Below are positions 1 to 64,000 of a DNA stretch of 64,000 nt, piece by piece; positions within the stretch are counted from its first letter, which is position 1; each line of letters starts with the position of its first letter. The notes beneath the pieces were generated by a model. The model worked only from the letters and a program-made list of their open reading frames with translations, did no database searches and had not been told where the DNA came from. Both the position numbers and the translations under genes were made by a program. The stretch is from Gammaproteobacteria bacterium (GTDB lineage: Bacteria > Pseudomonadota > Gammaproteobacteria > SURF-13). The stretch lies in assembly GCA_030680605.1 (NCBI GenBank), contig JAUXUQ010000010.1, positions 1 through 64,000 on the forward strand. Direction: 5' to 3'.

Positions 1-21
1 CCCCCCCCCCCCCCCCCCCCC
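1..21. other. C homopolymer at window start
   Basis: The first 21 bases are all C, followed at once by mixed sequence. Nothing biological explains a pure C run of this length at the edge of an assembled sequence. A contig-end or sequencing artefact is the simplest reading. Confidence 0.6.
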
Positions 22-60
22 GCACGCTTCGTTTAGCCTTGTCCTTTGGGGGAGCCACCA

Positions 61-100
61 CTTTCCCCTCTCTCTCCGGGAGAGGGTTGGGGTGAGGGTG
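61..100. repeat. Short GC-skewed palindromic intergenic repeat
   Basis: The stretch has a C/T-rich half followed by a G/A-rich half, with CTCTCC (72-77) pairing to GGAGAG (79-84), then a GGTTGGGGTGAGGG tail. This layout resembles the dispersed intergenic palindromes common in gammaproteobacterial genomes. Only one copy was noticed in this window, so family membership is inferred from its form. Confidence 0.5.
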
Positions 101-247
101 GGTTTGACGCAGATCATGACCAAGTCTATATTTTGGCGTAAGGCTTCAAAATATTGATTTAATGATAAGGCCGTGGAAGTCTACGATATGGCACGCAAAA
201 TAATGCCCCGTTTAGGATGACTACTCAGCATTAGGGATACAAGAGTA

Positions 248-835
248 ATGACGAAACCGCACAAAGCGCTTGTTTCAAAAAAGCGGGTGGTTCATATGTA
301 TTCGGAGCTTTGGCACGCATCGCGGTGTGTGCTTGATGCGGGGGTGCGCGAACCGCAAGGTTCTTCTTGGCAGTTTCTCTCAAGTACTGTGTTAACGGCA
401 TTTGCCTTCGAGGCATATTTGAATCACGTTGGCCCTTCCGTTATATCCTGCTGGCGCCAGCTAGAGAGGCTGCCGCCTTGGGCGAAGTTCGAGCTTATTT
501 GTGAGACCCTTAAGGTGAGGTTCACGGAGAATAGCGGAGAAAGGCCGCTCCAGACCATTGTAAAGCTTCTAGAGTTCAGAAATACTATGGCTCATGGACG
601 ATCTGGGGAAATAAAACAGAAATATGAAAAGCGAGACGTTAACGATCAGCTAGACAGCTACCTTGGCCAAAGACCACTCGCAGATTGGGAGCAGCTAATT
701 AAAACAGATGCCTTCGCAAAGCGGGTGCGCGAAGATGTAGAGGCGGTGCTAGAAAAGCTGCACAAAGCACGCCCAGCACCAAAAGAAGGGCTATTTTGTT
801 TTGGGATCGGCACACACCGTGCGCAGCTTATTTGA
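248..835 (+). CDS. HEPN-like hypothetical protein
   Basis: This 195-residue soluble protein is mostly helical and has no signal peptide. Residues 111-116 read RNTMAH, which matches the R-x4-6-H signature of HEPN domains, a superfamily that includes ribonuclease toxins and nucleotide-binding helpers. Whether it is an active RNase cannot be decided from sequence alone. No nucleotidyltransferase (MNT) or antitoxin partner lies downstream, and upstream sequence is cut by the window edge. Its composition is visibly poorer in GC than the neighbouring housekeeping genes, which suggests recent acquisition. The ATG at 248 lacks a strong ribosome site; an in-frame ATG at 296 is an alternative start. 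Confidence 0.6.
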   Translation: MTKPHKALVSKKRVVHMYSELWHASRCVLDAGVREPQGSSWQFLSSTVLTAFAFEAYLNHVGPSVISCWRQLERLPPWAKFELICETLKVRFTENSGERPLQTIVKLLEFRNTMAHGRSGEIKQKYEKRDVNDQLDSYLGQRPLADWEQLIKTDAFAKRVREDVEAVLEKLHKARPAPKEGLFCFGIGTHRAQLI

Positions 836-972
836 GGTGTTATAACAAGTTCAGTAGGGCGCAACAGCGCAGCCTGTGGCGCCAGATGGCATGATGAAAA
901 CGTATTCTGCGGTTTGCAGGCAACATGTACTGCGCACAACCCGCCCGTTGTCTAAGCTTATTCAGGAGATCA

Positions 973-1485
973 ATGATGCGCAAATATCTTGTTGCTGTTG
1001 CATTGTCTGCCATGGTGGCGGGGCCGGCGTCTGCCCAGACGATGCATGCCGGGCTGTCCGCACATGAGCGGGGTGCGTTTCTGAAAACAGCGGCAGGGTC
1101 TCCGCCCCCGGAGAATAATGCTGCGCTCGATCAGGCGATGAACGCGGTGTTCAGTGCGAAGGACGCAAAGATCATTCGTGATTACTACGACACGCTTAAC
1201 AAAAAGCAAGAGAGACAGAAACACAAGGGTAAAGAAAAAGGCCTGCCGCCGGGACTCGCCAAGCGCGAGCACTTGCCACCGGGCTTGCAGAAACATCTCG
1301 AACGCCACGGCACGCTGCCACCCGGCCTGGAGAAAAAGCGCCTCCCCGACGATTTGAACCGGTTGTTATCACTCGAGCCCAAGGGCTACAAGCGCTGGAT
1401 GGCGGGGCGGGACGTTGTGCTGGTGGATGAGCGTACGCAGGTGATTGTGGATATCCTGACCGACGTGCTCACCGGCGAGCCTTAA
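973..1485 (+). CDS. Secreted CigR/RcnB-like protein with LPPGL repeats
   Basis: The start at 973 (or the adjacent ATG at 976) follows an AGGAG site at 964-968 and opens a clear signal peptide ending in AxA near residue 22. The mature part contains three copies of a (L)PPGL motif spaced 15-20 residues apart, in a Lys/Glu/His-rich segment. It ends in a short segment with the pattern YKRWMAGRDVVLVD. This architecture is typical of periplasmic proteins annotated as anti-virulence regulator CigR family or related to RcnB. The biochemical role of these proteins is poorly known. It probably forms a single-gene unit. Confidence 0.6.
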   Translation: MMRKYLVAVALSAMVAGPASAQTMHAGLSAHERGAFLKTAAGSPPPENNAALDQAMNAVFSAKDAKIIRDYYDTLNKKQERQKHKGKEKGLPPGLAKREHLPPGLQKHLERHGTLPPGLEKKRLPDDLNRLLSLEPKGYKRWMAGRDVVLVDERTQVIVDILTDVLTGEP

Positions 1486-1577
1486 AGACCGGCCAGGTGC
1501 GCGCTATGCAGGGGTGTAGAATAGAGCGGCTGCGAGACAGCCAAGCATCTATACCTTTATTTATTTGAGAAAAGCCT

Positions 1578-1802
1578 ATGCGTGAAAAGCCTGACAGGGA
1601 CATTGAAAAAGATTGTTCAACCGAGGAATTTGTGACCAGGCTGAGGCGTCTGGCTGATGCACTGGAAAAAGGCGAGAAGTTCGAGGTACAAATTGCCGGA
1701 GAGCGAATATATGTACCTGTTCGTGCCAGGTTCAATATTGAGCACGAGCGGGAGGCAGGCGAGGAGGAGATCGAGTTTCAGATCAAGTGGACCAACGAGT
1801 AG
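1578..1802 (+). CDS. Amphi-Trp domain protein
   Basis: This 74-residue acidic protein matches the amphi-Trp domain family (a small domain named for an amphipathic segment and a conserved C-terminal tryptophan). It shows an N-terminal helical part with EFVTRLRRLADALEKGE, a central strand pair, and a C-terminal EIEFQIKW ending. The family function is unknown. It stands alone, with an AT-rich leader before it and the TauE gene converging from the other side. Confidence 0.75.
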   Translation: MREKPDRDIEKDCSTEEFVTRLRRLADALEKGEKFEVQIAGERIYVPVRARFNIEHEREAGEEEIEFQIKWTNE

Positions 1803-1842
1803 TTACTTCGTCGTGCCGCAGCGTGAATCGGTACACTTTACA

Positions 1843-2820
1843 TTACGCGGCAAGTGCCCGGTAGAGATTGTAGAGGCTGATAGTGCTTATCAATACTCCT
1901 ACCAGTATCAGCAGCGTCTTGGCATGCAGTTTCTTGCATAGTAATGCAGCAAACGGTGCGGCGAACAGCCCGCCGAATACCAAACCGGCGATGATGGGCC
2001 AGGTGTTGGTTTCCATCAGCAATGCGAAAACCGCGGCGCTGGCAAAGGCCAGAAAAAACTCCGCGAAATTGACCGAGCCGATGGTGGTGCGCGGGTCGTT
2101 ACCGGAGCTCACCAGCGTTGTCGTGACCACCGGGCCCCATCCGCCGCCGCCTGCTGCATCAACGAAGCCGCCAAACAGGGCGAGCTTGCCTACGTGTTTG
2201 GGCGCCCGTGTGCGCAGTCGCAGTTGGCGAAACGCCTTGCTGAGGATGTAGAGGCCCAACAGTAACAGGTAGGCAGACACAAACGGCTTGAACAGCGCAC
2301 CATCGACCTGCGTTACCAATACCGCACCCAATGCCGCGCCCAGAATCCCCGGTATCAGCAAGCGTACGAATAACTGTTTGTTTACGTTGCCGAACTTGGT
2401 GTGGGAGATACCCGAAACGCCGGTGGTGAAAATCTCCGCAATATGGACGCTCGCGCTCGCCGCTGCGGGGCTGGCGCCTGTCGCCAGCAGAAATGTAGTT
2501 GCGGTGACGCCGTACGCCATGCCGAGGGCGCCATCCACCACCTGCGCGAAAAACCCGACCGCCACCGCGCTCCAGAACACGCTGCCGTTGAGCGTCTCGC
2601 CGATAATCTGCAAGCCGCCAGCCCAGTTATTGGGAAGGAAAAGGCGTCCCATCAGAAACAGGGTCAGTGCGATTAATACCAGGGCAGTAAACCACACAGC
2701 CATGCGCAGCAGTGGATGGGTGCCGGGATGAGATATGGGTTCCTCGACGGGCGGCAGGCCGAGCTCGCGGTGCTCTTTGTTGATCGGGTTCTGCGAGAGG
2801 TCCAGATTGCGAATTTTCAT
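1843..2820 (-). CDS. Sulfite exporter TauE/SafE family membrane protein
   Basis: This 325-residue integral membrane protein has about eight hydrophobic segments and the internal duplication typical of TauE/SafE. The first half carries DGALGMAYG and the second half DAAGGGGWGP, the paired glycine-rich signatures of the family. A soluble N-terminal stretch of about 35 residues precedes the first helix. Family members export sulfite, sulfonates or other small organic anions. The substrate here is not determined, but a sulfur compound would fit a sulfur-oxidising lifestyle (inference). The upstream region 2821-2931 is very AT-rich and should hold its promoter. Confidence 0.85.
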   Translation of the reverse strand: MKIRNLDLSQNPINKEHRELGLPPVEEPISHPGTHPLLRMAVWFTALVLIALTLFLMGRLFLPNNWAGGLQIIGETLNGSVFWSAVAVGFFAQVVDGALGMAYGVTATTFLLATGASPAAASASVHIAEIFTTGVSGISHTKFGNVNKQLFVRLLIPGILGAALGAVLVTQVDGALFKPFVSAYLLLLGLYILSKAFRQLRLRTRAPKHVGKLALFGGFVDAAGGGGWGPVVTTTLVSSGNDPRTTIGSVNFAEFFLAFASAAVFALLMETNTWPIIAGLVFGGLFAAPFAALLCKKLHAKTLLILVGVLISTISLYNLYRALAA

Positions 2821-2931
2821 ACATCAGGCTCCATGGCCGGGTGGCGTGAAGCACTATAGCGATAGATCAAAATAACTAAAAATAATATAATCTAATGTCT
2901 TATTCCTTTTAATTATATGGAGGCGTGGGGT

Positions 2932-5112
2932 TTAAACCTCCCCATACTGCGCGCCTTGGCCCAGCCAGCGGCGGATCAGGGGCGGCACATGAGCGGGATA
3001 ACTATTGAGTAGCAGCACGGCGGTGTGCTCGATCTCCGGCAGTAAATGCTGGTCGCGCGCGAGGTCGGCGATGTGCAGTTGCAGCAGGCCGGCCTGGCGG
3101 GTGCCGAGCACTTCGCCGGGGCCGCGCAGTTCCAGGTCCTTGCGTGCGATTTCGAAGCCGTCGTTGGTTGCGCGCAGTGCGGCAAGGCGTGCCTTGGCGT
3201 AACGCGACAGCGGGGCGTGGTACATGAGCACGCAGTGACTCGCCGTCGCGCCGCGCCCTACGCGTCCGCGCAACTGGTGTAATTGCGCCAGCCCCAGCCG
3301 TTCGGCATTTTCGACAATCATCAGGCTCGCGTTGGGCACATCCACGCCGACTTCGATGACGGTGGTGGCGACGAGCAGGTCGATTTCGCCTTGCTTGAAT
3401 TTGCGCATGGCCTGTTCTTTCTCTTTTACTTTCATGCGTCCGTGTATCAGCGCCACGCGCAGATCAGGCAACGCGGCGGTAAGTTGCGCGGCGGTGTCGA
3501 TGGCGGCCTGGCACTGTAAGGTTGTCGCTCCCGGCATCCTGTGCCGGGCAGGACGCCCCAATGTCGCGGGCGCAGGGATGCGCGGGAGCGGCCCTCCCGC
3601 GACACTTGCACGTCCCTGTGCGTCGTCGGATTCTTCGATCAGCGTGCACACCCAGTAGGCCTGCCGTCCCGCGCGGCAGGCGGTGTGTACGCGCTCGACG
3701 ACGTCGGCGCGGCGCGTGTCGGCGATCACCACCGTTTCTACCGGCGTGCGTCCGGGCGGCAATTCGTCTATCACCGAACTGTCGAGGTCGGCATAGCCCA
3801 CCATGGCGAGCGTGCGCGGAATGGGCGTGGCGGTCATGATGAGTTGATGCGGATAACGGCCCTGATCAAGGCCCTTGGTGCGCAGTGCCAGGCGCTGGTG
3901 TACGCCGAAGCGATGCTGTTCGTCGATGATGACGAGGCCGAGGCGGGAAAAGCTAACGTCTTCCTGAAACAAGGCGTGGGTACCGATGACCAGCGCGCAT
4001 TGACCGGAGGCGATGTGCGCGAGCGCCGCTGTGCGCGCCTTGCCCTTGATCTTGCCGGTGAGCAGCGCGACCTCCAGCTTGAGTGGCGTGAGCCAGCGGC
4101 TGAAGTTGGCCAGATGCTGTTCGGCGAGCAGTTCAGTGGGCGCCATCAGCGCCACCTGATGGCCGGACTCGATGGCGTGCAGCGCCGCACAGGCGGCAAC
4201 CAGTGTCTTGCCGGAGCCGACATCGCCCTGTGCCAGCCGCAGCATGGGGGTGGCGAGTGCGAGGTCGCGGCGGATTTCGCCAATCACGCGCTGCTGCGCG
4301 CGCGTGAGATCAAACGGCAACTCGGCAAGCAGTGCGGCCATGAGTTTGCCACGTGCCCCAAGTTCGGGTGCGATGTTGCGCTGCACGCGCTGGCGCAACA
4401 GCCGCAGGCTTAAGTGATGGGCGAGCAGTTCCTCAAACGCCAGCCGCCGTTGCGCCGGATGCGCGCCCTGCTCAATCAGCTCCAGTGGCGCATCAGGTGG
4501 CGGGTAATGCACATACTCCACGGCTTCGCGCAGTGTAGGAAAGTGCAGTTGCGCCAGCGTTTGTTCGGGCAGCCATTCACGCAGTGCGTCGGGCTGTTTG
4601 CGCAGCAGTTCCAGCGCGCGCTGCGTGAGGGTGCGGATGCTGATCTGGTGGAGGCCCTCGGTGGTGGGATAAATGGGCGTCAGGCGCTCCTCTACGGTCG
4701 TGACCGCGTCGGCAGACACGAGCCGATATTCCGGGTGCACCATCTCCGGCCCGGCCTTGCCGAAACGCACCTCACCGAAGCAACGCACGCGCGCACCACG
4801 CGCCAGCATCGCCTGCTGTGTGGTATTGAAATGAAAAAACCGCAGTGTAATGGCGCCGGTGCCATCGTGCAGTTGCGAGAGCAAGGTGCGTTTACGGGCG
4901 TAGCGCACTTGCGTGAGTTGCACTTCACCCTCGATCACCGCCTCTGCGCCGGGGCGCAGCGCGCCGATGGGTGTGATGCGGGTGCGGTCCTGATAGCGCA
5001 GCGGCAGGTGGAACAGCAAATCCTGCACGCTGCGGATGTCGAGTCGCGCCAGCCGTTCGAGGAGGCGCGGTCCCACACCTCTGAGGTGCGTGGCGGGGAG
5101 GTTATCGAGCAA
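2932..5112 (-). CDS. recG: ATP-dependent DNA helicase RecG
   Basis: RecG remodels stalled replication forks and branched recombination intermediates. The 726-residue protein shows the N-terminal wedge/OB region, Walker A GDVGSGKT, the DEQH box, TATPIPRT and the C-terminal helicase motifs with GRVGRG. It is about 35 residues longer than expected because of extra residues at about 496-531, between the LIEES motif and the LIHGRM motif of helicase domain 2. The DNA coding for that insert is a palindromic element (see 3521-3625) and the reading frame stays open through it. It is the last gene of the gmk-rpoZ-spoT-ridA-recG operon and starts 13 bp after ridA. Confidence 0.95.
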   Translation of the reverse strand: MLDNLPATHLRGVGPRLLERLARLDIRSVQDLLFHLPLRYQDRTRITPIGALRPGAEAVIEGEVQLTQVRYARKRTLLSQLHDGTGAITLRFFHFNTTQQAMLARGARVRCFGEVRFGKAGPEMVHPEYRLVSADAVTTVEERLTPIYPTTEGLHQISIRTLTQRALELLRKQPDALREWLPEQTLAQLHFPTLREAVEYVHYPPPDAPLELIEQGAHPAQRRLAFEELLAHHLSLRLLRQRVQRNIAPELGARGKLMAALLAELPFDLTRAQQRVIGEIRRDLALATPMLRLAQGDVGSGKTLVAACAALHAIESGHQVALMAPTELLAEQHLANFSRWLTPLKLEVALLTGKIKGKARTAALAHIASGQCALVIGTHALFQEDVSFSRLGLVIIDEQHRFGVHQRLALRTKGLDQGRYPHQLIMTATPIPRTLAMVGYADLDSSVIDELPPGRTPVETVVIADTRRADVVERVHTACRAGRQAYWVCTLIEESDDAQGRASVAGGPLPRIPAPATLGRPARHRMPGATTLQCQAAIDTAAQLTAALPDLRVALIHGRMKVKEKEQAMRKFKQGEIDLLVATTVIEVGVDVPNASLMIVENAERLGLAQLHQLRGRVGRGATASHCVLMYHAPLSRYAKARLAALRATNDGFEIARKDLELRGPGEVLGTRQAGLLQLHIADLARDQHLLPEIEHTAVLLLNSYPAHVPPLIRRWLGQGAQYGEV
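3521..3625. repeat. Palindromic element inserted in frame inside recG
   Basis: About 105 bp inside recG form a compound of hairpins. CCCGGCA (3530-3536) pairs with TGCCGGG (3542-3548). GTCGCGGG (3563-3570) pairs with CCCGCGAC (3596-3603). Within the latter, CGCGGGAG (3581-3588) pairs with CTCCCGCG (3594-3601). The length is a multiple of three and no stop is introduced, so RecG gains about 35 residues. The boundaries are estimated from where RecG resumes family-like sequence. The structure recalls the protein-coding palindromic elements known from Rickettsia (RPE). Confidence 0.7.
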
Positions 5113-5125
5113 GGCTGGCAGGGCG

Positions 5126-5515
5126 CTAGTCGCCGAGGTGGAGGATGCCGTCCATCTCTACCCGCACGCCGCGTGGCAGGGCGGCGACGCCAACCGCGGC
5201 ACGGGCAGGGTAAGGCTCAGCGAAATAGCGCGCCATGATTTCGTTGACCAGCGGGAAGTGCGCGAAGTCGGTAAGGTAGACATTGAGCTTGACGATATGC
5301 GCCAGTGTTCCGCCCGCAGCTTCCGTCACCGCCTTGAGGTTGTCGAACACCTGCGTGATTTCGGCGCGGACATCGTCGTTTACAAGCTCCATGGTGTCAG
5401 GATGCAGCGCAATCTGGCCGGAGAGGTAGACGGTGTTGCCTGCCTTCACAGCCTGCGAATAGGTGCCGATGGCCTTGGGGGCCTGGTCGGTGCTGATAAC
5501 AGTTTTTGAGGTCAT
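5126..5515 (-). CDS. ridA: RidA family 2-iminobutanoate/2-iminopropanoate deaminase
   Basis: RidA hydrolyses reactive enamine/imine intermediates made by PLP enzymes such as threonine dehydratase, protecting other PLP enzymes. The 129-residue length is normal for the family. The conserved substrate-binding arginine appears in [15 protein letters not shown], and the typical N-terminal [14 protein letters not shown] and central LSGQIALHP blocks are present. It lies between spoT and recG in the same direction, the slot held by trmH in Escherichia coli, with 50 bp to spoT and 13 bp to recG, so co-transcription is likely. Confidence 0.93.
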
Positions 5516-5565
5516 GTTTTTTATCCGCAGGCCGAAAGAAAGGCTGACGTCCTGTCGTTGCTGGT

Positions 5566-7689
5566 TTAACCCTTGGCGCGGGCGATGCGCACCACCATCG
5601 GTATCGATCGCAGACGGCGCATGATGCGCGCCAGATGGCGCCGGTCACGTACTGCGAGAGTGAAGTTGATGGCGGTATACATGCCATCGTGCTCCTCGAT
5701 GGTGACATTTTCAATGTTGGCGCCAAGCTCTGCAATGGCCGCCGCTATCGTCGCAAGCACACCGCGCTGGTTTGCGACCTCGACGCGAATATCGACCGCG
5801 AATTCGCCCACCACGCCTGGTGCCCATTCCACTGCTATCCATTTGTCCGGGTGCTTGCGGAATACAGTTACATTTTTGCACGACTCGGTGTGGATCACGA
5901 TGCCGCGCCCGGCACTCACATAGCCAAGAATACGGTCGCCGGGAATCGGACGGCAGCATTTGGCGTAGGTCACTACCATGCCCTCGGTGCCCATGATCGC
6001 CAGCGGCTGGCCTTCCGCTGCCACAGGGTGTTCCGGGCTGGCAGCGCCCTTTACGGGCGGGGCCAGATGGCGTGCGATCAGTAGTGCGGGGCGATTGCCC
6101 AGGCCGATTTCGCCGAGCAGATCGTCCAGCGACTTGATTTTGAGTTCGTGCAGCAGTGTCTCAATGCGCGCCGCAGGGGTGGTAGACAGTTTGCGTCCGA
6201 GGGTGGCCAGCGCCTGGTTCAGCAGGCGACGACCCAGCTCGATGGATTCGTCGTGCTTGAGGTTTTTCAGGAAATGACGAATGGTGCTGCGGGCCTTGGC
6301 AGTGACCACGAAGTTGAGCCAGGCGGCATTGGGCCGCGCATGCTTGGAGGCCACAATTTCAACGTATTGGCCGTTCTGCAGCGGGGTGGAGAGCGGCGCC
6401 AGACGCCGGTCGATGCGTGCGGCCACACAGGTATTGCCGACGTCGGTGTGTACTGCGTAGGCGAAATCCACCGCCGTGGCGCCGCGCGGCAGCTCCATGA
6501 TCTTGCCCTTGGGGGTAAACACGTAGACCTCGTCCGGGAACAGATCGATCTTCACGCTTTCCAGAAACTCGAGCGAGTTGCCCGCGTTCATCTGCATTTC
6601 GAGCAGGCCGCGCAGCCAGTCGTGCGCGCGCTGTTGTGCACTGCCGCCGGCACTGTCGCCGGCCTTGTATAGCCAGTGTGCGGCGATGCCGGCCTCGGAG
6701 ATGCGATCCATGTCCTGTGTGCGGATCTGGACCTCGATGGGCACGCCGAACGGCCCGAACAGCGCGGTATGTAATGACTGATAGCCGTTGGCCTTGGGGA
6801 TGGCGATGTAGTCCTTGAATTTGCCCGGCAGCGGTTTGTAAAGATTGTGCGCCGCGCCCAGCACGCGGTAGCAGGCATCAACCGAGTCTACAATGATGCG
6901 GAAGGCATACACATCGGTAACCTCGGAAAACGGCAAGTGCTTCTGTATCATCTTGCGGTACACGCTGTAGATGTGTTTTTCGCGCCCTGCAACTTCACCG
7001 GAAAGCTTTTCCTCGCGCAGCCGGCGCTTGATGGCATTCTCGATTTTGCGCACGATTTCCTTGCGGTTGCCGCGCGCCCTCTTCACCGCCGCCACCAGTA
7101 CCCGGTGGCGCGCGGGGTAAAGCGCCGCGAAGCCCAGGTCTTCGAGCTCCACGCGCAACAGGTTCATGCCGAGGCGGTTGGCGATGGGTGCGTAAATCTC
7201 CAGCGTTTCACGCGCGATACGGCGGCGTTTCTCCGGCGGCATCGCGCCGAGCGTGCGCATGTTGTGCAGGCGGTCGGCAAGCTTTACCAGGATCACGCGG
7301 ATATCACGCACCATGGCGAGCAGCATCTTGCGGAAGTTTTCCGCCTGCTCCTCGGCGCGGCTTTCAAACTGGATTTGGGTGAGCTTGCTGACGCCGTCCA
7401 CCAGCTCGGCGACCTCACTGCCGAATTCACGCGCGATCTGCTCCTTGGCGGTGGCAGTATCCTCGATGACATCATGCAGCAGGGCGGCGAGAATGCTGTG
7501 ATGATCCATGCGCATCTCGGCCAGGATGCGCGCGACGGCAAGGGGATGATAAATGTAGGGTTCGCCCGAGAGCCTTATCTGGCCTTCGTGTGCCCTGGCG
7601 CCAAATTCGTAGGCGCGGCGAATCTCGTCTACCTGCTTGGGTTTGAGGTAGGTCTCGAGCAGTGTGGTCAGGTCGTCGATGAGGTACAT
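5566..7689 (-). CDS. spoT: Bifunctional (p)ppGpp synthetase/hydrolase SpoT
   Basis: SpoT makes and degrades the alarmone (p)ppGpp in the stringent response. The 707-residue protein has an intact HD hydrolase domain ([10 protein letters not shown]), a synthetase domain ([32 protein letters not shown]), a TGS domain and a C-terminal ACT domain. The start chosen at 7689 gives MYLIDDL, matching the usual SpoT beginning; the open frame runs upstream to 7869 but that extension has no family-like sequence. Both catalytic halves look competent. It sits between rpoZ and ridA. Confidence 0.95.
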
Positions 7690-7937
7690 ATACATGGCGC
7701 CATAAATCTGCTGCGCGTTTTTGATGCGGGTTCGTGCAATGTTCGGAGCCCCGGGCCGGGTGGTGGCAGACTTCCATGCACGTTCCGGTGCCTGTGCCCT
7801 GCCAACCCCGCCAGCGCGCACGGATATGCCAGTGTCACGGGAGACAGGAGCCAAGGGCGAAAAATCCACTCGCCACGATGGCTGGCGCGAGGTATAAAAG
7901 CGCGCCCCGGACTAACGCGGCCCCGACGGCCACGGGT

Positions 7938-8219
7938 TTAGGCTTCGGTGCTCGGCTCTTCCGGTGTGGCCTCGGCTGCATCGGTTGCGACGACGGGCTC
8001 TTCGGCCGGTGGGGGCGGGGGTTTCTGGTCGAGAATGCTGCGGTCGATATGGCCAAGGGCGATTTCACGCAATGCCACCACAGTGGGTTTGTCGTTTCCT
8101 ACCGGCACGTGTGACAGCGCGCCGTTGGCAAGTTGGCGTGCGCGCTTGCTCGCTACCAGCACCAGTTGGAAACGGTTATCTACATTGTCCAGACAGTCTT
8201 CTACGGTGACACGTGCCAT
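7938..8219 (-). CDS. rpoZ: RNA polymerase omega subunit
   Basis: Omega helps RNA polymerase assembly and forms part of the ppGpp-binding site. The 93-residue protein begins [20 protein letters not shown], the canonical omega N-terminus, and has a Pro/Glu/Ala-rich tail. It lies between gmk and spoT. The 248-bp gap 7690-7937 towards spoT holds no gene that I can recognise; part of it is only an upstream extension of the spoT reading frame. Confidence 0.96.
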
Positions 8220-8254
8220 GGGTGCGCTCTAGGAATAGTGGACTCAGCTTGATT

Positions 8255-8911
8255 TTACTCAACACGCGGCGCGGGCGCCAGTAATTCCTCAAGTAAATGC
8301 CGCAGCCTGACGGCTTGGGACTCGCGTCGTAGCCGTTGCGTATGGATGATTGTTTGAACATCGGCCAGTGCGGTGTCGAAGTCGTCGTTCAACACCAAAT
8401 AGTCGAATTCGTCGTAATGACTGATCTGGTCGACCGCTTCACGCATGCGTTGGGCGATGGTCTCGGTGCTGTCCTGGCTGCGTGAGCGCAAACGCTGTTC
8501 GAGCACGTCATGTGAGGGCGGCAGCAGAAAAATGTGCACCGACTCGGGCAACAGGCGGCGCAAGGCACGCGCGCCCTGCCAGTCGATGGCAAGAACAACA
8601 TCTGTGCCCTGGCTCAGGCGCCCCTCTACCCAGCTGCGCCCCGTGCCGTAGCGATTGCCAAACACCGTGGCATGTTCGAGAAATTCACCTGCGGTGCACA
8701 TCTCCTCAAACCGCTCGGGGCTGACGAAGTGATAATCTGCGCCGTCACGCTCGCCATTGCGGCGCGTGCGTGTAGTGTAGGACACAGACAGTTGCAGGCA
8801 CGGCGTGGACTCCAGCAACGCCTGTGCCAGGCTCGATTTGCCGCCACCGGAGGGCGCGGCGATAATGTAGAGTGTGCCACGCGCGATGCTGAGGTGTTGT
8901 AGGGTCTTCAT
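8255..8911 (-). CDS. gmk: Guanylate kinase
   Basis: Gmk phosphorylates GMP to GDP with ATP. The 218-residue protein has the P-loop APSGGGKSS near residue 19, the GMP-binding SYTTRTRRNGERDGADYHFV block, and the lid region with RMREAVDQISHYDEFDY. Length is typical. Its ATG overlaps the yicC stop by four bases, indicating translational coupling, and rpoZ follows 35 bp downstream. Confidence 0.96.
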   Translation of the reverse strand: MKTLQHLSIARGTLYIIAAPSGGGKSSLAQALLESTPCLQLSVSYTTRTRRNGERDGADYHFVSPERFEEMCTAGEFLEHATVFGNRYGTGRSWVEGRLSQGTDVVLAIDWQGARALRRLLPESVHIFLLPPSHDVLEQRLRSRSQDSTETIAQRMREAVDQISHYDEFDYLVLNDDFDTALADVQTIIHTQRLRRESQAVRLRHLLEELLAPAPRVE

Positions 8912-9780
8912 TCTATGTTCTGGATTTGCTCGCGCACCTGCTCGATCAATACCTTGAGATCGATAGCCGCGCGCGCGGATTCAACGTCCGCTGACTTGGA
9001 TCCGAGCGTATTTGCCTCGCGGTTAAGCTCCTGCATGAGAAAGTCGAGCCGTCGTCCGGCAGGCGCCGTAGCCCCGAGTACGTGCAGCACCTCGTCAAGA
9101 TGTGCGTTGAGGCGGGTGAGCTCTTCATCCACATCTATTTTCTGCAGCAGCAGCAGCATCTCCTGCTCCATGCGCGCGGGGTCGAAGCCGGCCTTGAGTT
9201 CAAGGACGCGTTCGGTGAGCTTTACCCGCAGTCGCGCGTGAATCTGTGGCAGCAGCGCGCGTACCCCGGCGACGCGCGTCTGCATGGTCTGGCAGCGCTC
9301 CACAATCAACGCCTCAAGCCGCGCTCCCTCGCGCTCGCGGGTCGCGATCAACTCGGCCAGTGCCTGGTCGAACAATGCGAGTGCCTGTGTGGCCAGCTGC
9401 TCCTGATTTACCTGCGGGGCCTCCACTACGCCCGGCCAGCGCAGGATATCCAGTGCGTTGAGCGGCGCGGGATGCTCCAGCAGGCCTTCTACCTCGCGGC
9501 AGGCGCGGGTGACTGCCTCCGCCAACGCGCGGTTGATGTGCAGGCCGCTGGTGGAGGCCATGCCTGCGTCTGTCTGCAGGCGCAGGTTACAGTCAAGTTT
9601 GCCGCGTGCAACCTGGGCACTGGCATGCTCACGTACCGCGCCCTCAAGGGCGCGCAGCTCCTCCGGCAGCCGCAGGGAAACCTCCAGATAGCGATGGTTG
9701 ACCGAGCGCAATTCACAGCTCAGGGTTCCCCATTCGGTTTGTTGCTGTTGCCGCGCAAAGGCGGTCATGCTGCGTATCAC
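8908..9780 (-). CDS. yicC: YicC family endoribonuclease
   Basis: YicC-family proteins are ring-forming endoribonucleases implicated in RNA turnover and stationary-phase survival. The 290-residue protein starts with the hallmark IRSMTAFAR from a GTG codon at 9780 and ends with the conserved C-terminal part containing FLMQELNREANTLGSKS. Overlap with gmk suggests a shared transcript. It is divergent from rph, from which it is separated by a 135-bp region with a perfect palindrome. Confidence 0.92.
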   Translation of the reverse strand: MIRSMTAFARQQQQTEWGTLSCELRSVNHRYLEVSLRLPEELRALEGAVREHASAQVARGKLDCNLRLQTDAGMASTSGLHINRALAEAVTRACREVEGLLEHPAPLNALDILRWPGVVEAPQVNQEQLATQALALFDQALAELIATREREGARLEALIVERCQTMQTRVAGVRALLPQIHARLRVKLTERVLELKAGFDPARMEQEMLLLLQKIDVDEELTRLNAHLDEVLHVLGATAPAGRRLDFLMQELNREANTLGSKSADVESARAAIDLKVLIEQVREQIQNIE

Positions 9781-9819
9781 GGCAGGGGACTTCCATTAAT
9801 ACTGATCGCACACATACTA

Positions 9820-9833
9820 GGGGGCTAGCCCCC
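9820..9833. repeat. Perfect 14-bp palindrome between yicC and rph
   Basis: GGGGGCTAGCCCCC is a perfect inverted repeat in the 135-bp divergent region. It could be an operator or a chance hairpin; no T-tract follows it. A possible extended -10 (TGTGCTAGGCT, ending at 9883) for rph lies downstream but no convincing -35 was seen. Confidence 0.4.
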
Positions 9834-9915
9834 ATTGTGCAACCAGGCGGCAGGCTGCGTCGCAACCGCCAGTGTGCTAGGCTACGCGCCTTCCCACTGA
9901 AGTAAAGGATATCCC

Positions 9916-10650
9916 ATGCGCCCCAGCGGACGCGAAGCCTCCGATCTGCGCACCATTAAATTCACCCGCCGTTATACCAAGCACGCCGAGGGCTCGGTGC
10001 TGGTGGAGTTTGGCGATACCCGCGTGTTGTGCAACGTGAGCGTGGAAGAGCGGGTGCCGCAGTTTCTCAAGGGCAAGGGACAGGGCTGGGTGACGGCCGA
10101 ATACGGCATGCTGCCGCGCTCCACCGGCAAGCGCATGGATCGCGAAGCGGCGCGTGGCAAGCAGGCCGGGCGCACGCAGGAGATACAGCGCCTGATTGGA
10201 CGTTCGTTGCGGGCAGTAGTCGATCTCGCTGCCCTGGGGGAGCGCACGCTTGCCATCGACTGTGACGTGATCCAGGCTGACGGCGGCACGCGCACCGCCT
10301 CGATTACGGGGGCCTATGTTGCGCTGGTGGATGCCGTCGAGCACCTGCGCAAGAAAAAAGTCATCCGCCGCAGCCCGATACACGGCTTTGTCGCGTCGGT
10401 ATCGGTGGGCATTTATCAGGGCCAGCCGGTGCTTGACCTCGACTATATCGAAGACTCGGAGGCAGAGACCGACATGAACGTAGTAATGAACGACGCCGGC
10501 CATTTTATAGAATTGCAGGGCACCGCCGAAGGTCATGCCTTCCGCGGCGATGAACTGGCCGCCATGATCGATCTCGCGCGCGGCGGCATCACCGACCTGA
10601 TCACAAAGCAGAAGGCGGTGCTGAGTGAAACAGTGGCGAGCCGCCAGTAG
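9916..10650 (+). CDS. rph: Ribonuclease PH
   Basis: RNase PH is a phosphorolytic 3'-5' exoribonuclease that trims tRNA and rRNA 3' ends. The 244-residue protein begins [22 protein letters not shown]-like and carries [15 protein letters not shown] and the conserved [19 protein letters not shown] block. Its stop codon (TAG at 10648) falls inside a small inverted-repeat element, which supplies the last residues. rdgB follows 61 bp later. Confidence 0.96.
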
Positions 10651-10707
10651 CGAGTGGCCAGGTAAAAACATTTTACTCGCCCCTGGCGACTCGCCACTCG
10701 TCTCTGT
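10645..10707. repeat. CAGTAGCGAGT inverted-repeat element, copy A
   Basis: Imperfect inverted repeat between rph and rdgB. The left arm begins CAGTAGCGAGTGGCCAGG and the right arm reads CCTGGCGACTCGCCACTCG, followed by CTGTATTT just before the rdgB ATG. The 11-mer CAGTAGCGAGT recurs at 60768 and, inverted, at 48752. The element contains the rph stop codon. Confidence 0.6.
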
Positions 10708-10711
10708 ATTT

Positions 10712-11302
10712 ATGAAACGCATCGTCCTCGCCAGCAACAATCTCGGTAAACTGCGCGAGATACAGGCGCTGGCAGGCACGGCATTCGAGCTGTTGCCGCA
10801 GTCCGACTTCAGTGTCAGTGAGGCAGACGAAGCCGGCCTGAGCTTTGTTGAAAACGCCATCCTCAAGGCACGTCATGCCGCACGGCACACCGGTCTGCCC
10901 GCCCTCGCCGATGACTCCGGGCTGGAGGTGGATGCGCTGAACGGTGCGCCGGGCATCCACTCGGCGCGCTACGCCGGCCCCGATGCGAGCGATCGCGCCA
11001 ACCTGGACAAACTGCTGCACGATCTGGAGGGTACGCCGGAACATCTGCGACAGGCGCGCTTTCAGTGTGTCATGGTGTACCTGCGTCACGCGCTCGATCC
11101 CATGCCGGTCATTGCCCACGGCACGTGGGAGGGACGTATCCTGAGCGCGCCACAGGGTGATGGCGGCTTCGGCTACGACCCGGTATTTTTTGTGCCGACG
11201 CATCGCTGCTCCTCCGCCGAACTGCCAGCGGCGGTGAAGAATCAACTGAGCCACCGCGGCAAGGCACTGCGTAAATTGTTGGCGGATATCACCACCCTTT
11301 GA
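10712..11302 (+). CDS. rdgB: XTP/dITP diphosphatase (RdgB/HAM1)
   Basis: This pyrophosphatase removes non-canonical purine nucleotides (dITP, XTP) from the pool. The 196-residue protein starts MKRIVLASNNLGKLREI, with the S-x-N-x-x-K signature, and has DDSGLEVDALNGAPGIHSARY and GGFGYDPVF. The start at 10712 was chosen over the upstream open frame because it matches the family N-terminus. The stop overlaps the beginning of the hemW leader. Confidence 0.95.
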   Translation: MKRIVLASNNLGKLREIQALAGTAFELLPQSDFSVSEADEAGLSFVENAILKARHAARHTGLPALADDSGLEVDALNGAPGIHSARYAGPDASDRANLDKLLHDLEGTPEHLRQARFQCVMVYLRHALDPMPVIAHGTWEGRILSAPQGDGGFGYDPVFFVPTHRCSSAELPAAVKNQLSHRGKALRKLLADITTL

Positions 11303-11319
11303 ACTCACAGGCAGACCCC

Positions 11320-12486
11320 ATGTTTCATTTCACCACCCTGCCGCCACTCTCCTTATACATTCACCTGCCGTGGTGCGTGCGCAAATGCCCCTATTGCGAC
11401 TTCAATTCGCACGAAGGCGAGGTGCAGGAGCGGGCCTACATCGACGCGCTGGTGAACGATCTGGAGCAGGACCTGCCGCGCATCTGGGGCAGGCCGGTAG
11501 TCTCGGTGTTCATCGGTGGCGGCACGCCGAGCCTGTTTTCAGCCGAGGCGCTCGACCGCCTGCTGTGCGCGGTGCGGGCGCGGTTGCGGCTCTCGCCGCT
11601 GGCAGAGATTACGCTGGAGGCCAACCCCGGCAGCTCGGAGTATGCAAAATTCCGTGAGTTTCGCGCCCTCGGTATCAATCGTCTGTCCATTGGCGTGCAG
11701 AGCTTCGATGACGACAGCTTAAAAAAATTGGGGCGCATCCACGGCCGCAACGAGGCATTGCGCGCGGCAGAGGCCGCGCATGACGCCGGCTTTGAGAGCT
11801 TCAACCTCGACCTGATGTTCGGCCTGCCCGATCAAACGCTCAGGCAGGCTGAGAACGATGTCGCTACTGCGCTGGCGCTGGAGCCCGCACACCTCTCCTG
11901 TTATCAACTGACCCTCGAGCCCAACACGCTGTTCCACAAGCAGCCACCGCAACTGCCAAAAGAAGATGTGATCGCCGCGATGCAGGAGCGCGGTCAGGCG
12001 CGCATGGCCGAGCACGGCTTTCAGCAGTATGAAGTTTCCGCCTATGCGCGCGAGGGCGCTCGCTGCAAGCACAATCTCAACTACTGGCAGTTTGGGGATT
12101 ACCTGGGCATAGGTGCGGGCTCACACGGAAAAATTACCGATGCGCAAAAACAAAACATCACACGCATGTGGAAGCTTAAACAGCCACGCGATTACATGAA
12201 CAAGGCGGAGACACCTGAGCGTATCGGCGAAGAGAGCCTGCTTGCGCCCGCCGATGTCGCGTTTGAGTTCATGCTGAATGCGCTGAGGCTCACCGAAGGT
12301 TTTGCGCTGGGGTTGTTTACCGGGCACACCGGCTTGCCGCCCTCCTGCATTGAGAAACCTCTCGTGCTGGCCGAGGAGCAAGGCCTGATAGCGCGCGCCG
12401 CAGACCGTCTTTGTCCCACTGCCCAAGGGCAGCGTTATCTCAACGATTTGACGGGATTGTTTTTGCCGCCCGCCAACCCGCGCTGA
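11320..12486 (+). CDS. hemW: Radical SAM heme chaperone HemW
   Basis: HemW is a heme-binding radical-SAM relative of HemN, proposed to deliver heme to respiratory enzymes. The 388-residue protein has CVRKCPYCDF, giving the radical-SAM CxxxCxxC plus aromatic, the GGGTPS glycine-rich motif and GVQSFDD. The ATG at 11320 is preferred; a TTG at 11299 overlapping rdgB would add seven residues. HemN proper is larger and differs at the N-terminus, so HemW is the better name. Rightward rph-rdgB-hemW is a common gammaproteobacterial order. Confidence 0.92.
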   Translation: MFHFTTLPPLSLYIHLPWCVRKCPYCDFNSHEGEVQERAYIDALVNDLEQDLPRIWGRPVVSVFIGGGTPSLFSAEALDRLLCAVRARLRLSPLAEITLEANPGSSEYAKFREFRALGINRLSIGVQSFDDDSLKKLGRIHGRNEALRAAEAAHDAGFESFNLDLMFGLPDQTLRQAENDVATALALEPAHLSCYQLTLEPNTLFHKQPPQLPKEDVIAAMQERGQARMAEHGFQQYEVSAYAREGARCKHNLNYWQFGDYLGIGAGSHGKITDAQKQNITRMWKLKQPRDYMNKAETPERIGEESLLAPADVAFEFMLNALRLTEGFALGLFTGHTGLPPSCIEKPLVLAEEQGLIARAADRLCPTAQGQRYLNDLTGLFLPPANPR

Positions 12487-12694
12487 GTACGGCCAGCGGC
12501 GGTGCGTCATAAGTCCGTCACCTGTGCCGTGGTATGGTATTTTTTGATTAATGCGCCCGGCATTATTGCGTTTGCAAAGGGACGGCCGCAAAATCTGTCT
12601 GTCCTGCGCCCGCAGGTCAGACTGCCCACGGCAAGATCGAGAGCGCACCGGGATTCCTGCCCGGTTGAGGACATACAAGCATAGGAGGTGGCCC

Positions 12695-12916
12695 ATGCCT
12701 TCCAGCCATGAATCCGGTGTAGTGTCGCTCGCCGCCCGGGTGCTTATTGTCGCAGTACTCGTTGGGAGTGCCTTGCTGGCAATATTCAAATGGATATTCA
12801 CCCAGGTTGATGTCACAGAAGTGCTGACATTAATTGCGCTGTTTTCGCTGGTTGTCGCTGCCGCACTGAATGTAGCCTGGACACGGTGGAGGCGACGCCA
12901 GGGAGAGGGGCAATGA
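12695..12916 (+). CDS. Small two-helix membrane protein
   Basis: This 73-residue protein is preceded by a very strong ribosome site (TAGGAGGTG) eight bases from its ATG. It has two hydrophobic helices (about residues 12-33 and 42-62) and a basic C-terminus (WTRWRRRQGEGQ). No family is recognised. It overlaps the following lipoprotein gene by four bases, so the two are translationally coupled. The 208-bp region 12487-12694 upstream has no other visible gene. Confidence 0.65.
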   Translation: MPSSHESGVVSLAARVLIVAVLVGSALLAIFKWIFTQVDVTEVLTLIALFSLVVAAALNVAWTRWRRRQGEGQ

Positions 12917-13743
12917 GGCCGGCCACAACGCGCCTGTTACTGGCAATCATGGTATGTGTTGCCAGCCTTATTACTGCCTGCGAGCCCTCGCAAGAGGCGA
13001 AACGGACAGATGTGCCCGTCTCGGCACCACCGCCAGCAGCCAAAAACGGCAAGGCCGAGACTGCCAGGCCGCCCGCCATGGCAAACGGCCCTGTAACACC
13101 ACAGGTGCTCCACCATGCGTATGATCTCCTGGCCGCATTCGACAGTGAGCGCCCGGGGTACGCTGTGTACACCTACGTACTGTTCGGGCGCAGGGTGGGT
13201 GCGCAAGCCCCATCCTTGTCGCATGATGTGGCGCAACGCTACCAGGCCCTGCTGGCGGCTATCGAATCCTCAACCAGTACCGCCAGTGAGCTGGAAGCGG
13301 CCAATATCCCCAAAGATGAAACCAACCTGTTCAACATTCCCGCTATATCCACCGATGCCCCCCCTACCCTTGATAACTATGCCTCTGGTCTGGCCTTGCA
13401 ATACCGCAGCATGGCCCTGGGCGCCTTCCGGGATGAGGACAAATTCCGGGGGATGCTATCGCATGGCGCCGGCCCGTTTCTGATTTCCGTGCTGCGGCCG
13501 CTGAACCAGGTGAGGAGCCCGGAGCCGTTGTTGTTTGCCGATCTTTCCGCGCATAACCCTGCGGCCATGCGCGAGGTGGTTGCGGCCTACAAGCAACGCA
13601 TCAACCGCAGCCTGCCTGACCGGGTGGAGTCATTTGAGTCGCTGCGGCTTGATCTGTTGACGCTGATTCTGGATGCTGACAACCACGTCAAACTCGTCAA
13701 GGACGCCGTAGCCGACTGGCGTAACGCATTTCCAGAACAGTAA
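12913..13743 (+). CDS. Hypothetical lipoprotein
   Basis: The 276-residue protein begins with a short basic stretch, a hydrophobic core and the lipobox ITAC at about residue 21, so it should be lipidated and carried to the envelope. A Pro/Ala/Lys-rich linker is followed by a soluble, mostly helical domain. I recognise no enzymatic motif. Coupling with the small membrane protein before it suggests a common function in the envelope. Confidence 0.65.
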   Translation: MRPATTRLLLAIMVCVASLITACEPSQEAKRTDVPVSAPPPAAKNGKAETARPPAMANGPVTPQVLHHAYDLLAAFDSERPGYAVYTYVLFGRRVGAQAPSLSHDVAQRYQALLAAIESSTSTASELEAANIPKDETNLFNIPAISTDAPPTLDNYASGLALQYRSMALGAFRDEDKFRGMLSHGAGPFLISVLRPLNQVRSPEPLLFADLSAHNPAAMREVVAAYKQRINRSLPDRVESFESLRLDLLTLILDADNHVKLVKDAVADWRNAFPEQ

Positions 13744-13778
13744 CTGTCTACTCTACCGTGTAAATCGAGGAGCAGGCC

Positions 13779-13922
13779 ATGGAGAACACGCAGACCTGTA
13801 TCAATGATTTTTCCAGCCGCGTCAGGGAACGCTGATGGGTGGCGCCAGGGGGCAAAAAGCACCGTACCCGGTACAGCCCACCTGATCGCAAAGCATTGCA
13901 GGGCAAGTGTGAGGTGGTCTGA
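13779..13922 (+). pseudogene. Short ORF interrupted by an in-frame TGA
   Basis: After a GAGGAG ribosome site, an ATG at 13779 opens a frame of 48 codons with an in-frame TGA at 13833-13835 (codon 19). Beyond it the same frame runs on with a basic stretch (PGGKKHRTRYSPPDRKA) to a TGA at 13920. It may be a decayed small gene, or chance. Selenocysteine is not supported because no SECIS-like element was identified. The rest of the 253-bp gap to 13997 shows nothing else. Confidence 0.25.
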
Positions 13923-13996
13923 GCTTCTTGCCAGCGGTACAGGATGGTAGGCATGACGTCAGACCAAACAGCGCAGTCCAACCGAGGGAGGATCAC

Positions 13997-14452
13997 ATGC
14001 TAAAGAAGAGAAAGGCCGGCAAGGCAAAACCCCATGCGGACCGTAATGAACGCAAACTGATGGCGTTGGGACGCAAGTGGGAGAAGGTGCTGAAGGCGAG
14101 TGCTACCGATGCTGAGGCGCATATGCACCTGGCCCAAGAGCTCTATGATCTGGCCATTACCACCGAGGACGCCGAGCTCAGGATAGTGGAGCGCAGGCTG
14201 GACAAACCGAAGGCCAAGCCCTCCACCACCCGCTACAAACTTACAGACCCGCGCGCAGCACTGCATACGATGTTGCGGTTTTGCAATGTCTGGATTCCGA
14301 TGGGCCAATGGATTTGCCTGTTGCGCGGCTGCCCGCCCTGGAACCCGCCGGGTTCGCCTGCGGGCAAGTATTGCTTTCTCATCGGTTGCAGCATTAACGC
14401 CTGCCCCACGCCGGGGGCCGCAAGAACGCGCTGTGTTTATCTTTGCATCTAG
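13997..14452 (+). CDS. Hypothetical basic protein with Cys-rich tail
   Basis: A GGGAGGA ribosome site precedes the ATG at 13997. The first 100 or so residues are Lys/Arg-rich and helical (MLKKRKAGKAKPH, then ERKLMALGRKWEKVLKA). The last 45 residues are rich in Cys, Pro and Gly and look unlike the first part, so a frameshift near 14270 is possible. No known domain is recognised. Confidence 0.45.
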   Translation: MLKKRKAGKAKPHADRNERKLMALGRKWEKVLKASATDAEAHMHLAQELYDLAITTEDAELRIVERRLDKPKAKPSTTRYKLTDPRAALHTMLRFCNVWIPMGQWICLLRGCPPWNPPGSPAGKYCFLIGCSINACPTPGAARTRCVYLCI

Positions 14453-14466
14453 GCGATAACTGCATG

Positions 14467-14489
14467 CAGCGGCGCTAGTAGCGCCGCTG
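14467..14489. terminator. Hairpin at convergent gene ends
   Basis: CAGCGGCGCT (14467-14476) pairs perfectly with AGCGCCGCTG (14480-14489) around a three-base loop. It lies between the hypothetical gene ending at 14452 and the leftward holin-family gene, whose stop codon it overlaps. No T-tract follows on either strand, so terminator activity is uncertain. Confidence 0.35.
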
Positions 14490-14858
14490 GCGTGTGATGA
14501 TGACCTCCACCTGCCCGCGTGGGCCGATGAAGTACGACGCGAGCCAGCCGGTCACGCTTACCACAATTGATCCAAACAGCGCCGGCCAGAAACCCGCGAT
14601 GCTGAAGTTGTCGAACATCCACGCCACCAGACCCAGCATCGCCGCGTTGATGACCAGCAGAAACAATCCAAGCGTAAAGATGGTGGCAGGCAACGTGAGG
14701 ATAATCAGTACCGGCCGCACCACGGCATTGACGATACCCAGCAGCAGCGCCGCTCCGAGCAGGGTGCCTGCGCCACGCACCTCAATGCCGGGCACCAGCT
14801 CGGAGGCCAGCGCCAGGCCAAGTGCAACGATCAGCAGACGTAAGATGAGGCCGGCCAT
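14475..14858 (-). CDS. Phage holin family (YvlD-like) membrane protein
   Basis: The 127-residue protein has four hydrophobic helices and the pattern GAGTLLGAALLLGIVNAVVRP with LTLPATIFTLGLFLLVINA, typical of the Phage_holin_4_2 / YvlD family. These are usually chromosomal membrane proteins of unknown function rather than true lysis proteins, and no phage genes surround it. ATG codons at 14873 and 14915 are alternative starts; 14858 best matches the usual length. Confidence 0.75.
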   Translation of the reverse strand: MAGLILRLLIVALGLALASELVPGIEVRGAGTLLGAALLLGIVNAVVRPVLIILTLPATIFTLGLFLLVINAAMLGLVAWMFDNFSIAGFWPALFGSIVVSVTGWLASYFIGPRGQVEVIITRQRRY

Positions 14859-15010
14859 TGGGTATCTTCGCATATCCAATGCGGCTCCGGCAGGGTTTCC
14901 CGGAGCATATGCCACTTGCGGTGGAACAAAGTAAGGCGTTTAATCTGGCGTGTATGAGCCGATACGGCCTTCAGCGTGCAGCCGGTAGAACAATCATGAA
15001 GGGAGGAAAC

Positions 15011-15351
15011 ATGCGCAACACATGGCTGAATTACCGCTGGATGATGGCGCTGATACTAACGACCCCGCTCCTGAGTGGGCCCGCTTTGGCGGAGAGTCCG
15101 CAGGGGGCTGGGCAGACACAAGACATGACGACGTTGCAGCTGCACATCTCCGAGGATGGCAGCGCCATCGTAGACCAGAGCGGAAAAGAGGTGGCCCGTT
15201 TCAGCGAAGGCATGCGGGTCAATCCCGAACAACCCGGGCGCTATGCCAGCAGGGATGCATGCGCTGCACCATGGAGTGCATCATCTGGGAGGGCGAGCGC
15301 TGTGTGAAGGAGATTCAGTCCTGCACGTGGGATTTCGACTGTAAAAAATAA
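15011..15351 (+). pseudogene. Frameshifted secreted Cys-rich small protein
   Basis: A GGGAGGA site precedes the ATG at 15011, which opens a signal peptide ending in ALA. The first frame gives a plausible mature part (LQLHISEDGSAIVDQSGKEV) up to about 15250. Convincing coding then continues in the -1 frame, with CMRCTMECIIWEGERC and CTWDFDCKK, to the TAA at 15349. A single-base deletion around 15240-15265 would explain this. Repairing it yields a protein of about 113 residues with six or seven cysteines. Confidence 0.55.
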
Positions 15352-15382
15352 AGGTAATCAGGGCATGGATGCCGGGCGGCCG

Positions 15383-15805
15383 CTACTTGACGTCGACCAG
15401 CTCCACGTCAAAGATCAGCGTCGAGTTGGCCGGAATCGGCCCCCTGTCCTGCGTGCCGTAGGCCAGGTGCGGCGGAATAATCAGGGTGCGCTGGCCGCCG
15501 ACCTGCATGCCTTCGAGGCCCATGTCCCAGCCGCTGATGACGCGCCGGGTGCCCAGCACAAAGGTGATCGGCTGGCCGCGATCGAGCGAGCTGTCGAACT
15601 TGGTGCCGCGTTGCTTGGGAGCGGCCGCATCATACAGCCAGCCGGTGTAGTGCACCGAGACCTGCTTGCCTGCGCTGGCCTCGGCCCCTTCCCCCGCCCG
15701 CAGATCGATTTTGACCAGCTCCGTGGGTGCGGTGGGCGTCGGTTCGGCATAGGCCGTAATGCAGGCAGCGAGTGCTGCGAATGCCAGCAAGGTGCGAATG
15801 TTCAT
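15383..15805 (-). CDS. FKBP-type peptidyl-prolyl cis-trans isomerase, exported
   Basis: The 140-residue protein has a signal peptide (MNIRTLLAFAALAACITAYA) and a single FKBP domain with VSVHYTGWLYD, FDSSLDRGQPITFVLG, VISGWDMGLEGM and the C-terminal TLIFDVELVDV. It should catalyse proline isomerisation in periplasmic protein folding. The start at 15805 is preferred over the longer frame because it opens the signal peptide. It converges with the frameshifted gene upstream, 31 bp away. Confidence 0.9.
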   Translation of the reverse strand: MNIRTLLAFAALAACITAYAEPTPTAPTELVKIDLRAGEGAEASAGKQVSVHYTGWLYDAAAPKQRGTKFDSSLDRGQPITFVLGTRRVISGWDMGLEGMQVGGQRTLIIPPHLAYGTQDRGPIPANSTLIFDVELVDVK

Positions 15806-15950
15806 CAAGGCTCCATCGGGAAAGATTAAGGACTGTGCGGCAAGTATAACCCAGCCATGTCCGTTGGTTTGGCAGGTGCGGGCTGGCAATGCCCTTTTAA
15901 AGCTACCTATTGCAGATGGAGTAACACTCACCGCTCCCCTGTTACAGCTG

Positions 15951-17294
15951 TCAATTCTGCGTCAGCCTGCGCAAGCGCGCCTCCAGATTGGGCGGCGACA
16001 TGAACGTCAATATCTTTTTTCCTAATCGTCGCCTTACTAACAGTTCCTTGTCCGCGAGATCAAACAGGTCGGCGCGTGCTGTTGCATAGGCAACACTGTG
16101 GCTGGTCTGGTGTGATCGTATGGAGTACTCGGTGCCGGGGTGTCTGATGGCATGGCCAAGTAATGCAAGTTGACGATGATTAATGTCTCGAAAATTCTTA
16201 AGCATCTTTTGCACGACGCGCGTCTGCTCCATCTTTCTTTGAAGATATTTTTCCAGATCGGCAATTGCGCGAATGATTACATCAAGCTGGTGGATGATGA
16301 AATAAGTAAGATCGTTGTCGTCTGTCTCCGAGTGGAGATAGGACTCTCCATACTGAGCCGACGCCTCCTTGAGTATCCTGGATATGGATACAAATTCGAA
16401 CAGCCAGTAATCCTGGGCAAGCATGGACCAGTAGAATAATGCCCTTGCGGTTCGGCCATTGCCATCTATAAAGGGATGATCATAGGCCAGCCAGAAGTGC
16501 AGGATGATCGCCCTGATGATGGGGTGCACATATCCCTTTGTGTGGGTGACATCGTTTGCGAATTCACACATTTTAACCAGGCGGTCTGGCAGCTGGTTTG
16601 CAGGCGGCGGCGTGTGAAGAACCTGTTGGCTCGTATTGTCAATAACGCGCACTCTCTCCTCTCTGACATCCTGAAGTTTCCCGGCAGCGGCAGGGTCATC
16701 GAGTGTGTCTCTGGTCAGAACCTTGTGCAAATCCAGCACGGTTTCCGGCGTGAGTGCTGTGTTCTTCAGGCTGCGGATCTTGTTCATGGCCTCGAAATTG
16801 TTGAAGATCATCTGCTCGCTGGTATTCCGGGGCGTGGTTCCATTGCGCAGCATGTCCGCGGCGACCTGGCGCGTCGTCGAAGCACCTTCAAGCTGGCTGG
16901 ATGTAATCGCCTCCTCCACGAGTGAGTTAAAGATATAGCGGTCGCGTGTTTCTGGTGTGGTGATCTGTTCCGGCAACTCGATACGCCCGCCGCCCTTGCG
17001 GTCGATCAGATGGACTTTTTCCTGCACGATATCGGGCATCGTGAAGCTGAAGGGCTGACCGGCAATGTCCTTCAGCGGCAACGTGCGGTACATGCCCGAT
17101 CGCGCAAACTTCACGCCCAGCCACCACTCTTCATGGTTGAGGTCGCAGGGTGGCGTAAGATGCCGCAGCTTGTCCCAGTGCAGGTAGCGTCCTTTCGGGG
17201 CGGCGTTAATGCCGCATCTGATGATGTCCGGTAAGCGCGCTGCGTATTTGATGAAAAGCTCTGATCGTTGCTTGGGCCTTTGGGCGACTTTCAT
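15951..17294 (-). CDS. Fic family protein with C-terminal winged helix
   Basis: Fic enzymes transfer AMP (or another nucleotide moiety) to hydroxyl groups of target proteins. The 447-residue protein has the complete catalytic motif HPFIDGNGRTAR at about residue 273 and an N-terminal inhibitory motif SSQLEG (about 132-137) fitting (S/T)xxxE(G/N), so it is a self-inhibited class II Fic. The last 70 residues look like a winged helix-turn-helix. The ATG at 17294 is used rather than a TTG further up. The immediately upstream DNA is an operator array (17295-17429), so autoregulation is an attractive inference. Confidence 0.9.
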   Translation of the reverse strand: MKVAQRPKQRSELFIKYAARLPDIIRCGINAAPKGRYLHWDKLRHLTPPCDLNHEEWWLGVKFARSGMYRTLPLKDIAGQPFSFTMPDIVQEKVHLIDRKGGGRIELPEQITTPETRDRYIFNSLVEEAITSSQLEGASTTRQVAADMLRNGTTPRNTSEQMIFNNFEAMNKIRSLKNTALTPETVLDLHKVLTRDTLDDPAAAGKLQDVREERVRVIDNTSQQVLHTPPPANQLPDRLVKMCEFANDVTHTKGYVHPIIRAIILHFWLAYDHPFIDGNGRTARALFYWSMLAQDYWLFEFVSISRILKEASAQYGESYLHSETDDNDLTYFIIHQLDVIIRAIADLEKYLQRKMEQTRVVQKMLKNFRDINHRQLALLGHAIRHPGTEYSIRSHQTSHSVAYATARADLFDLADKELLVRRRLGKKILTFMSPPNLEARLRRLTQN

Positions 17295-17429
17295 ATTGAT
17301 TATCAATTCCCATAAAATTGATGATACTCAATCAATGATTTAAATTCAGTAATTGATAAATATACATCAATTTTCTAATTATTGATAATTCTGTATCAAT
17401 TTATCAAAAATATTGATCAATGTATTGAT
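17295..17429. promoter_or_regulatory. Array of ATTGAT dyads in the fic upstream region
   Basis: This AT-rich 135-bp stretch holds three exact dyads ATTGAT-N8-ATCAAT at 17317-17336, 17352-17371 and 17381-17400. A tight palindrome ATTGAT-T-ATCAAT abuts the fic start codon (17295-17307), and further hexamers lie at 17412-17417, 17416-17421 and 17424-17429. Identical half-sites with identical 8-bp spacing are the expected footprint of a dimeric DNA-binding protein. recQ ends at 17464 on the same strand, so this is most likely the fic control region. Confidence 0.75.
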
Positions 17430-17463
17430 TATAATAGAGATAAGTTGTATCGGGGTCATTATT

Positions 17464-19668
17464 TCAATCGAAAATGGCGTCAGCCTCGACCGCCTTCACA
17501 CACCGCAACACCTCATACGAATACCGCCCGCCCAGCGCCTCGAACACCGGCTTGAGCGCCTGTCCGCCACCGTTGGCGTGCAGGGCGGCGTGGATGCGGG
17601 CCAGGTCTTCCTCGTCCAGCGGTACCACATCGCGCAGTTTGAGTTCGCCGCGGGCGATGGCGAGTGTGAGATGGTGGTAGACGGTGGTCTGTTTCAGGCC
17701 GCGGCGGTCGGCGATGGCGGGGGCGTCCAAGCCGAGGCGGAACAGGTGCAGGGTTTCGGCGGCGGTGTCTGAGAGGGCGGTGTTTTTGTCATCCTGCGCG
17801 AGGATGGTTTCGAGAAAATCCTCGCCGTAGGCGGCGAGCTTGCGTTCGCCGACGCCGGAGATGTGCGCGAGTTCTTCCAGCGTCTGCGGGCGGCGCTGAA
17901 CCATTTCGGTGAGGGTGGCGTCGTGGAACACGACATAGGGCGGCACGCCTTGCGCCAGGGCGAGTTCGCGGCGGCGGGCGCGCAGGGCTTCCCACAGCAT
18001 CAAGTCGGCTTCGCTGGTGAAGGCGCCGCCGCGCTTGGAGTCTTTTGCTCCTGCCCTGCCCTCTCCCTTCAAAGCTGAGGTTTTGGTTTTGACGGGATCG
18101 CGGCGCAGCCACAGGCGCTCTTCGCCGCGCAGCACGGGGCGGCAGGCATCGGTGAGTTGCAACGCGCCGTGGCCTTCGATGTCCACGTCGAGCAGGCCGC
18201 GTGCGATGAGCTGACGGAAGATGCTGCGCCATTCCTGCTGGCTCAAGTCCTTGCCGATGCCGAAGGTGCTCGACGTGTCGTGGCCGAAGCGCTGGATGCG
18301 GTCGTCTGTTTTGCCCATCAGCACGTCGAGCAGATAGTTCACGCCAAATCGTTGCCCGGTGCGGTGCACGCAGGAGAGCGCCTTCTGCGCGGGCACGCTG
18401 GCGTCCCAGGTTTCGGGCGGGTTGATGCAGGTGTCGCAGTTGCCGCAGGGGTTGGGCTGCGCATCGTCGAAGTAGGCGAGCAGCGCCTGGCGGCGGCAGG
18501 TGGTGAGCTCGCACAGGCCGAGCATGGCGTCGAGCTTGAGGCGTTCGACGCGTTTGCGCGCGGCGTCGGCCTCGCCGGCTTCGAGCATCTGGCGTAGCGT
18601 GATGACGTCCTGCAGGCCGTAGATCATCCACGCGTCGGCGGGCAGGCCGTCGCGTCCGGCGCGGCCGGTTTCCTGGTAATAGGCCTCGATGCTCTTCGGC
18701 AGGTTGAGGTGCGCGACGAAGCGCACGTTGGGTTTGTCGATACCCATGCCGAAGGCGATGGTGGCGACGATGATGACGCCTTCCTCGTTGATGAAGCGCG
18801 ACTGGTTGCGTTCGCGCACGTCGGCGGAAAGCCCGGCGTGATAGGGCAGCGCGGCCAGGCCTTGGGCTTCGAGCCAGACGGCGATTTCGTCCACGCGCTT
18901 GCGCGAGAGGCAGTAGACGATGCCGGCGTCGCCCGCGTGTTCGGTGCGGATGAAGCGCAGCAGTTGTTCGCGCGCACTGCTACCCCGTCCGCTGTCGGCT
19001 TGCGCGATGCGGTAGCGGATGTTGGGGCGGTCGAAGCCGCTGATGAACACGTGCGCGTTTTCGAGGCCCAGGCGCGTGATGATCTCGCGCCGCGTGGGTT
19101 CGTCGGCGGTGGCGGTGAGCGCGATGCGCGGGATGCCGGGGAAGCGCTCGTGCAGTACGGAAAGTTGCATGTACTCGGGGCGGAAATCGTGGCCCCATTG
19201 CGAAACGCAGTGCGCCTCATCGATGGCGAACAGCGCGATGTTCGAGCGCGCCAGCAGGTTGAGCGTGCGCTCGGTCATCAGGCGTTCGGGCGCGACGTAC
19301 AGCAGATCGAGTTCGCCGCGCAGGAGTTGTTGTTCAACCATGCGCGCCGTGGCGGCATCAAGCGTGGAATTCAGAAGTGCCGCACGCACGCCGGCTTGCT
19401 TCAGCGCCGCCACCTGATCCTGCATCAGCGAAATCAGCGGCGAGATCACGACGCCGGTGCCGGGGCGCACGATGGACGGAATCTGGAAGCAGAGCGACTT
19501 GCCGCCGCCGGTGGGCATGAGCACCAGCACATCGCTGCCCGCCATGAGGGCGCGGATGACCGCGTCCTGCGGCGCGCGGAAGCGTTCGTAGCCGAAGACG
19601 GTGCGGAGAATGTGGAGAGGTTGGTGTTCCATGGCGGGTGCGTCGACTACTTTACCAGGCCCGCTCAT
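17464..19668 (-). CDS. recQ: ATP-dependent DNA helicase RecQ
   Basis: RecQ is a 3'-5' helicase acting in recombination and fork repair. The 734-residue protein has MPTGGGKS (Walker A), [14 protein letters not shown], the zinc-binding CxxxxC...CGNCDTC cluster, an RQC region, an HRDC domain ([29 protein letters not shown]) and an extra C-terminal helix-turn-helix region. This is longer than the E. coli enzyme, mostly because of that tail. An in-frame ATG at 19632 is a possible alternative start. The upstream gene is an unrelated membrane protein. Confidence 0.93.
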
Positions 19669-19695
19669 CGGGCTCTGCTCGGTCGTCGGAGAAGT

Positions 19696-20457
19696 TTACC
19701 CATGCAGCCAGAGATACAGGCCTGCCGCGAGCAGGCCAGCACTTGCGAGAGAGCCCTTCCAGTGCCGCTGCAGAAAGGTCTTGAGTACAAAGTAGGCGTT
19801 AGGGGCCACGTCTACCGCACAGCGGGGCCAATTGAAATGCAGGGTCTCCTCGCAGTCCGGTATCTTGAGCGCCAGGCCAAGCTCCAAGGCCAGGGCGTGA
19901 TGCCCTGCCTGTAGCGGCAATATCTCCCACTCCCAGCGCATTTCGGGTGCCATGAGGCACTGTTCCGGTATGGCAAGCGGGGTAACCCTGAAGTGATCGC
20001 CCGCCAGCTGTGCGCTGATCCGGGCGCCGATCTTGAGCGTAGTGACCTTGGCCGGGGCGGCCTGGTTAAGGGCGCGGGTGATGGGCATGACAATATTTTG
20101 CTGCAATACCAGTTCAAGGCGGGCGGGCTCACCCACCATCAGGTCGGTAGGGGCACCGAAGCGTGGTTCGCCCAGGCTGAGGCCGGCGGCCTCGCGCCGC
20201 ATGACTGCCGCCGGGTCGTACAGTGCTGGCGCGAGGTTGCCGCGCATGCTGTTTCCCGACAACTGTCGTAGGTTATGGTAAACCAGGCTGGCAGTAAAGG
20301 CGGGCCCTTCGTGCGGCGCGGGCTGGCTCTGCAGGGTCTCGGCGTGGCTTTTGCCCTGAATGCTTTTGACCATCAAGCCTTTCATGACCACAACATAGAA
20401 AATGATGTCGGCAAAGATAAAGAGAATGATGATGACAACAAAATCTTTAATATCCAT
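19696..20457 (-). CDS. Hypothetical membrane protein with central soluble domain
   Basis: The 253-residue protein has one hydrophobic helix at the N-terminus (DFVVIIILFIFADIIFYVVV), a soluble beta-rich middle and a short C-terminal hydrophobic helix (ASAGLLAAGLYLWLHG). The start at 20457 is preferred over 20502. No family is recognised. It reads away from the cytochrome locus that begins on the other strand 180 bp away. Confidence 0.55.
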   Translation of the reverse strand: MDIKDFVVIIILFIFADIIFYVVVMKGLMVKSIQGKSHAETLQSQPAPHEGPAFTASLVYHNLRQLSGNSMRGNLAPALYDPAAVMRREAAGLSLGEPRFGAPTDLMVGEPARLELVLQQNIVMPITRALNQAAPAKVTTLKIGARISAQLAGDHFRVTPLAIPEQCLMAPEMRWEWEILPLQAGHHALALELGLALKIPDCEETLHFNWPRCAVDVAPNAYFVLKTFLQRHWKGSLASAGLLAAGLYLWLHG

Positions 20458-20638
20458 AAGCCGGGTTTTATGGTTAAGCCCGATTCGGGTTGCCAGCGCC
20501 AAGGCGTCCCATGATCCGGGGTGGGCGGCCGCATGCCGAAGTCCTGCTTGCGGGGGTGAATATCTCGTGTCATAATTTCACGAAGTTATAGGAAATTATA
20601 GTGTGTCATGAAAGCGTCCTGGGCAACGGAGGTGTAGC

Positions 20639-20782
20639 TTGTTAGATTTATCAGTAAACTTGGCCAAAGATTCAGTCGAATACAGCACTGGCGACGTACT
20701 CAGCATGTACGGCATCATTCTCGCCGTGGTGGTGGCGATTGCCATTATCGGGTATAAAACTGCGACCAAAAAGAAATCCTGA
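20639..20782 (+). CDS. Small single-helix membrane protein (47 aa)
   Basis: A GGAGG site (20628-20632) lies six bases before a TTG codon that opens a 47-codon frame. It encodes a short soluble N-terminus, one hydrophobic helix (MYGIILAVVVAIAIIGYK) and a basic end (TATKKKS). The length and shape resemble the small CcoQ-type subunits of cbb3 oxidases, but no sequence match is claimed. It is the first gene of the respiratory locus and is followed 142 bp later by the c4-like cytochrome. Confidence 0.55.
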   Translation: MLDLSVNLAKDSVEYSTGDVLSMYGIILAVVVAIAIIGYKTATKKKS

Positions 20783-20924
20783 AATCGCCGGGCAGCCTGC
20801 CGCAGGGTATTAAGCGCAGCCCCAACACCTAAGGTACTGTACTCATGGTGTAAGTGGGAGCGTAGATGTGGCTTGAGGTCGCCCCAGAATAACTTTTGCT
20901 TAAAAATTGGGAGGGTAGTTCAAT

Positions 20925-21794
20925 ATGCGTCGGTATTTAACAGCACTCATTGCGGCGCTTACGCTTTCCGGGCTCGCCATCGTCTGGGCAGAAGATCAGG
21001 CGGTAGATACCGCAGAGACCGAGGTCGCGGCAGAGGCTGCGCCCATGGCCGATGTGGCGCCTGCGCCGATAGCGCCAGCCGCACAGCCTATGCCAACGGG
21101 CGCGCTCAAGCTGGTGGGTGATCCGGTTGCCGGTGAGAAAATTTTCATGGAAGGCAAGGGCGAGGCACCGCCCTGCATGGCTTGCCACGGTGAGCAGGGC
21201 CTGGGGGATGACAACATGGGTACCCCGCGTCTGGCCGGTCAGGGCTTTGTCTATCTGAGAAAACAGTTGTATGACTTTGCCGCCGACCTCCGCACCGACA
21301 GCACCATGGGCGTGATGAACGGCGTGGCCAGGGCGCTTTCCGACCAGGACAAGGCGGATATCTCGGCCTATGAAGCCAACCAGCGTGCGGATGCGCTTGC
21401 CGCCGCCTCCAATCTGGAGGAGGTCAAGGCCGCCGGCATGGTGCCCGTAGGTGAGCGCTATCTGGGCAAGGAAATCGTGCTGTATGGAATACCGGAGCGG
21501 AATGTGCCGGCCTGCAGCAGCTGTCACCAGTACAACGGCCGTGGTGCGTACCCTGTTTATCCCGCCATCGGTGGCCAGCGTTACGTCTATCTGGTGACCC
21601 AGTTGAAACAGTGGCGTGACGGCAGCCGTGCCAACGACCCGCTGGCCCAGATGCGTTACGTGGCAGCCAAGCTCAGCGACGATGAAATCCACAATGTCGC
21701 CGCCTACCTGACCAGTGCCCCGCCCATTTCCGGGGGTAATTCACGCCAGCCGCATCATGTAAGCCCTGATGCAGCAGGTAAAGCCGCACACTGA
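20925..21794 (+). CDS. Di-heme cytochrome c4-like protein
   Basis: The 289-residue exported protein has a signal peptide, an Ala/Pro-rich linker and two cytochrome c domains, each with one CxxCH heme site: CMACH at 84-88 and CSSCH at 197-201. The two-domain layout with similar G-Q-G/Q-R-Y-V-Y-L patterns in both halves is that of cytochrome c4, a periplasmic electron donor to terminal oxidases. Its position at the head of the oxidase locus supports that role. Confidence 0.85.
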   Translation: MRRYLTALIAALTLSGLAIVWAEDQAVDTAETEVAAEAAPMADVAPAPIAPAAQPMPTGALKLVGDPVAGEKIFMEGKGEAPPCMACHGEQGLGDDNMGTPRLAGQGFVYLRKQLYDFAADLRTDSTMGVMNGVARALSDQDKADISAYEANQRADALAAASNLEEVKAAGMVPVGERYLGKEIVLYGIPERNVPACSSCHQYNGRGAYPVYPAIGGQRYVYLVTQLKQWRDGSRANDPLAQMRYVAAKLSDDEIHNVAAYLTSAPPISGGNSRQPHHVSPDAAGKAAH

Positions 21795-21829
21795 TCGAAC
21801 CTTAACGAACACACAGCGGTCTCATAGAG

Positions 21830-21850
21830 GGCGGGTTACCGCCCTTTATG
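21830..21850 (+). terminator. Hairpin after the c4-like gene
   Basis: AGGGCGG (21830-21836) pairs with CCGCCCT (21841-21847) around GTTA and is followed by TTATGCTTT. It is a modest intrinsic terminator or attenuator between the di-heme gene and the next cytochrome gene. Confidence 0.5.
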
Positions 21851-21907
21851 CTTTCCGGCTGGCATACCCCTCGCCTTAAAAAGCAGATATCGACGGAGTA
21901 CCAGTAA

Positions 21908-22501
21908 TTGCTCAAGCCCGGTGAAAAGGTGTTGTTTGCGGTGTTCGGCGCGTTTTTTGTGCTCGCGGTGATCGGCTATGTGGTGCTGGAGATCGTGCGC
22001 TCGCAGATGACGGATCCGATGTTCGTTTCGCGCTCCTCCTATGCCTTCAGCGCCGAAGGCCAGTACGGCTCGAAGCTGTTTCGGGAGGCGGGCTGCACGG
22101 CCTGTCACCGCGCGATGCGAAATGGCACCAATCAGGGCATTTCGCTTGATGGCATTGGTTCACGCCGCAGCCGGGGCTGGCTGGAGCAGTTCCTGAAGAC
22201 GCCCGAGAGCGTCTATGAAACAGCCACCATCGATCATGGCGCGCCGCCCAAGGAGGCCGCCCGATTCAGCGCCCTCCCCGCTTCCGACCTGGCGGCTATC
22301 GCGGCCTTCCTGTCTGAACTCAAGGCCGAGCAGGGTTCGGCTACAGCCCGCCGTCCGCCGGAAGAGAGTTCGGGTTTTGTTGAGGGGGTGGCCAGCTTCT
22401 GGGCGCCGGAACAATGGAAAGAGGGGGTGGAGGAGCGGCGCAGCAAGTCGGTCGAGGCCGATGCCCAGCTGCAGCAGCAAGAGATATCACCGCATGAGTG
22501 A
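21908..22501 (+). CDS. Membrane-anchored mono-heme cytochrome c
   Basis: The 197-residue protein starts at a TTG behind a GGAG site, has one N-terminal transmembrane helix (about 8-30) and a cytochrome c domain with CTACH at 63-67. The C-terminal third is charged and has no heme motif. It should sit on the periplasmic side and pass electrons within the oxidase system. Its last eight bases overlap the next gene. Confidence 0.82.
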   Translation: MLKPGEKVLFAVFGAFFVLAVIGYVVLEIVRSQMTDPMFVSRSSYAFSAEGQYGSKLFREAGCTACHRAMRNGTNQGISLDGIGSRRSRGWLEQFLKTPESVYETATIDHGAPPKEAARFSALPASDLAAIAAFLSELKAEQGSATARRPPEESSGFVEGVASFWAPEQWKEGVEERRSKSVEADAQLQQQEISPHE

Positions 22502-23003
22502 GGCATACGGGCAGGATCTGCCATACCGCCGCTATATCATCTGGTTTATTGCGGCTTGTGTGATTTACAGCATTATCGGATTTTCGTGGGGCGTGCTTGT
22601 CGGCATGCTCCCCGACCTGCGCGCCTTTATCAACCAGAGGCCGCATGCCCACCTCATCATGCTGGGCCATGGCCACCTGAACCTGCTGGGGTGGGTGGAA
22701 ATGGCGATTTTTGCCGCCACCTATTACATCGTGCCGCGCGTGGTGCAGCGCAACATCTACAGCATGCGGCTGGTCAATATCCACTTCTGGATTCACAACT
22801 TCGGGCTGCTTGGCATGGTGGTGTCATTCGTGCTGGCAGGCAGTCTGGGCGGGCTGGCCAGCGAAACCATGGACATGGACGAGGTGAATCGCGTCGTGCG
22901 CCCGTTCATGATCGGCGTGGGCATGTTTGGCAGCCTGGTGCTGCTGTCCAATATCCTATGGGCCTACAATCTGTTTCGCACCTGCCGGGGATTTGACAAG
23001 TAA
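22494..23003 (+). CDS. Stand-alone CcoN C-terminal-like membrane module
   Basis: The 169-residue protein has about four hydrophobic helices. It resembles only the C-terminal part of cbb3 subunit I: HGHLNLLGW (59-67), YY (77-78), RNIYSMRLVNIHFW and a final LLSNILWAYNLF. These align in order with HAHLALLGF, YY, RKLYSLALANFHFW and the last helix of the CcoN encoded at 24859. The paired histidines that bind the two hemes in CcoN are kept, while the copper-binding histidines lie in the part that is missing. A heme b membrane protein is inferred; catalysis is not expected. Confidence 0.7.
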   Translation: MSEAYGQDLPYRRYIIWFIAACVIYSIIGFSWGVLVGMLPDLRAFINQRPHAHLIMLGHGHLNLLGWVEMAIFAATYYIVPRVVQRNIYSMRLVNIHFWIHNFGLLGMVVSFVLAGSLGGLASETMDMDEVNRVVRPFMIGVGMFGSLVLLSNILWAYNLFRTCRGFDK

Positions 23004-23504
23004 ATGCACAGGTTACAGATTTTCGCAATGCTGGTGCTGGCCGGGTTGCTGGTGGCCTGTGAGGGTGGCTCCAAGGTCAAGGTCGGCATGCAGGCCCCGC
23101 CCGTCGCGACCAAGACGCTCGCCGACGTGGGCGGAGATTTTGGCAAGATCACCACCTACCGCCAGCCCGATGCGCGCATGTACCAGTATTCGATCGATCA
23201 GGCGCTGGCGCTGCGCCAGCCTATCGTGCTCGAATTCGCCACCCCCGGCCACTGTACCCCCTGTGATCAGCAGTTGCAGATGCTGAAGGCCATGCTCAAC
23301 AAATACGAGGGGCGGGTGCTGTTTCTGCACATGGACCAGTACCAGAATCCCCAGGCATTCAAGGCCTTTGGCGTGATGGGTGACCCGTGGACGTTTATTA
23401 TCGATGCGCAAGGCACGGTGCGCTACGTGCAGGCAGGCCGGGTACTGTCCTCAGAGCTTGAGGCGGCGCTCGCCCCGGTGCTGGCAACCCAGAGGGCGCA
23501 GTGA
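23004..23504 (+). CDS. Thioredoxin-fold lipoprotein
   Basis: The 166-residue protein begins with a lipoprotein signal ending LVAC (Cys19) and carries a thioredoxin-like domain with CTPC at 84-87, followed by the cis-Pro region GDPWTFIID. It is probably a membrane-tethered thiol-disulfide protein on the periplasmic side. Such proteins often serve cytochrome c maturation or copper-centre assembly. It starts right after the stop of the CcoN-like module and overlaps the next gene. Confidence 0.82.
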   Translation: MHRLQIFAMLVLAGLLVACEGGSKVKVGMQAPPVATKTLADVGGDFGKITTYRQPDARMYQYSIDQALALRQPIVLEFATPGHCTPCDQQLQMLKAMLNKYEGRVLFLHMDQYQNPQAFKAFGVMGDPWTFIIDAQGTVRYVQAGRVLSSELEAALAPVLATQRAQ

Positions 23505-23953
23505 TGGATGCGCGCTACGAACTGCAACAGGATCGCGCCGGCCTGCTCTGGGATCTGCTGCTGTATGTGCCGACCGTGGGGGTGCTGGGTCTGCTGGCCG
23601 TGAAGTTCTGGTACGGCGGTAATCAGGGTGCCGCCTACGTGCTGTTTTTCATGGCCTCGTTCTTCTTTATTGCGGGGGCCAGCCGTATCCTCAAGACCCG
23701 TCTCATGCTGCTGCCCACGGCGCCCGTCGCGCTGGAGGTTGACAGTGGCCACGTCCGGTTCGCGCTGCGCAACGGCAGCCACATCAGCCTGGTGAAGGAC
23801 GTGCGGTTTTATGTCGACACGCAAGGCAAGTCATTCGGGCTTTCGGGCAAGGATACGCTCGGCTGCCCACACCAGCATGTGCTGCACAAGGGGCAGTTTG
23901 GCAATGACCAGGTGTACAAGGAGGTTATGGCGCAGCTGCAGGCTTACAAGTAA
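23504..23953 (+). CDS. Hypothetical membrane protein with PH-like C-terminus
   Basis: The 149-residue protein has two hydrophobic helices (about residues 17-35 and 43-60), then a soluble beta-rich domain of about 80 residues ending in one helix, an arrangement seen in small bacterial PH-like proteins. The assignment rests on shape only. The ATG at 23504 shares a base with the stop of the thioredoxin-like gene, so it is coupled to it. Confidence 0.55.
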   Translation: MDARYELQQDRAGLLWDLLLYVPTVGVLGLLAVKFWYGGNQGAAYVLFFMASFFFIAGASRILKTRLMLLPTAPVALEVDSGHVRFALRNGSHISLVKDVRFYVDTQGKSFGLSGKDTLGCPHQHVLHKGQFGNDQVYKEVMAQLQAYK

Positions 23954-23955
23954 GG

Positions 23956-24147
23956 CTACCCGCGCCGCCGCTTGACGACATCCCAGGCCATATAGGCGAG
24001 GCAGAGTGCGCCTATGAGGCAGACAATGGCAATCACCGTGTATTCCGTTTCCGGGCTGACCAATCCGCCAATGAACATGTGCACCGAATAGCCGAGAATG
24101 ACCAGGCCGCTGAGGCCGGCCAAAGTATAAATTAAGAGTTCTTTCAT
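23956..24147 (-). CDS. Small two-helix membrane protein
   Basis: A 63-residue protein on the opposite strand to the flanking oxidase genes. It has two hydrophobic helices separated by a short loop (SPETEYT) and a basic end (VVKRRRG). The start is placed at 24147 (MKELLIYTL); six more residues are possible. No family is recognised. The gap 24148-24263 holds the leader of the ccoN transcript, with a TATAGT element at 24189-24194. Confidence 0.5.
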   Translation of the reverse strand: MKELLIYTLAGLSGLVILGYSVHMFIGGLVSPETEYTVIAIVCLIGALCLAYMAWDVVKRRRG

Positions 24148-24263
24148 CGCGGGTGTTGAAATCAACCTGTGACCTAAGGTAAATTAAGTATAGTTTAGAT
24201 TAATGACGCCTGCGTCACGGGAATCGGACGCAGAAGGGAACAATTTCAAGTTTGGAGGCTGGG

Positions 24264-24560
24264 ATGGCAAAGCAAGTCAGCATGGTAAGAAAATCCCTCA
24301 TCCTGAGCCTGGTAGTAGGCATGGTGGTGGGAATGGGGAACGGCAGCGTGTTCGGGATTTACCTCATGGCCAATTTAGGCCGCGGCATGTTCGCCGAGTG
24401 GGGTGGCTGGGGCGCCCAGTCGTATATACCGTTCGGCTATTTCAACGGCTTCATGACCTGGACCATGCTGGTGTTCGGGTTTGCCTTCATCTGGATTTTG
24501 TTGGCTGCCCTCTATGGTCACGACAAGATGTCGAAAACCCAGCAGAGCAGTGGGCATTAA
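24264..24560 (+). CDS. Hypothetical small membrane protein upstream of ccoN
   Basis: The 98-residue protein starts at 24264 behind TTTGGAGG. It has an N-terminal helix with many glycines (SLVVGMVVGMGNGSVFG), an aromatic loop (EWGGWGAQSYIPFGYFNGF) and a second helix (VFGFAFIWILLAALYG). No known family is recognised. Its place directly before ccoN makes an accessory oxidase subunit plausible. Confidence 0.6.
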   Translation: MAKQVSMVRKSLILSLVVGMVVGMGNGSVFGIYLMANLGRGMFAEWGGWGAQSYIPFGYFNGFMTWTMLVFGFAFIWILLAALYGHDKMSKTQQSSGH

Positions 24561-24624
24561 TTTTTTCATAAAACAAAAACTTCATACAGTCGCCTAGCGC
24601 TGAAATTTACTGGAGCAAACAGCA

Positions 24625-24786
24625 ATGGAATTTCTAGCAAAAATCGCCGCCGTGTTCAGCATGGTTGCCGCCTTTTCAAGCATGTGGCTCGCCTGGTACC
24701 TCATGATCCCCTGCAATGTCTGTGGCAAGGTGGGTCTGCGGGGCTTGGTGAAGCCCTGCTGTCCGGCGCCGGGCAAGAAAGGCTGA
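24625..24786 (+). CDS. Small Cys-containing membrane protein (53 aa)
   Basis: An ATG at 24625, ten bases after TGGAGC, opens a 53-codon frame. One hydrophobic helix rich in Met, Trp and Ala is followed by CNVC and a CC pair in a Gly/Lys/Pro-rich tail. A CxxC plus CC in so small a membrane protein beside an oxidase suggests metal handling or a thiol role (inference). It lies 72 bp before ccoN in the same direction. Confidence 0.55.
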   Translation: MEFLAKIAAVFSMVAAFSSMWLAWYLMIPCNVCGKVGLRGLVKPCCPAPGKKG

Positions 24787-24858
24787 GTTGCCGCCCCCTG
24801 ACCTGCAACCATCGCTAACAAAAATTTCAAAGATTTCTGAATTGATGAGGTAGCTCGC

Positions 24859-26268
24859 ATGTTGATCAAATATCTGATGGGCAAGAACGAGGAGATCCCA
24901 CCTGGGACAGCTTCTATTTTCTTCTCCTTTTCCGCCATTATCTGGTTCATTATCGGTACCGGGCTGGGTTCGTTCAATGCCGCCAAGCTGGCGTTCCCGG
25001 ACTGGGTGACCGGTTTTGAATATCTCGCCTTTGGCAAGATGCGCCAGGTACACGTCATGGCAGTCATCTTCGGCTGGATTTCCATGGCCTTCGTAGCCGC
25101 CATGATGTACATCACCCCGGCGCTGGGCAACACCAAGCTCTGGTCAGAGAAGCTCGGCCTGTGGAGCTGCATGATGTGGAACATCGGCCTCGCCATAGGC
25201 CTGTTCACGCTGTGGATGGGCATGACCTCCGGGCGTGAGTACTCCGACTTTATCTACCCCATCGACCTCATTCTCCTGTTCGGCGTGCTGATACCGGTGG
25301 CGCTCAATGTCTGGATGACCATCGCCAAGCGCCGCACCCAGGGTATCTACACCACCAACTGGTTCTTCGCCGCCTCGATCTTCATGCTCATGATCGTGCT
25401 GCTGGTGGGCAACCTGCCTGAGTACTTCCACCTCACCGGCCTGACCGAGGCCTATCTCACCTGGTGGAATGCGCACAATATTCTTGGATTGTGGATTACG
25501 CCGGTGGCCGCCGCCATTGCCTACTACACCATCCCCAAGATCACCGGCAACCCGCTGTATTCACACCGTATCGGTCACCTGCATTTCTGGTCGATCGTGA
25601 TCTTCTACTCCACGCCTGCGGCCCATCACCTGATGTCCGCCCCGCTGCCGGAGTGGCTGAAGTCCTTCGCCTCAGTGGAAGGGGTGCTGATTCTGGTGCC
25701 CGCGATTGCCTTCGTATCCAATATCCTGCTCACCCTGCAGGGCAAGTGGAACATGTTCGTGGAGAATATCGAGGTGCGCTTTACCGTAACAGGTGTGTTG
25801 CTGGCTATCCCGCTCAACATGCAGGGCGGCTTCCAGCAGACGCGTTCGATCAACTGGTACATTCACGGCACCGGCTGGATTGTGGCGCACGCCCACCTTG
25901 CGCTGCTCGGCTTCTCCACCTTCATTGAAGTCGCTGCCGTGTACTACGGCCTGCAGGTGTTGCTGAAGCGCAAGCTGTACTCGCTGGCACTGGCCAACTT
26001 CCACTTCTGGATGCTGCTCATCGGCTTCTCGATCTACTGGATTGCGATGACCATTGCCGGCCTGATTCAGGGTGCGGGCAAGATCTACGAAGTGCCGTAC
26101 ATCGACATCGTGATCGCCGAGCACCCGTACATGATCGCGCGCTGGTTTGGAGGCACCCTGGTGTTCCTCGGCAACTGCGTATGGCTGTATAACATGTGGA
26201 TGACGGCACGCGAAGGCACGGTGGTGCCGGAAGGCCGCATGGTGCATGAACTGGCCTATGAGCGCTAA
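24859..26268 (+). CDS. ccoN: Divergent cbb3-type oxidase subunit I (CcoN)
   Basis: Catalytic subunit of a C-family heme-copper oxidase, 469 residues with about 12 hydrophobic helices. Expected ligands are all present: His65 and His346 for low-spin heme b, His344 for high-spin heme b3, and His206, His256 and His257 for CuB. Tyr250 lies six residues before His256, the position of the active-site tyrosine cross-linked to the first CuB histidine in characterised cbb3 enzymes. NO reductases of this superfamily lack that tyrosine, so O2 reduction is the likely reaction. The surrounding sequence is clearly divergent from classical CcoN. Confidence 0.88.
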   Translation: MLIKYLMGKNEEIPPGTASIFFSFSAIIWFIIGTGLGSFNAAKLAFPDWVTGFEYLAFGKMRQVHVMAVIFGWISMAFVAAMMYITPALGNTKLWSEKLGLWSCMMWNIGLAIGLFTLWMGMTSGREYSDFIYPIDLILLFGVLIPVALNVWMTIAKRRTQGIYTTNWFFAASIFMLMIVLLVGNLPEYFHLTGLTEAYLTWWNAHNILGLWITPVAAAIAYYTIPKITGNPLYSHRIGHLHFWSIVIFYSTPAAHHLMSAPLPEWLKSFASVEGVLILVPAIAFVSNILLTLQGKWNMFVENIEVRFTVTGVLLAIPLNMQGGFQQTRSINWYIHGTGWIVAHAHLALLGFSTFIEVAAVYYGLQVLLKRKLYSLALANFHFWMLLIGFSIYWIAMTIAGLIQGAGKIYEVPYIDIVIAEHPYMIARWFGGTLVFLGNCVWLYNMWMTAREGTVVPEGRMVHELAYER

Positions 26269-26301
26269 TCGTCTGCAAATAATAATTTAGGGAGCACTGA
26301 C

Positions 26302-27252
26302 GTGGCTTTTAGAGAATATCGAATAGGTGCCGTGATGTTCGGCCTGGCGCTCAGCATGTCCATGTTCATTACGCTGGTCATGCCGAGCTTTAACATCATT
26401 TCTGTGGGTTCTACGGCCTTGGCCCTGGACAAGCAGCTGACCTACGGCTTCAATAGCGGCTGGAACCCGGATGACATGTTCCTGACCGGCGTCAACAAGC
26501 CGCTCAAGGTTCTGCTTAAACAGGATCCGCAGACCGGCGCCGCAATGGAACCGACGTATGCCTACGTTTTTCCGGCCAAGGCCCGTTTTCCGAGCGGTAT
26601 CCTGCACCCGGCGGTGCTCGGCTCAGGCTCTGACGTCTTGAGCGTGGAGCAGGGCAAGATCAATGAGGCGAGCGAGGCCACAGGTGCGGTGTTCGTGGTC
26701 GCCCATGGCGAGCATAACGGCACCACATACCCCTACATTGAGAATGCCACCGTTACCCGTGGCTGGGCAACCGAAGGCACGCTGGCGTCAGCGGGTGACG
26801 CCAATACCAGCCACGCGGGTGCCGGCAAGGTGATCTTTGTGCGCGAGGGTTGCTGGTGGTGCCACACCTTGCTGCCGGAGCAGACGCAGGACTTCCAGTA
26901 CTTCGGTGCACCGCCCTATCTGGGCGACTTCAACGGCGAATCACCGACCGCGTTCGGCTCTGACCGCAAGGCGCCTGACCTGCTGCACGTAGGTTCGCGC
27001 AACTCCTCCAGGGAGTGGATGATGATGCACTTCTTCAATCCACGCCTGGTGCAGCCGCACTCGATCATGCCGCGCTTTGATTACCTGTGGGGCAAGACCG
27101 ATGCCGCAGGCAACACGATCGATTACGCCGCCTGGCGCAAGGAGTACGTGGAATACCGCAACGGCGAGCGTATTACGCCGCCTGAGGTGCCGAGCTATGG
27201 CAGCGATAGCGAAATTCGTTACCTCATAGACTTTGTCCTGAACCTGAAGTAG
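26302..27252 (+). CDS. ccoO: Mono-heme cytochrome c oxidase subunit II (CcoO-like)
   Basis: The 316-residue protein begins at a GTG after a GGGAGC site. It has one N-terminal membrane helix and a C-terminal mono-heme domain with CWWCH at 184-188 and a probable Met256 axial ligand in HSIMPRF. The heme region follows the CcoO pattern (VREGC, GSDRKAPDLLHVGSR, FNPR). About 130 residues between the helix and the heme site are longer than in ordinary CcoO and of unknown fold. It follows ccoN by 33 bp, as in a ccoNO pair. Confidence 0.83.
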   Translation: MAFREYRIGAVMFGLALSMSMFITLVMPSFNIISVGSTALALDKQLTYGFNSGWNPDDMFLTGVNKPLKVLLKQDPQTGAAMEPTYAYVFPAKARFPSGILHPAVLGSGSDVLSVEQGKINEASEATGAVFVVAHGEHNGTTYPYIENATVTRGWATEGTLASAGDANTSHAGAGKVIFVREGCWWCHTLLPEQTQDFQYFGAPPYLGDFNGESPTAFGSDRKAPDLLHVGSRNSSREWMMMHFFNPRLVQPHSIMPRFDYLWGKTDAAGNTIDYAAWRKEYVEYRNGERITPPEVPSYGSDSEIRYLIDFVLNLK

Positions 27253-27263
27253 GAGAATGCGTC

Positions 27264-27953
27264 ATGACATGGAGATTTGACAATCCGCTGCGTACATTGA
27301 CCAGTGAAGAGCAGAACAAGACCGCCATGGAGGTATGGGAATCAGAAAGCATGGGCGGCATCATGGAAAACAACAACCGCCTGCCGCAGCCGGTGGTGTA
27401 TCTGCTGGTGCTGACCATCATATCGGCGTTCCTGATCACCTTCCCGCTCTGGGGTCAGCGTCCGACGGCCGCGATCTATCAAGAGTTCGTGGAGGCCATG
27501 GACAGCGCTGAAGTACAGGCGCTGCCGACGGATCAGGCGCGTATGGACTACATGGTGAAGCAGGCGCGCGACGCCGGTTCCAAGTATGCTACCCCGCACA
27601 CCAACCACCCGATCAGCATGGATGATCTGCGTGTGCTGCGGCCGCAACTGGAAGCGTTAATCGCGGAGGGTGCGATACTGGACGATTACACCGTGGTGGG
27701 CAGCAAGATTGTGCTGGCCAACTTCGAGGGCAACATGCGCGCGGACGGCACGCAGGTGCGGCAGCAGCCATGGTGGGATATGGGCTATACCATCGACATC
27801 TTTTACTTGATCTATTTCTGTATCGCGGTGATGGTGGTGGTGAAGCGTCTGCCGCCTTATTCGGTGCAACCGCGCCATGGTAATGAGCGCATGCTGACGG
27901 ACGCCGAGATTGCCGAACTGAGTGTCCACGGCCAAAAGAGGAGAGTAGCATGA
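27264..27953 (+). CDS. Heme-less CcoP-like membrane protein
   Basis: The 229-residue protein has a cytoplasmic N-terminus with GIMENNNRLPQPVVYLL, recalling the EL/ENNxLPRWW start of CcoP, one helix, a periplasmic domain of about 110 residues, and a second helix near the C-terminus (IDIFYLIYFCIAVMVVV). No CxxCH is present, so unlike CcoP it cannot bind heme c. It may replace CcoP as a structural subunit. It starts 11 bp after ccoO and overlaps the following tiny gene by four bases. Confidence 0.62.
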   Translation: MTWRFDNPLRTLTSEEQNKTAMEVWESESMGGIMENNNRLPQPVVYLLVLTIISAFLITFPLWGQRPTAAIYQEFVEAMDSAEVQALPTDQARMDYMVKQARDAGSKYATPHTNHPISMDDLRVLRPQLEALIAEGAILDDYTVVGSKIVLANFEGNMRADGTQVRQQPWWDMGYTIDIFYLIYFCIAVMVVVKRLPPYSVQPRHGNERMLTDAEIAELSVHGQKRRVA

Positions 27954-28078
27954 TTGATCTCGACAACCCCCCCCTGGTGCTGGCGGGCGTAAGCCTGCTC
28001 GCCCTGATTGTGCCGGTGCTCTACAGCTTCATAGTGGATCGCTATGCACCGAACCTGTACAAAAAGAAAAAGCAGTAG
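27950..28078 (+). CDS. CcoQ-like single-helix peptide (42 aa)
   Basis: An ATG overlapping the previous stop (ATGA) opens a 42-codon frame with one hydrophobic helix (VLAGVSLLALIVPVLYSFIV) and a basic end (LYKKKKQ). Size, topology and position after the subunit genes are those of a CcoQ/FixQ-type oxidase stabilising subunit. The sequence itself is too short to prove homology. Confidence 0.6.
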   Translation: MIDLDNPPLVLAGVSLLALIVPVLYSFIVDRYAPNLYKKKKQ

Positions 28079-28102
28079 GCCAATCCTGCTCAAGGATGCA
28101 AC

Positions 28103-28130
28103 GCGATGCCGCTCCGATGAGCGGCATCGC
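28103..28130 (+). terminator. Strong 12-bp hairpin inside the oxidase locus
   Basis: GCGATGCCGCTC (28103-28114) pairs perfectly with GAGCGGCATCGC (28119-28130) around CGAT, followed by CGTTTC. The stem is very stable but the T-tract is short. It may end or attenuate the ccoN transcript, or protect its 3' end, before the next sub-cluster. Confidence 0.5.
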
Positions 28131-28163
28131 CGTTTCAGGCCACAGAGCGTATAATACCGTCCG

Positions 28164-28463
28164 ATGCCCAACTCCACCTCAGACCAGCCTGCCAAGGTAT
28201 TCACTAACCAGGCCGCTGATGCGCAGGTGACCGCCGATCTGGGGGTCAACAGCCTCTACAGCCAGCAGTTCAGTACCGGTATATTTTTTTTCATGCTGCT
28301 TGCCATCGTATTTTTTGCCGGCATCGTCATGGCATTTATGGCGGGAAAAAATGTCAAAGGACTGAAGACGGGTGAAAAATGGCTGTTTGCCTGGATCTTC
28401 CTGGGTATTGTGGTAGCGGTAATTCTGGGTGTCCTGCAATTGCTTGGGGGCTACCTGCTTTAG
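28164..28463 (+). CDS. Hypothetical two-helix membrane protein
   Basis: The 99-residue protein has a hydrophilic N-terminus of about 38 residues and two hydrophobic helices joined by a Lys/Gly-rich loop (GKNVKGLKTGEK). No family is recognised. It starts 34 bp after the strong hairpin and ends ten bases before the ccoS-like gene, so it is part of that sub-cluster. Confidence 0.6.
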   Translation: MPNSTSDQPAKVFTNQAADAQVTADLGVNSLYSQQFSTGIFFFMLLAIVFFAGIVMAFMAGKNVKGLKTGEKWLFAWIFLGIVVAVILGVLQLLGGYLL

Positions 28464-28472
28464 GAGCGTGAT

Positions 28473-28733
28473 ATGAACGAAAGTATACTGGTTGACGGCT
28501 GGACAATTTACCTGTGGCTGGTGGTCGGGGCGATGATACTGGTGGCAGTGGCCTTCGGGATACGCTGGGCCATGCGCAACGAACAGTTTGACGAAGACAT
28601 CAAGTACGTGATGTTCAACGAGAGCGACCGCGAGCGCATGGACCCGGCAGAATATGCCAAAAGCCAGGAAGTGCTGGCCAGTCAGATCAAGCGCCGGGAA
28701 GATCTGCAAAAGGAGCGCTCGGGCCAGGTTTGA
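28473..28733 (+). CDS. ccoS: cbb3 oxidase assembly protein CcoS-like
   Basis: The 86-residue protein has one membrane helix followed by WAMRNEQFDEDIKYVMFNESD, which matches the CcoS hallmark of a helix, W-x-x-x-x-x-QFDD and an acidic region. CcoS is needed for cofactor insertion into cbb3 oxidases. The tail is longer than usual and charged. Its presence supports classing this locus as a cbb3-like oxidase rather than an unrelated cytochrome system. Confidence 0.72.
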   Translation: MNESILVDGWTIYLWLVVGAMILVAVAFGIRWAMRNEQFDEDIKYVMFNESDRERMDPAEYAKSQEVLASQIKRREDLQKERSGQV

Positions 28734-28757
28734 CCTGTTGCCAGGGGCTGTTCAGTC

Positions 28758-29255
28758 GTGCGCACAGGAGAAAAATGGGTATGGGGGGCAGCGGCTGTGC
28801 TCGCCTTGTGGGCCGTGGGCAAGACCTTCTGGCAGATGGGGGCGAACACGACGCCTGACCCCGGTATACCCTTCTACAGCACCGCGACACCTGAGTTGAC
28901 CCGCGCCGGCTCGGATCTGTACCGGGCCCTGAACTGCAAAAGCTGCCACAGCCTGTGGACGGTGCGCAACATGTTTGAATCGGTGCCCGCGCCAGCGCTG
29001 GACGGCATAGGTTCATTGCGCGATGAGGCATGGTTTTACAGTTATTTCTCGGCGGAAAATCCGCAAAGCATATTGGCGACGCGGCTCAAGCCGCAGTACC
29101 GGATGCCGAGTTATGCCCACCTCAGCGAACAGGAGCGCCGTACACTGGCAGCCTACATGGCCAGCCTGAAGGTGCAGGACTGGTATCTGGAAGAAACCCG
29201 CAGGGCGGAGCAGGAGAAGCTCACCGGCGTACGCCATCCAGACGCCGCACAGTAG
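28758..29255 (+). CDS. Membrane-anchored mono-heme cytochrome c
   Basis: The 165-residue protein begins at a GTG, has an N-terminal membrane helix and one heme site CKSCH at 60-64. A possible Met ligand lies in QYRMPSYAHLS. The domain shape is like the cytochrome c part of CcoO and resembles the 21908 cytochrome. It could serve as the electron-entry subunit that a missing CcoP would otherwise provide (inference). Confidence 0.8.
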   Translation: MRTGEKWVWGAAAVLALWAVGKTFWQMGANTTPDPGIPFYSTATPELTRAGSDLYRALNCKSCHSLWTVRNMFESVPAPALDGIGSLRDEAWFYSYFSAENPQSILATRLKPQYRMPSYAHLSEQERRTLAAYMASLKVQDWYLEETRRAEQEKLTGVRHPDAAQ

Positions 29256-29268
29256 TAGACAGTACCCG

Positions 29269-30321
29269 ATGAAATCCATGTCACCGCCTCCCGCAGTGCT
29301 TGCACGCGGCGCACGCGCCAAGCGCATGCGCTATCTGGTCGCAACCATCGTCACCTGTGTCGCGCTGGTCATGCTGGGGGGCAGCTGGCATGTGATCAAC
29401 CTGGGCGCCGGGCGCATGGAGGAGATGCGCAGCAAGGCGACTTACGACGTCAGCACGATGGATACGCGCATTCGCGCCGCCGGCGAAGAGGCCGTGCGGC
29501 GCGCTGGCGAAGCCAAGGTGCCGATGAGCTTGTATCGGCCGCAGGAGGTCGAGGCCCTCCTCAGCCCTGAGCAGTGGGCTGAAGTCGAAGCAATGGCAGA
29601 AATCCCTGCATCGGAATTCATCATGGGCACTGACCACGCGCGCGCAGATCTGCAGAACCGGCCACAACACACGGTCATGCTGCCCGCCTACCGCATCGAC
29701 AAATATCCGGTGACCAACGCACAATACGCCCGCTTCGTGGCGGCCACCGGCCACCGCCCGCCGGGAAACTGGGCGGGCGGCAAGATTCCCAAAGGGCAGG
29801 CGCTGCATCCGGTAACCCTGGTTTCATGGTACGACGCCGGGCGTTATGCCAAGTGGGCCGGGAAGCGGTTGCCGACCGAGGCGGAATGGGAAAAGGCGGC
29901 GCGCGGCAACGATGGGCGGCGCTGGCCCTGGGGCGAGGCCATGGACGCGGGCCGCCTCAATACCTACTACAATGCCGGCAACACAACAGCGGTGACACAC
30001 TACCCGCAAGGCGCAAGCCCGTACGGGGTGATGGATATGGCAGGCAATGTGAGCGAGTGGACAGCGACTGACCTCGCACCCTACCCGGACAGTCAGGTGC
30101 CCGCAGAGTTATTTCAGGCAAAGGTCGGTGTGGCCGCCTCTGCTGCCGATCGCAGCCTGCAGATGGTGGATACGGTGCCGACCGATGCTACCTACAAGGT
30201 GATGCGCGGTGGCTCCTGGAAAAGTGACCCGTTCTCGACGGCGACCTATCACCGCAACTATTCGCTGCCCCATTATGCCTCCGACTTTTTCGGCTTTCGT
30301 TGCGCGCAGGACAGCCAGTGA
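29269..30321 (+). CDS. SUMF1/formylglycine-generating-enzyme family protein, membrane anchored
   Basis: The 350-residue protein has an N-terminal membrane helix (about residues 21-44) and a C-terminal SUMF1-type domain from about residue 110. That domain shows the patterns NRPQHTVMLPAYRIDKYPVTN, RLPTEAEWEKAARG, YPWGE-like WPWGE, GVMDMAGNVSEW and a final VMRGGSW with FGFRC. Members range from true formylglycine-generating enzymes to NirV-like proteins found beside respiratory genes. No sulfatase is nearby, so a role in maturing or supporting the oxidase is more likely, but unproven. Confidence 0.8.
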   Translation: MKSMSPPPAVLARGARAKRMRYLVATIVTCVALVMLGGSWHVINLGAGRMEEMRSKATYDVSTMDTRIRAAGEEAVRRAGEAKVPMSLYRPQEVEALLSPEQWAEVEAMAEIPASEFIMGTDHARADLQNRPQHTVMLPAYRIDKYPVTNAQYARFVAATGHRPPGNWAGGKIPKGQALHPVTLVSWYDAGRYAKWAGKRLPTEAEWEKAARGNDGRRWPWGEAMDAGRLNTYYNAGNTTAVTHYPQGASPYGVMDMAGNVSEWTATDLAPYPDSQVPAELFQAKVGVAASAADRSLQMVDTVPTDATYKVMRGGSWKSDPFSTATYHRNYSLPHYASDFFGFRCAQDSQ

Positions 30322-30346
30322 CCATAAGGTGCAGGGTGGTGCCATC

Positions 30347-30583
30347 ATGACGAAATACACGCAGCACGTGCTGTGCTGGCTGGCAGGCCTGCTGGCGCCC
30401 GCGCAGGCCTATGCACTGGCGCCCGACAGTTACCGCTATCTGCACGTGACCATTGATACCATATGGAACATATTTCTCATTCTGGCGCCGCTGGTGCTGG
30501 CCCCGTTCGTGGTGCTGATGTGGATGTACTGGCGCCGTGCCCGGGCGCGCGACGAGCAGGGCAAAGATGACGCGCCTGAGTAG
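30347..30583 (+). CDS. Small membrane protein (78 aa)
   Basis: The N-terminus looks like a signal peptide or helix (LCWLAGLLAPAQAYALA), then a short periplasmic part leads to a second helix (IFLILAPLVLAPFVVLMWMYW) and a basic end. No family is recognised. It overlaps the next gene by 17 bp, so the two are translated together within the oxidase locus. Confidence 0.55.
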   Translation: MTKYTQHVLCWLAGLLAPAQAYALAPDSYRYLHVTIDTIWNIFLILAPLVLAPFVVLMWMYWRRARARDEQGKDDAPE

Positions 30584-30926
30584 ATTCTTTTTCGGCCTGC
30601 TCGCCGCCGGTTGTTTGCTGGCTGGGCCCATCGCTGCTGCGGCCGACAGGGCCGACAGCGGCGAGCAGGTGATGCAGCAGTTCATTGCCGGGAAGACCGG
30701 CCAGTCTGCAGAGGCCGCGCTGGCCCAACAGAAGACCCGGCATCAGATTCTGTTTGTTATGGGTTTTGCGTTGCTGGCAGGGATCGGAACCACGGTCGGT
30801 CTCGGGATTGCCATGGCGCTGTATCACAAGCCGGTGTTTGTCGCCCACATGATTGCCGCCGGCTTCAGCCTGACCCTGGCCATCGTCCACGCGATTGTGG
30901 CCATCGTCTGGTTTTATCCCTCCTGA
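30567..30926 (+). CDS. Hypothetical membrane protein with signal peptide
   Basis: The 119-residue protein has a cleavable-looking signal peptide ending AAAA near residue 26, a short hydrophilic segment and two hydrophobic helices near the C-terminus (FVMGFALLAGIGTTVGLGIAMAL and MIAAGFSLTLAIVHAIVAIVWF). Several histidines sit near the membrane (LYHKPVFVAHM, IVHAI). Heme b or metal binding is possible but only a guess. Confidence 0.52.
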   Translation: MTRLSRFFFGLLAAGCLLAGPIAAAADRADSGEQVMQQFIAGKTGQSAEAALAQQKTRHQILFVMGFALLAGIGTTVGLGIAMALYHKPVFVAHMIAAGFSLTLAIVHAIVAIVWFYPS

Positions 30927-30942
30927 CAGCTTTCCCTGCGCC

Positions 30943-33558
30943 GTGCGCCTGCTGACCCCCGCATGGGCGCTGGCCCTGATCTACGCCCTCTCCGGTCTTG
31001 CCAGCCTGGCCTACGAAGTGCTGTGGGTGCGGGTGCTGGTATTGCAGTTCGGCGTCAGCATATTTGGTGTGGTGGCGGGCATCAGCGCCTTCATGGGCGG
31101 GCTGGGCGCAGGCAGCCTGTGGGGTGTGCGCATCAGCCGCCGGGTGGGCTCACCGCTGCGGCTGTTCGCGCTGATTGAGATCGGACTGGCGCTGTATGCG
31201 CTGGCCTCGCCGCTGTTATTGCAGGGCATGGACAGCCTGTTGACGGGTATGGCGCCGTCCACCGGGTTGGCGAGCTGGTACGCGCTGCAAAGCGGCTTTA
31301 CGCTGCTACTGATATTTATCCCGGCGCTGGGCATGGGCGTGGGTTTTGCGCTGGCGTTGCAGGCCGCGCGCGGGGTGCAACTTTCGCTGGCGTCGCTCTA
31401 TGGACTGAATACCTGCGGTGCGGCGCTGGGCGCGCTGTTGCCGCTGTGGTTGCTGCCGCAGCTGGGCTGGTCAGTATCCCTGCGCGTGGTGGCGGTCATC
31501 GGCCTGCTGGCGGGGTTGGCGGCCTGGGTGTGGGCGAAAAGGCACGGTACACCGGACAAGATGGCCCCGGTAGTGTCCGGCCAGCGGCCCGACACGTTGT
31601 CATTGTGGGCCTATGCCGGGGTGGGCGCGGCGGCGCTGATGCTGGAGATCGGCTGGACGCGGTTGTATGGCATGGTGCTGTTGCGCACCGAGTATGTGCT
31701 GGCGGTATTGCTGGCGGTGTACCTCGTCGGTATCGGCGCGGGCAGCCTGCTGGCGCGTTATCTGCGCGGACCGGTCTGGTTTAGCGTGCTGCCGGTGCTG
31801 GCGGGGGCGTTTGCTGTCCTCAGCCTGTGGTGGTTGCCGGCGCTTTCCGCCTGGGCCGAGCAGGCCCGCCATGCCAGTCTGGCATCGGCGATACTGGCGC
31901 AGTCGCTGAGGTTGGCGGCTATCACGCTGCCGGTGACGCTGGTGCTGGGCGCCTGGCTGCCCTTGCTGAGCCAGCGCCTGGGCGAGTCCGGTCACCACAG
32001 CGGTATCTGGCTGTATGGAGTGAACGCGCTGGGCGCGATGCTGGGGGCGGCGCTGGCCGGGGTGGTATTGCTGCCGACACTCGGCGCACCGGGCACGGTG
32101 AGCGCTGCCGCGCTGCTGCTGCTGGCCTGCGGCTGGGTCTGGGTGGCGCCATCGCGCCTGCGTCTGGTCTGGCTGGCGCTGGGGGCAGTGGGTTTGTTGC
32201 TGCTGGCGCTGCCGGTGTGGCAGCTGCCACCGGCTGCGCGGCTGTTACCCCAGGCCTTGGCCGCCACGACAGACCTCGAGCGCCACGAAGACGCTATTGC
32301 CATCACCCATGTGATCGAGCGTGCCGATGGGCAGCGGGTGTTGCTTTCCGACCTGCAACGCATGGACGCCGCCACCGATCAGGCGGCGGTGGCGGTACAG
32401 GAAAATCAGGCGCGCCTGCCGCTGTTGTTGCACCCGGCGCCGCGCTCGGTGCTGTTTTTGGGGTTGGGCACCGGCATCTCCGCCGCAGGTTCGCTGCCCT
32501 ATACGGATCTGGAGCGCACGGCAGTGGAGCTGTCGCAGGGCGCCATCGATGCCGCCCGCCGCTGGTTTGCCCCGGTCAACGGCGGCGTGATGGACGCCAT
32601 GCAGGTGGTGCATGACGACGCGCGCCGGTTCCTGCGTGCGACCACGCATCGCTACGATGTCATCATCGGCGACCTGTTTCACCCCGACCTGGCCGGGCAC
32701 AGCGCGCTGTTGTCGGTGCAGCAGTTTGAGCGCGCCCGTGCGCGCCTCGCCCCGGGCGGCCTGTATGTGCAGTGGCTCGCCCTCAACCAGTTTGATCGCG
32801 CCTCGCTCGACACGGTGCTGGAGAGCTTTCGCCATGTGTTCCCGGGCGCGGTGGTGTTTGTCGACGGGCTGCACCTGGCGCTGGTCGGGCCGCAGGCGCG
32901 GCTCGGCGGCGCCCCGGCCATGCTGGCAAATCTGGCGCGGCTCGATGCAGAGACGCAGGGACAGGCCACCGGCGGCGAAGGCCCCTGGACCTGGCTCGGC
33001 CGTTACTGGGGCGCGATTACCCCGCGCGTGGCGCCGTTGCAGGAGGAATGGGCGCCGCGCATCGAGTTCCGCCTGCCGCGGGCACGCTACGGCGCGGAAC
33101 AGCATCTGACGCTTCTGATCGGGCAGTTGCTGGCGACGCGGCCGGATATGGAGCAGGCCGCACAGCAGCTGCAGGTGGCGGCGGCAGACAGGCCCGTGTT
33201 CGAGCGTGCCTATGGTGCGAGTGAGCTGGCGCTGCGCGCCGTCCGCATGCGGCTGCAGAATGACGGCGAGAGTGCGCGGTTGTTGCGTATTGCCCATGAA
33301 GCCAACCCGCAGGATCGCTGGGCCGGGTTTGCGCTGGCCGATGCCATGCTCGACACCCTGCCGCAGGCCGTGCGCCAGGGCATGGACGAGCGTGAGGCGC
33401 TGCGCCGGGTGCTGGCCATCCGGCCCGATCACGCCGAGGCCCTGCGCGCCTTGTGGCGGCTGGAACAGGCGGCGGGCAATGCAGCGCAAGCCGCCGCGCT
33501 GCGGGCCCGGCTGGCCGCCGTGGCCCCGCTCGATCGCGCAGTGCGCGGCCAGCCATAG
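30943..33558 (+). CDS. Fused membrane/spermidine-synthase-like protein
   Basis: An 871-residue fusion. The first half has about 12 hydrophobic helices in the pattern of the MFS-like transmembrane part of these fusions. The middle (about 450-660) is a spermidine-synthase-like Rossmann domain with LFLGLGTGIS near residue 503 and HDDARRFLR; the last 170 residues are helical and TPR-like. Such fusions are widespread but few are characterised, and polyamine synthesis is not proven. The start is placed at GTG 30943, after the previous stop. Its place inside an oxidase locus is unusual. Confidence 0.75.
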   Translation: MRLLTPAWALALIYALSGLASLAYEVLWVRVLVLQFGVSIFGVVAGISAFMGGLGAGSLWGVRISRRVGSPLRLFALIEIGLALYALASPLLLQGMDSLLTGMAPSTGLASWYALQSGFTLLLIFIPALGMGVGFALALQAARGVQLSLASLYGLNTCGAALGALLPLWLLPQLGWSVSLRVVAVIGLLAGLAAWVWAKRHGTPDKMAPVVSGQRPDTLSLWAYAGVGAAALMLEIGWTRLYGMVLLRTEYVLAVLLAVYLVGIGAGSLLARYLRGPVWFSVLPVLAGAFAVLSLWWLPALSAWAEQARHASLASAILAQSLRLAAITLPVTLVLGAWLPLLSQRLGESGHHSGIWLYGVNALGAMLGAALAGVVLLPTLGAPGTVSAAALLLLACGWVWVAPSRLRLVWLALGAVGLLLLALPVWQLPPAARLLPQALAATTDLERHEDAIAITHVIERADGQRVLLSDLQRMDAATDQAAVAVQENQARLPLLLHPAPRSVLFLGLGTGISAAGSLPYTDLERTAVELSQGAIDAARRWFAPVNGGVMDAMQVVHDDARRFLRATTHRYDVIIGDLFHPDLAGHSALLSVQQFERARARLAPGGLYVQWLALNQFDRASLDTVLESFRHVFPGAVVFVDGLHLALVGPQARLGGAPAMLANLARLDAETQGQATGGEGPWTWLGRYWGAITPRVAPLQEEWAPRIEFRLPRARYGAEQHLTLLIGQLLATRPDMEQAAQQLQVAAADRPVFERAYGASELALRAVRMRLQNDGESARLLRIAHEANPQDRWAGFALADAMLDTLPQAVRQGMDEREALRRVLAIRPDHAEALRALWRLEQAAGNAAQAAALRARLAAVAPLDRAVRGQP

Positions 33559-33642
33559 CACTTCAAGCAGGCAATCGGGTCCAACACACTGTGCGGATAA
33601 CTGCGCCCGTGTCCGGCGGGTCTGTATGGTAAAATCAACCCC

Positions 33643-34992
33643 ATGAATTCGAGCCCAAATGAGGCCCTGAGCCGTATCAGGGTGGTAGCTGAAACGGGCC
33701 ATGCGGCGTCAAATGGCGCCGGGCTGCTGCGCAAGCGCGCCGCCGTGCAGGTCGGCACACTGGCCTTGCTGGTGCTGATTCCGGTGAGCGGCCTGTTCCG
33801 CATTGATCCGGCGACGGCGAGTTTCGTGGTGCTGGGCCAGCAGATCTGGTTTTCCGACTTTATGCTGGTGGCGGGATTCTGGCTCGCCCTGTCGGGCAGC
33901 CTCATCCTCACCTACTCGACGCTGGGCATGGCATTCTGCGGCTGGTCATGCCCGCAAAACACCATGTCAGAGTGGGCCGACCGCCTGACCAAAAGGCTGC
34001 TCGGCAAGCGCGCCGAGGTGAGCCTGGAGGGCGCGGCAGTCCATGTCTCCAGCGGCAAGAAAAAGTGGTTTAACTGGGCCCTGCTCGGCGCCTGGTTTAC
34101 CGGCGCCGCGCTGGGGTTTGCACTGATACCCCTGCTTTACTTTTACCCGCCGGACGTGGTGTGGTCGTTCATCACCTTTCGCCATGATGCGCGGCTGGCG
34201 CCGTCGCTGTACTGGATCTACAGCGTGTTCGTGCTCATCATGCTGGTCAATGTCGCCGTGGTGCGGCACTTCTTCTGCCGCTTCATGTGCATCTACCGCG
34301 TGTGGCAGCATTCGTTCAAGACCCGCCACACCCTGCACATCGGTTATGACGCTGCGCGCAGCGCCCGCTGCGCCGCGTGCAATTTTTGCCTGACGGTATG
34401 CCCGGTCGAGATCGACCCGCGCAATACGACAACCTTTGACAGCTGCATCAACTGCGGCCTGTGCATCAGCGCCTGCGATGCCCTGCAATTTCCCAAGGGC
34501 GAGCCCGGGCTGCTGTTTTTCGAGTTTGGCGAGCGCAAGCTGCCAACATCCGTGACACAGGCGGTCGCCGCCGGTGCGCGCCTGAAACACAGGCTGGGCG
34601 GTCTGGGCGGCCGGATTGGCTGGGTCAGTCCGGTGATCTTCGTCGGCCTTGCCATGTTCGCCTGGGGCAGCGTGCACTACCAGCCGTATCACCTGTCGGT
34701 ATACCGTGCTGATCAGGCCCACGGCCCGGTGATACAGCACTACCGGATTGATCTTGCCCACAAACGCTACCGCCCCGCTGAGCTCAGCGTGAGCGTTGCG
34801 GGCCTGCCCGGCGATGCTTATCAACTCTCGGCCAGCGAAGCGCGCTTCGCTACCGCAGAGCGCAAGGATGTGATGCTGTCGCTCAAGCCCTTGCCCAGGG
34901 GCCTGTACACGGTGACAGTCACCGCGCACGCCGCCGATGATGGCTGGCAGGCCAGTCAGCGCATCCAACATTACTCGCCAGGTGCAACATGA
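33643..34992 (+). CDS. ccoG: cbb3 oxidase accessory protein CcoG (FixG/RdxA family)
   Basis: CcoG is a membrane-bound 4Fe-4S protein that reduces Cu(II) during assembly of cbb3 oxidases. The 449-residue protein has the membrane-embedded N-terminal domain with AFCGWSCPQNTMSEW, two 4Fe-4S motifs (CAACNFCLTVCP and CINCGLCISACD) and a C-terminal immunoglobulin-like FixG_C domain. It starts 84 bp after the fusion gene, and its end overlaps the next gene by four bases. Confidence 0.92.
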   Translation: MNSSPNEALSRIRVVAETGHAASNGAGLLRKRAAVQVGTLALLVLIPVSGLFRIDPATASFVVLGQQIWFSDFMLVAGFWLALSGSLILTYSTLGMAFCGWSCPQNTMSEWADRLTKRLLGKRAEVSLEGAAVHVSSGKKKWFNWALLGAWFTGAALGFALIPLLYFYPPDVVWSFITFRHDARLAPSLYWIYSVFVLIMLVNVAVVRHFFCRFMCIYRVWQHSFKTRHTLHIGYDAARSARCAACNFCLTVCPVEIDPRNTTTFDSCINCGLCISACDALQFPKGEPGLLFFEFGERKLPTSVTQAVAAGARLKHRLGGLGGRIGWVSPVIFVGLAMFAWGSVHYQPYHLSVYRADQAHGPVIQHYRIDLAHKRYRPAELSVSVAGLPGDAYQLSASEARFATAERKDVMLSLKPLPRGLYTVTVTAHAADDGWQASQRIQHYSPGAT

Positions 34993-35444
34993 ACGATACA
35001 GACAAGACACCCCCCTCGCCACACGATATACCGCCAGAGTGGGGCGAAGAATCGCACGACCATTATGGTTATGCGAGCGATGAGGAGCGGCGCGCCAGGC
35101 GTGGGCTGGAAGACTGGGAGCTGGTAGAAAAGATTCCTGAGTCACAGCACAAGGTGCCATACTGGTTCATTGCCGTGGTGGTGGCAGTCACGCTGGTGGC
35201 GGTGGGTTTGAGCTTCCCGTTCTGGGGCGACCGCCCCGGCTATGAGCGCGCCTGGTTCGACTGGGGGTTTGCGGCGGCGCTGGTGTGGATCGTGGTGGGG
35301 TTCACCTTTGTCAATTACATGATCAACATGTATGGCTCGGAGCGCGGCGGCAGGCTGGACAGTGACACGGAAAACGATACCGACGATACCCATGACGCTA
35401 CCCATCAGGATGCCAATGCCGACAAACGCCCGCCCCCGCAGTAA
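34989..35444 (+). CDS. Hypothetical two-helix membrane protein
   Basis: The 151-residue protein has an acidic, His-containing N-terminus of about 55 residues, two hydrophobic helices (about 57-75 and 89-108) and an Asp/Thr/His-rich tail. The arrangement around the first helix (VPYWFIAVVVAVTLVAVGLSFPFWG) resembles the heme-less CcoP-like protein at 27264 (LITFPLWG). It may be another accessory subunit. ATGA overlap with ccoG indicates coupling. Confidence 0.55.
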   Translation: MNDTDKTPPSPHDIPPEWGEESHDHYGYASDEERRARRGLEDWELVEKIPESQHKVPYWFIAVVVAVTLVAVGLSFPFWGDRPGYERAWFDWGFAAALVWIVVGFTFVNYMINMYGSERGGRLDSDTENDTDDTHDATHQDANADKRPPPQ

Positions 35445-35823
35445 CCCCGCCCGTTATGGCGCCACCGCCCTGCTGTGCCTGCTGCTGCTCGCCTGCGGGG
35501 CCGGGTCACGCCTGCCGACACAGGTATGGCAAGACGTGACCGTCGGGCTTGAGACCCGGCCGGCGCCGGTGGTGGCGGGCATGAACGAGTTTCTGGTCTC
35601 GGCCGTGCGCCCCACCGGTGCGGCGGAGTACAACCTGCTGGTGTTTATTCGCATGGACGATGACCAGCCGTGGGTGCAGGCGATCCAGGACGGGCACACC
35701 GGCGTGTTTCGCCGCGCCATCGCGGTCAGGGGCGACGCGCCGCACACCTTGCGCGTGCGGCTGGTGCGCGCGGGCCAGGAGGGCGCGCTGGCATTCGAAC
35801 TGCCGCCACCCGGCGTGCCCTAG
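35416..35823 (+). CDS. Lipoprotein with FixH/YtkA-like domain
   Basis: The 135-residue protein begins with a lipoprotein signal (CLLLLACGAGS) and has a small beta-sandwich-like domain with DGHTGVFRRAIAV, reminiscent of the C-terminal part of CcoH/FixH or YtkA-like proteins. The similarity is loose. It overlaps the preceding gene by 29 bp. If correct, the locus ends G then H, as in classical ccoGHIS clusters; CcoI is absent here. The 186-bp gap to 36010 holds no other gene. Confidence 0.5.
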   Translation: MPTNARPRSNPARYGATALLCLLLLACGAGSRLPTQVWQDVTVGLETRPAPVVAGMNEFLVSAVRPTGAAEYNLLVFIRMDDDQPWVQAIQDGHTGVFRRAIAVRGDAPHTLRVRLVRAGQEGALAFELPPPGVP

Positions 35824-36009
35824 CCCGTCGCAGGTCAATTACCCTGCACAGGGCGGGGGTGAAAACTTGCCGCGGCACTGCTGAAAGTGCTTGCAAGCCT
35901 TTCACGGCCATGATAATAATTGCACCAAATAACCATGCGCGCAGCGAGAGCTGTGCGCGTGATGTCTGAAAATGCAGTCACAATAAACAGAACAGAGGGA
36001 GGAGTACCC

Positions 36010-39000
36010 ATGATTCAGCTACCCGTCAGCCAGCATCGTTTACCCGGTCGGTTTGCCCAGAGCGCCAAGACCAGGGTGCCTGAAGGCGTGGGCGGCGGGC
36101 TGAAACGCTCCTCGCTGCTGATGGCCGGCGCGCTGGCCGCAGGCATGGTGCTCTGGCCCAGCAGCCAGGCGCAGGCGGGCCCCGTCAACTGCGGCTATGT
36201 TGATATCGGGGGTGTTGCCTATGTCACCTGCGTCGACGGCGCCGAGGGCGGCAGCGGCGGGCTCGTGATCGACATGGAAGACGAGACGATTACCCTGAAC
36301 GCAGTCCCCATAACACCCGATCCCTTCGTTACCGAAGACAAAGACGCCGTCATCAATCTCGGCTATAGCGATGCAGTGGGCGAAGGCCTGTATATCGAGA
36401 CCACCGACTCCGACGGCGTCTTCATCTACACCGACGATAACGACATCACCACCATTGATTTCAAGACCGACGGTAACATCACGGCCTCAGGTAGCGGCAT
36501 CCTAGTCACCGCAGACTCCTGGTGGGATGGCCGCGGTGACGTGGTCATCAATTCGCGCGGCGACATCACCGCCGGAGTTAACGGCATCTATGTCTGGCGG
36601 ACGGACGGGGCCGAGGGCGGCACGACCGCTGATGTGGACATCACCAATGACGGCACCATTCTGGCCGGCAACAACGGCATCCAGGTCCAAGCCGACGGCA
36701 ACGTCACGGTCACCAACACCGGCAGTATCGGCACCGTGGCCGATCCCATTGGCGGCACCGGCGTGTACATCTCCAGCATCGACGGCTACGGCAATGCCAC
36801 CGTCAATAACACCAGCCCGCTGTCCATCCATGCGCTCGGCGACGGCGTCTTCATTCAGAACAAGGAAAGCGCGACCGTTAACAACAATGGCGGCACCATC
36901 ATCGCTGGCGACGACGGCATTGAGATCAATGACATCAGCGGCGATGTGAACGTCTACAACGACGCCGGCACCATCGAGGGCGGCGACTACGGCATCTTGA
37001 TCGACAACATCCATACGGATGGCGATGTGTTCATCTCCAACGTCGGCGGCAGCATTACCGGCAGTGCCAACGAAGGTATTTCGGTGGACGCTGTTAGTGC
37101 CGGCAACGTGGAGATCGACAACACCGGCGGCACCATCACCAGCATCAACAGCGACGGCGTCGACTTCGACGACATCAGCGGTTACGCGATGATCGATAAC
37201 ACCCGCGGCACCATCACCGGCGGCAGCGACGGCATTGATCTGGGGGACATCGGCAGCTATGTCCAGATCACCAATAGCAACGACTACACCACCTGGTGGG
37301 CTTACGACACTGGTGTGGTTGCGACCATCACCGGCGTCGATGACGGCATCGTGATTGACGGCACCGGCAGCTACGTGTCCATCAACAACACCGACGGCGT
37401 CATCACCGGCACCAACGGCGACGGCATTGATCTGGAGGACATCGGCGGCTATGTCTCCATCACCAACATTGCCGGTCTCTACGATTTTTACGGTTACTAT
37501 GACCTGTACGGCATTGGCGGCAGCATCAGCGGCGGCAACCACGGTATCGTGATTGACGGCACCGAAGACTACGTCACCATCGACAATACCCGCGGCACCA
37601 TCACCGGCATCAGCGGCGACGGTATCAATCTGGACGACATCGACGGCAGTGTGACCATCACCAACGACTACGGCATCATCGAGGGCGGCAACAACGGTAT
37701 CTATATCACCGACCTGTGGACCAGCGGCGACCCCCTGCTGCTCTCGATCACCAACACCAACGGCAGTATCGCCGGCAACAACGGCAGCGGTATCTATATC
37801 GACGAGATCGATAACGGCAACGTGAACATCAGCAATTACTACGGCTTCATCAACGGCTTCGGCGACGAGGGCATCTCGGTGTCGGATGTGCAGGGCGGCG
37901 ATGTCACCATTACCAACGACGGCGGTGAGGGCGGCGGCGGCAGCATCTATGGCTACTGGGACGGCATTGATATCAACAACATTAGCGGTAATGTCGATAT
38001 CGAAAACGACTACGGCACCATCACCGGCGACTATGGCCAGGGCATCGACATATCGAACATCGGCGGCTACGTCCAGATCACCAACCTCGGCGGCATGTAC
38101 TACAGCGGCGGCGAGATCGTCGGCAACAACGGCAGCGCCATCAGGATTGCGGGGGTTGACGGCAGCGTGACCATCGACAATGGCGACGGTGGTGAGGGTT
38201 ACAGCGGCGGCTTGATCCGCGGCGACGGCGCGGAAGGCGAGGCGGTCATTCATGTCAGCGGTGTCGCCGGCATGACGACCATCAACAACCAGTATGGCGG
38301 CGTCATCCGCAGTAATGACGACCTTGCCTCCGATGTAGCCATCCGGGTGGACGGGGGTGAAGGGGACGGTGCGGCAACCATTAACAACTATGGCACGATC
38401 ACCGGCCGGGTCTATCTCACGGACAACAACGATGTGTTCAACAACTACAGCTACGACAGTTGGTATGTGGAGGGCGACAACGATTTCGGCGACGGCTATG
38501 ACGTGCTGAACAACAGCGGCGCGATCTATGTCTCCGGCGTCACGAACTTCTTCGGTCTTGAAGAACTCAACAATGAAGGCGGCCTGATCGACCTGTCGTA
38601 TGCCGACGGCTCTACCAACACCCGCCTCACCACCAGCGGCAACTACGATGGTGGCGAGGGGGGTTATCTCGTGCTCGATGCCTATCTGAGCACCTATGGT
38701 GATTCCACCGCCGACTTGTTTACGATTGAAGGTGATGTGAGCGGCACGACCTACGTCTACATCAACGACTTCGACACCAGTGTGCCGGGCGCCTACAACG
38801 AGATTGGCGTGAAGGTGATTAGCGTGGGTGGAACCGATTACGAGGACAGCTTTGTGCTCGCCAACGGCCCGATCAACAAGGGCTACTGGCAGTATGAGCT
38901 GTATCGGGAAGAGACCAACAGCAGCGATTGGTGGCTGGCCAGCACGCCGAGCGACCAGGCCTTTGAACTGCCGATACTCATGAGCACGGCGCAGGAGGCA

Positions 39001-39921
39001 TGGCACCAGACCACTGGTGTCTGGCTCGACCGCCAGGCCGACCTGCGCGTGGCGGGAGCGGGCAATGGCGGCGCTTGGGCGAAACTCATCGGCGGCAGCA
39101 TCGACCGTGACGTCTCGAACACCTACACCCACCCGCTGTATGGTACGGACTCTACCCACAACCAGAGCTACGATCAGAGCCTGTTCGGCGTCATGGTGGG
39201 CGCGGATACCGCAAGCCAGGGGGCCGGGGGCGAGACCTGGGTGATTGGCGTGCTGGGCGGCATGACCCAGTCCAGGGTTGACTTCGACAGCACCGCGACC
39301 GATGCCGATCGCGATGCCGTCTCGATCGGGGCCTATGTCACCTACCTCAACGGCGGCTGGTTCGTGGATGCGGTGGTGAAGGGCGATATCGGCGACACCG
39401 ACTACAGGCTGGAGGACGGCGCTCTCACGCAAGACTTCAGCCTGGATACGACATCGGTCGGCGTTACGCTGGATGCCGGCTACCGGATACAGAACGGTTC
39501 GAGCTTCATTGAGCCGATGGCGACCCTGTCGTACGTGCGCACCAGCATTGACGATGTGACGGCCTTCCCTGATGACATCAACCCCACGGACATCAACTTC
39601 GCGAATGGCACCAGCCTGCGGGGTCGTATCGGGGTGCGGGCCGGCACCAGCATAGACTCCGCCAGCGGCACCAAGTACGAGCCCTTTGTGCAGGCCAGCC
39701 TGTGGAACGAGTTTGATGGCGACAACAGCGTGACACTTACCAGCGATGATATGGATGTCACGGTCAAGGACAAGGGCATCGGCAGCTACGGCCAGATCGG
39801 CGCGGGCATCAACATCTTTGGCACCGGCAACGTAACCGGCTTTGCCAAGGTGGACGCGGTGGTAGGCGGTGACGACTACGACAGCCTTACCGGCTCCGTG
39901 GGTGTGCGCTACAAATGGTAG
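36010..39921 (+). CDS. Autotransporter with beta-helix repeat passenger
   Basis: The 1303-residue protein starts behind a GAGGGAGGAG site with a long signal region, cleavage expected after QAQA near residue 57. The passenger (about 58-980) is a stack of more than 20 repeats of roughly 22 residues built on the pattern GTITGxxxDGIxIxxIxGxVxIxNxxG, typical of a right-handed beta-helix. The last 280 residues are an autotransporter beta-barrel ending VGVRYKW. It should be displayed on or released from the outer membrane. The ligand is unknown, and an intrinsic terminator follows. Confidence 0.9.
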   Translation: MIQLPVSQHRLPGRFAQSAKTRVPEGVGGGLKRSSLLMAGALAAGMVLWPSSQAQAGPVNCGYVDIGGVAYVTCVDGAEGGSGGLVIDMEDETITLNAVPITPDPFVTEDKDAVINLGYSDAVGEGLYIETTDSDGVFIYTDDNDITTIDFKTDGNITASGSGILVTADSWWDGRGDVVINSRGDITAGVNGIYVWRTDGAEGGTTADVDITNDGTILAGNNGIQVQADGNVTVTNTGSIGTVADPIGGTGVYISSIDGYGNATVNNTSPLSIHALGDGVFIQNKESATVNNNGGTIIAGDDGIEINDISGDVNVYNDAGTIEGGDYGILIDNIHTDGDVFISNVGGSITGSANEGISVDAVSAGNVEIDNTGGTITSINSDGVDFDDISGYAMIDNTRGTITGGSDGIDLGDIGSYVQITNSNDYTTWWAYDTGVVATITGVDDGIVIDGTGSYVSINNTDGVITGTNGDGIDLEDIGGYVSITNIAGLYDFYGYYDLYGIGGSISGGNHGIVIDGTEDYVTIDNTRGTITGISGDGINLDDIDGSVTITNDYGIIEGGNNGIYITDLWTSGDPLLLSITNTNGSIAGNNGSGIYIDEIDNGNVNISNYYGFINGFGDEGISVSDVQGGDVTITNDGGEGGGGSIYGYWDGIDINNISGNVDIENDYGTITGDYGQGIDISNIGGYVQITNLGGMYYSGGEIVGNNGSAIRIAGVDGSVTIDNGDGGEGYSGGLIRGDGAEGEAVIHVSGVAGMTTINNQYGGVIRSNDDLASDVAIRVDGGEGDGAATINNYGTITGRVYLTDNNDVFNNYSYDSWYVEGDNDFGDGYDVLNNSGAIYVSGVTNFFGLEELNNEGGLIDLSYADGSTNTRLTTSGNYDGGEGGYLVLDAYLSTYGDSTADLFTIEGDVSGTTYVYINDFDTSVPGAYNEIGVKVISVGGTDYEDSFVLANGPINKGYWQYELYREETNSSDWWLASTPSDQAFELPILMSTAQEAWHQTTGVWLDRQADLRVAGAGNGGAWAKLIGGSIDRDVSNTYTHPLYGTDSTHNQSYDQSLFGVMVGADTASQGAGGETWVIGVLGGMTQSRVDFDSTATDADRDAVSIGAYVTYLNGGWFVDAVVKGDIGDTDYRLEDGALTQDFSLDTTSVGVTLDAGYRIQNGSSFIEPMATLSYVRTSIDDVTAFPDDINPTDINFANGTSLRGRIGVRAGTSIDSASGTKYEPFVQASLWNEFDGDNSVTLTSDDMDVTVKDKGIGSYGQIGAGINIFGTGNVTGFAKVDAVVGGDDYDSLTGSVGVRYKW

Positions 39922-39957
39922 GCGACTGAAACCAAATCAGCCGCCGTTAAAAACAAG

Positions 39958-39990
39958 GGAGGCCGGGATGACCCGGCCTCCTGTTTTTTT
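39958..39990 (+). terminator. Intrinsic terminator after the autotransporter
   Basis: GGAGGCCGGG (39958-39967) pairs perfectly with CCCGGCCTCC (39972-39981) around ATGA and is followed by TGTTTTTTT. This is a textbook Rho-independent terminator. Confidence 0.9.
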
Positions 39991-40057
39991 ATAAGGCAGG
40001 CCCCGGTACAGTGATGTATCCCGCCAAGACATCCATAGCGATAAACAAAGGAAAGCG

Positions 40058-40714
40058 ATGAAGTCAATTAGCACGCGGCTCCGCACGCTACTGCTCCCAG
40101 CCCTGGTTGCGGCCACCTGCGCCGTGGGATCCAGCCCGGCCTGGTCAGAGACGGCAACCACCACCAAACCACAGACCACCAAACCACAGACAGAGAAACC
40201 CATGGCGAAACCCGAGATCACAGCGTTTGATAGCTGGTCGTTAGTGTGTGTGCTGGATGCGGTAACAAACAAAAAGAACTGCACTGTGCTGCAGAACGTC
40301 GCCGAGGCCAAATCGAAGAAGGTCGTGTTCACGTGGTCCCTGGTGTACGCCAGGGACGGCAAGCTGGTGTCGATCGTGCGCACCCCAACCGGCATCCTGC
40401 TGACCAAGGGTCTGGAGATGGGTCTCGCCAGCGCCAAGGCGACACGGGTGCCGTTTCGCGTCTGTAGTCAGCGCGGATGCGAGGCGCGGTTTATCATGGA
40501 CAAGGACCTGATAGCGACGGTTTCCAAGAAGGACAAGGTGGCGGTCACGTTTTTCACCGCGAATAACAAGCCGGTGCAGTTCGAGATGCCGATGAAGGGG
40601 TTCGGCCGGGCGCTTGCCGCGCTTGAAAAAGCCGGGAGCCAGAACAGCAGCGCAGCCAAGCCTGCAGCCAAACCTGCAGCCAAGCCTGCAACCAAGCCCA
40701 GCACGGGCAGATAA
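40058..40714 (+). CDS. Invasion-associated locus B (IalB) family protein
   Basis: The 218-residue exported protein has a signal peptide ending AWS, a Thr/Lys/Pro linker with KPQTTKPQTEKP, and an IalB domain with WSLVCVLDAVTNKKNC and the paired-cysteine CSQRGCEARF segment. The C-terminus has four KPA(A/T) units. IalB proteins are periplasmic and of uncertain function outside Bartonella. It lies between the autotransporter and the convergent gene at 41292. Confidence 0.85.
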   Translation: MKSISTRLRTLLLPALVAATCAVGSSPAWSETATTTKPQTTKPQTEKPMAKPEITAFDSWSLVCVLDAVTNKKNCTVLQNVAEAKSKKVVFTWSLVYARDGKLVSIVRTPTGILLTKGLEMGLASAKATRVPFRVCSQRGCEARFIMDKDLIATVSKKDKVAVTFFTANNKPVQFEMPMKGFGRALAALEKAGSQNSSAAKPAAKPAAKPATKPSTGR

Positions 40715-40730
40715 CACCGGGGCTGCGAGA

Positions 40731-40750
40731 CCGGACAGGGTTCTGTCCGG
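40731..40750. terminator. Hairpin after the IalB-family gene
   Basis: CCGGACAG (40731-40738) pairs with CTGTCCGG (40743-40750) around GGTT. No T-tract follows at once, so it could act as a weak terminator or transcript-end stabiliser between convergent genes. Confidence 0.5.
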
Positions 40751-40776
40751 GCGTCCGGGGCCTTAAGCGCTGGGCA

Positions 40777-41292
40777 CTAGCCCCGCGCCCTGACGCGTTT
40801 CAGCAGTGCGGCGCTCTCCATCCAGCGCCGCAACAGCAGTATCTTTTCACCCCCGCGCTGCGGTGCGCAGCGCGGACAGGTGAGGTGGCCAAGATACAAC
40901 TCCAGCGGTCGCCGACCCGCATTGACCAGGCTGCTTTGCAGCTGTTTCACGCTGGCCGAGACGGTGGTCACCGGCCCCTGATGCAGGAAGCCGCGCACCT
41001 GAAACGGCGAGGCGAGATACGACAGCCCGTGGGCGGGTGAGACGGCGGGTTCCAGCAGGCGCAGCAGCCTTCCGCGCAGCAGTCCGGTCTGGATCAGCAC
41101 CAGCCCCGGCCAGCGTTCCTTGAGCTTGAGTTGTTCCAGGGTTTCACGCTGGCGGTTGGCGCGCAGTTCGTAGCCGATCGGCATGTGCAGAAACATCGGT
41201 GCCGTTGCCATATGCACGAGTTCGCCACCGAGATCGATGTCCTGTTGGTGCCAGTCGGGGAAACTGGCCGGGCAACCGCACGCAAGGCTCAT
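40777..41292 (-). CDS. Hypothetical protein with terminal Cys motifs
   Basis: The 171-residue soluble protein starts with CGC close to its N-terminus and has a CPRC pair near residue 143. No domain is recognised. The ATG at 41292 overlaps the stop of the CcoN-like module gene (ATGA), so the two are translationally coupled and probably work together, perhaps in cofactor delivery (inference). Confidence 0.5.
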   Translation of the reverse strand: MSLACGCPASFPDWHQQDIDLGGELVHMATAPMFLHMPIGYELRANRQRETLEQLKLKERWPGLVLIQTGLLRGRLLRLLEPAVSPAHGLSYLASPFQVRGFLHQGPVTTVSASVKQLQSSLVNAGRRPLELYLGHLTCPRCAPQRGGEKILLLRRWMESAALLKRVRARG

Positions 41293-41798
41293 CCGCCGCT
41301 GCTGTAGAAACGTCTCAGGGTGAGAAAGATGTTGGCGAAATAACACCAGAAACCAATACCCATTGCGGTGGAGACCAGGGCGATCACCGGCGGGTAATAG
41401 CGGTGCACGTCATCCACGGCGGCGGGGTTGGTGAGCGAGAGGTTACCCTCCCAGATGCCGAATATCATAAGGGTGGTGTAAAAGCCGCACACGCCCCCGG
41501 TGACCCACCAGAAGGTGTGGCTGACCAGCCGCTCCGAATACAGCGGGCGCTGGGTGAGGATCGGCAACAGGTAGTAACTGGTGGCCATGATCAGCAGCAC
41601 CACGCCGCCGACCATGTTGATATGGGCGTGGGCGAGCGGGTCGATCATGTGTCCCGGCCCGCCGTAGGGGCTGCCGACGGAGTCCAGCCACATGCGGATC
41701 GGATGGATGACCTGCAGCACGCCGTGTACCGTGCCGACGAACATGAACGACGCCGATGCCACGATGAACTTGATCAGCGGATGAGGGGGAGTGGACAT
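41289..41798 (-). CDS. Second stand-alone CcoN C-terminal-like module
   Basis: The 169-residue membrane protein has about four helices and again matches only the last part of CcoN: DPLAHAHINMVGG (HAH at 57-59), SYYLLPILTQRPLYSERLVSHTFWW and a final helix. It is the same length as the module at 22494 but clearly different in sequence. An extra His25 sits in the first helix (GTVHGVLQ). Heme b binding through the HxH pair is inferred. Database annotation might call it cbb3 subunit I, but the copper site is absent. Confidence 0.68.
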   Translation of the reverse strand: MSTPPHPLIKFIVASASFMFVGTVHGVLQVIHPIRMWLDSVGSPYGGPGHMIDPLAHAHINMVGGVVLLIMATSYYLLPILTQRPLYSERLVSHTFWWVTGGVCGFYTTLMIFGIWEGNLSLTNPAAVDDVHRYYPPVIALVSTAMGIGFWCYFANIFLTLRRFYSSGG

Positions 41799-41914
41799 AA
41801 GCGGAGTGGATTGACCAGATGTGCCGCTGCACAGCAGCGGCAGCCAGGCGGGTGAGACTGTCTATGGGCAGCAAGGGTGGCGGGTCCGCACACCCTTGCC
41901 GAGACAACCAGGGT

Positions 41915-42013
41915 TTATTTTGCGAGCTTTCTCAGCGCGACATTGGTGATCGCAATGGCAAGCAGAATGCCGCCGGCAAAAAGTACGATCGGGATGAGCA
42001 GGGTTGCTGACAT
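41915..42013 (-). CDS. Single-helix membrane peptide (32 aa)
   Basis: An AAGGAGAACACC leader gives an excellent ribosome site before the ATG at 42013. The frame encodes 32 residues: a hydrophobic helix (LLIPIVLFAGGILLAIAI) and a short basic end (LRKLAK). It is too small for most gene finders. It lies 117 bp upstream of the CcoN-like module and reads the same way, so it may be its small partner, as CcoQ is to CcoN. Confidence 0.55.
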   Translation of the reverse strand: MSATLLIPIVLFAGGILLAIAITNVALRKLAK

Positions 42014-42120
42014 GGTGTTCTCCTTGAAATCTGATATTCGGTAATACTATCAACCGCTAGTATAGCTGCCGCACGCGCTTCCGGGCAAGCCCTGCAGGGC
42101 GCCATTTCACTGTAGTCAGA

Positions 42121-42158
42121 GGCATGAAAAACGGGGCTTGCGCCCCGCTTTTCATGCC
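42121..42158 (-). terminator. Intrinsic terminator after rhlE, usable in both directions
   Basis: CGGGGC (42132-42137) and GCCCCG (42142-42147) form the core stem, extended by GGCATGAAAA on one side and TTTTCATGCC on the other. On the minus strand the hairpin is followed by a T-run, so it terminates rhlE. The outer arms make it work on the plus strand as well. Confidence 0.8.
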
Positions 42159-42182
42159 GGTGGAACCGCCAGCGCCTGGCTA

Positions 42183-43520
42183 TCAGGCACGTGCCCGGTC
42201 ATTGCCGCTGCGGCCGCCGGGGCGGCTGGCGGGGCTTTTGAAATGGTGACCGGTCTTGCCGCCACGACCCTTGGCGAAACCCGGCTTAAAGCCAGCCTTG
42301 CCCGCTGCAGGCTTATGCGTTTTTTGACCATTGCCTCGGCTCTTGCTGCGGTGCGGCGCAGGGCGGGAGGCCCTGGATTCCGGCACGCTGGGCTCAAGGC
42401 CCGGCACCACCTGCCGTTCCAGCCGGTTGCCTGTGAGCCGCTCTATGCCCGCCAGCTTGCCCCAGTCCTGCGGCCCCACCAGCGACGCGGCGGTGCCAAA
42501 GGCCCCGGCGCGGCCGGTGCGACCGATGCGGTGCACGTAGTCCTCGGCCACCATGGGCAGGTCGAAATTGATCACGTGGCTGACGCCCTTGATGTCCAGA
42601 CCGCGGGCGGCGACATCGGTGGCGACCAGTACCTTGACCGTGCCCTGGCGCAACCGCTGCACGGTACGGTTGCGGGCGCCCTGCTGCATGTCGCCGTGCA
42701 GGGCCGCGCAGGCATGGCCATCGGCCGACAGGGAATGCGCCAGCTCATCCGCCGAGCGCTTGGTGGCGGTGAAGACGATGGCCTGACCCAGTTCCTTGGA
42801 GCACAGGATATGATCCAGCAGGCGGCGCTTGTGGCGCACGTCGTCGGCCTGATGCATGCGCTGCGTGATCTGGGCATGCTGAGCCTGCGCCCGGGCCACC
42901 TGGATGCGCGCGGGGTCTTTCAGCAGCCGCTGCGCGAGCCCGAACACCTTGCCTTCCAGCGTTGCGGAAAACAGCAGTGTCTGACGTTCCGCCGGCGTGG
43001 CCTTGCTGATCTGCTCGACCGGCTCGATAAAGCCCATGTCCAGCATGCGATCCGCCTCGTCCAGTATCAGCAACTCAATGCGCGAGAAGTCTACGCGGCC
43101 ACGCTCCATGTGGTCGATCAGGCGACCGGGGGTCGCCACCAGAATATCCAGATTCTCACGCAGCATGCGCTCCTGCGCGGGATAAGGCGCGCCGCCAACG
43201 ATGGCGCCTACGCGCAACGGGGCGAACTTGCTGTAGCGTTTCACGGCGTCGAGCACCTGCGCCGCGAGCTCGCGGGTCGGGGTCAGGACCAGCACGCGCG
43301 GCCCGCGGCCCTTGCGTGGCGCGTTGCTGATCAGGCGCTGCAGGGCGGGCAATACAAACGCCGCCGTCTTGCCGGTGCCGGTCTGTGCCGAGGCCATCAG
43401 GTCGCGACCTGACAATGCCACCGGAATGGCCTGGCTCTGGATCTCGGTCGGTGTGGTGTAGCCGCTGGCCTCAATGGCGCGCAGCAGTTTTGCATCAAGA
43501 TTCAATGTTTGAAATGACAA
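42183..43520 (-). CDS. rhlE: DEAD-box RNA helicase, RhlE type
   Basis: The 445-residue protein has the helicase core: AQTGTGKT, PTRELAAQV, DEAD in LDEADRMLDMGF, SAT, and HRIGRTGRAG. A basic Gly/Arg/Lys-rich tail follows. RhlE-type helicases remodel RNA in ribosome assembly and mRNA decay, often during cold stress. The start is a TTG at 43520 behind GAGGA. The motif composition and tail fit RhlE better than DeaD or SrmB. Confidence 0.86.
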   Translation of the reverse strand: MSFQTLNLDAKLLRAIEASGYTTPTEIQSQAIPVALSGRDLMASAQTGTGKTAAFVLPALQRLISNAPRKGRGPRVLVLTPTRELAAQVLDAVKRYSKFAPLRVGAIVGGAPYPAQERMLRENLDILVATPGRLIDHMERGRVDFSRIELLILDEADRMLDMGFIEPVEQISKATPAERQTLLFSATLEGKVFGLAQRLLKDPARIQVARAQAQHAQITQRMHQADDVRHKRRLLDHILCSKELGQAIVFTATKRSADELAHSLSADGHACAALHGDMQQGARNRTVQRLRQGTVKVLVATDVAARGLDIKGVSHVINFDLPMVAEDYVHRIGRTGRAGAFGTAASLVGPQDWGKLAGIERLTGNRLERQVVPGLEPSVPESRASRPAPHRSKSRGNGQKTHKPAAGKAGFKPGFAKGRGGKTGHHFKSPASRPGGRSGNDRARA

Positions 43521-43800
43521 AATAGTATCCTCATCCGCCGTCCACGCGCGGACTCAAAAGAAAATAAACCAATACGTAACAGATTGCGCAAAGACAATGA
43601 ATGCGCAAGCACACGAGGCGCGCCTTCAACCCGGAGGGCGTGACCGTTCGAAAACTGTTAGGGGCGGGTGCCGCTGTGGCTGGGGCTAACCGCCAGGTTC
43701 CTTTAGTACGTTGCTAATCAGGAAACCTGCGGTACAAAAAACCGGAGAGAGATCAGAAACGCGTATATGTACTACGGTGTTGCGGAGCGCAGTATACACG
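43521..43800 (-). other. Long leader region upstream of rhlE
   Basis: About 280 bp between rhlE and the terminator behind coaD contain no gene I can support on either strand. Short inverted segments are visible. Long untranslated leaders are common before cold-induced RNA helicase genes, so an RNA-level control element is possible but not shown. Confidence 0.35.
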
Positions 43801-43829
43801 AATCGCCCGCCCTGCGATAGCGGGCGATT
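43801..43829 (-). terminator. Hairpin behind coaD
   Basis: AATCGCCCGC (43801-43810) pairs perfectly with GCGGGCGATT (43820-43829) around a nine-base loop, 14 bp beyond the coaD stop. The flanking T content is modest on both strands. Confidence 0.65.
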
Positions 43830-43842
43830 TGTCTGGCGGTGG

Positions 43843-44391
<549 letters not shown>

Positions 44392-44988
44392 TCAGGCCTG
44401 TTTGATGGCGAGGTGATAGCTCGCCTGCCCGGCATTTTTGCTGCGTACGACGCGCCAGTCGAGGGCCAGCATGTCGAGGGGCAGGTCACGCTCGGTTTCG
44501 AGGTAAATGTACGCCCCCGGCTTGAGCCAGCCGCTGCGTCGCAGCAGGTCACAGCAGGGTGCGAGCAGGTTTTTATGATACGGCGGATCGAGAAAGACGA
44601 CATCGAAAGCCTGCTCCGGCGCCGTCTGCAAATAGCCGAGCGCACCGGCATGGATGATCTGGGCGCCGTTCGCCCGCAGGGTGGCGAGGTGGTCGTGCAG
44701 TTGCGATACCACGGCGGTATTGTTGTCGACCATGACCACGCTGTCGGCGCCGCGCGACAGTGCCTCAATACCCAACGCACCGCTGCCGGCGAAGAGATCG
44801 AGGCAGCGTGCGCCTGCGATCATGGGGGCGAGCCAGTTGAACAGGGTTTCGCGCACCCGGTCGGATGTCGGGCGCAGACCCTCAGTGGCCGGGAATTCCA
44901 GCCGCCGCCCGCGCCACCTGCCGCCGATGATGCGCAGACGGTGAGTGCCCGACGCGGGCTTAGGGTAACGCTTCGGCCGCGCCGCCAC
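44392..44988 (-). CDS. rsmD: 16S rRNA (guanine966-N2)-methyltransferase RsmD
   Basis: RsmD methylates G966 of 16S rRNA during 30S assembly. The 198-residue protein has the SAM-binding LDLFAGSGALGIEALSRGA motif and the DPPY catalytic motif in FLDPPYHKN. A GTG at 44988 is the start, 29 bp inside the upstream M16 gene, and coaD follows 69 bp on. Confidence 0.93.
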   Translation of the reverse strand: MAARPKRYPKPASGTHRLRIIGGRWRGRRLEFPATEGLRPTSDRVRETLFNWLAPMIAGARCLDLFAGSGALGIEALSRGADSVVMVDNNTAVVSQLHDHLATLRANGAQIIHAGALGYLQTAPEQAFDVVFLDPPYHKNLLAPCCDLLRRSGWLKPGAYIYLETERDLPLDMLALDWRVVRSKNAGQASYHLAIKQA

Positions 44989-46294
44989 CCACCACCACCG
45001 TTATCATCCTTTCAGGCTGCACGCGCCGCTGGAAGGCGTCCTTGATCTGCGCCAGCGTGACCGCTTCCACGTGCCGTGAATAGGTATCGAGAAAATCGAG
45101 CGGCAGATTGTAAAAGCCGATCAACGCCAGATACTCAACCAGCTTGGCATTGCTGTCGATGCGCAAGGCGAAGCCGCCGGTAATATTCTGCTTGGCGGAC
45201 TGCAGCTCACGCGCCGTGGGGCCTTGCTCGGTAAAGGTGCGCAGGGTATCGCGCAACACCTTGAGTGCCTCTCCGGTTTGCTCGTTGCGTGTCTGCAGGC
45301 CGAGCGTGAACGGGCCCGCTTCGCGCAACGGCAGAAAATAACTGTAACTGCTGTAGGACAGCCCGCGCTTCTCGCGGATCTCATCCGACAGGCGTGACAC
45401 CAGTCCGCTGCCACCCAGAATGTGGTTGCCGACCAGCAACGGGAAATAGTCGGGGTCGATGCGGCGCAGGCCCGGCTGCCCCATGAGTATGTGGGTCTGG
45501 ACGGAAGGATGAGCGATCTCGATCGTGCGCGCGGCGGCCAGTGCCTCCACCGTGGGCAGGGGGGGTGCAGGCTCGCCTGCAGGCAGGCCGGCCATCAGTG
45601 TGTCTACGACTGCATCGGCCTCACTGCGCGACAGTGCGCCCACAATTGCGATGACGGCGTTGCGTGCCACGTAGTAACGTTTGTGGAACGCGACCAGGTG
45701 ATCGCGTGTGAGCAGATCGAGGCTGGCTTCGGTGCCTGCCTGTTCGGTGGCGTACGGATGGGTGCCATAGAGCGCACGGTAAAAGGCCTTGCCTGCGATA
45801 TCGCCGGGGGACTGCGCCTGCGCGCGCAGGGCCACGCGGGTGCGATCGCGTTCGCGCTCGAAGGCTGCTGCCGGGAAGCTGGGTCGTTGCAGCAGCAGGG
45901 CGAGGGTGTCGAGTGCGGGTTGCAGCACGGCAGGCCGGGTCAGGCTGCGCAGGCGCACGCTGGCCGTATCACGATCCACACCCGCACCAAACTGGGCGCC
46001 GAGACTGGCAAAGCGGTCAGCGATTTCATCGGCGCCCAACTCGCCGCCAGCACTTTGTGCGCCGTCATTCAGCAGGTTACTGGTGAGCGCGGCCAGTCCC
46101 GCTGTCGTGTCATCGTGTGCACTGCCGGCATCGAACAGTACCCGTACATCCACCATGGGCAGCTCGGGCGCCGGGACGAAGTAAACCCGCGCGCCGTTTT
46201 TTGTTGTCCAGTGCTGAATCTCGGGTGCGGCAAATGCCGCGACATTAGCCAGCGCAAGCAGCGCGAACAAAAGGGCGTGCTTAATGGATGGCAT
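44960..46294 (-). CDS. M16 peptidase family protein, non-catalytic partner
   Basis: The 444-residue exported protein has an M16 (pitrilysin-like) fold but lacks the HxxEH zinc motif; the corresponding site reads AHDDTTAGLAALTSNLL. It does have the second-domain FLPLREAGPFTLGLQTR region typical of non-catalytic M16 subunits. It overlaps by 14 bp the gene of its catalytic partner, as is usual for heteromeric bacterial M16 proteases. Confidence 0.85.
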   Translation of the reverse strand: MPSIKHALLFALLALANVAAFAAPEIQHWTTKNGARVYFVPAPELPMVDVRVLFDAGSAHDDTTAGLAALTSNLLNDGAQSAGGELGADEIADRFASLGAQFGAGVDRDTASVRLRSLTRPAVLQPALDTLALLLQRPSFPAAAFERERDRTRVALRAQAQSPGDIAGKAFYRALYGTHPYATEQAGTEASLDLLTRDHLVAFHKRYYVARNAVIAIVGALSRSEADAVVDTLMAGLPAGEPAPPLPTVEALAAARTIEIAHPSVQTHILMGQPGLRRIDPDYFPLLVGNHILGGSGLVSRLSDEIREKRGLSYSSYSYFLPLREAGPFTLGLQTRNEQTGEALKVLRDTLRTFTEQGPTARELQSAKQNITGGFALRIDSNAKLVEYLALIGFYNLPLDFLDTYSRHVEAVTLAQIKDAFQRRVQPERMITVVVGGGAAEALP

Positions 46295-47669
46295 TGTGGC
46301 CTCCCGCTGTACCTGATGCGGCGCGCGGCTTGTCGGGATCAAGTGGCAAGGGTTCGAGCACGGCAACGGTGAGGCGATCCTCGATCAGATATGTGCGCGC
46401 CACCTGCCGCACCTGTTCAGCCGTGACGGCATTGATATTGTCTACATAACTGTCCAGCAGGCGCCAGTCGAGACCCACGGTTTCCAGGGTACCGATCCGC
46501 ATCGCCTGACCGAAGACGGAATCACGCTGATAGACATCGTTTGCTACAACCTGGGTCTTGATGCGTGCCAGTTCGGCTTCACTTGCGACAGTTTCCTGCA
46601 GCTGTCTGATCTCGCCGCGCAGGGCCTGCTCCAACTCCTCTATGGTGTGGCCGCGGGCGGGTGTGCCATCGATCAGAAACAGGTCGGAGGCGCGTGCGGT
46701 GAGCCTGTATCCGGCGCTGGCGCTGGCGGCGATCTGCTGGTCGCGCACCAGATGTCTGGCGAGCCGGGCGCTGTCGCCGCCCGAGAGCAGCGCCGACAGC
46801 ACTTCGAGCGCGTAGGGTTCCCAGGCGGCATCAGGGCGGGCGGACTTCAGCACCGGCACCGGATACCCCATCAGCAGATACGGCAGTTCGGCGGGCGCTT
46901 TTACAGTAATGCGGCGCTGGCCGGTCTGCGCCGGTTCGTTGCGTGGCTTGAGCGCGGGAATCGATGCGGGCTTGAGTGTGCCGAAATGTTTTTTCGCCAG
47001 CTTCAATACCTGCTCGGGTTCCACATCACCCACGACCACTACGGTCGCATTATTGGACGCATACCAGGTCTTGTACCAGGCCTTGAGATCGTCGATATGC
47101 AGATTCTCCAGATCATCCATCCAGCCGATGACCGGGTTGCGGTAGGCGCTGTTATAAAATGCGGCGCCATTGAACTGCTCGTAGGTGAGTGACTCGGGAT
47201 CGTCGTCGGTGCGCAAGCGGCGCTCCTCCATGACCACGCGCACCTCCTTGGCGAATTCTTCCTGCTTGAGCAGGAGGTTGCGCATGCGGTCGGCTTCCAG
47301 CTCAAAGCTTACCGGCAGGCGGCTTTTCTCCAGTTGCTGGTGATAGGCGGTGTAATCACGCCCGGTAAAGGCGTTTTCGCGCCCGCCATTTTCTGCAATG
47401 ATGCGTGAAAATTCATTCGGCCCATGTTTGCGCGTGCCCTTGAACATCATGTGTTCGAGCACATGCGAAATGCCGGTGATGCCGCTGTGCTCGTAGCTCG
47501 CGCCCACCTTGTACCAGACCTGGGAGACCACCACAGGTGCACGATGATCTTCGCGCACGATGAGCTTGAGGCCGTTGTCGAGGAGGTATTCATGCGTGGC
47601 GGGAGCGGCTGCGTGTACCTGGACGCTGAGAAGCAGGCAGAGGCCCGCTACAATATACCTGTATATCAT
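46281..47669 (-). CDS. M16 family zinc protease, catalytic subunit
   Basis: The 462-residue protein has a signal peptide (MIYRYIVAGLCLLLSVQVHA) and the zinc motif HVLEH with the downstream Glu of the M16 family (HVLEHMMFKGT). It should act in the periplasm on unfolded peptides together with the partner encoded next. The start at 47669 is chosen because it opens the signal peptide; the frame is open further upstream but that part overlaps ftsY on the other strand. Confidence 0.9.
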   Translation of the reverse strand: MIYRYIVAGLCLLLSVQVHAAAPATHEYLLDNGLKLIVREDHRAPVVVSQVWYKVGASYEHSGITGISHVLEHMMFKGTRKHGPNEFSRIIAENGGRENAFTGRDYTAYHQQLEKSRLPVSFELEADRMRNLLLKQEEFAKEVRVVMEERRLRTDDDPESLTYEQFNGAAFYNSAYRNPVIGWMDDLENLHIDDLKAWYKTWYASNNATVVVVGDVEPEQVLKLAKKHFGTLKPASIPALKPRNEPAQTGQRRITVKAPAELPYLLMGYPVPVLKSARPDAAWEPYALEVLSALLSGGDSARLARHLVRDQQIAASASAGYRLTARASDLFLIDGTPARGHTIEELEQALRGEIRQLQETVASEAELARIKTQVVANDVYQRDSVFGQAMRIGTLETVGLDWRLLDSYVDNINAVTAEQVRQVARTYLIEDRLTVAVLEPLPLDPDKPRAASGTAGGHNAIH

Positions 47670-47727
47670 GTCAGCCCTGATGTTGAGTGTTGAGTGATAG
47701 GATAGCGCAATACGCGGAACAACAGCT

Positions 47728-48726
47728 ATGACACTGAAAACCCTGCTTGGGTTCAAGAAAACCGCCAGCCCTGCCGCAGAAGCCGCGCCAGGTGCGCTGG
47801 CACGCCTGGGAAATGCGCTGACGCGCACGGGGCTGGGCGACTGGCTGGGGGGGTTGCGCGCTGGAACTGTCGCGGTGGATGCCGACTTGCTGGAGCTGCT
47901 GGAAGAACGACTGTTGTCGGCAGATGTCGGTGTCGAGGTGACAGAGAAGATCATGGGCCACCTGGGTACGCGTCTTGGGCGGCGTGAGTTGCGCGATGCA
48001 GGGGCGCTGGCGGATGCCGTGCGGGAAGAGTTGCTGGCCATTCTGCGGCCGTGTGAGCAGCCGCTGGTGATCGCGCCGGATGCGCGGCCCTTTATCCTGC
48101 TCATGGTGGGCATCAACGGCGCAGGTAAAACCACGACCATCGGCAAGCTGGCGCAGCAACTGCGGCGCGAGGGTCGCCAGGTGATGCTCGCTGCCGGTGA
48201 CACCTTTCGCGCCGCCGCAGTGGAGCAGTTGCAGGCCTGGGCCGAGCGTAATCAGATGCCGGTGATTGTACCGCAGAGTGCGGGTGCCGATCCGGCGGCG
48301 GTGATTCATGATGCAGTAGAGGCGGCGCGCGCCCGCAGAGTAGATGTGCTGATTGCAGATACGTCCGGTCGCCTGCATACCCAGGCCAACTTGATGGAAG
48401 AGCTGAAAAAGATCAAGCGTGTTATTTCCAGGGCCGATCCTGCGGCGCCGCAGGAGGTGATGCTGGTACTGGACGCAGGCACTGGCCAGAATGCGCTGAT
48501 GCAGGCGCAACAGTTCCATCAGGCCGTGGGGCTGACCGGCATTACGCTGACCAAGCTTGATGGCACGGCCAAGGGCGGCATCATTTTTGCGCTGGCGGAA
48601 AAAGTGGGTGTACCCATACGCTACATCGGCGTCGGCGAAGGTGCGGATGATTTGCGCGTGTTCAATGCCAATGAGTTTGTGGAGGCATTGCTTGAGAAAC
48701 CCGGTGGCGAGAATATAAGCGGGTAA
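47728..48726 (+). CDS. ftsY: Signal recognition particle receptor FtsY
   Basis: FtsY docks ribosome-SRP complexes at the membrane for co-translational insertion. The 332-residue protein has a short N-terminal extension, the NG domain with [34 protein letters not shown] (where DTAGR is usual) and [10 protein letters not shown]. It is divergent from the M16 genes and heads the ftsY-ftsE-ftsX-rpoH group. Confidence 0.95.
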
Positions 48727-48745
48727 ATAGCCATGAAAGTCATTT

Positions 48746-48764
48746 CTCGCTACTCGCTACTGTA
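48746..48764. repeat. CAGTAGCGAGT repeat element, copy B (one arm)
   Basis: CTCGCTACTCGCTACTGTA lies directly before the ftsE ATG (48768). It is one arm of the element seen at 10645 and 60768, containing ACTCGCTACTG at 48752-48762. The left arm is missing or decayed. Confidence 0.55.
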
Positions 48765-48767
48765 TGT

Positions 48768-49436
48768 ATGATTCTGTTTAATCACGTTTCCAAGCGCTAC
48801 CCCGGCGGGTTTGAAGCCCTGAGCGAGATCAGCTTCGAGCTCGGGCGCGGCGAGATGGCGTTTCTGACCGGCCACTCCGGCGCCGGCAAGAGTACGGTGT
48901 TGCGGCTGATCGCCTTGCTTGAGCGCGCCAGCTTTGGCCAGATCGTGGTGAATGGGCAGAATCTTTCCGGTATCAAGCGGCGCGGCCTGCCCTATTTGCG
49001 GCGCAGCATCGGCATGGTATTTCAGAGTCACAAACTGTTGTATGACCGTACGGTGTTTGATAACGTCGCCTTGCCGCTGGTGATCGCGGGTGCAGGCCGG
49101 GAGGATATTGCACGCCGCGTGCATGCAGCGCTCGACAAGGTCGGGCTGCTGTGCAAGGAGCGCGCTTATCCGGTAACACTCTCCGGCGGCGAGCAGCAGC
49201 GTGTCGGTATCGCACGCGCGGTGGTGCATCGGCCACCCTTGCTGCTGGCGGACGAGCCGACCGGCAATCTCGACCCGGAGTTGTCGCGCGAAATCATGAA
49301 ACTGTTCCAGGAGTTCAACCAGTTTGGTGTAAGCGTGCTGGTGGCAACGCATGACCTGGAGTTGATCCGTCACTTGCCGCACCGCATCCTCACCCTGAAG
49401 GATGGGCATCTGGTAGCGGACAGCGCGACGCCATGA
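48768..49436 (+). CDS. ftsE: Cell division ATP-binding protein FtsE
   Basis: FtsE is the ATPase of the FtsEX complex, which activates septal peptidoglycan hydrolases. The 222-residue ABC protein has GHSGAGKST (Walker A), the signature [15 protein letters not shown], and [14 protein letters not shown] (Walker B). It overlaps ftsX by four bases. The element immediately before its start codon belongs to a repeat family, so its ribosome site is unusual. Confidence 0.95.
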
Positions 49437-50473
49437 TGCGCTTTTTTGCACGCCGTCGCAGTGGTGCGACACCGATACCACGCAGTCGCCCTGCCGGTCC
49501 TGCACCCACCATGGTACGCGCACATGAGCCTGCAGCGCGGCGGCAGAAGATGGGTGCGTTCTCATTCAGAAGCTATGCGGCGCAACACCTGCAGGCATGT
49601 TTTTACAGTCTGGGCCAGATGTGGCGTGCGCCGGTGGCAACGTTGATGACTGCTGTCGTAATAGGTATCACGCTGGCGCTACCTTCAGTGTCGTATCTCG
49701 TACTCGAACATGCGCAACAGCTGAGCGCAGGCTGGGGTGGTGGCCCGCAGATTACGCTGCTGCTCAGACAGGAGGTCAGCGATGATGCGAGTCGCGCGCT
49801 GGCCGGACGCCTGCGCACGTGGCCCGCAGTGGCAGAGGCGCACGCGATTTCGCGTGCCGAGGCGCTGCAGGAGTTTCGCCAGTTGTCGGGTTTTGATGCA
49901 GCACTTGATGCGCTCGGTGAAAATCCGCTGCCAGCGGTAATCGCGCTGCGCCTGGCTGCTGATTCTGCGGTGGATGCCAGCGCAATCCATGAACAATTAC
50001 GGATGCTGCCTGAGGTTGACCGGGCCGAGTTCGAGGAGCAATGGCTCAAGCGACTGAATGCCATCATGCAGGTCGTTACCCGCGGCGTGTTGATGCTGGC
50101 GGGATTGTTTGCAGCGGCAGTGCTGTTCATCATTGGCAATACCTTGCGGCTTGGCATACAAAACCGGCGCGAGGAAATTGAGGTGGTCAAGTTGACCGGA
50201 GCCAGCGATGCCTTTGTCAGGCGGCCATTTCTATACAGCGGGATGTGGCATGGTACTTTGGGTGGCATCTGTGCCTGGGTCATGGTGGGCCTGGCGCTGT
50301 GGTTGATGCGCGCGCCTGTGCAACAGTTGGCCGGGCTGTACCAGAGTGATTTCAGTTTGGGCGGTCTCGGCTTCAACGTGACACTGGCGCTGGTAGCGGG
50401 AGGCGCTTTGCTGGGCCTGCTGGGCGCCTGGTTGTCGGTGGGGCGGCATCTGGCACACATAGAGCCGTCTTGA
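49433..50473 (+). CDS. ftsX: Cell division protein FtsX
   Basis: FtsX is the membrane partner of FtsE, linking ATP hydrolysis to periplasmic amidase activators. The 346-residue protein has a basic cytoplasmic N-terminus, one helix, a periplasmic domain of about 130 residues and three C-terminal helices, the standard FtsX topology. NTLRLGIQNRREEIEVVKLTGASDAFVRRPF is the conserved loop (quoted in part: NTLRLGIQNRREEIEVVK). It follows ftsE with an ATGA overlap. Confidence 0.93.
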   Translation: MMRFFARRRSGATPIPRSRPAGPAPTMVRAHEPAARRQKMGAFSFRSYAAQHLQACFYSLGQMWRAPVATLMTAVVIGITLALPSVSYLVLEHAQQLSAGWGGGPQITLLLRQEVSDDASRALAGRLRTWPAVAEAHAISRAEALQEFRQLSGFDAALDALGENPLPAVIALRLAADSAVDASAIHEQLRMLPEVDRAEFEEQWLKRLNAIMQVVTRGVLMLAGLFAAAVLFIIGNTLRLGIQNRREEIEVVKLTGASDAFVRRPFLYSGMWHGTLGGICAWVMVGLALWLMRAPVQQLAGLYQSDFSLGGLGFNVTLALVAGGALLGLLGAWLSVGRHLAHIEPS

Positions 50474-50525
50474 ACCCCCGTGCTTGTTATAAATCTCTTT
50501 GATTAGGCTGAACTTTAACCTCGTT

Positions 50526-50553
50526 TTGGCACTCCTATTGTCAGGGTGATAAA
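50526..50553 (+). promoter_or_regulatory. Possible sigma70-type promoter for rpoH
   Basis: TTGGCA at 50526-50531 is separated by 16 bp from GATAAA at 50548-50553. The start of rpoH lies 34 bp downstream. Agreement with the consensus is partial. Confidence 0.35.
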
Positions 50554-50586
50554 ATGAACCCATTAGAGTTCGCAGGGAGGAAGTCC

Positions 50587-51453
50587 ATGGCCAACGACTA
50601 CGCAATGCAGCTCGCGGTACCGGTGGGTAGCCTCGACCACTACATCCGCGCCGCCTACAGCGTTCCGATGTTGAGCGCGGGTGAGGAGCAGGCGCTGGCT
50701 ACCCGCTACCAGCAGGAAGACGACCTTGAGGCCGCGCGCCGGTTAGTGCTTGCGCACCTGCGCTTTGTAATCTACGTCGCGCGGGGCTACAACGGTTACG
50801 GCCTGTCACAGGCGGATCTGATTCAGGAAGGCAATATCGGCCTGATGAAGGCCGTGCGCAGATTTAACCCCGAGATGGGGGTGCGTCTGGTGTCGTTCGC
50901 CGTACACTGGATACGCGCCGAAATGCACGAATTTATCCTGCGCAACTGGCGCATCGTCAAGGTGGCCACCACCAAGGCGCAGCGCAAGCTGTTTTTTAAC
51001 CTGCGCAGCGCCTCCAGGCGCCTCGGCTGGTTTAGCAGCGAGGAGGTGAATGCCGTCGCCAAGGATCTGGGCGTGAGCGCCAGCGATGTGCGCGAGATGG
51101 AGTCGCGCATGAGCGGTCACGATTACGCCTTCGATGCCCACGCCGACGATGACGACAGTACGGCACAGTTTGCGCCCGCGGCCTATCTGCAGGATCTGCG
51201 TATGGAACCCTCTATGCAGCTGGAGCAGAGTGATTACGATGAAAGCCGCAGCGAACACCTGCAGCAGGCACTGTCCACGCTCGATGCGCGCAGCCGCGAC
51301 ATTGTCGAGCAACGCTGGCTGGGTGACGCCAAGGCCACGCTGCAGACGCTGGCGGATCGTTATCAGGTATCGGCCGAGCGCATCCGACAGCTGGAAAACA
51401 ACGCCCTCAAGAAGCTGCAACGGGCGATCGTACCCACGGCAGCTGCGGGTTAA
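50587..51453 (+). CDS. rpoH: RNA polymerase sigma-32 factor RpoH
   Basis: RpoH directs transcription of heat-shock genes. The 288-residue protein has the RpoH box region (QRKLFFNLR), sigma region 2 ([37 protein letters not shown]) and region 4 ([29 protein letters not shown]). The ATG at 50587 behind GGGAGGAAG is preferred over the ATG at 50554. Its order after ftsX is widely conserved in gammaproteobacteria. Its TAA shares TTAA with the convergent bioD stop. Confidence 0.95.
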
Positions 51454-52130
51454 GGCAGAGACACTGCCGCGTTCAATGTCCGGCCTATGTGCTGGACGTC
51501 GAGCGCGGCGAGGTGGGGTAAGACGCCCAGCAGTGGTGCAGGGATGCGCTCACACAAGGCCGCAACATTCTCCGCAAGCCCGGCAAAGTCGGGGGTGATG
51601 CTGTTCGCGACCCAGCCCGCAAACGGCAAGCCCGAGCGCGCGATGTTCTCAGCGCTCAACAGGGCATGATTCAGGCAGCCGAGCCGCATACCCACCACCA
51701 GTACCACCGGCAGGCCCAGCTTCAGCGCGAGATCGGCGATGGTTTCCCGCTCATTCAGCGGTACGCACCAGCCGCCCGCACCTTCCACCACCACACAGTC
51801 CGCCTGCGCGGCGATGGCATCAAACAGGGTTTTGATGTGCGTGATGTCTATGTGCCGCGCCACACGCTGGGCGGCGATGTGGGGGGCGATGGGTGGTGCG
51901 TAGAGGTAGGGGTTGACCTGCGCATAGGGCAAGGCAATCACGGCGGCACGTTGCAGTCGCAGGGCATCATCATTGCGCAGCCCGGCCTCGGTGGCGACAG
52001 CACCGCAGGCCACCGGTTTCATCGCCGCCGTACGCACGCCGGTGGCGGCGAGCGCATGCAGCAGGCCGAGTGTTACCCAGGTCTTGCCGACGTCGGTATC
52101 CGTGCCGGTAATGAACAGGCCGCGCGTCAC
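51450..52130 (-). CDS. bioD: Dethiobiotin synthetase
   Basis: BioD closes the ureido ring of dethiobiotin using ATP and CO2. The 226-residue protein begins [15 protein letters not shown], with the P-loop, and has the AGGWCVPLN and VANSI segments of the family. It is the last gene of bioBFHCD. The start is GTG and overlaps the bioC stop; the stop overlaps that of rpoH on the other strand. Confidence 0.94.
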
Positions 52131-53020
52131 GGCGCTTTTCGCCCGCGCAGGCTGGCGAGCGGAACCCGGACGGTGCCATCGCTCGTCTCTTGTGGCGCTG
52201 CCTCAGGCGCCCAGGCATGTCCATACACCACCTCGTAGCTGGCGGGCAGCACGCCTTCGCGGCGAAAGCGTTCGTAGGCATTGCTGAAGTCCTGCAGGCG
52301 ACCTTTGCCGGTGAGTCCGCGCGCGCGCCCGGCGGTAAGGTTGTGTGCGCCGATCAACTTGAGGTCGCGCATCAGCCGCTGTACGTCGGGATAGGTCAGC
52401 GTGAAATGCTCGACATCCATCACCGGTGTGTTGAAATGGGCGCGCACCAGCGCATCACCGATGTCGTGCATGTCGATGAAGCGGCTGACGTGGCTGTGTG
52501 CATCTACTTCGGCCCAACTCGCACGCAACTCTTTCAGGGTGTCGGGGCCGAAGCTGGAAAACATCAGCAGCCCACCCGGCTTGAGTGCGCGCCGCAATTC
52601 CAGCAGGGTGGTGTCGAGGTCATTGCACCACTGCAAGGCAAGATTTGAAAAAATCAGATCGGCGCAGCCCGCGCGCAACGGCAACGCATCGATGTCGGCA
52701 CAGATGAGGGTTTGGCGTCGATCAATCCAGCGTTGCCAGAAGGGCGTCTGGCGGCGCGTTTCGAGCAACATGTTTTCGGCGATATCGAGAGCGATTAGGT
52801 GCGCGTCTTTATAGCGTTGTGCGAGGGCGCGGGTATGCAGGCCGGTGCCTGCACCGGCATCAAGTATCAGTGCCGGGGTAAGGCGCACGGCATCGAGGCG
52901 CGCCACCATGCGCTTGCCTACTTCGTGCTGCAGCAGGGCCGACTGGTCATAGTGGCGTGCTACGCGATTGAAGGCGCGCCGCACCAGTTGTTTGTCGATG
53001 TGATAGTCGGCGTCGTGCAT
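52127..53020 (-). CDS. bioC: Malonyl-ACP O-methyltransferase BioC
   Basis: BioC methylates malonyl-ACP to start pimeloyl chain synthesis. The 297-residue protein has the SAM motif LDAGAGTG, SNLALQWCNDLDTTL, and the C-terminal R/K-rich family tail. The start at 53020 (MHDADYHIDK) is used; the frame is open farther upstream inside bioH. BioH overlaps or abuts it, so the five bio genes form one tight operon. Confidence 0.92.
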   Translation of the reverse strand: MHDADYHIDKQLVRRAFNRVARHYDQSALLQHEVGKRMVARLDAVRLTPALILDAGAGTGLHTRALAQRYKDAHLIALDIAENMLLETRRQTPFWQRWIDRRQTLICADIDALPLRAGCADLIFSNLALQWCNDLDTTLLELRRALKPGGLLMFSSFGPDTLKELRASWAEVDAHSHVSRFIDMHDIGDALVRAHFNTPVMDVEHFTLTYPDVQRLMRDLKLIGAHNLTAGRARGLTGKGRLQDFSNAYERFRREGVLPASYEVVYGHAWAPEAAPQETSDGTVRVPLASLRGRKAP

Positions 53021-53021
53021 G

Positions 53022-53789
53022 TCAGTGTGGCAAAAACATGTTGAGATCGTGCATGAAGGCTGCGCCATGCGAGAGAAAGGGCGCGTGTCCGGCGCCGGCG
53101 ATCACTGATAACTGTGCCCGTGGTAGATGTTCGGCGAGGTGGCGCTGGGCGGCAGGTGGCGTCAGGGTGTCGCGCTCGCCTGCCATTACCAGCGTCGGGC
53201 AATGAATGGCAGCGAGGTCGCGGCGCAAGTCGCTGTCGCGCAGCAGCGCCAGCCCCGCGTTTAATCCCGCCAGGTTCGGCGTGCCCTGTTGAAGCAACAG
53301 GGCTTCGAGTTGCTGTTGTGTTGCACGCGCACCCTCGCTGCCACGCAGTTGCAGGGCGAGGAAGCGGCGCAGGGTGGTGTGGTGATCGGCCGCCAGTGCG
53401 GCATGGAATTCGTCCAGCACCTGCGGCGCTACGGCGTGTGGCCAGTCGGTGGTCTGGGTAAAACGGGGTGTGGCGGTGACCAGTACCAGACGGTTGACCT
53501 GCGCCGGATGCAGCAGCGCAACCTGCATCGCGGCCAGTGCGCCCAGCGACCAGCCGAGCCACGTCGCCTGTGCCGGCGCCGTCTCGGCCAGCGCTTGCGC
53601 CAGTGTCGCCAGTGTATACGGGCCGACGGGTGCCGGACTCTGGCCGTGACCGGGTAAATCTACCAGCGTGACCCGAAAGCGCGGTGTCAGTTGCGCAGCA
53701 GTCTCTTCCCATACGCCGCTGTGCAAACCCCAGCCGTGCAGCAGCACGAGGTCAGGCCCCTGTCCGGCGCAGGTGCTAAACAGTTGCAT
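53022..53789 (-). CDS. bioH: Pimeloyl-ACP methyl ester esterase BioH
   Basis: BioH cleaves the methyl ester at the end of pimeloyl assembly. The 255-residue alpha/beta hydrolase has the nucleophile elbow GWSLG, an acid residue in [10 protein letters not shown] and the catalytic His in AGHAPFLSH. It lies between bioF and bioC, overlapping bioF by 14 bp and ending one base before bioC. Confidence 0.93.
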
Positions 53790-54954
53790 GGGGTGTGCAG
53801 GTTGCCGCCAGCGCGTCCAGCAACTGGTCTATGTGCGCTTCGCTGTGACTACAGGAAAGCGTGATACGCAAACGCGCCTCACCTTGGGGCACGGTCGGCG
53901 GGCGGATGGCGCTGACCAGGATGCCGCGTGCCTGCAGTTGCTCGCTGAGTGTCAGCGCGTGTTCCGCACTGCCAATCAGCAGCGGTTGGATTGGTGTCTG
54001 CGACGGCAGCAGCGACAGCTTCAGTTCAGCCGCACCCTGGGTAAAGCGCGCAATGAGGCGATGCAGTTGTTCGCGCCGCCACGGCTCGGTGTGTACCAGC
54101 TTGAGGCTGGTGCGGGTTGCTTCCGCGAGCGCAGGCGGCAGTGCCGTGGTGTAGATGTAACTGCGCGCCTGTTGAATCAGGGTCTCGATCAGTTCCGCAC
54201 TGCCTGCGACGAAGGCGCCAAAGGTGCCGAAGGCTTTGCCCAGTGTACCCATCAACACCGGCACGTCGTCGAGATTCAAGCCCGCCTGCTCCAGTGTGCC
54301 GCCGCCGTGCGCGCCCAGCACGCCCAGTCCGTGCGCATCGTCCAGCATGAGTGGAATGTTGTGCGTACGCGCCAGTACGGCGAGTTGAGTCACAGGTGCG
54401 CTGTCGCCGTCCATGCTGAACACGCCGTCGCTGGCGATGAGTGCTGCGCTGCCGCCGCTTGCTACAATCTTTTTTTCGAGTGCGGTTGGATCCGTGTGTT
54501 TATAGCGTTGCAGGCGCGCGCCGGATAACTGTGCGGCGTCGATGAGCGAGGCATGATTGAGGCGATCCTGCAGCACCGTGTCGCCGCGCCCGGCGAGTGC
54601 CCCGATCACGCCGAGATTGGCCATGTAGCCGGTGGAGAACAGCAGTGCGCGCGGGCGCTGGGTGAAGGCGGCGAGCTCCTCTTCGAGCGCGTGGTGCGCA
54701 CGGCTGTGGCCGCAGATGAGGTGGGCCGCGCCGCTGCCCACGCCGTAGCGTGCAGCGCCTGCCTGCAGGGCCTCGATCACCTGCGGGTGGTTGGCGAGGC
54801 CGAGATAGTCGTTGCTGCAAAAATTGAGATAATGCTGCCCGTCGCTGACGATCTCGGGGCCTTGTGGGCTTTCGATAATACGCCGCGTTCGGTAGAGGTG
54901 TTGTGCCCGGCGCTGCGTCAGCGTATCCAGTAATGCTTTTTTCAAGCCGGACAC
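53776..54954 (-). CDS. bioF: 8-amino-7-oxononanoate synthase
   Basis: BioF condenses pimeloyl-ACP and L-alanine, with PLP. The 392-residue protein has the PLP lysine in GTLGKAFG, the substrate-binding [12 protein letters not shown] near the start, and [10 protein letters not shown]. The GTG at 54954 gives a standard length; the longer frame upstream only reads into bioB. It overlaps the bioB end by 13 bp. Confidence 0.94.
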
Positions 54955-55871
54955 ATCCCCAGCTTTTCCAGCAGCGCACGGTCGCGCTGTGCCTCGGGGT
55001 TGCCGGTGGTGAGCAGCTTGTCGCCGTAGAAAATTGAATTCGCACCGGCGAGAAAGCACAGCGCCTGCACGGCCTCCGGCATCTGCTCGCGCCCGGCTGA
55101 CAGGCGCACCCAGCTCTTCGGCAGCGTGATGCGGGTGGCGGCGATGGTGCGCACGAATTCGAGCGGATCCAGCGCTTCCGTACCGTGCAGCGGTGTGCCT
55201 TCCACCTGCACCAGATTGTTGATCGGCACGCTCTCCGGCGGCGGGTCGAGACTGGCGAGTTGCGCGATCAGTCCGGCGCGTTCATGGCGTGACTCGCCCA
55301 TGCCGACGATGCCGCCGCAGCAGACCCGCAGACCGGCGTTGCGTACCTTTTCCAGCGTATCGAGGCGGTCGTCGTAGTCGCGGGTGGAAATGATGCTGCC
55401 GTACATTTCCGGTGCGGTGTCGAGATTGTGGTTGTAGTAATCGAGGCCCGCCTGCTGTAACTGTTCGGCCTGGCCCTCGCGCAGCATGCCGAGTGTGGCG
55501 CAGGTCTCCAGCCCCAGCCCGCGCACGGCCTTCACCATTTCAAGCACCGGCGCGAGGTCTTTTTCCTTTGGGCCGCGCCACGCCGCCCCCATGCAGAAGC
55601 GGCTCGCGCCGTTCGCCTTGGCGGCCTGCGCAGCCTCCAGCACGGCCTGCAGCGGCAGCATGGCCTCGTTTTCCACGCCGGTATGAAAGCGCGCCGCCTG
55701 CGGGCAGTAGCCACAGTCCTCCGGGCAGCCACCGGTCTTGATCGACAGCAGGGTGGAGAGTTGCACGCTATTGGCGTCAAAGTGCTCGCGGTGTATGCTC
55801 TGGGCGCGGTAGAGCAGGTCGTTGAAGGGCAGGTTGAGCAGGGCTGCGATGTCTTGTGGCGTAGGTTTCAT
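54942..55871 (-). CDS. bioB: Biotin synthase
   Basis: BioB inserts sulfur into dethiobiotin by radical-SAM chemistry. The 309-residue protein has [12 protein letters not shown] (CxxxCxxC), [12 protein letters not shown] and the 2Fe-2S ligand region, and [11 protein letters not shown]. The start at 55871 ([16 protein letters not shown]) is used. It is the first gene of bioBFHCD, and the upstream gap carries a BirA-like dyad. Confidence 0.95.
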
Positions 55872-55923
55872 CAGGGTTGCACACTGGCAAGGTAGGCTTC
55901 GCATCATAAACGCTTGCGGGAGA

Positions 55924-55956
55924 CTGTCAACCAATGGCACGGGACAGGGTAAACAG
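55924..55956. promoter_or_regulatory. Candidate BirA operator between bioB and comF
   Basis: CTGTCAACC (55924-55932) and GGTAAACAG (55948-55956) form an inverted pair with a 15-bp spacer, close to the known BirA box TTGTAAACC-N(14-16)-GGTTTACAA. It lies 53-85 bp upstream of the bioB start, where repression would be effective. It also overlaps the comF start codon. Several positions differ from consensus, so it is a candidate only. Confidence 0.45.
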
Positions 55957-56662
55957 ATGGCTAAAAAGTGTACACGCCTGGTTGCTGCCGCCAGTATGCG
56001 TATTGTGCGCGGCCCGGGGCGACGACGGACGCGATCTGTGCGCGGCCTGCCATGTGAGCCTGCCTTACACCACCACAGCCTGCGTGCGGTGTGCGTTGCC
56101 GCTACCGTCTGGCAGCGAGGGCCAGGAGTGCGGCGAGTGCCAGCGCCACACCCCGGACTATGAACGGGGCTACAGCCTGCTGCGCTATGAGCCCCCGGCA
56201 GACCAGCTCATACAGCGCCTGAAATTCAAGGCCCGCCTGCCGTTGGCGCGGTTGCTGGGAGAGTTGATGGCGGAGCAGCTGGCCCGGCGGCGCAGCCATG
56301 CCTGGCCGGAGTGCATCATCCCCGTGCCGCTGCACCGCACCCGCTTGCGTGAGCGTGGCTTCAATCAGGCGCTGGAAATCGCGCGCCCGCTGGCGCGTCG
56401 GCTCAACATTCCCCTGGATTACCGCAGCTGTACACGGGTACGCCATACCACTGTGCAGTCACTGTTGCCCGCAGCTGCGCGGCACAAAAACATCAAGGGC
56501 GCGTTTCAGGTGGCACGGCCCATCAAGGCCCGCCATGTGGCGCTGGTGGACGACGTAATGACCACCGGCCATACGCTGCGGGAGTGCGCCGCGACCTTGC
56601 GCAAATCCGGCATTGAACAGATCGAGGTGTGGGTGGTGGCGCGGGTGGCGCTGCGTGGCTAA
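55934..56662 (+). CDS. ComF family phosphoribosyltransferase-like protein
   Basis: The 242-residue protein has an N-terminal Cys-rich zinc-finger-like part (CVLC, CAAC, CVRC, CGEC) and a C-terminal phosphoribosyltransferase domain with the PRPP motif [13 protein letters not shown]. ComF proteins are linked to DNA uptake and related DNA processing. It is divergent from bioB, with only 62 bp between, and converges on the next gene with overlapping stops. Confidence 0.9.
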
Positions 56663-57393
56663 GACAGCACTGCGTTGTCAGCAAACACCTCGCGATACGC
56701 CATGTAACCCGAGGCCACGGTCAGCGGCAGCAGCAGCAGCCAGCCGAGCATGAGCGGGATTGAGGCCAGCAGCGCCAGCACAATGTAGATCAGCCCGTAG
56801 ACCAGAAACGGGGCCCAGTTGGCTGCCACCGCAAGAAAGCTGGCCTTGAGCGCTGCCACTGGCGCATGTCCGCGAAGGCACACCAGCGGCACCGCAAAGG
56901 CGTAGGCCATGAGCAACGGCAGGCTCAGCAGCAGTAGCAGCAGCAAGGCGGCGAGGCCGCCTTGCACGATGCTCAATATCATGGCAGGCGACATCTCGCC
57001 ATGCGACATAATGTCGCCCATCAACACGCTGCCGATGACCGTGCCGCTGACTACGAGGCCGACCAGCACGGCGATGATGATCTCGGCACCGAGGAAAATC
57101 AGCCCCAGAACCAGCAGCGGCCGGGTGTGCTCACGCAGGCCGCTGAACAAGGTGTCGAAGCCTGCCTCCTGTCCGCGATGCAGGCGCTCGAGCGTGGTAA
57201 ACAGACCGGCGACGAGTACCACCAGCATGATCAGGGCGGCGAGGCCACCCAGCAGTGGCACCAGATTCAGTGCAGCAAGGATCAGCAACAGTATGAGCGT
57301 CATACCCACCAGCAACCCCGGCCGCTGTATGAACAGTGTCCAGCCTTCGGTAAGCCACGTCACGCCGTGTTCAGCAGGTGCTGTTTGATGCAT
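56659..57393 (-). CDS. BPSS1780-type membrane protein
   Basis: The 244-residue protein has six or seven hydrophobic helices and the pattern WLTEGWTLFIQRPGLLVGM near the N-terminus, followed by a DTLFSGLREHTRPLL loop, as in BPSS1780/YciC-like membrane proteins of unknown function. The ATG at 57393 is preferred, eight bases after GGAGG. It overlaps the comF stop on the other strand. Confidence 0.75.
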   Translation of the reverse strand: MHQTAPAEHGVTWLTEGWTLFIQRPGLLVGMTLILLLILAALNLVPLLGGLAALIMLVVLVAGLFTTLERLHRGQEAGFDTLFSGLREHTRPLLVLGLIFLGAEIIIAVLVGLVVSGTVIGSVLMGDIMSHGEMSPAMILSIVQGGLAALLLLLLLSLPLLMAYAFAVPLVCLRGHAPVAALKASFLAVAANWAPFLVYGLIYIVLALLASIPLMLGWLLLLPLTVASGYMAYREVFADNAVLS

Positions 57394-57428
57394 CGTCATG
57401 TCCTCCGTTATCCGGTGCTTAATTCAGG

Positions 57429-58004
57429 CTAACCAGTGTCGGTGACCAGCCGGCCCTTGTAGCCTATCGCCGCCGCAATACCGGTGAGCAGCAGGCCGAG
57501 CAGAATCAGCGACGGGCCGATATAGCCCACCGGGCTGACGAGCAACGCCTGTGCCCACGGCAGGCCGAGCGCCACCGCCAGATACAACAGGCCCGAGTGG
57601 CCGAGCGCGCCGACGATGAATACCCAACTGATGACCTGCTTGAACAGCAGAGGCACGGCAAGAAATCCGAGCACCAAGCCAACCACAATGTTTAGCAATG
57701 CCTCCAGGTTGCCGTGCGTGTGCGGCCCACTCTTGATGGCATCTACCGGTGCTTCGCTGTTGAGGTTGGCTGAGAGCGCGAGCAACGCAGCGGTGTTGGC
57801 CTTGGCGATCTGCTCCGCGCTCATCGGCTCAAGATCAACCTCGAAGCCGTTCGCCTCCGCCACCTGCAGTGCCCCCATCTCTTGCTGCTTGGCCGCCTCG
57901 GCTACGGCTACGTCACCGAAGTAATTCAGAATCATCACCGGCCCCAGCGCTGCGGTAAACACCAGATAGATGAAACCGAACACGATATTCTTTTTGCCGA
58001 TCAT
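57429..58004 (-). CDS. Hypothetical membrane protein
   Basis: The 191-residue protein has about four hydrophobic helices, one at the N-terminus and three in the last 90 residues, with a soluble acidic segment between. A HTHGN run sits at about residue 95-99 before the second helix. No family is recognised. It lies 35 bp upstream of the BPSS1780-type gene in the same direction, so the two may be co-transcribed. Confidence 0.6.
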   Translation of the reverse strand: MIGKKNIVFGFIYLVFTAALGPVMILNYFGDVAVAEAAKQQEMGALQVAEANGFEVDLEPMSAEQIAKANTAALLALSANLNSEAPVDAIKSGPHTHGNLEALLNIVVGLVLGFLAVPLLFKQVISWVFIVGALGHSGLLYLAVALGLPWAQALLVSPVGYIGPSLILLGLLLTGIAAAIGYKGRLVTDTG

Positions 58005-58040
58005 GCGCCACCTCCGCCAGAATGATGCTGAAAGAATACA

Positions 58041-58370
58041 TTAGCATGGAATGCTTTGGCACAGACACTGCGCGAGGTGCCGGAGCCGGCTGCTGGAAAT
58101 ACAGTTCTCGCCGGTGAGCTCCACGCGCTTGCGCGCGAGACCCCTCACGGCGTTCTTGCCGACGGCACAGCCCGCGTCCCGTAGATGGTTGTTGGTGATG
58201 GTCGCCTCGTCCAGGCTTGTGCTGTTCTATCCGGTAATACCGGCAGCGAGGCTGGCCACGTCGACATTGAAGGTGCCATTGTAGCGGGTAAGTGCCACCG
58301 CACTGCCGTGACTGTCCAGGCAGGGTGGGCGTCCTATTCTCGTTGCTGGCCAAGGCAGTGACGGCGTCGA
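58041..58370 (-). pseudogene. Decayed coding remnant with in-frame TAG
   Basis: The 371-bp gap 58005-58375 holds no intact gene. On the minus strand one frame runs from about 58319 to a TAA at 58041 with a single TAG at 58227-58229, and gives protein-like sequence on both sides (FNVDVASLAAGITG, then EATITNNHLRDAGCAVGKNA). Upstream, coding-like sequence continues in another frame. A gene broken by a stop and a frameshift is a reasonable reading. Confidence 0.35.
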
Positions 58371-58375
58371 CTCCG

Positions 58376-59062
58376 CTAGCGACCGAGAAACATTAAGTCC
58401 CTTACGATCCGGCCCTCGCGTACCGCGCGCCGCTCAAATTTTGACAGTGGGCGTTCGCTGCGGTCGGCGTAGCCGCCGGACGGAGAGACATTGACGAGCC
58501 CCGGTACCGCATTCAGCACTTCAAGCATCTGTGCGGCATACTCTTCCCAGTCGGTACAGAGATGAAAGCGTCCGCCGCGCCGGAGTTTTTTTGCAATAAG
58601 TGCGGCAAAGGCAGGTTGCACGATGCGCCGCTTGTGGTGGCGACGTTTGGGCCAGGGATCTGGAAAAAACAGGTGTACTGCATCAAACGCGGCATCGGGC
58701 AAGTCCAGATGCAGCATCTCCACCGCATCGCCACACAGCACGTGCGCGTTACTGCTCTGCTGCTCTGCGAGCAATCGCAACAGGTTGCCAACACCTGGCC
58801 GGTGTACTTCGATGCCGAGATAGTCTTGCTCGGGATGCGCCTGCGCCATTGCGGCCAGCGCATCCCCCATGCCAAAGCCGATCTCCAGTACCCGGGGGGC
58901 GCTGCGTCCAAACAGCAGATCAAGGTTGATCGGCGCGCCGACGCACTCGACCCCGTAGTGGTGCCACAGGGTGTGTAGCGCGGTGCGCTGGGCAGTGGTG
59001 ATGCGCCCCTGGCGCAGCACAAAGCTGCGCACCGGCCGGATATGCCCGGCGGTTTCCTTCAC
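58376..59062 (-). CDS. trmB: tRNA (guanine46-N7)-methyltransferase TrmB
   Basis: TrmB makes m7G46 in tRNAs. The 228-residue protein has the SAM motif EIGFGMGDALAAMA, FFPDPWPKRRHHKRR and the RFHLCTDWEEYA segment, all characteristic. The start is GTG at 59062, and thiG ends three bases upstream, so trmB is likely in the thiS-DUF302-thiG transcript. Confidence 0.94.
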   Translation of the reverse strand: MKETAGHIRPVRSFVLRQGRITTAQRTALHTLWHHYGVECVGAPINLDLLFGRSAPRVLEIGFGMGDALAAMAQAHPEQDYLGIEVHRPGVGNLLRLLAEQQSSNAHVLCGDAVEMLHLDLPDAAFDAVHLFFPDPWPKRRHHKRRIVQPAFAALIAKKLRRGGRFHLCTDWEEYAAQMLEVLNAVPGLVNVSPSGGYADRSERPLSKFERRAVREGRIVRDLMFLGR

Positions 59063-59065
59063 GGT

Positions 59066-59878
59066 CTAGAAAAACAGGCCGTCCAGCGGCGACGATGCGC
59101 TGGCGTACAGCCTGCGCGGCATGCGCCCGGCGCGATACGCCTCGCGTCCGGCCTCGACCGCTTTCTTCATCGCGCTGGCCATCAGCACGGGATCTTGTGC
59201 CGCCGCAATGGCGGTGTTCATAAGTACGCCGTCACAGCCCAGTTCCATCGCAATCGCAGCGTCCGATGCCGTGCCCACACCGGCATCCACCAGTATGGGC
59301 ACCTTGGCGTTTTCGATGATGAGGCGGATGTTGTAGGGGTTACGGATGCCCAACCCGGAGCCAATGGGCGCCGCCAGCGGCATTACTGCCACACAACCCA
59401 TGCCCTCCAGTCGTTTGGCGATGATGGGGTCGTCAGTGGTGTACACCATGACCTGAAAACCCTCCTTGATGAGGGTGGTGGCGGCCTCCAGGGTGGCGGT
59501 GATGTCGGGGAACAGGGTCTTCTCGTCGCCCAGCACTTCGAGTTTCACCAGCGTGCGGCCGTCGAGCAGTTCCCGCGCCAGACGGCAGGTGCGTACGGCG
59601 TCGGCGGCGGTATAGCAGCCCGCGGTGTTGGGCAGAATCGTGTAGCGGTCGGGCGGCAGCACATCCAGCAGGCTCGGCTCGTTCGGATGCTGGCCGATGT
59701 TGGTGCGGCGCAGTGCAACAGTGACTATCTCGGCGCCGCTGGCCTCCGTTGCGCGCCGGGTTTGCTCAAGATCACGGTATTTGCCACTGCCGACCAGTAG
59801 TCGCGAGCGGTAGGTTACGCCTGCGATAATAAGCGGGTCGTGCGTGGTGGGGGATACGGTGTCCGGTAGCGCACTCAT
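59066..59878 (-). CDS. thiG: Thiazole synthase ThiG
   Basis: ThiG forms the thiazole phosphate moiety of thiamine from DXP, an imine and the ThiS thiocarboxylate. The 270-residue TIM-barrel protein has [27 protein letters not shown] with the catalytic lysine, and [21 protein letters not shown]. thiS lies upstream, but a DUF302 gene comes between them. Confidence 0.94.
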
Positions 59879-59904
59879 GGTTGTATTTTCTATGGATGAG
59901 GGGA

Positions 59905-60297
59905 TTACAGCGCGTTCAGCACGCGCTCCAGCCGTTGGCGGACTTCGCTCGCAACCTCGTGCACGGCCGGTTTATCCACCATGTCGAGTACGGCGTTGGG
60001 ATCCATGATCTCGACCTGTACATTGCCGGCGGTATCCTCGCGTACCACCACGTTGCAGGGCAACAGCAGGCCTATGGAGGGCTCCGCCTCCAGTGCGCGG
60101 TGTGCAAGCGGCGGGTTGCAGGCGCCGAGGATGCGGTAAGGCGGCATGTCCTGGTTGAGTTTCTTTTTCAGGGTAGCGGCGACATCAATGTCGGTGAGTA
60201 TGCCAAAGCCTTCCTTTTGCAACTCTTCGGTAGTGCGCGCTATGGCAGTCTCAAAGGCCAGGTTGACCGTTTTCCCAAATCCGTATTTGTTTTGCAT
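59905..60297 (-). CDS. DUF302 domain protein
   Basis: The 130-residue soluble protein matches DUF302: a helix with [18 protein letters not shown], the [13 protein letters not shown] block with a single conserved cysteine, LLPCNVVV and a final [11 protein letters not shown] segment. Function is unknown. It sits between thiS and thiG (15 bp from thiS), an uncommon place. A role in sulfur or redox handling is only inferred. Confidence 0.86.
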
Positions 60298-60312
60298 GGT
60301 AATGTCTCCTGC

Positions 60313-60513
60313 TTAGCCGCCGCCAATGGCGTGTACGATTTCCACCCGGTCGCCGGGGCTCAAGTGTTGTGCCGCGTAGGCACTGCGCGGCACGATCTCA
60401 CAGTTGATCTCCAGCGCCAGACGCTTTTCCAGCAGGCCGAGATCGGCAAGTAACTGATATGCGCTGTGGCCGGCGGAAACTTCGCGGGGTGCGCCATTGA
60501 CAAATATCTCCAT
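60313..60513 (-). CDS. thiS: Sulfur carrier protein ThiS
   Basis: ThiS carries sulfur as a C-terminal thiocarboxylate to thiazole synthase. The 66-residue protein has the ubiquitin-like fold pattern with LALEINCEIVPRSAYAA and ends GGG, providing the needed terminal Gly-Gly. It is the first gene of the thiS-DUF302-thiG-trmB group. No TPP riboswitch was recognised in 60514-60685. Confidence 0.9.
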   Translation of the reverse strand: MEIFVNGAPREVSAGHSAYQLLADLGLLEKRLALEINCEIVPRSAYAAQHLSPGDRVEIVHAIGGG

Positions 60514-60685
60514 AAAATAACGTTGGGGCCTGCGGGATTACCCCGGCTGACACGGGCTGGAAAGTGACATAATTAAGACTGCCGTCTATTTTGAAGGGTT
60601 AGGGCTCGCGGTGCAATGGGTGCAGGCCTGCGGCGGGGCAGTTGTGCTAAGCTTTTACCCGGTTCAGTTTTCTGAGGCACAGGCC

Positions 60686-60759
60686 GCGGGTGTAGTTCAA
60701 TGGTAGAACCTCAGCTTCCCAAGCTGATAGTGTGGGTTCGATTCCCATCACCCGCTCCA
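60686..60759 (+). tRNA. tRNA-Gly (anticodon CCC)
   Basis: The 74-base cloverleaf begins GCGGGTG and pairs with CACCCGC, followed by TCCA with encoded CCA. The anticodon stem TCAGC/GCTGA encloses the loop TTCCCAA, giving anticodon CCC, which reads GGG. The T arm has GTTCGATTC. It closely resembles tRNA-Gly(CCC) of enterobacteria. Confidence 0.95.
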
Positions 60760-60767
60760 AATTACAA

Positions 60768-60835
60768 CAGTAGCGAGTAACGAGTAACAGAGACATTCTT
60801 GTCACTCGCCACTCGCCACTCGCTACTCACTACTG
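60768..60835. repeat. CAGTAGCGAGT inverted-repeat element, copy C
   Basis: The left arm CAGTAGCGAGTAACGAGTA (60768-60786) and a right arm with repeated ACTCGCC/ACTCGCT units (60803-60835) form an imperfect inverted repeat. The right end, CACTACTGTATTTAAT, leads straight into the ATG at 60844. The right arm has three tandem 7-bp units. Confidence 0.6.
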
Positions 60836-60843
60836 TATTTAAT

Positions 60844-61665
60844 ATGGAAACAATCATACGCCTCGGCAGTTTTGCCGCCCTGTTTACCCTGGTCGCATGG
60901 TGGGAGACGCGCCGCCCGCGACGGCCATTGACCGAGCCACGCGCTGACCACTGGCGCACCAATCTCACCTTGCTGGTCACCGACGTATTGGTGTTGCGCT
61001 TCACGCTGGGCGCGGCAGCGCTGATGACTGCTGAGTATGCATTCCAGCATGGCTGGGGCTGGTTCAACAGCGTTGCCTGGCCGGGCTGGCTGGAGTTTGT
61101 GCTGGCGTTACTGTTGCTGGATTTCGCGCTGTATTTGCAGCATGTACTGTCGCATGCGCTGCCTGTGTTCTGGCGGCTGCACCGTGTTCACCATACCGAT
61201 CTGGATTTTGATCTCAGCACCGGCGTGCGCTTTCATCCGCTGGAGATTCTGCTTTCCATGCTCTACAAGATGGCGGCGGTGGCGGCGCTCGGTGCACCGG
61301 TATGGGCGGTGCTGCTGTTTGAGGTGATATTGAACGGCGCCTCGGTATTCAATCATGGCAACGTGCATATCCCGGAAAAAATAGACCGCTGGCTGAGATT
61401 GTTTGTAGTCACACCGGACATGCATCGTGTGCACCACTCCAGCGTCGTGAACGAAACCAATTCCAACTTCGGGTTTTCCATTTCGGTCTGGGACAGGCTG
61501 TGCGGCACCTACCGCGCCCAGCCGGCCATGGGGCAGCAGGGCTTTGAAATCGGGTTGAAGGAATATCGTGCACGGCTCGGCTTCGGCGCCCTGCTCTGGC
61601 TGCCTTTTCGCCGTGCGCTGGGGCAGTACAGCCTGCGGCGGGACAGCGGCGACGCTGAGCCATGA
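60844..61665 (+). CDS. Sterol desaturase/fatty acid hydroxylase family protein
   Basis: The 273-residue membrane protein has the histidine cluster of this di-iron family: HVLSH, HRVHH and, after two helices, HGNVH and HRVHHSS, in a background of four or five hydrophobic helices. Members hydroxylate or desaturate lipids or other hydrophobic substrates; the substrate here is unknown. The start at 60844 lies directly behind repeat copy C. It overlaps sixA by four bases. Confidence 0.88.
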   Translation: METIIRLGSFAALFTLVAWWETRRPRRPLTEPRADHWRTNLTLLVTDVLVLRFTLGAAALMTAEYAFQHGWGWFNSVAWPGWLEFVLALLLLDFALYLQHVLSHALPVFWRLHRVHHTDLDFDLSTGVRFHPLEILLSMLYKMAAVAALGAPVWAVLLFEVILNGASVFNHGNVHIPEKIDRWLRLFVVTPDMHRVHHSSVVNETNSNFGFSISVWDRLCGTYRAQPAMGQQGFEIGLKEYRARLGFGALLWLPFRRALGQYSLRRDSGDAEP

Positions 61666-62165
61666 AGCTGATGCTGATGCGTCACGCCGAGGCCGAGCCG
61701 GGCAATGCTTATGCCGACGATGCGTTGCGACCGCTTACGGCAGAAGGCAGTCAGACCCAGAAAAAAGTGGCGCAGGCATTAAAGCGCATGGGCATCCTGC
61801 CGGAGCGTATCTACACCAGTCCGCGTCTGAGGGCGCGGCAAACGGCGGAAATTACCGCGCAGGTGCTGGGGCTGGGTCATGTATTGGAAGAGAGCGCCGC
61901 ACTGACAGGCGGCCACCCCGTGGGAGACCTGGTGGCGTTGCTGCGCGCATCCGCCGGCAGCATGTGCGTACTCTGTGTCGGGCACGAACCGGATATGAGT
62001 GCCTGGGCCTCCGCGCTGTTATGCCAGTCACCGGTGCTGCGTATCAAATTTGTGAAGAGCGGGGTGCTGGGGCTGAAGTTTGCGGGTGAAGTTGATGCGG
62101 GCGGCGGCGTGCTGGGCTATTTTTACCGCCCGCGGGATTTGCTGGCGCTGCTCGACGGGAAATAA
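61662..62165 (+). CDS. sixA: Phosphohistidine phosphatase SixA
   Basis: SixA removes phosphate from histidine on proteins of phosphorelay or PTS-related pathways. The 167-residue histidine-phosphatase-fold protein has the catalytic RHAEAEPGNA start (RH motif), TSPRLRARQTAEI and GHEPDMS with the second histidine. It overlaps the fatty acid hydroxylase gene. Confidence 0.9.
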   Translation: MKLMLMRHAEAEPGNAYADDALRPLTAEGSQTQKKVAQALKRMGILPERIYTSPRLRARQTAEITAQVLGLGHVLEESAALTGGHPVGDLVALLRASAGSMCVLCVGHEPDMSAWASALLCQSPVLRIKFVKSGVLGLKFAGEVDAGGGVLGYFYRPRDLLALLDGK

Positions 62166-62197
62166 AAAAGCGCGGACAGCCGTCAAGCTGTCCGCGC
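62165..62197 (-). terminator. Intrinsic terminator behind the porin gene
   Basis: GCGCGGACAGC (62170-62180) pairs with GCTGTCCGCGC (62187-62197) around CGTCAA, with an A-run on the left. On the minus strand this becomes a hairpin followed by TTTTTT, so it terminates the porin gene. Confidence 0.85.
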
Positions 62198-62219
62198 CAA
62201 GCCAAGGCAACGTGAGAAC

Positions 62220-63317
62220 CTAGAAGTCGTGGTTGATGCCGACTGAAAACGTAGACAAATCCAGCCCGTTGGTGCTGTTCTTCACTGCGCCGCTGCTACC
62301 GCCCGTGCCCAGGCCATACTTCGCACCGCTTTCGTTATCGGTGCGGGCATACAGGGCGTAGACGCTGGTGCGTTTGGAGAGCGCGTGATCCAGACCCAGC
62401 ACATACCAGTCCGCGCCGGTATCTCCGCCGGTGTCGTTGTCGCCTGCCCTGGCGTAAGCAATCTTGAGGGTGTTGGCGGCCATCTTGTGTGCCAAGCCGA
62501 GATACCAGGCGTTCCGATCCATCAAAGTCGCCGCGCCATCTTGAGATAAATCCTCGTATACGAAATTGATCTTGGTATTATCGTGATTGAAGGTGTAGCC
62601 GAGGCTGAGCGTCCATGCGTGGGTGTCGTAAATATGGGCACCCGTGGGCGGCGTGGTGGACGAATAAATAGAGCCGCTCAAGGTAGCCTCTTTTCTGTGC
62701 TGCTCATAGGCCAGACTGGCATACAAAGGGCCGTTTTCGTACACGCCGGCCAAACTGTAGCGGTCACGGTTGTTCGCGGCATCCTCGTCCACGCGGTAGG
62801 CGGCCAAAAACTGGAAACCGTTCATCTTCGGGCTCCAGTAGTTGATGCTGCTCGGCTCGCGCTCATTGAACGGCGTGCTCGCGCCGCTCACGTTGCCGAT
62901 GATGGCGTTAAAGTCACCCATGCTGTCGCTCCAGATGTCGAGCTTTCCGGTGGCGAGCTTGTAGGCATTGTCGGTTACACCCAAAACCAGTGTGCCGAAG
63001 CCGCCCGCGAGGCCTAGGTAGCTGTTGCGTGGGGTGCCCAATAGCAAGCTATCACTGCCATCCATCGTAACCAGGGTTTCCATCTGAAAGACCGCCTTCA
63101 ACCCATTGCCTAAATCTTCCACCCCCTTGAAACCCAGACGCGAACTGTTGCTGGAAACGTTGCTGGCGCTAGCCGTGCCGTTGTCTGTGATGTCCACGGA
63201 GGCGCGCGCCTTGCCGTAAACCTTGATGTTGTCCTCTGCCTGCGCCGCTGCGGCGGTGACTGCCAGTGCTGCGGCCAGTGAGATGGAAATAAATTTTCCG
63301 TATGTGTGCAGTTCCAT
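62220..63317 (-). CDS. Gram-negative porin
   Basis: The 365-residue outer-membrane protein has a signal peptide ending AQA and the typical N-terminal porin segment (VYGKARASVD, SRLGFKGVEDLGNGLKAVFQ), then amphipathic strands with PRNSYLGLAGGFGTLVLG and a final phenylalanine (SVGINHDF) for outer-membrane insertion. The start at 63317 lies behind GAGAGG; the ATG at 63332 is an alternative. It resembles Porin_4-type trimeric porins, and its selectivity is unknown. Confidence 0.9.
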   Translation of the reverse strand: MELHTYGKFISISLAAALAVTAAAAQAEDNIKVYGKARASVDITDNGTASASNVSSNSSRLGFKGVEDLGNGLKAVFQMETLVTMDGSDSLLLGTPRNSYLGLAGGFGTLVLGVTDNAYKLATGKLDIWSDSMGDFNAIIGNVSGASTPFNEREPSSINYWSPKMNGFQFLAAYRVDEDAANNRDRYSLAGVYENGPLYASLAYEQHRKEATLSGSIYSSTTPPTGAHIYDTHAWTLSLGYTFNHDNTKINFVYEDLSQDGAATLMDRNAWYLGLAHKMAANTLKIAYARAGDNDTGGDTGADWYVLGLDHALSKRTSVYALYARTDNESGAKYGLGTGGSSGAVKNSTNGLDLSTFSVGINHDF

Positions 63318-63543
63318 TACATCCTCTCCCATGATTTTGCCGGTTTTTAAAAGGTCATCTTGAACGCGCAGGGTGTTTGCAAGCCCTGCTTGAATTGCGT
63401 AGGGCACAGACTAGGGAGGATTTGTTACACCCAGAAGAAGGACATGTTAAGACTTGTGTGGCACCGCCGCTGCTTGTATGCTGGAAAGAGGAGTGGGCGG
63501 CTGTCGACAAGTCCTTCGAGACAAAAAGGGGTGTTAGGAGCGC

Positions 63544-64000
63544 ATGCGCGACGATCGGGCTCTTCATGACATTCTGGAGCACAGCCAGCTTACCCCCCTT
63601 TTTCAGCCTATCTGTTCACTGGTCGAGAACCGCATCTACGGTTATGAGGCATTAATCCGCGGTCCTGCGGAGAGTCCCCTGCACACCCCCACGGTACTGT
63701 TCGCAGACGCAACGAAATATGCGCGTCTGGCGGAAGCGGATCAGCGTTGCAGTCAGGTGTGTATTGAGGCCTGGCTCAGGCTCCAGCTCCAGGGCAAGCT
63801 GTTTCTCAACATCAATCCTGCAAGCCTGATGCAGCCCGGCTTCCGGGGCAGCGAAGCGTTGCACATGATGGGCCTCACAGGCGTGGTGCCGGATCAGGTT
63901 GTGCTGGAAATCACCGAGCACACACCCACGGGTGATTATGCCCTGTTGCGCGAGGCAGTTGTGCTTTACCGCTCCATGGGGTTTGAGATAGCCATCGACG
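63544..64000 (+). CDS. EAL domain protein (partial, runs off window)
   Basis: An AGGAG site precedes the ATG at 63544. The frame shows PLFQPICSLVENRIYGYEALIRGP with the EAL motif (quoted in part: RIYGYEALIRGP), FLNINPASLM and VLEITEH, the early motifs of cyclic-di-GMP phosphodiesterases. The window ends at AIDD-like FEIAID, before the remaining catalytic residues, so activity and any further domains cannot be judged. It is divergent from the porin gene. Confidence 0.88.
   Translation, partial: MRDDRALHDILEHSQLTPLFQPICSLVENRIYGYEALIRGPAESPLHTPTVLFADATKYARLAEADQRCSQVCIEAWLRLQLQGKLFLNINPASLMQPGFRGSEALHMMGLTGVVPDQVVLEITEHTPTGDYALLREAVVLYRSMGFEIAID

Follow-up and report, generated by a model that had tools for sequence, protein, structure and literature searches.

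A predicted autoregulatory operator array in front of a fic gene

We analysed a window of 64,000 nucleotides (positions 1 to 64,000 of contig JAUXUQ010000010.1, from a gammaproteobacterium) in which an array of short inverted repeats lies directly in front of a fic gene. In all likelihood, the array is the fic operator, bound by the C-terminal winged helix-turn-helix (wHTH) of the Fic protein itself and switching off its own gene. The original prediction, made from the window's sequence, had proposed this reading, which now has strong comparative support from conserved site geometry among relatives and covariation of the sites with the wHTH, as well as from sites almost exclusive to the fic promoter and from a structural model. 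Repression, as distinct from binding, is the more conditional part of the proposal.

The array and the Fic protein

The features concerned, in window positions, are:

15951-17294, minus strand: fic, encoding a 447-residue Fic AMP-transferase, class II by its motifs (Pfam Fic, 1.7e-19)
17295-17307: tight palindrome ATTGATTATCAAT (ATTGAT-T-ATCAAT), abutting the fic ATG at 17294-17292
17301-17323: predicted gene-proximal core operator dyad, TATCAA-N11-TTGATG, one mismatch, -29 to -7 from the ATG
17317-17336: first N8 dyad, exact ATTGAT-N8-ATCAAT; TTGATG-N6-AATCAA in the half-site register
17352-17371: second N8 dyad, exact; TTGATA-N6-CATCAA in the half-site register, R-N6-F as in homologues L007 and L008
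17365-17387: predicted gene-distal core operator dyad, CATCAA-N11-TTGATA, one mismatch, -93 to -71 from the ATG
17378-17407, minus strand: best sigma-70-like promoter for fic, TTGATA-18-AATAAT, 10/12, a consensus match only
17381-17400: third N8 dyad, exact; TTGATA-N6-TATCAA in the half-site register, R-N6-F as in L007 and L008
17402-17430: further half-sites at the distal end, TATCAA at 17402-17407, a GATCAA pair at 17413-17420 and AATCAA at 17425-17430 (minus strand)
17464-19668, minus strand: recQ, upstream neighbour of fic on the same strand

The array occupies most of the recQ–fic gap, and its region is 19% G+C. All three dyads ATTGAT-N8-ATCAAT that had been reported were found, as was the palindrome touching the start codon, and the 135 bp from 17295 to 17429, described as rich in hexamers, hold 11 copies of ATTGAT or ATCAAT. 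The 8-bp spacers of the dyads had been called identical, which is correct for their length but not for their sequences (GATACTCA, AAATATAC and AATTCTGT). Since the gap is very AT-rich, we used as null model 5,000 dinucleotide shuffles of the 169-bp recQ–fic intergenic region alone. The shuffles held 1.47 hexamers on average (maximum 7) and 0.003 N8 dyads, and none of the 5,000 reached either 11 hexamers or three dyads. A search for a tandem repeat in the array region found none. Such density is rare in the window, as had been stated, with no other hexamer as dense save in the poly-C run at the start of the contig. That run, 21 C at positions 1-21, is probably an assembly artefact. Throughout the 1.87-Mb genome, the N8 dyad has no copy beyond the array, and TATCAA-N11-TTGATA with at most one mismatch occurs at three sites, two of them inside the array. 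Near-perfect sites are thus essentially confined to the fic promoter, which suggests a regulator that serves only its own gene.

The Fic protein (P0001) has the catalytic motif HPFx[DE]GN[GK]R in the form HPFIDGNGR (residues 273-281) and, N-terminal to the Fic core, the inhibitory helix [ST]xxxE[GN] in the form TSSQLEG (residues 131-137), of which S132, E136 and G137 are invariant alignment columns. Because both motifs are conserved, it is by motifs a class II Fic AMP-transferase. An AlphaFold model made with 15 relatives (pLDDT 82) agrees with the earlier assignment of a terminal winged HTH, placing a wHTH at residues ~373-432 with helices 373-384, 392-399 and 403-415 and wing strands 420-424 and 428-432. 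Helix 403-415 takes the recognition position in this model, with Y403, A404 and T405 as predicted specificity residues. Among the Foldseek matches in the PDB, the best is CbFic2 (8cil), and SoFic (3eqx) is also present. P0001 matches the PADLOC SoFic profile (3.9e-36, residues 121-423), a profile match that says nothing on defence, and scores 44.9 bits with the NCBIfam SoFic model (NF046030) against a curated cut-off of 550; we therefore describe it as SoFic-like, not SoFic.

The recQ–fic gap contains no antitoxin gene. In a same-genus genome hemW adjoins recQ and the fic stretch is missing; the corresponding ~5 kb of the window (12487-17463) contain, among other genes, fic and those for an FKBP and a Phage_holin_4_2 membrane protein. 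A fic match was found in 39 of 369 genomes of the class, counting the window's own, and in none of the sampled same-genus (G113) and same-family (G230, G328) genomes, which is why we regard fic as horizontally mobile. Draws from the class of G369 and the order of G084 gave samples of insufficient size, with one locus added by a second class draw. A search of genome contigs gave 17 more homologous loci, Geothrix among them, which under current classification lies outside the window's phylum. Phage and plasmid collections yielded distant relatives only.

The conserved operator unit in relatives

We scanned the 200 bp before 54 homologous fic genes for perfect 6+6 inverted repeats with orientation kept. 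Perfect N11 dyads whose left arm starts with TA were detected upstream of 22 of the 54 homologues, against 0.47 expected and a maximum of 2 in shuffles. No other spacing in the same orientation occurred in more than 7 genes or formed a comparable peak. Dyads with T[AG] arms and the N11 spacing were found in 25 of 53 upstream regions but in only 0-3 cases in five control regions of equal length around those genes. Two N11 dyads are often present per upstream region, most commonly 42-52 bp apart. We conclude that the conserved unit is TATCAA-N11-TTGATA, in which the hexamers of the N8 dyad are paired differently. The array in the window contains two ATCAAT-N9-ATTGAT pairs, equivalent to TATCAA-N11-TTGATA and built from the same hexamers as the N8 dyads. 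One half of each of these core dyads reads CATCAA (TTGATG on the other strand), not TATCAA, and the left half-site of the proximal one is the TATCAA of the tight palindrome. The N8 dyads correspond to the gaps between neighbouring N11 units (TTGATA-N6-TATCAA).

The functional operator could instead be the N8 dyad as first read, in the form TTGATA-N6-TATCAA, which has three copies in the window and recurs in the close homologues L007 and L008. We consider this improbable, since R-N6-F was seen in 4 genes where 0.6 were expected, a weak family-wide enrichment, compared with 22 and 0.47 for N11, and many homologues have N11 dyads only. The hexamers singled out in the original prediction are thus conserved upstream of fic homologues, but as N11 dyads; their N8 register is restricted to some close homologues.

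A palindrome scan with 8-bp arms had given an excess at every spacing and singled out no unit, and the scan was therefore switched to perfect, oriented 6-bp arms. Peaks for R-F pairs with gaps of 13 and 19 were considered as separate units and rejected as mostly shifted readings of N11 dyads. Several distant homologues (L045-L057, mostly ≤~41% identity) showed no N11 dyad of the TATCAA type; like the CATCAA halves of the window's two core dyads, this counts against the operator reading. Four of these (L045, L046, L048 and L057; Vibrio-like, helix NENTAR) have other inverted repeats upstream, for example ACGTAAA...TTTTACGT in L048, which are perhaps an operator class of their own. Upstream of L029 (helix YERAR), a TACTAC-N10-GTAGTA palindrome at -71 is a possible further specificity class. 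In seven homologues (L006, L011, L015, L019, L022, L024 and L041), a further half-site in direct orientation flanks an N11 dyad at a distance of 10-11 bp, suggesting that a third contact is made one turn of the helix further out.

Covariation of the half-site with the recognition helix

The half-site varies among homologues (TATCAA, TGTCAA, TACTAA, TGCTAA, TACCAA, TACTTG and rarer forms), and we assigned its class from the DNA alone, without the protein. These classes follow residues 403-405 of the Fic protein: YAT goes with TATCAA, RAT with TGTCAA, YQT with TACTAA, TQT with TGCTAA, YDT with TACCAA, and YDV or YDI with TACTTG. Among all scored alignment columns, residue 404 had the strongest association with half-site class (z 11.6); its mutual information equalled the column entropy, and the observed value was reached in 0 of 20,000 permutations. 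Columns 408 and then 402 ranked next, and all three map to the beginning of the predicted recognition helix or immediately precede it. The pairing can be read residue by base, with Y at 403 going with A and R with G, and A, Q and D at 404 going with TC, CT and CC or CT, respectively.

Shared ancestry was considered on a tree built from the Fic core without the wHTH. Phylogenetically independent pairs (starred branches) numbered three, two concordant and none discordant, too few for significance; with just three pairs for the formal test, we relied on sister and recurrent cases. Between the well-supported sisters L011 and L012, Y403R accompanies the change from TATCAA to TGTCAA; between L016 and L019, Q404D accompanies TACTAA to TACCAA; and between L022/L024 and L014/L023, A404Q accompanies TATCAA to TGCTAA. 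The YDT/TACCAA pairing recurs in the distant L041. Genes with spacers of 10 or 12, which lie outside the classified set, also fit the pairing (L027, YDV/TACTTG; L031 and L039, YQT/TACTAA; L043/L044, YAT/TATCAA). The covariation of residue 404 with the half-site thus indicates, indirectly, that the Fic protein itself sets the operator sequence. Direct binding of the array by Fic best accounts for half-sites that vary together with the recognition helix encoded by the neighbouring gene, and Fic very probably does bind it.

The presence of repeats ahead of a gene does not reveal what binds them, and host proteins often control the AT-rich promoters of acquired genes; another host regulator, global or linked to phage or stress, might thus bind the ATTGAT repeats and control fic. 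We regard this as very unlikely, because the half-site tracks fic-encoded residues across unrelated hosts, the dyad is absent elsewhere in the genome save for one weak site, and fic is a mobile gene not found in the sampled genomes of its own genus and family. There is slightly less to recommend the idea that the inverted repeats act as RNA, with hairpins in the fic leader blocking translation. The leader folds at -29.5 kcal/mol (z -2.45), somewhat better than shuffles, and one palindrome touches the start codon; however, a negative z-score is expected from any inverted-repeat array, an 11-nt loop closed by 6-bp, A/T-rich arms makes a poor hairpin, an Rfam search gave no match, and the arms covary with a DNA-binding helix. 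It is extremely improbable that the array arose incidentally from AT-rich, low-complexity or mobile DNA and has no regulatory role, despite the low G+C content and the absence of the fic stretch between hemW and recQ in the same-genus genome, since local dinucleotide shuffles do not reproduce it, it contains no tandem repeat, and its relatives show strict conserved spacing together with protein–DNA covariation.

Predicted regulation and comparison with known systems

In the autorepression that we propose, Fic would bind the 23-bp dyad TATCAA-N11-TTGATA, presumably as a dimer, with one dyad over the likely promoter and the other over the stretch just ahead of the start codon. With two dyads and extra half-sites, several dimers could occupy the region, perhaps cooperatively, and silence transcription. 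In this way, an AMP-transferase that is potentially toxic would keep its own level low, autorepression being added to intramolecular inhibition by the TSSQLEG helix. The sigma-70-like promoter candidate sits within the array, where it shares positions with the distal core dyad, and the proximal dyad ends 6 bp before the ATG, an arrangement that points to repression. We infer repression of fic by Fic from these positions and from the precedent of CccR; bound Fic may alternatively activate the gene, which is compatible with the sequence. A further possibility, to which we give a low but not trivial probability, is that SoFic-like dimers on their own array are held in a restrained or deAMPylating state, modelled on a proposal for CbFic2 on DNA. 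Loss of the array or competition for it, for example during phage infection, would then free active AMP-transferase, so that one gene would be toxin, antitoxin and sensor.

SoFic is an anti-phage Fic family. We examined nine SoFic-proper genes with a full catalytic motif and a readable start (L066-L072, L074 and L075), whose products mostly share 57-70% identity, apart from a trio of more similar proteins. TGTCGA half-sites were present upstream of all nine; the nine 220-bp regions held 40 copies and 20 N15/N13 pairs, against 0.76 copies and no pairs in shuffles. Orientation alternates along these arrays in steps of 21 and 19 bp, which makes them more regular than the array in the window. On this sequence evidence, self-directed operator arrays appear to be common among SoFic-like Fic proteins. 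In a second SoFic-like group (L081-L095; helix RLTAT or RITAT), some members have TTTCTATAC/GTATAGAAA repeats upstream; TATAGAA repeats were considered as the operator of this group, were only partly consistent and are not claimed.

A literature search whose scope left out many subscription journals found no description of the operator family, the residue–base pairing or the SoFic arrays. Autorepression by a Fic-HTH protein is already known from CccR; what is new here is the operator family and a pairing that single substitutions can test. Operators can now be predicted across an entire branch of Fic proteins and also for SoFic. If these predictions are correct, SoFic-type defence genes would encode their own control of expression, and a route to targets elsewhere in genomes would open.

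The closest precedent for the proposed autorepression is CccR of Yersinia pseudotuberculosis, a Fic-HTH effector that represses its own promoter via inverted repeats, as established by EMSA, footprinting and lacZ fusions (PMC9755527). Both proteins combine a Fic domain with a C-terminal HTH, and both genes have inverted repeats in their promoter region. The CccR operator, however, is a single pair, AGATAATCAT-N26-ATGATAATCT, whereas the window has 6-bp half-sites, an N11 spacing and two dyads with extra half-sites; CccR is a T6SS effector, and the window's Fic shows no sign of secretion. CbFic2 of Coxiella burnetii (PDB 8cil), the best Foldseek match, is likewise a class II Fic protein with a winged HTH. 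It binds DNA via this HTH and dimerises on DNA, binding having been assayed on random DNA only, without a known operator, and it has been suggested that DNA binding turns it from an AMPylating into a deAMPylating enzyme (PMC10628234). SoFic (Shewanella SO_4266, E. coli Sofic; PDB 3eqx, PMC12249575) shares the class II Fic domain, the C-terminal wHTH, the PADLOC profile, the fold and an operator-like array upstream of its genes; according to a 2023 paper (PMC10628234), its binding to DNA had yet to be demonstrated. It differs in family score, P0001 falling far below the cut-off, and in its TGTCGA arrays with alternating N15 and N13 spacings. Toxin–antitoxin operons of the phd-doc and yefM-yoeB type resemble the proposed circuit in the negative autoregulation of a toxin gene via operator repeats, but there the antitoxin binds the DNA, whereas in the window enzyme, inhibitor helix and putative repressor form one polypeptide.
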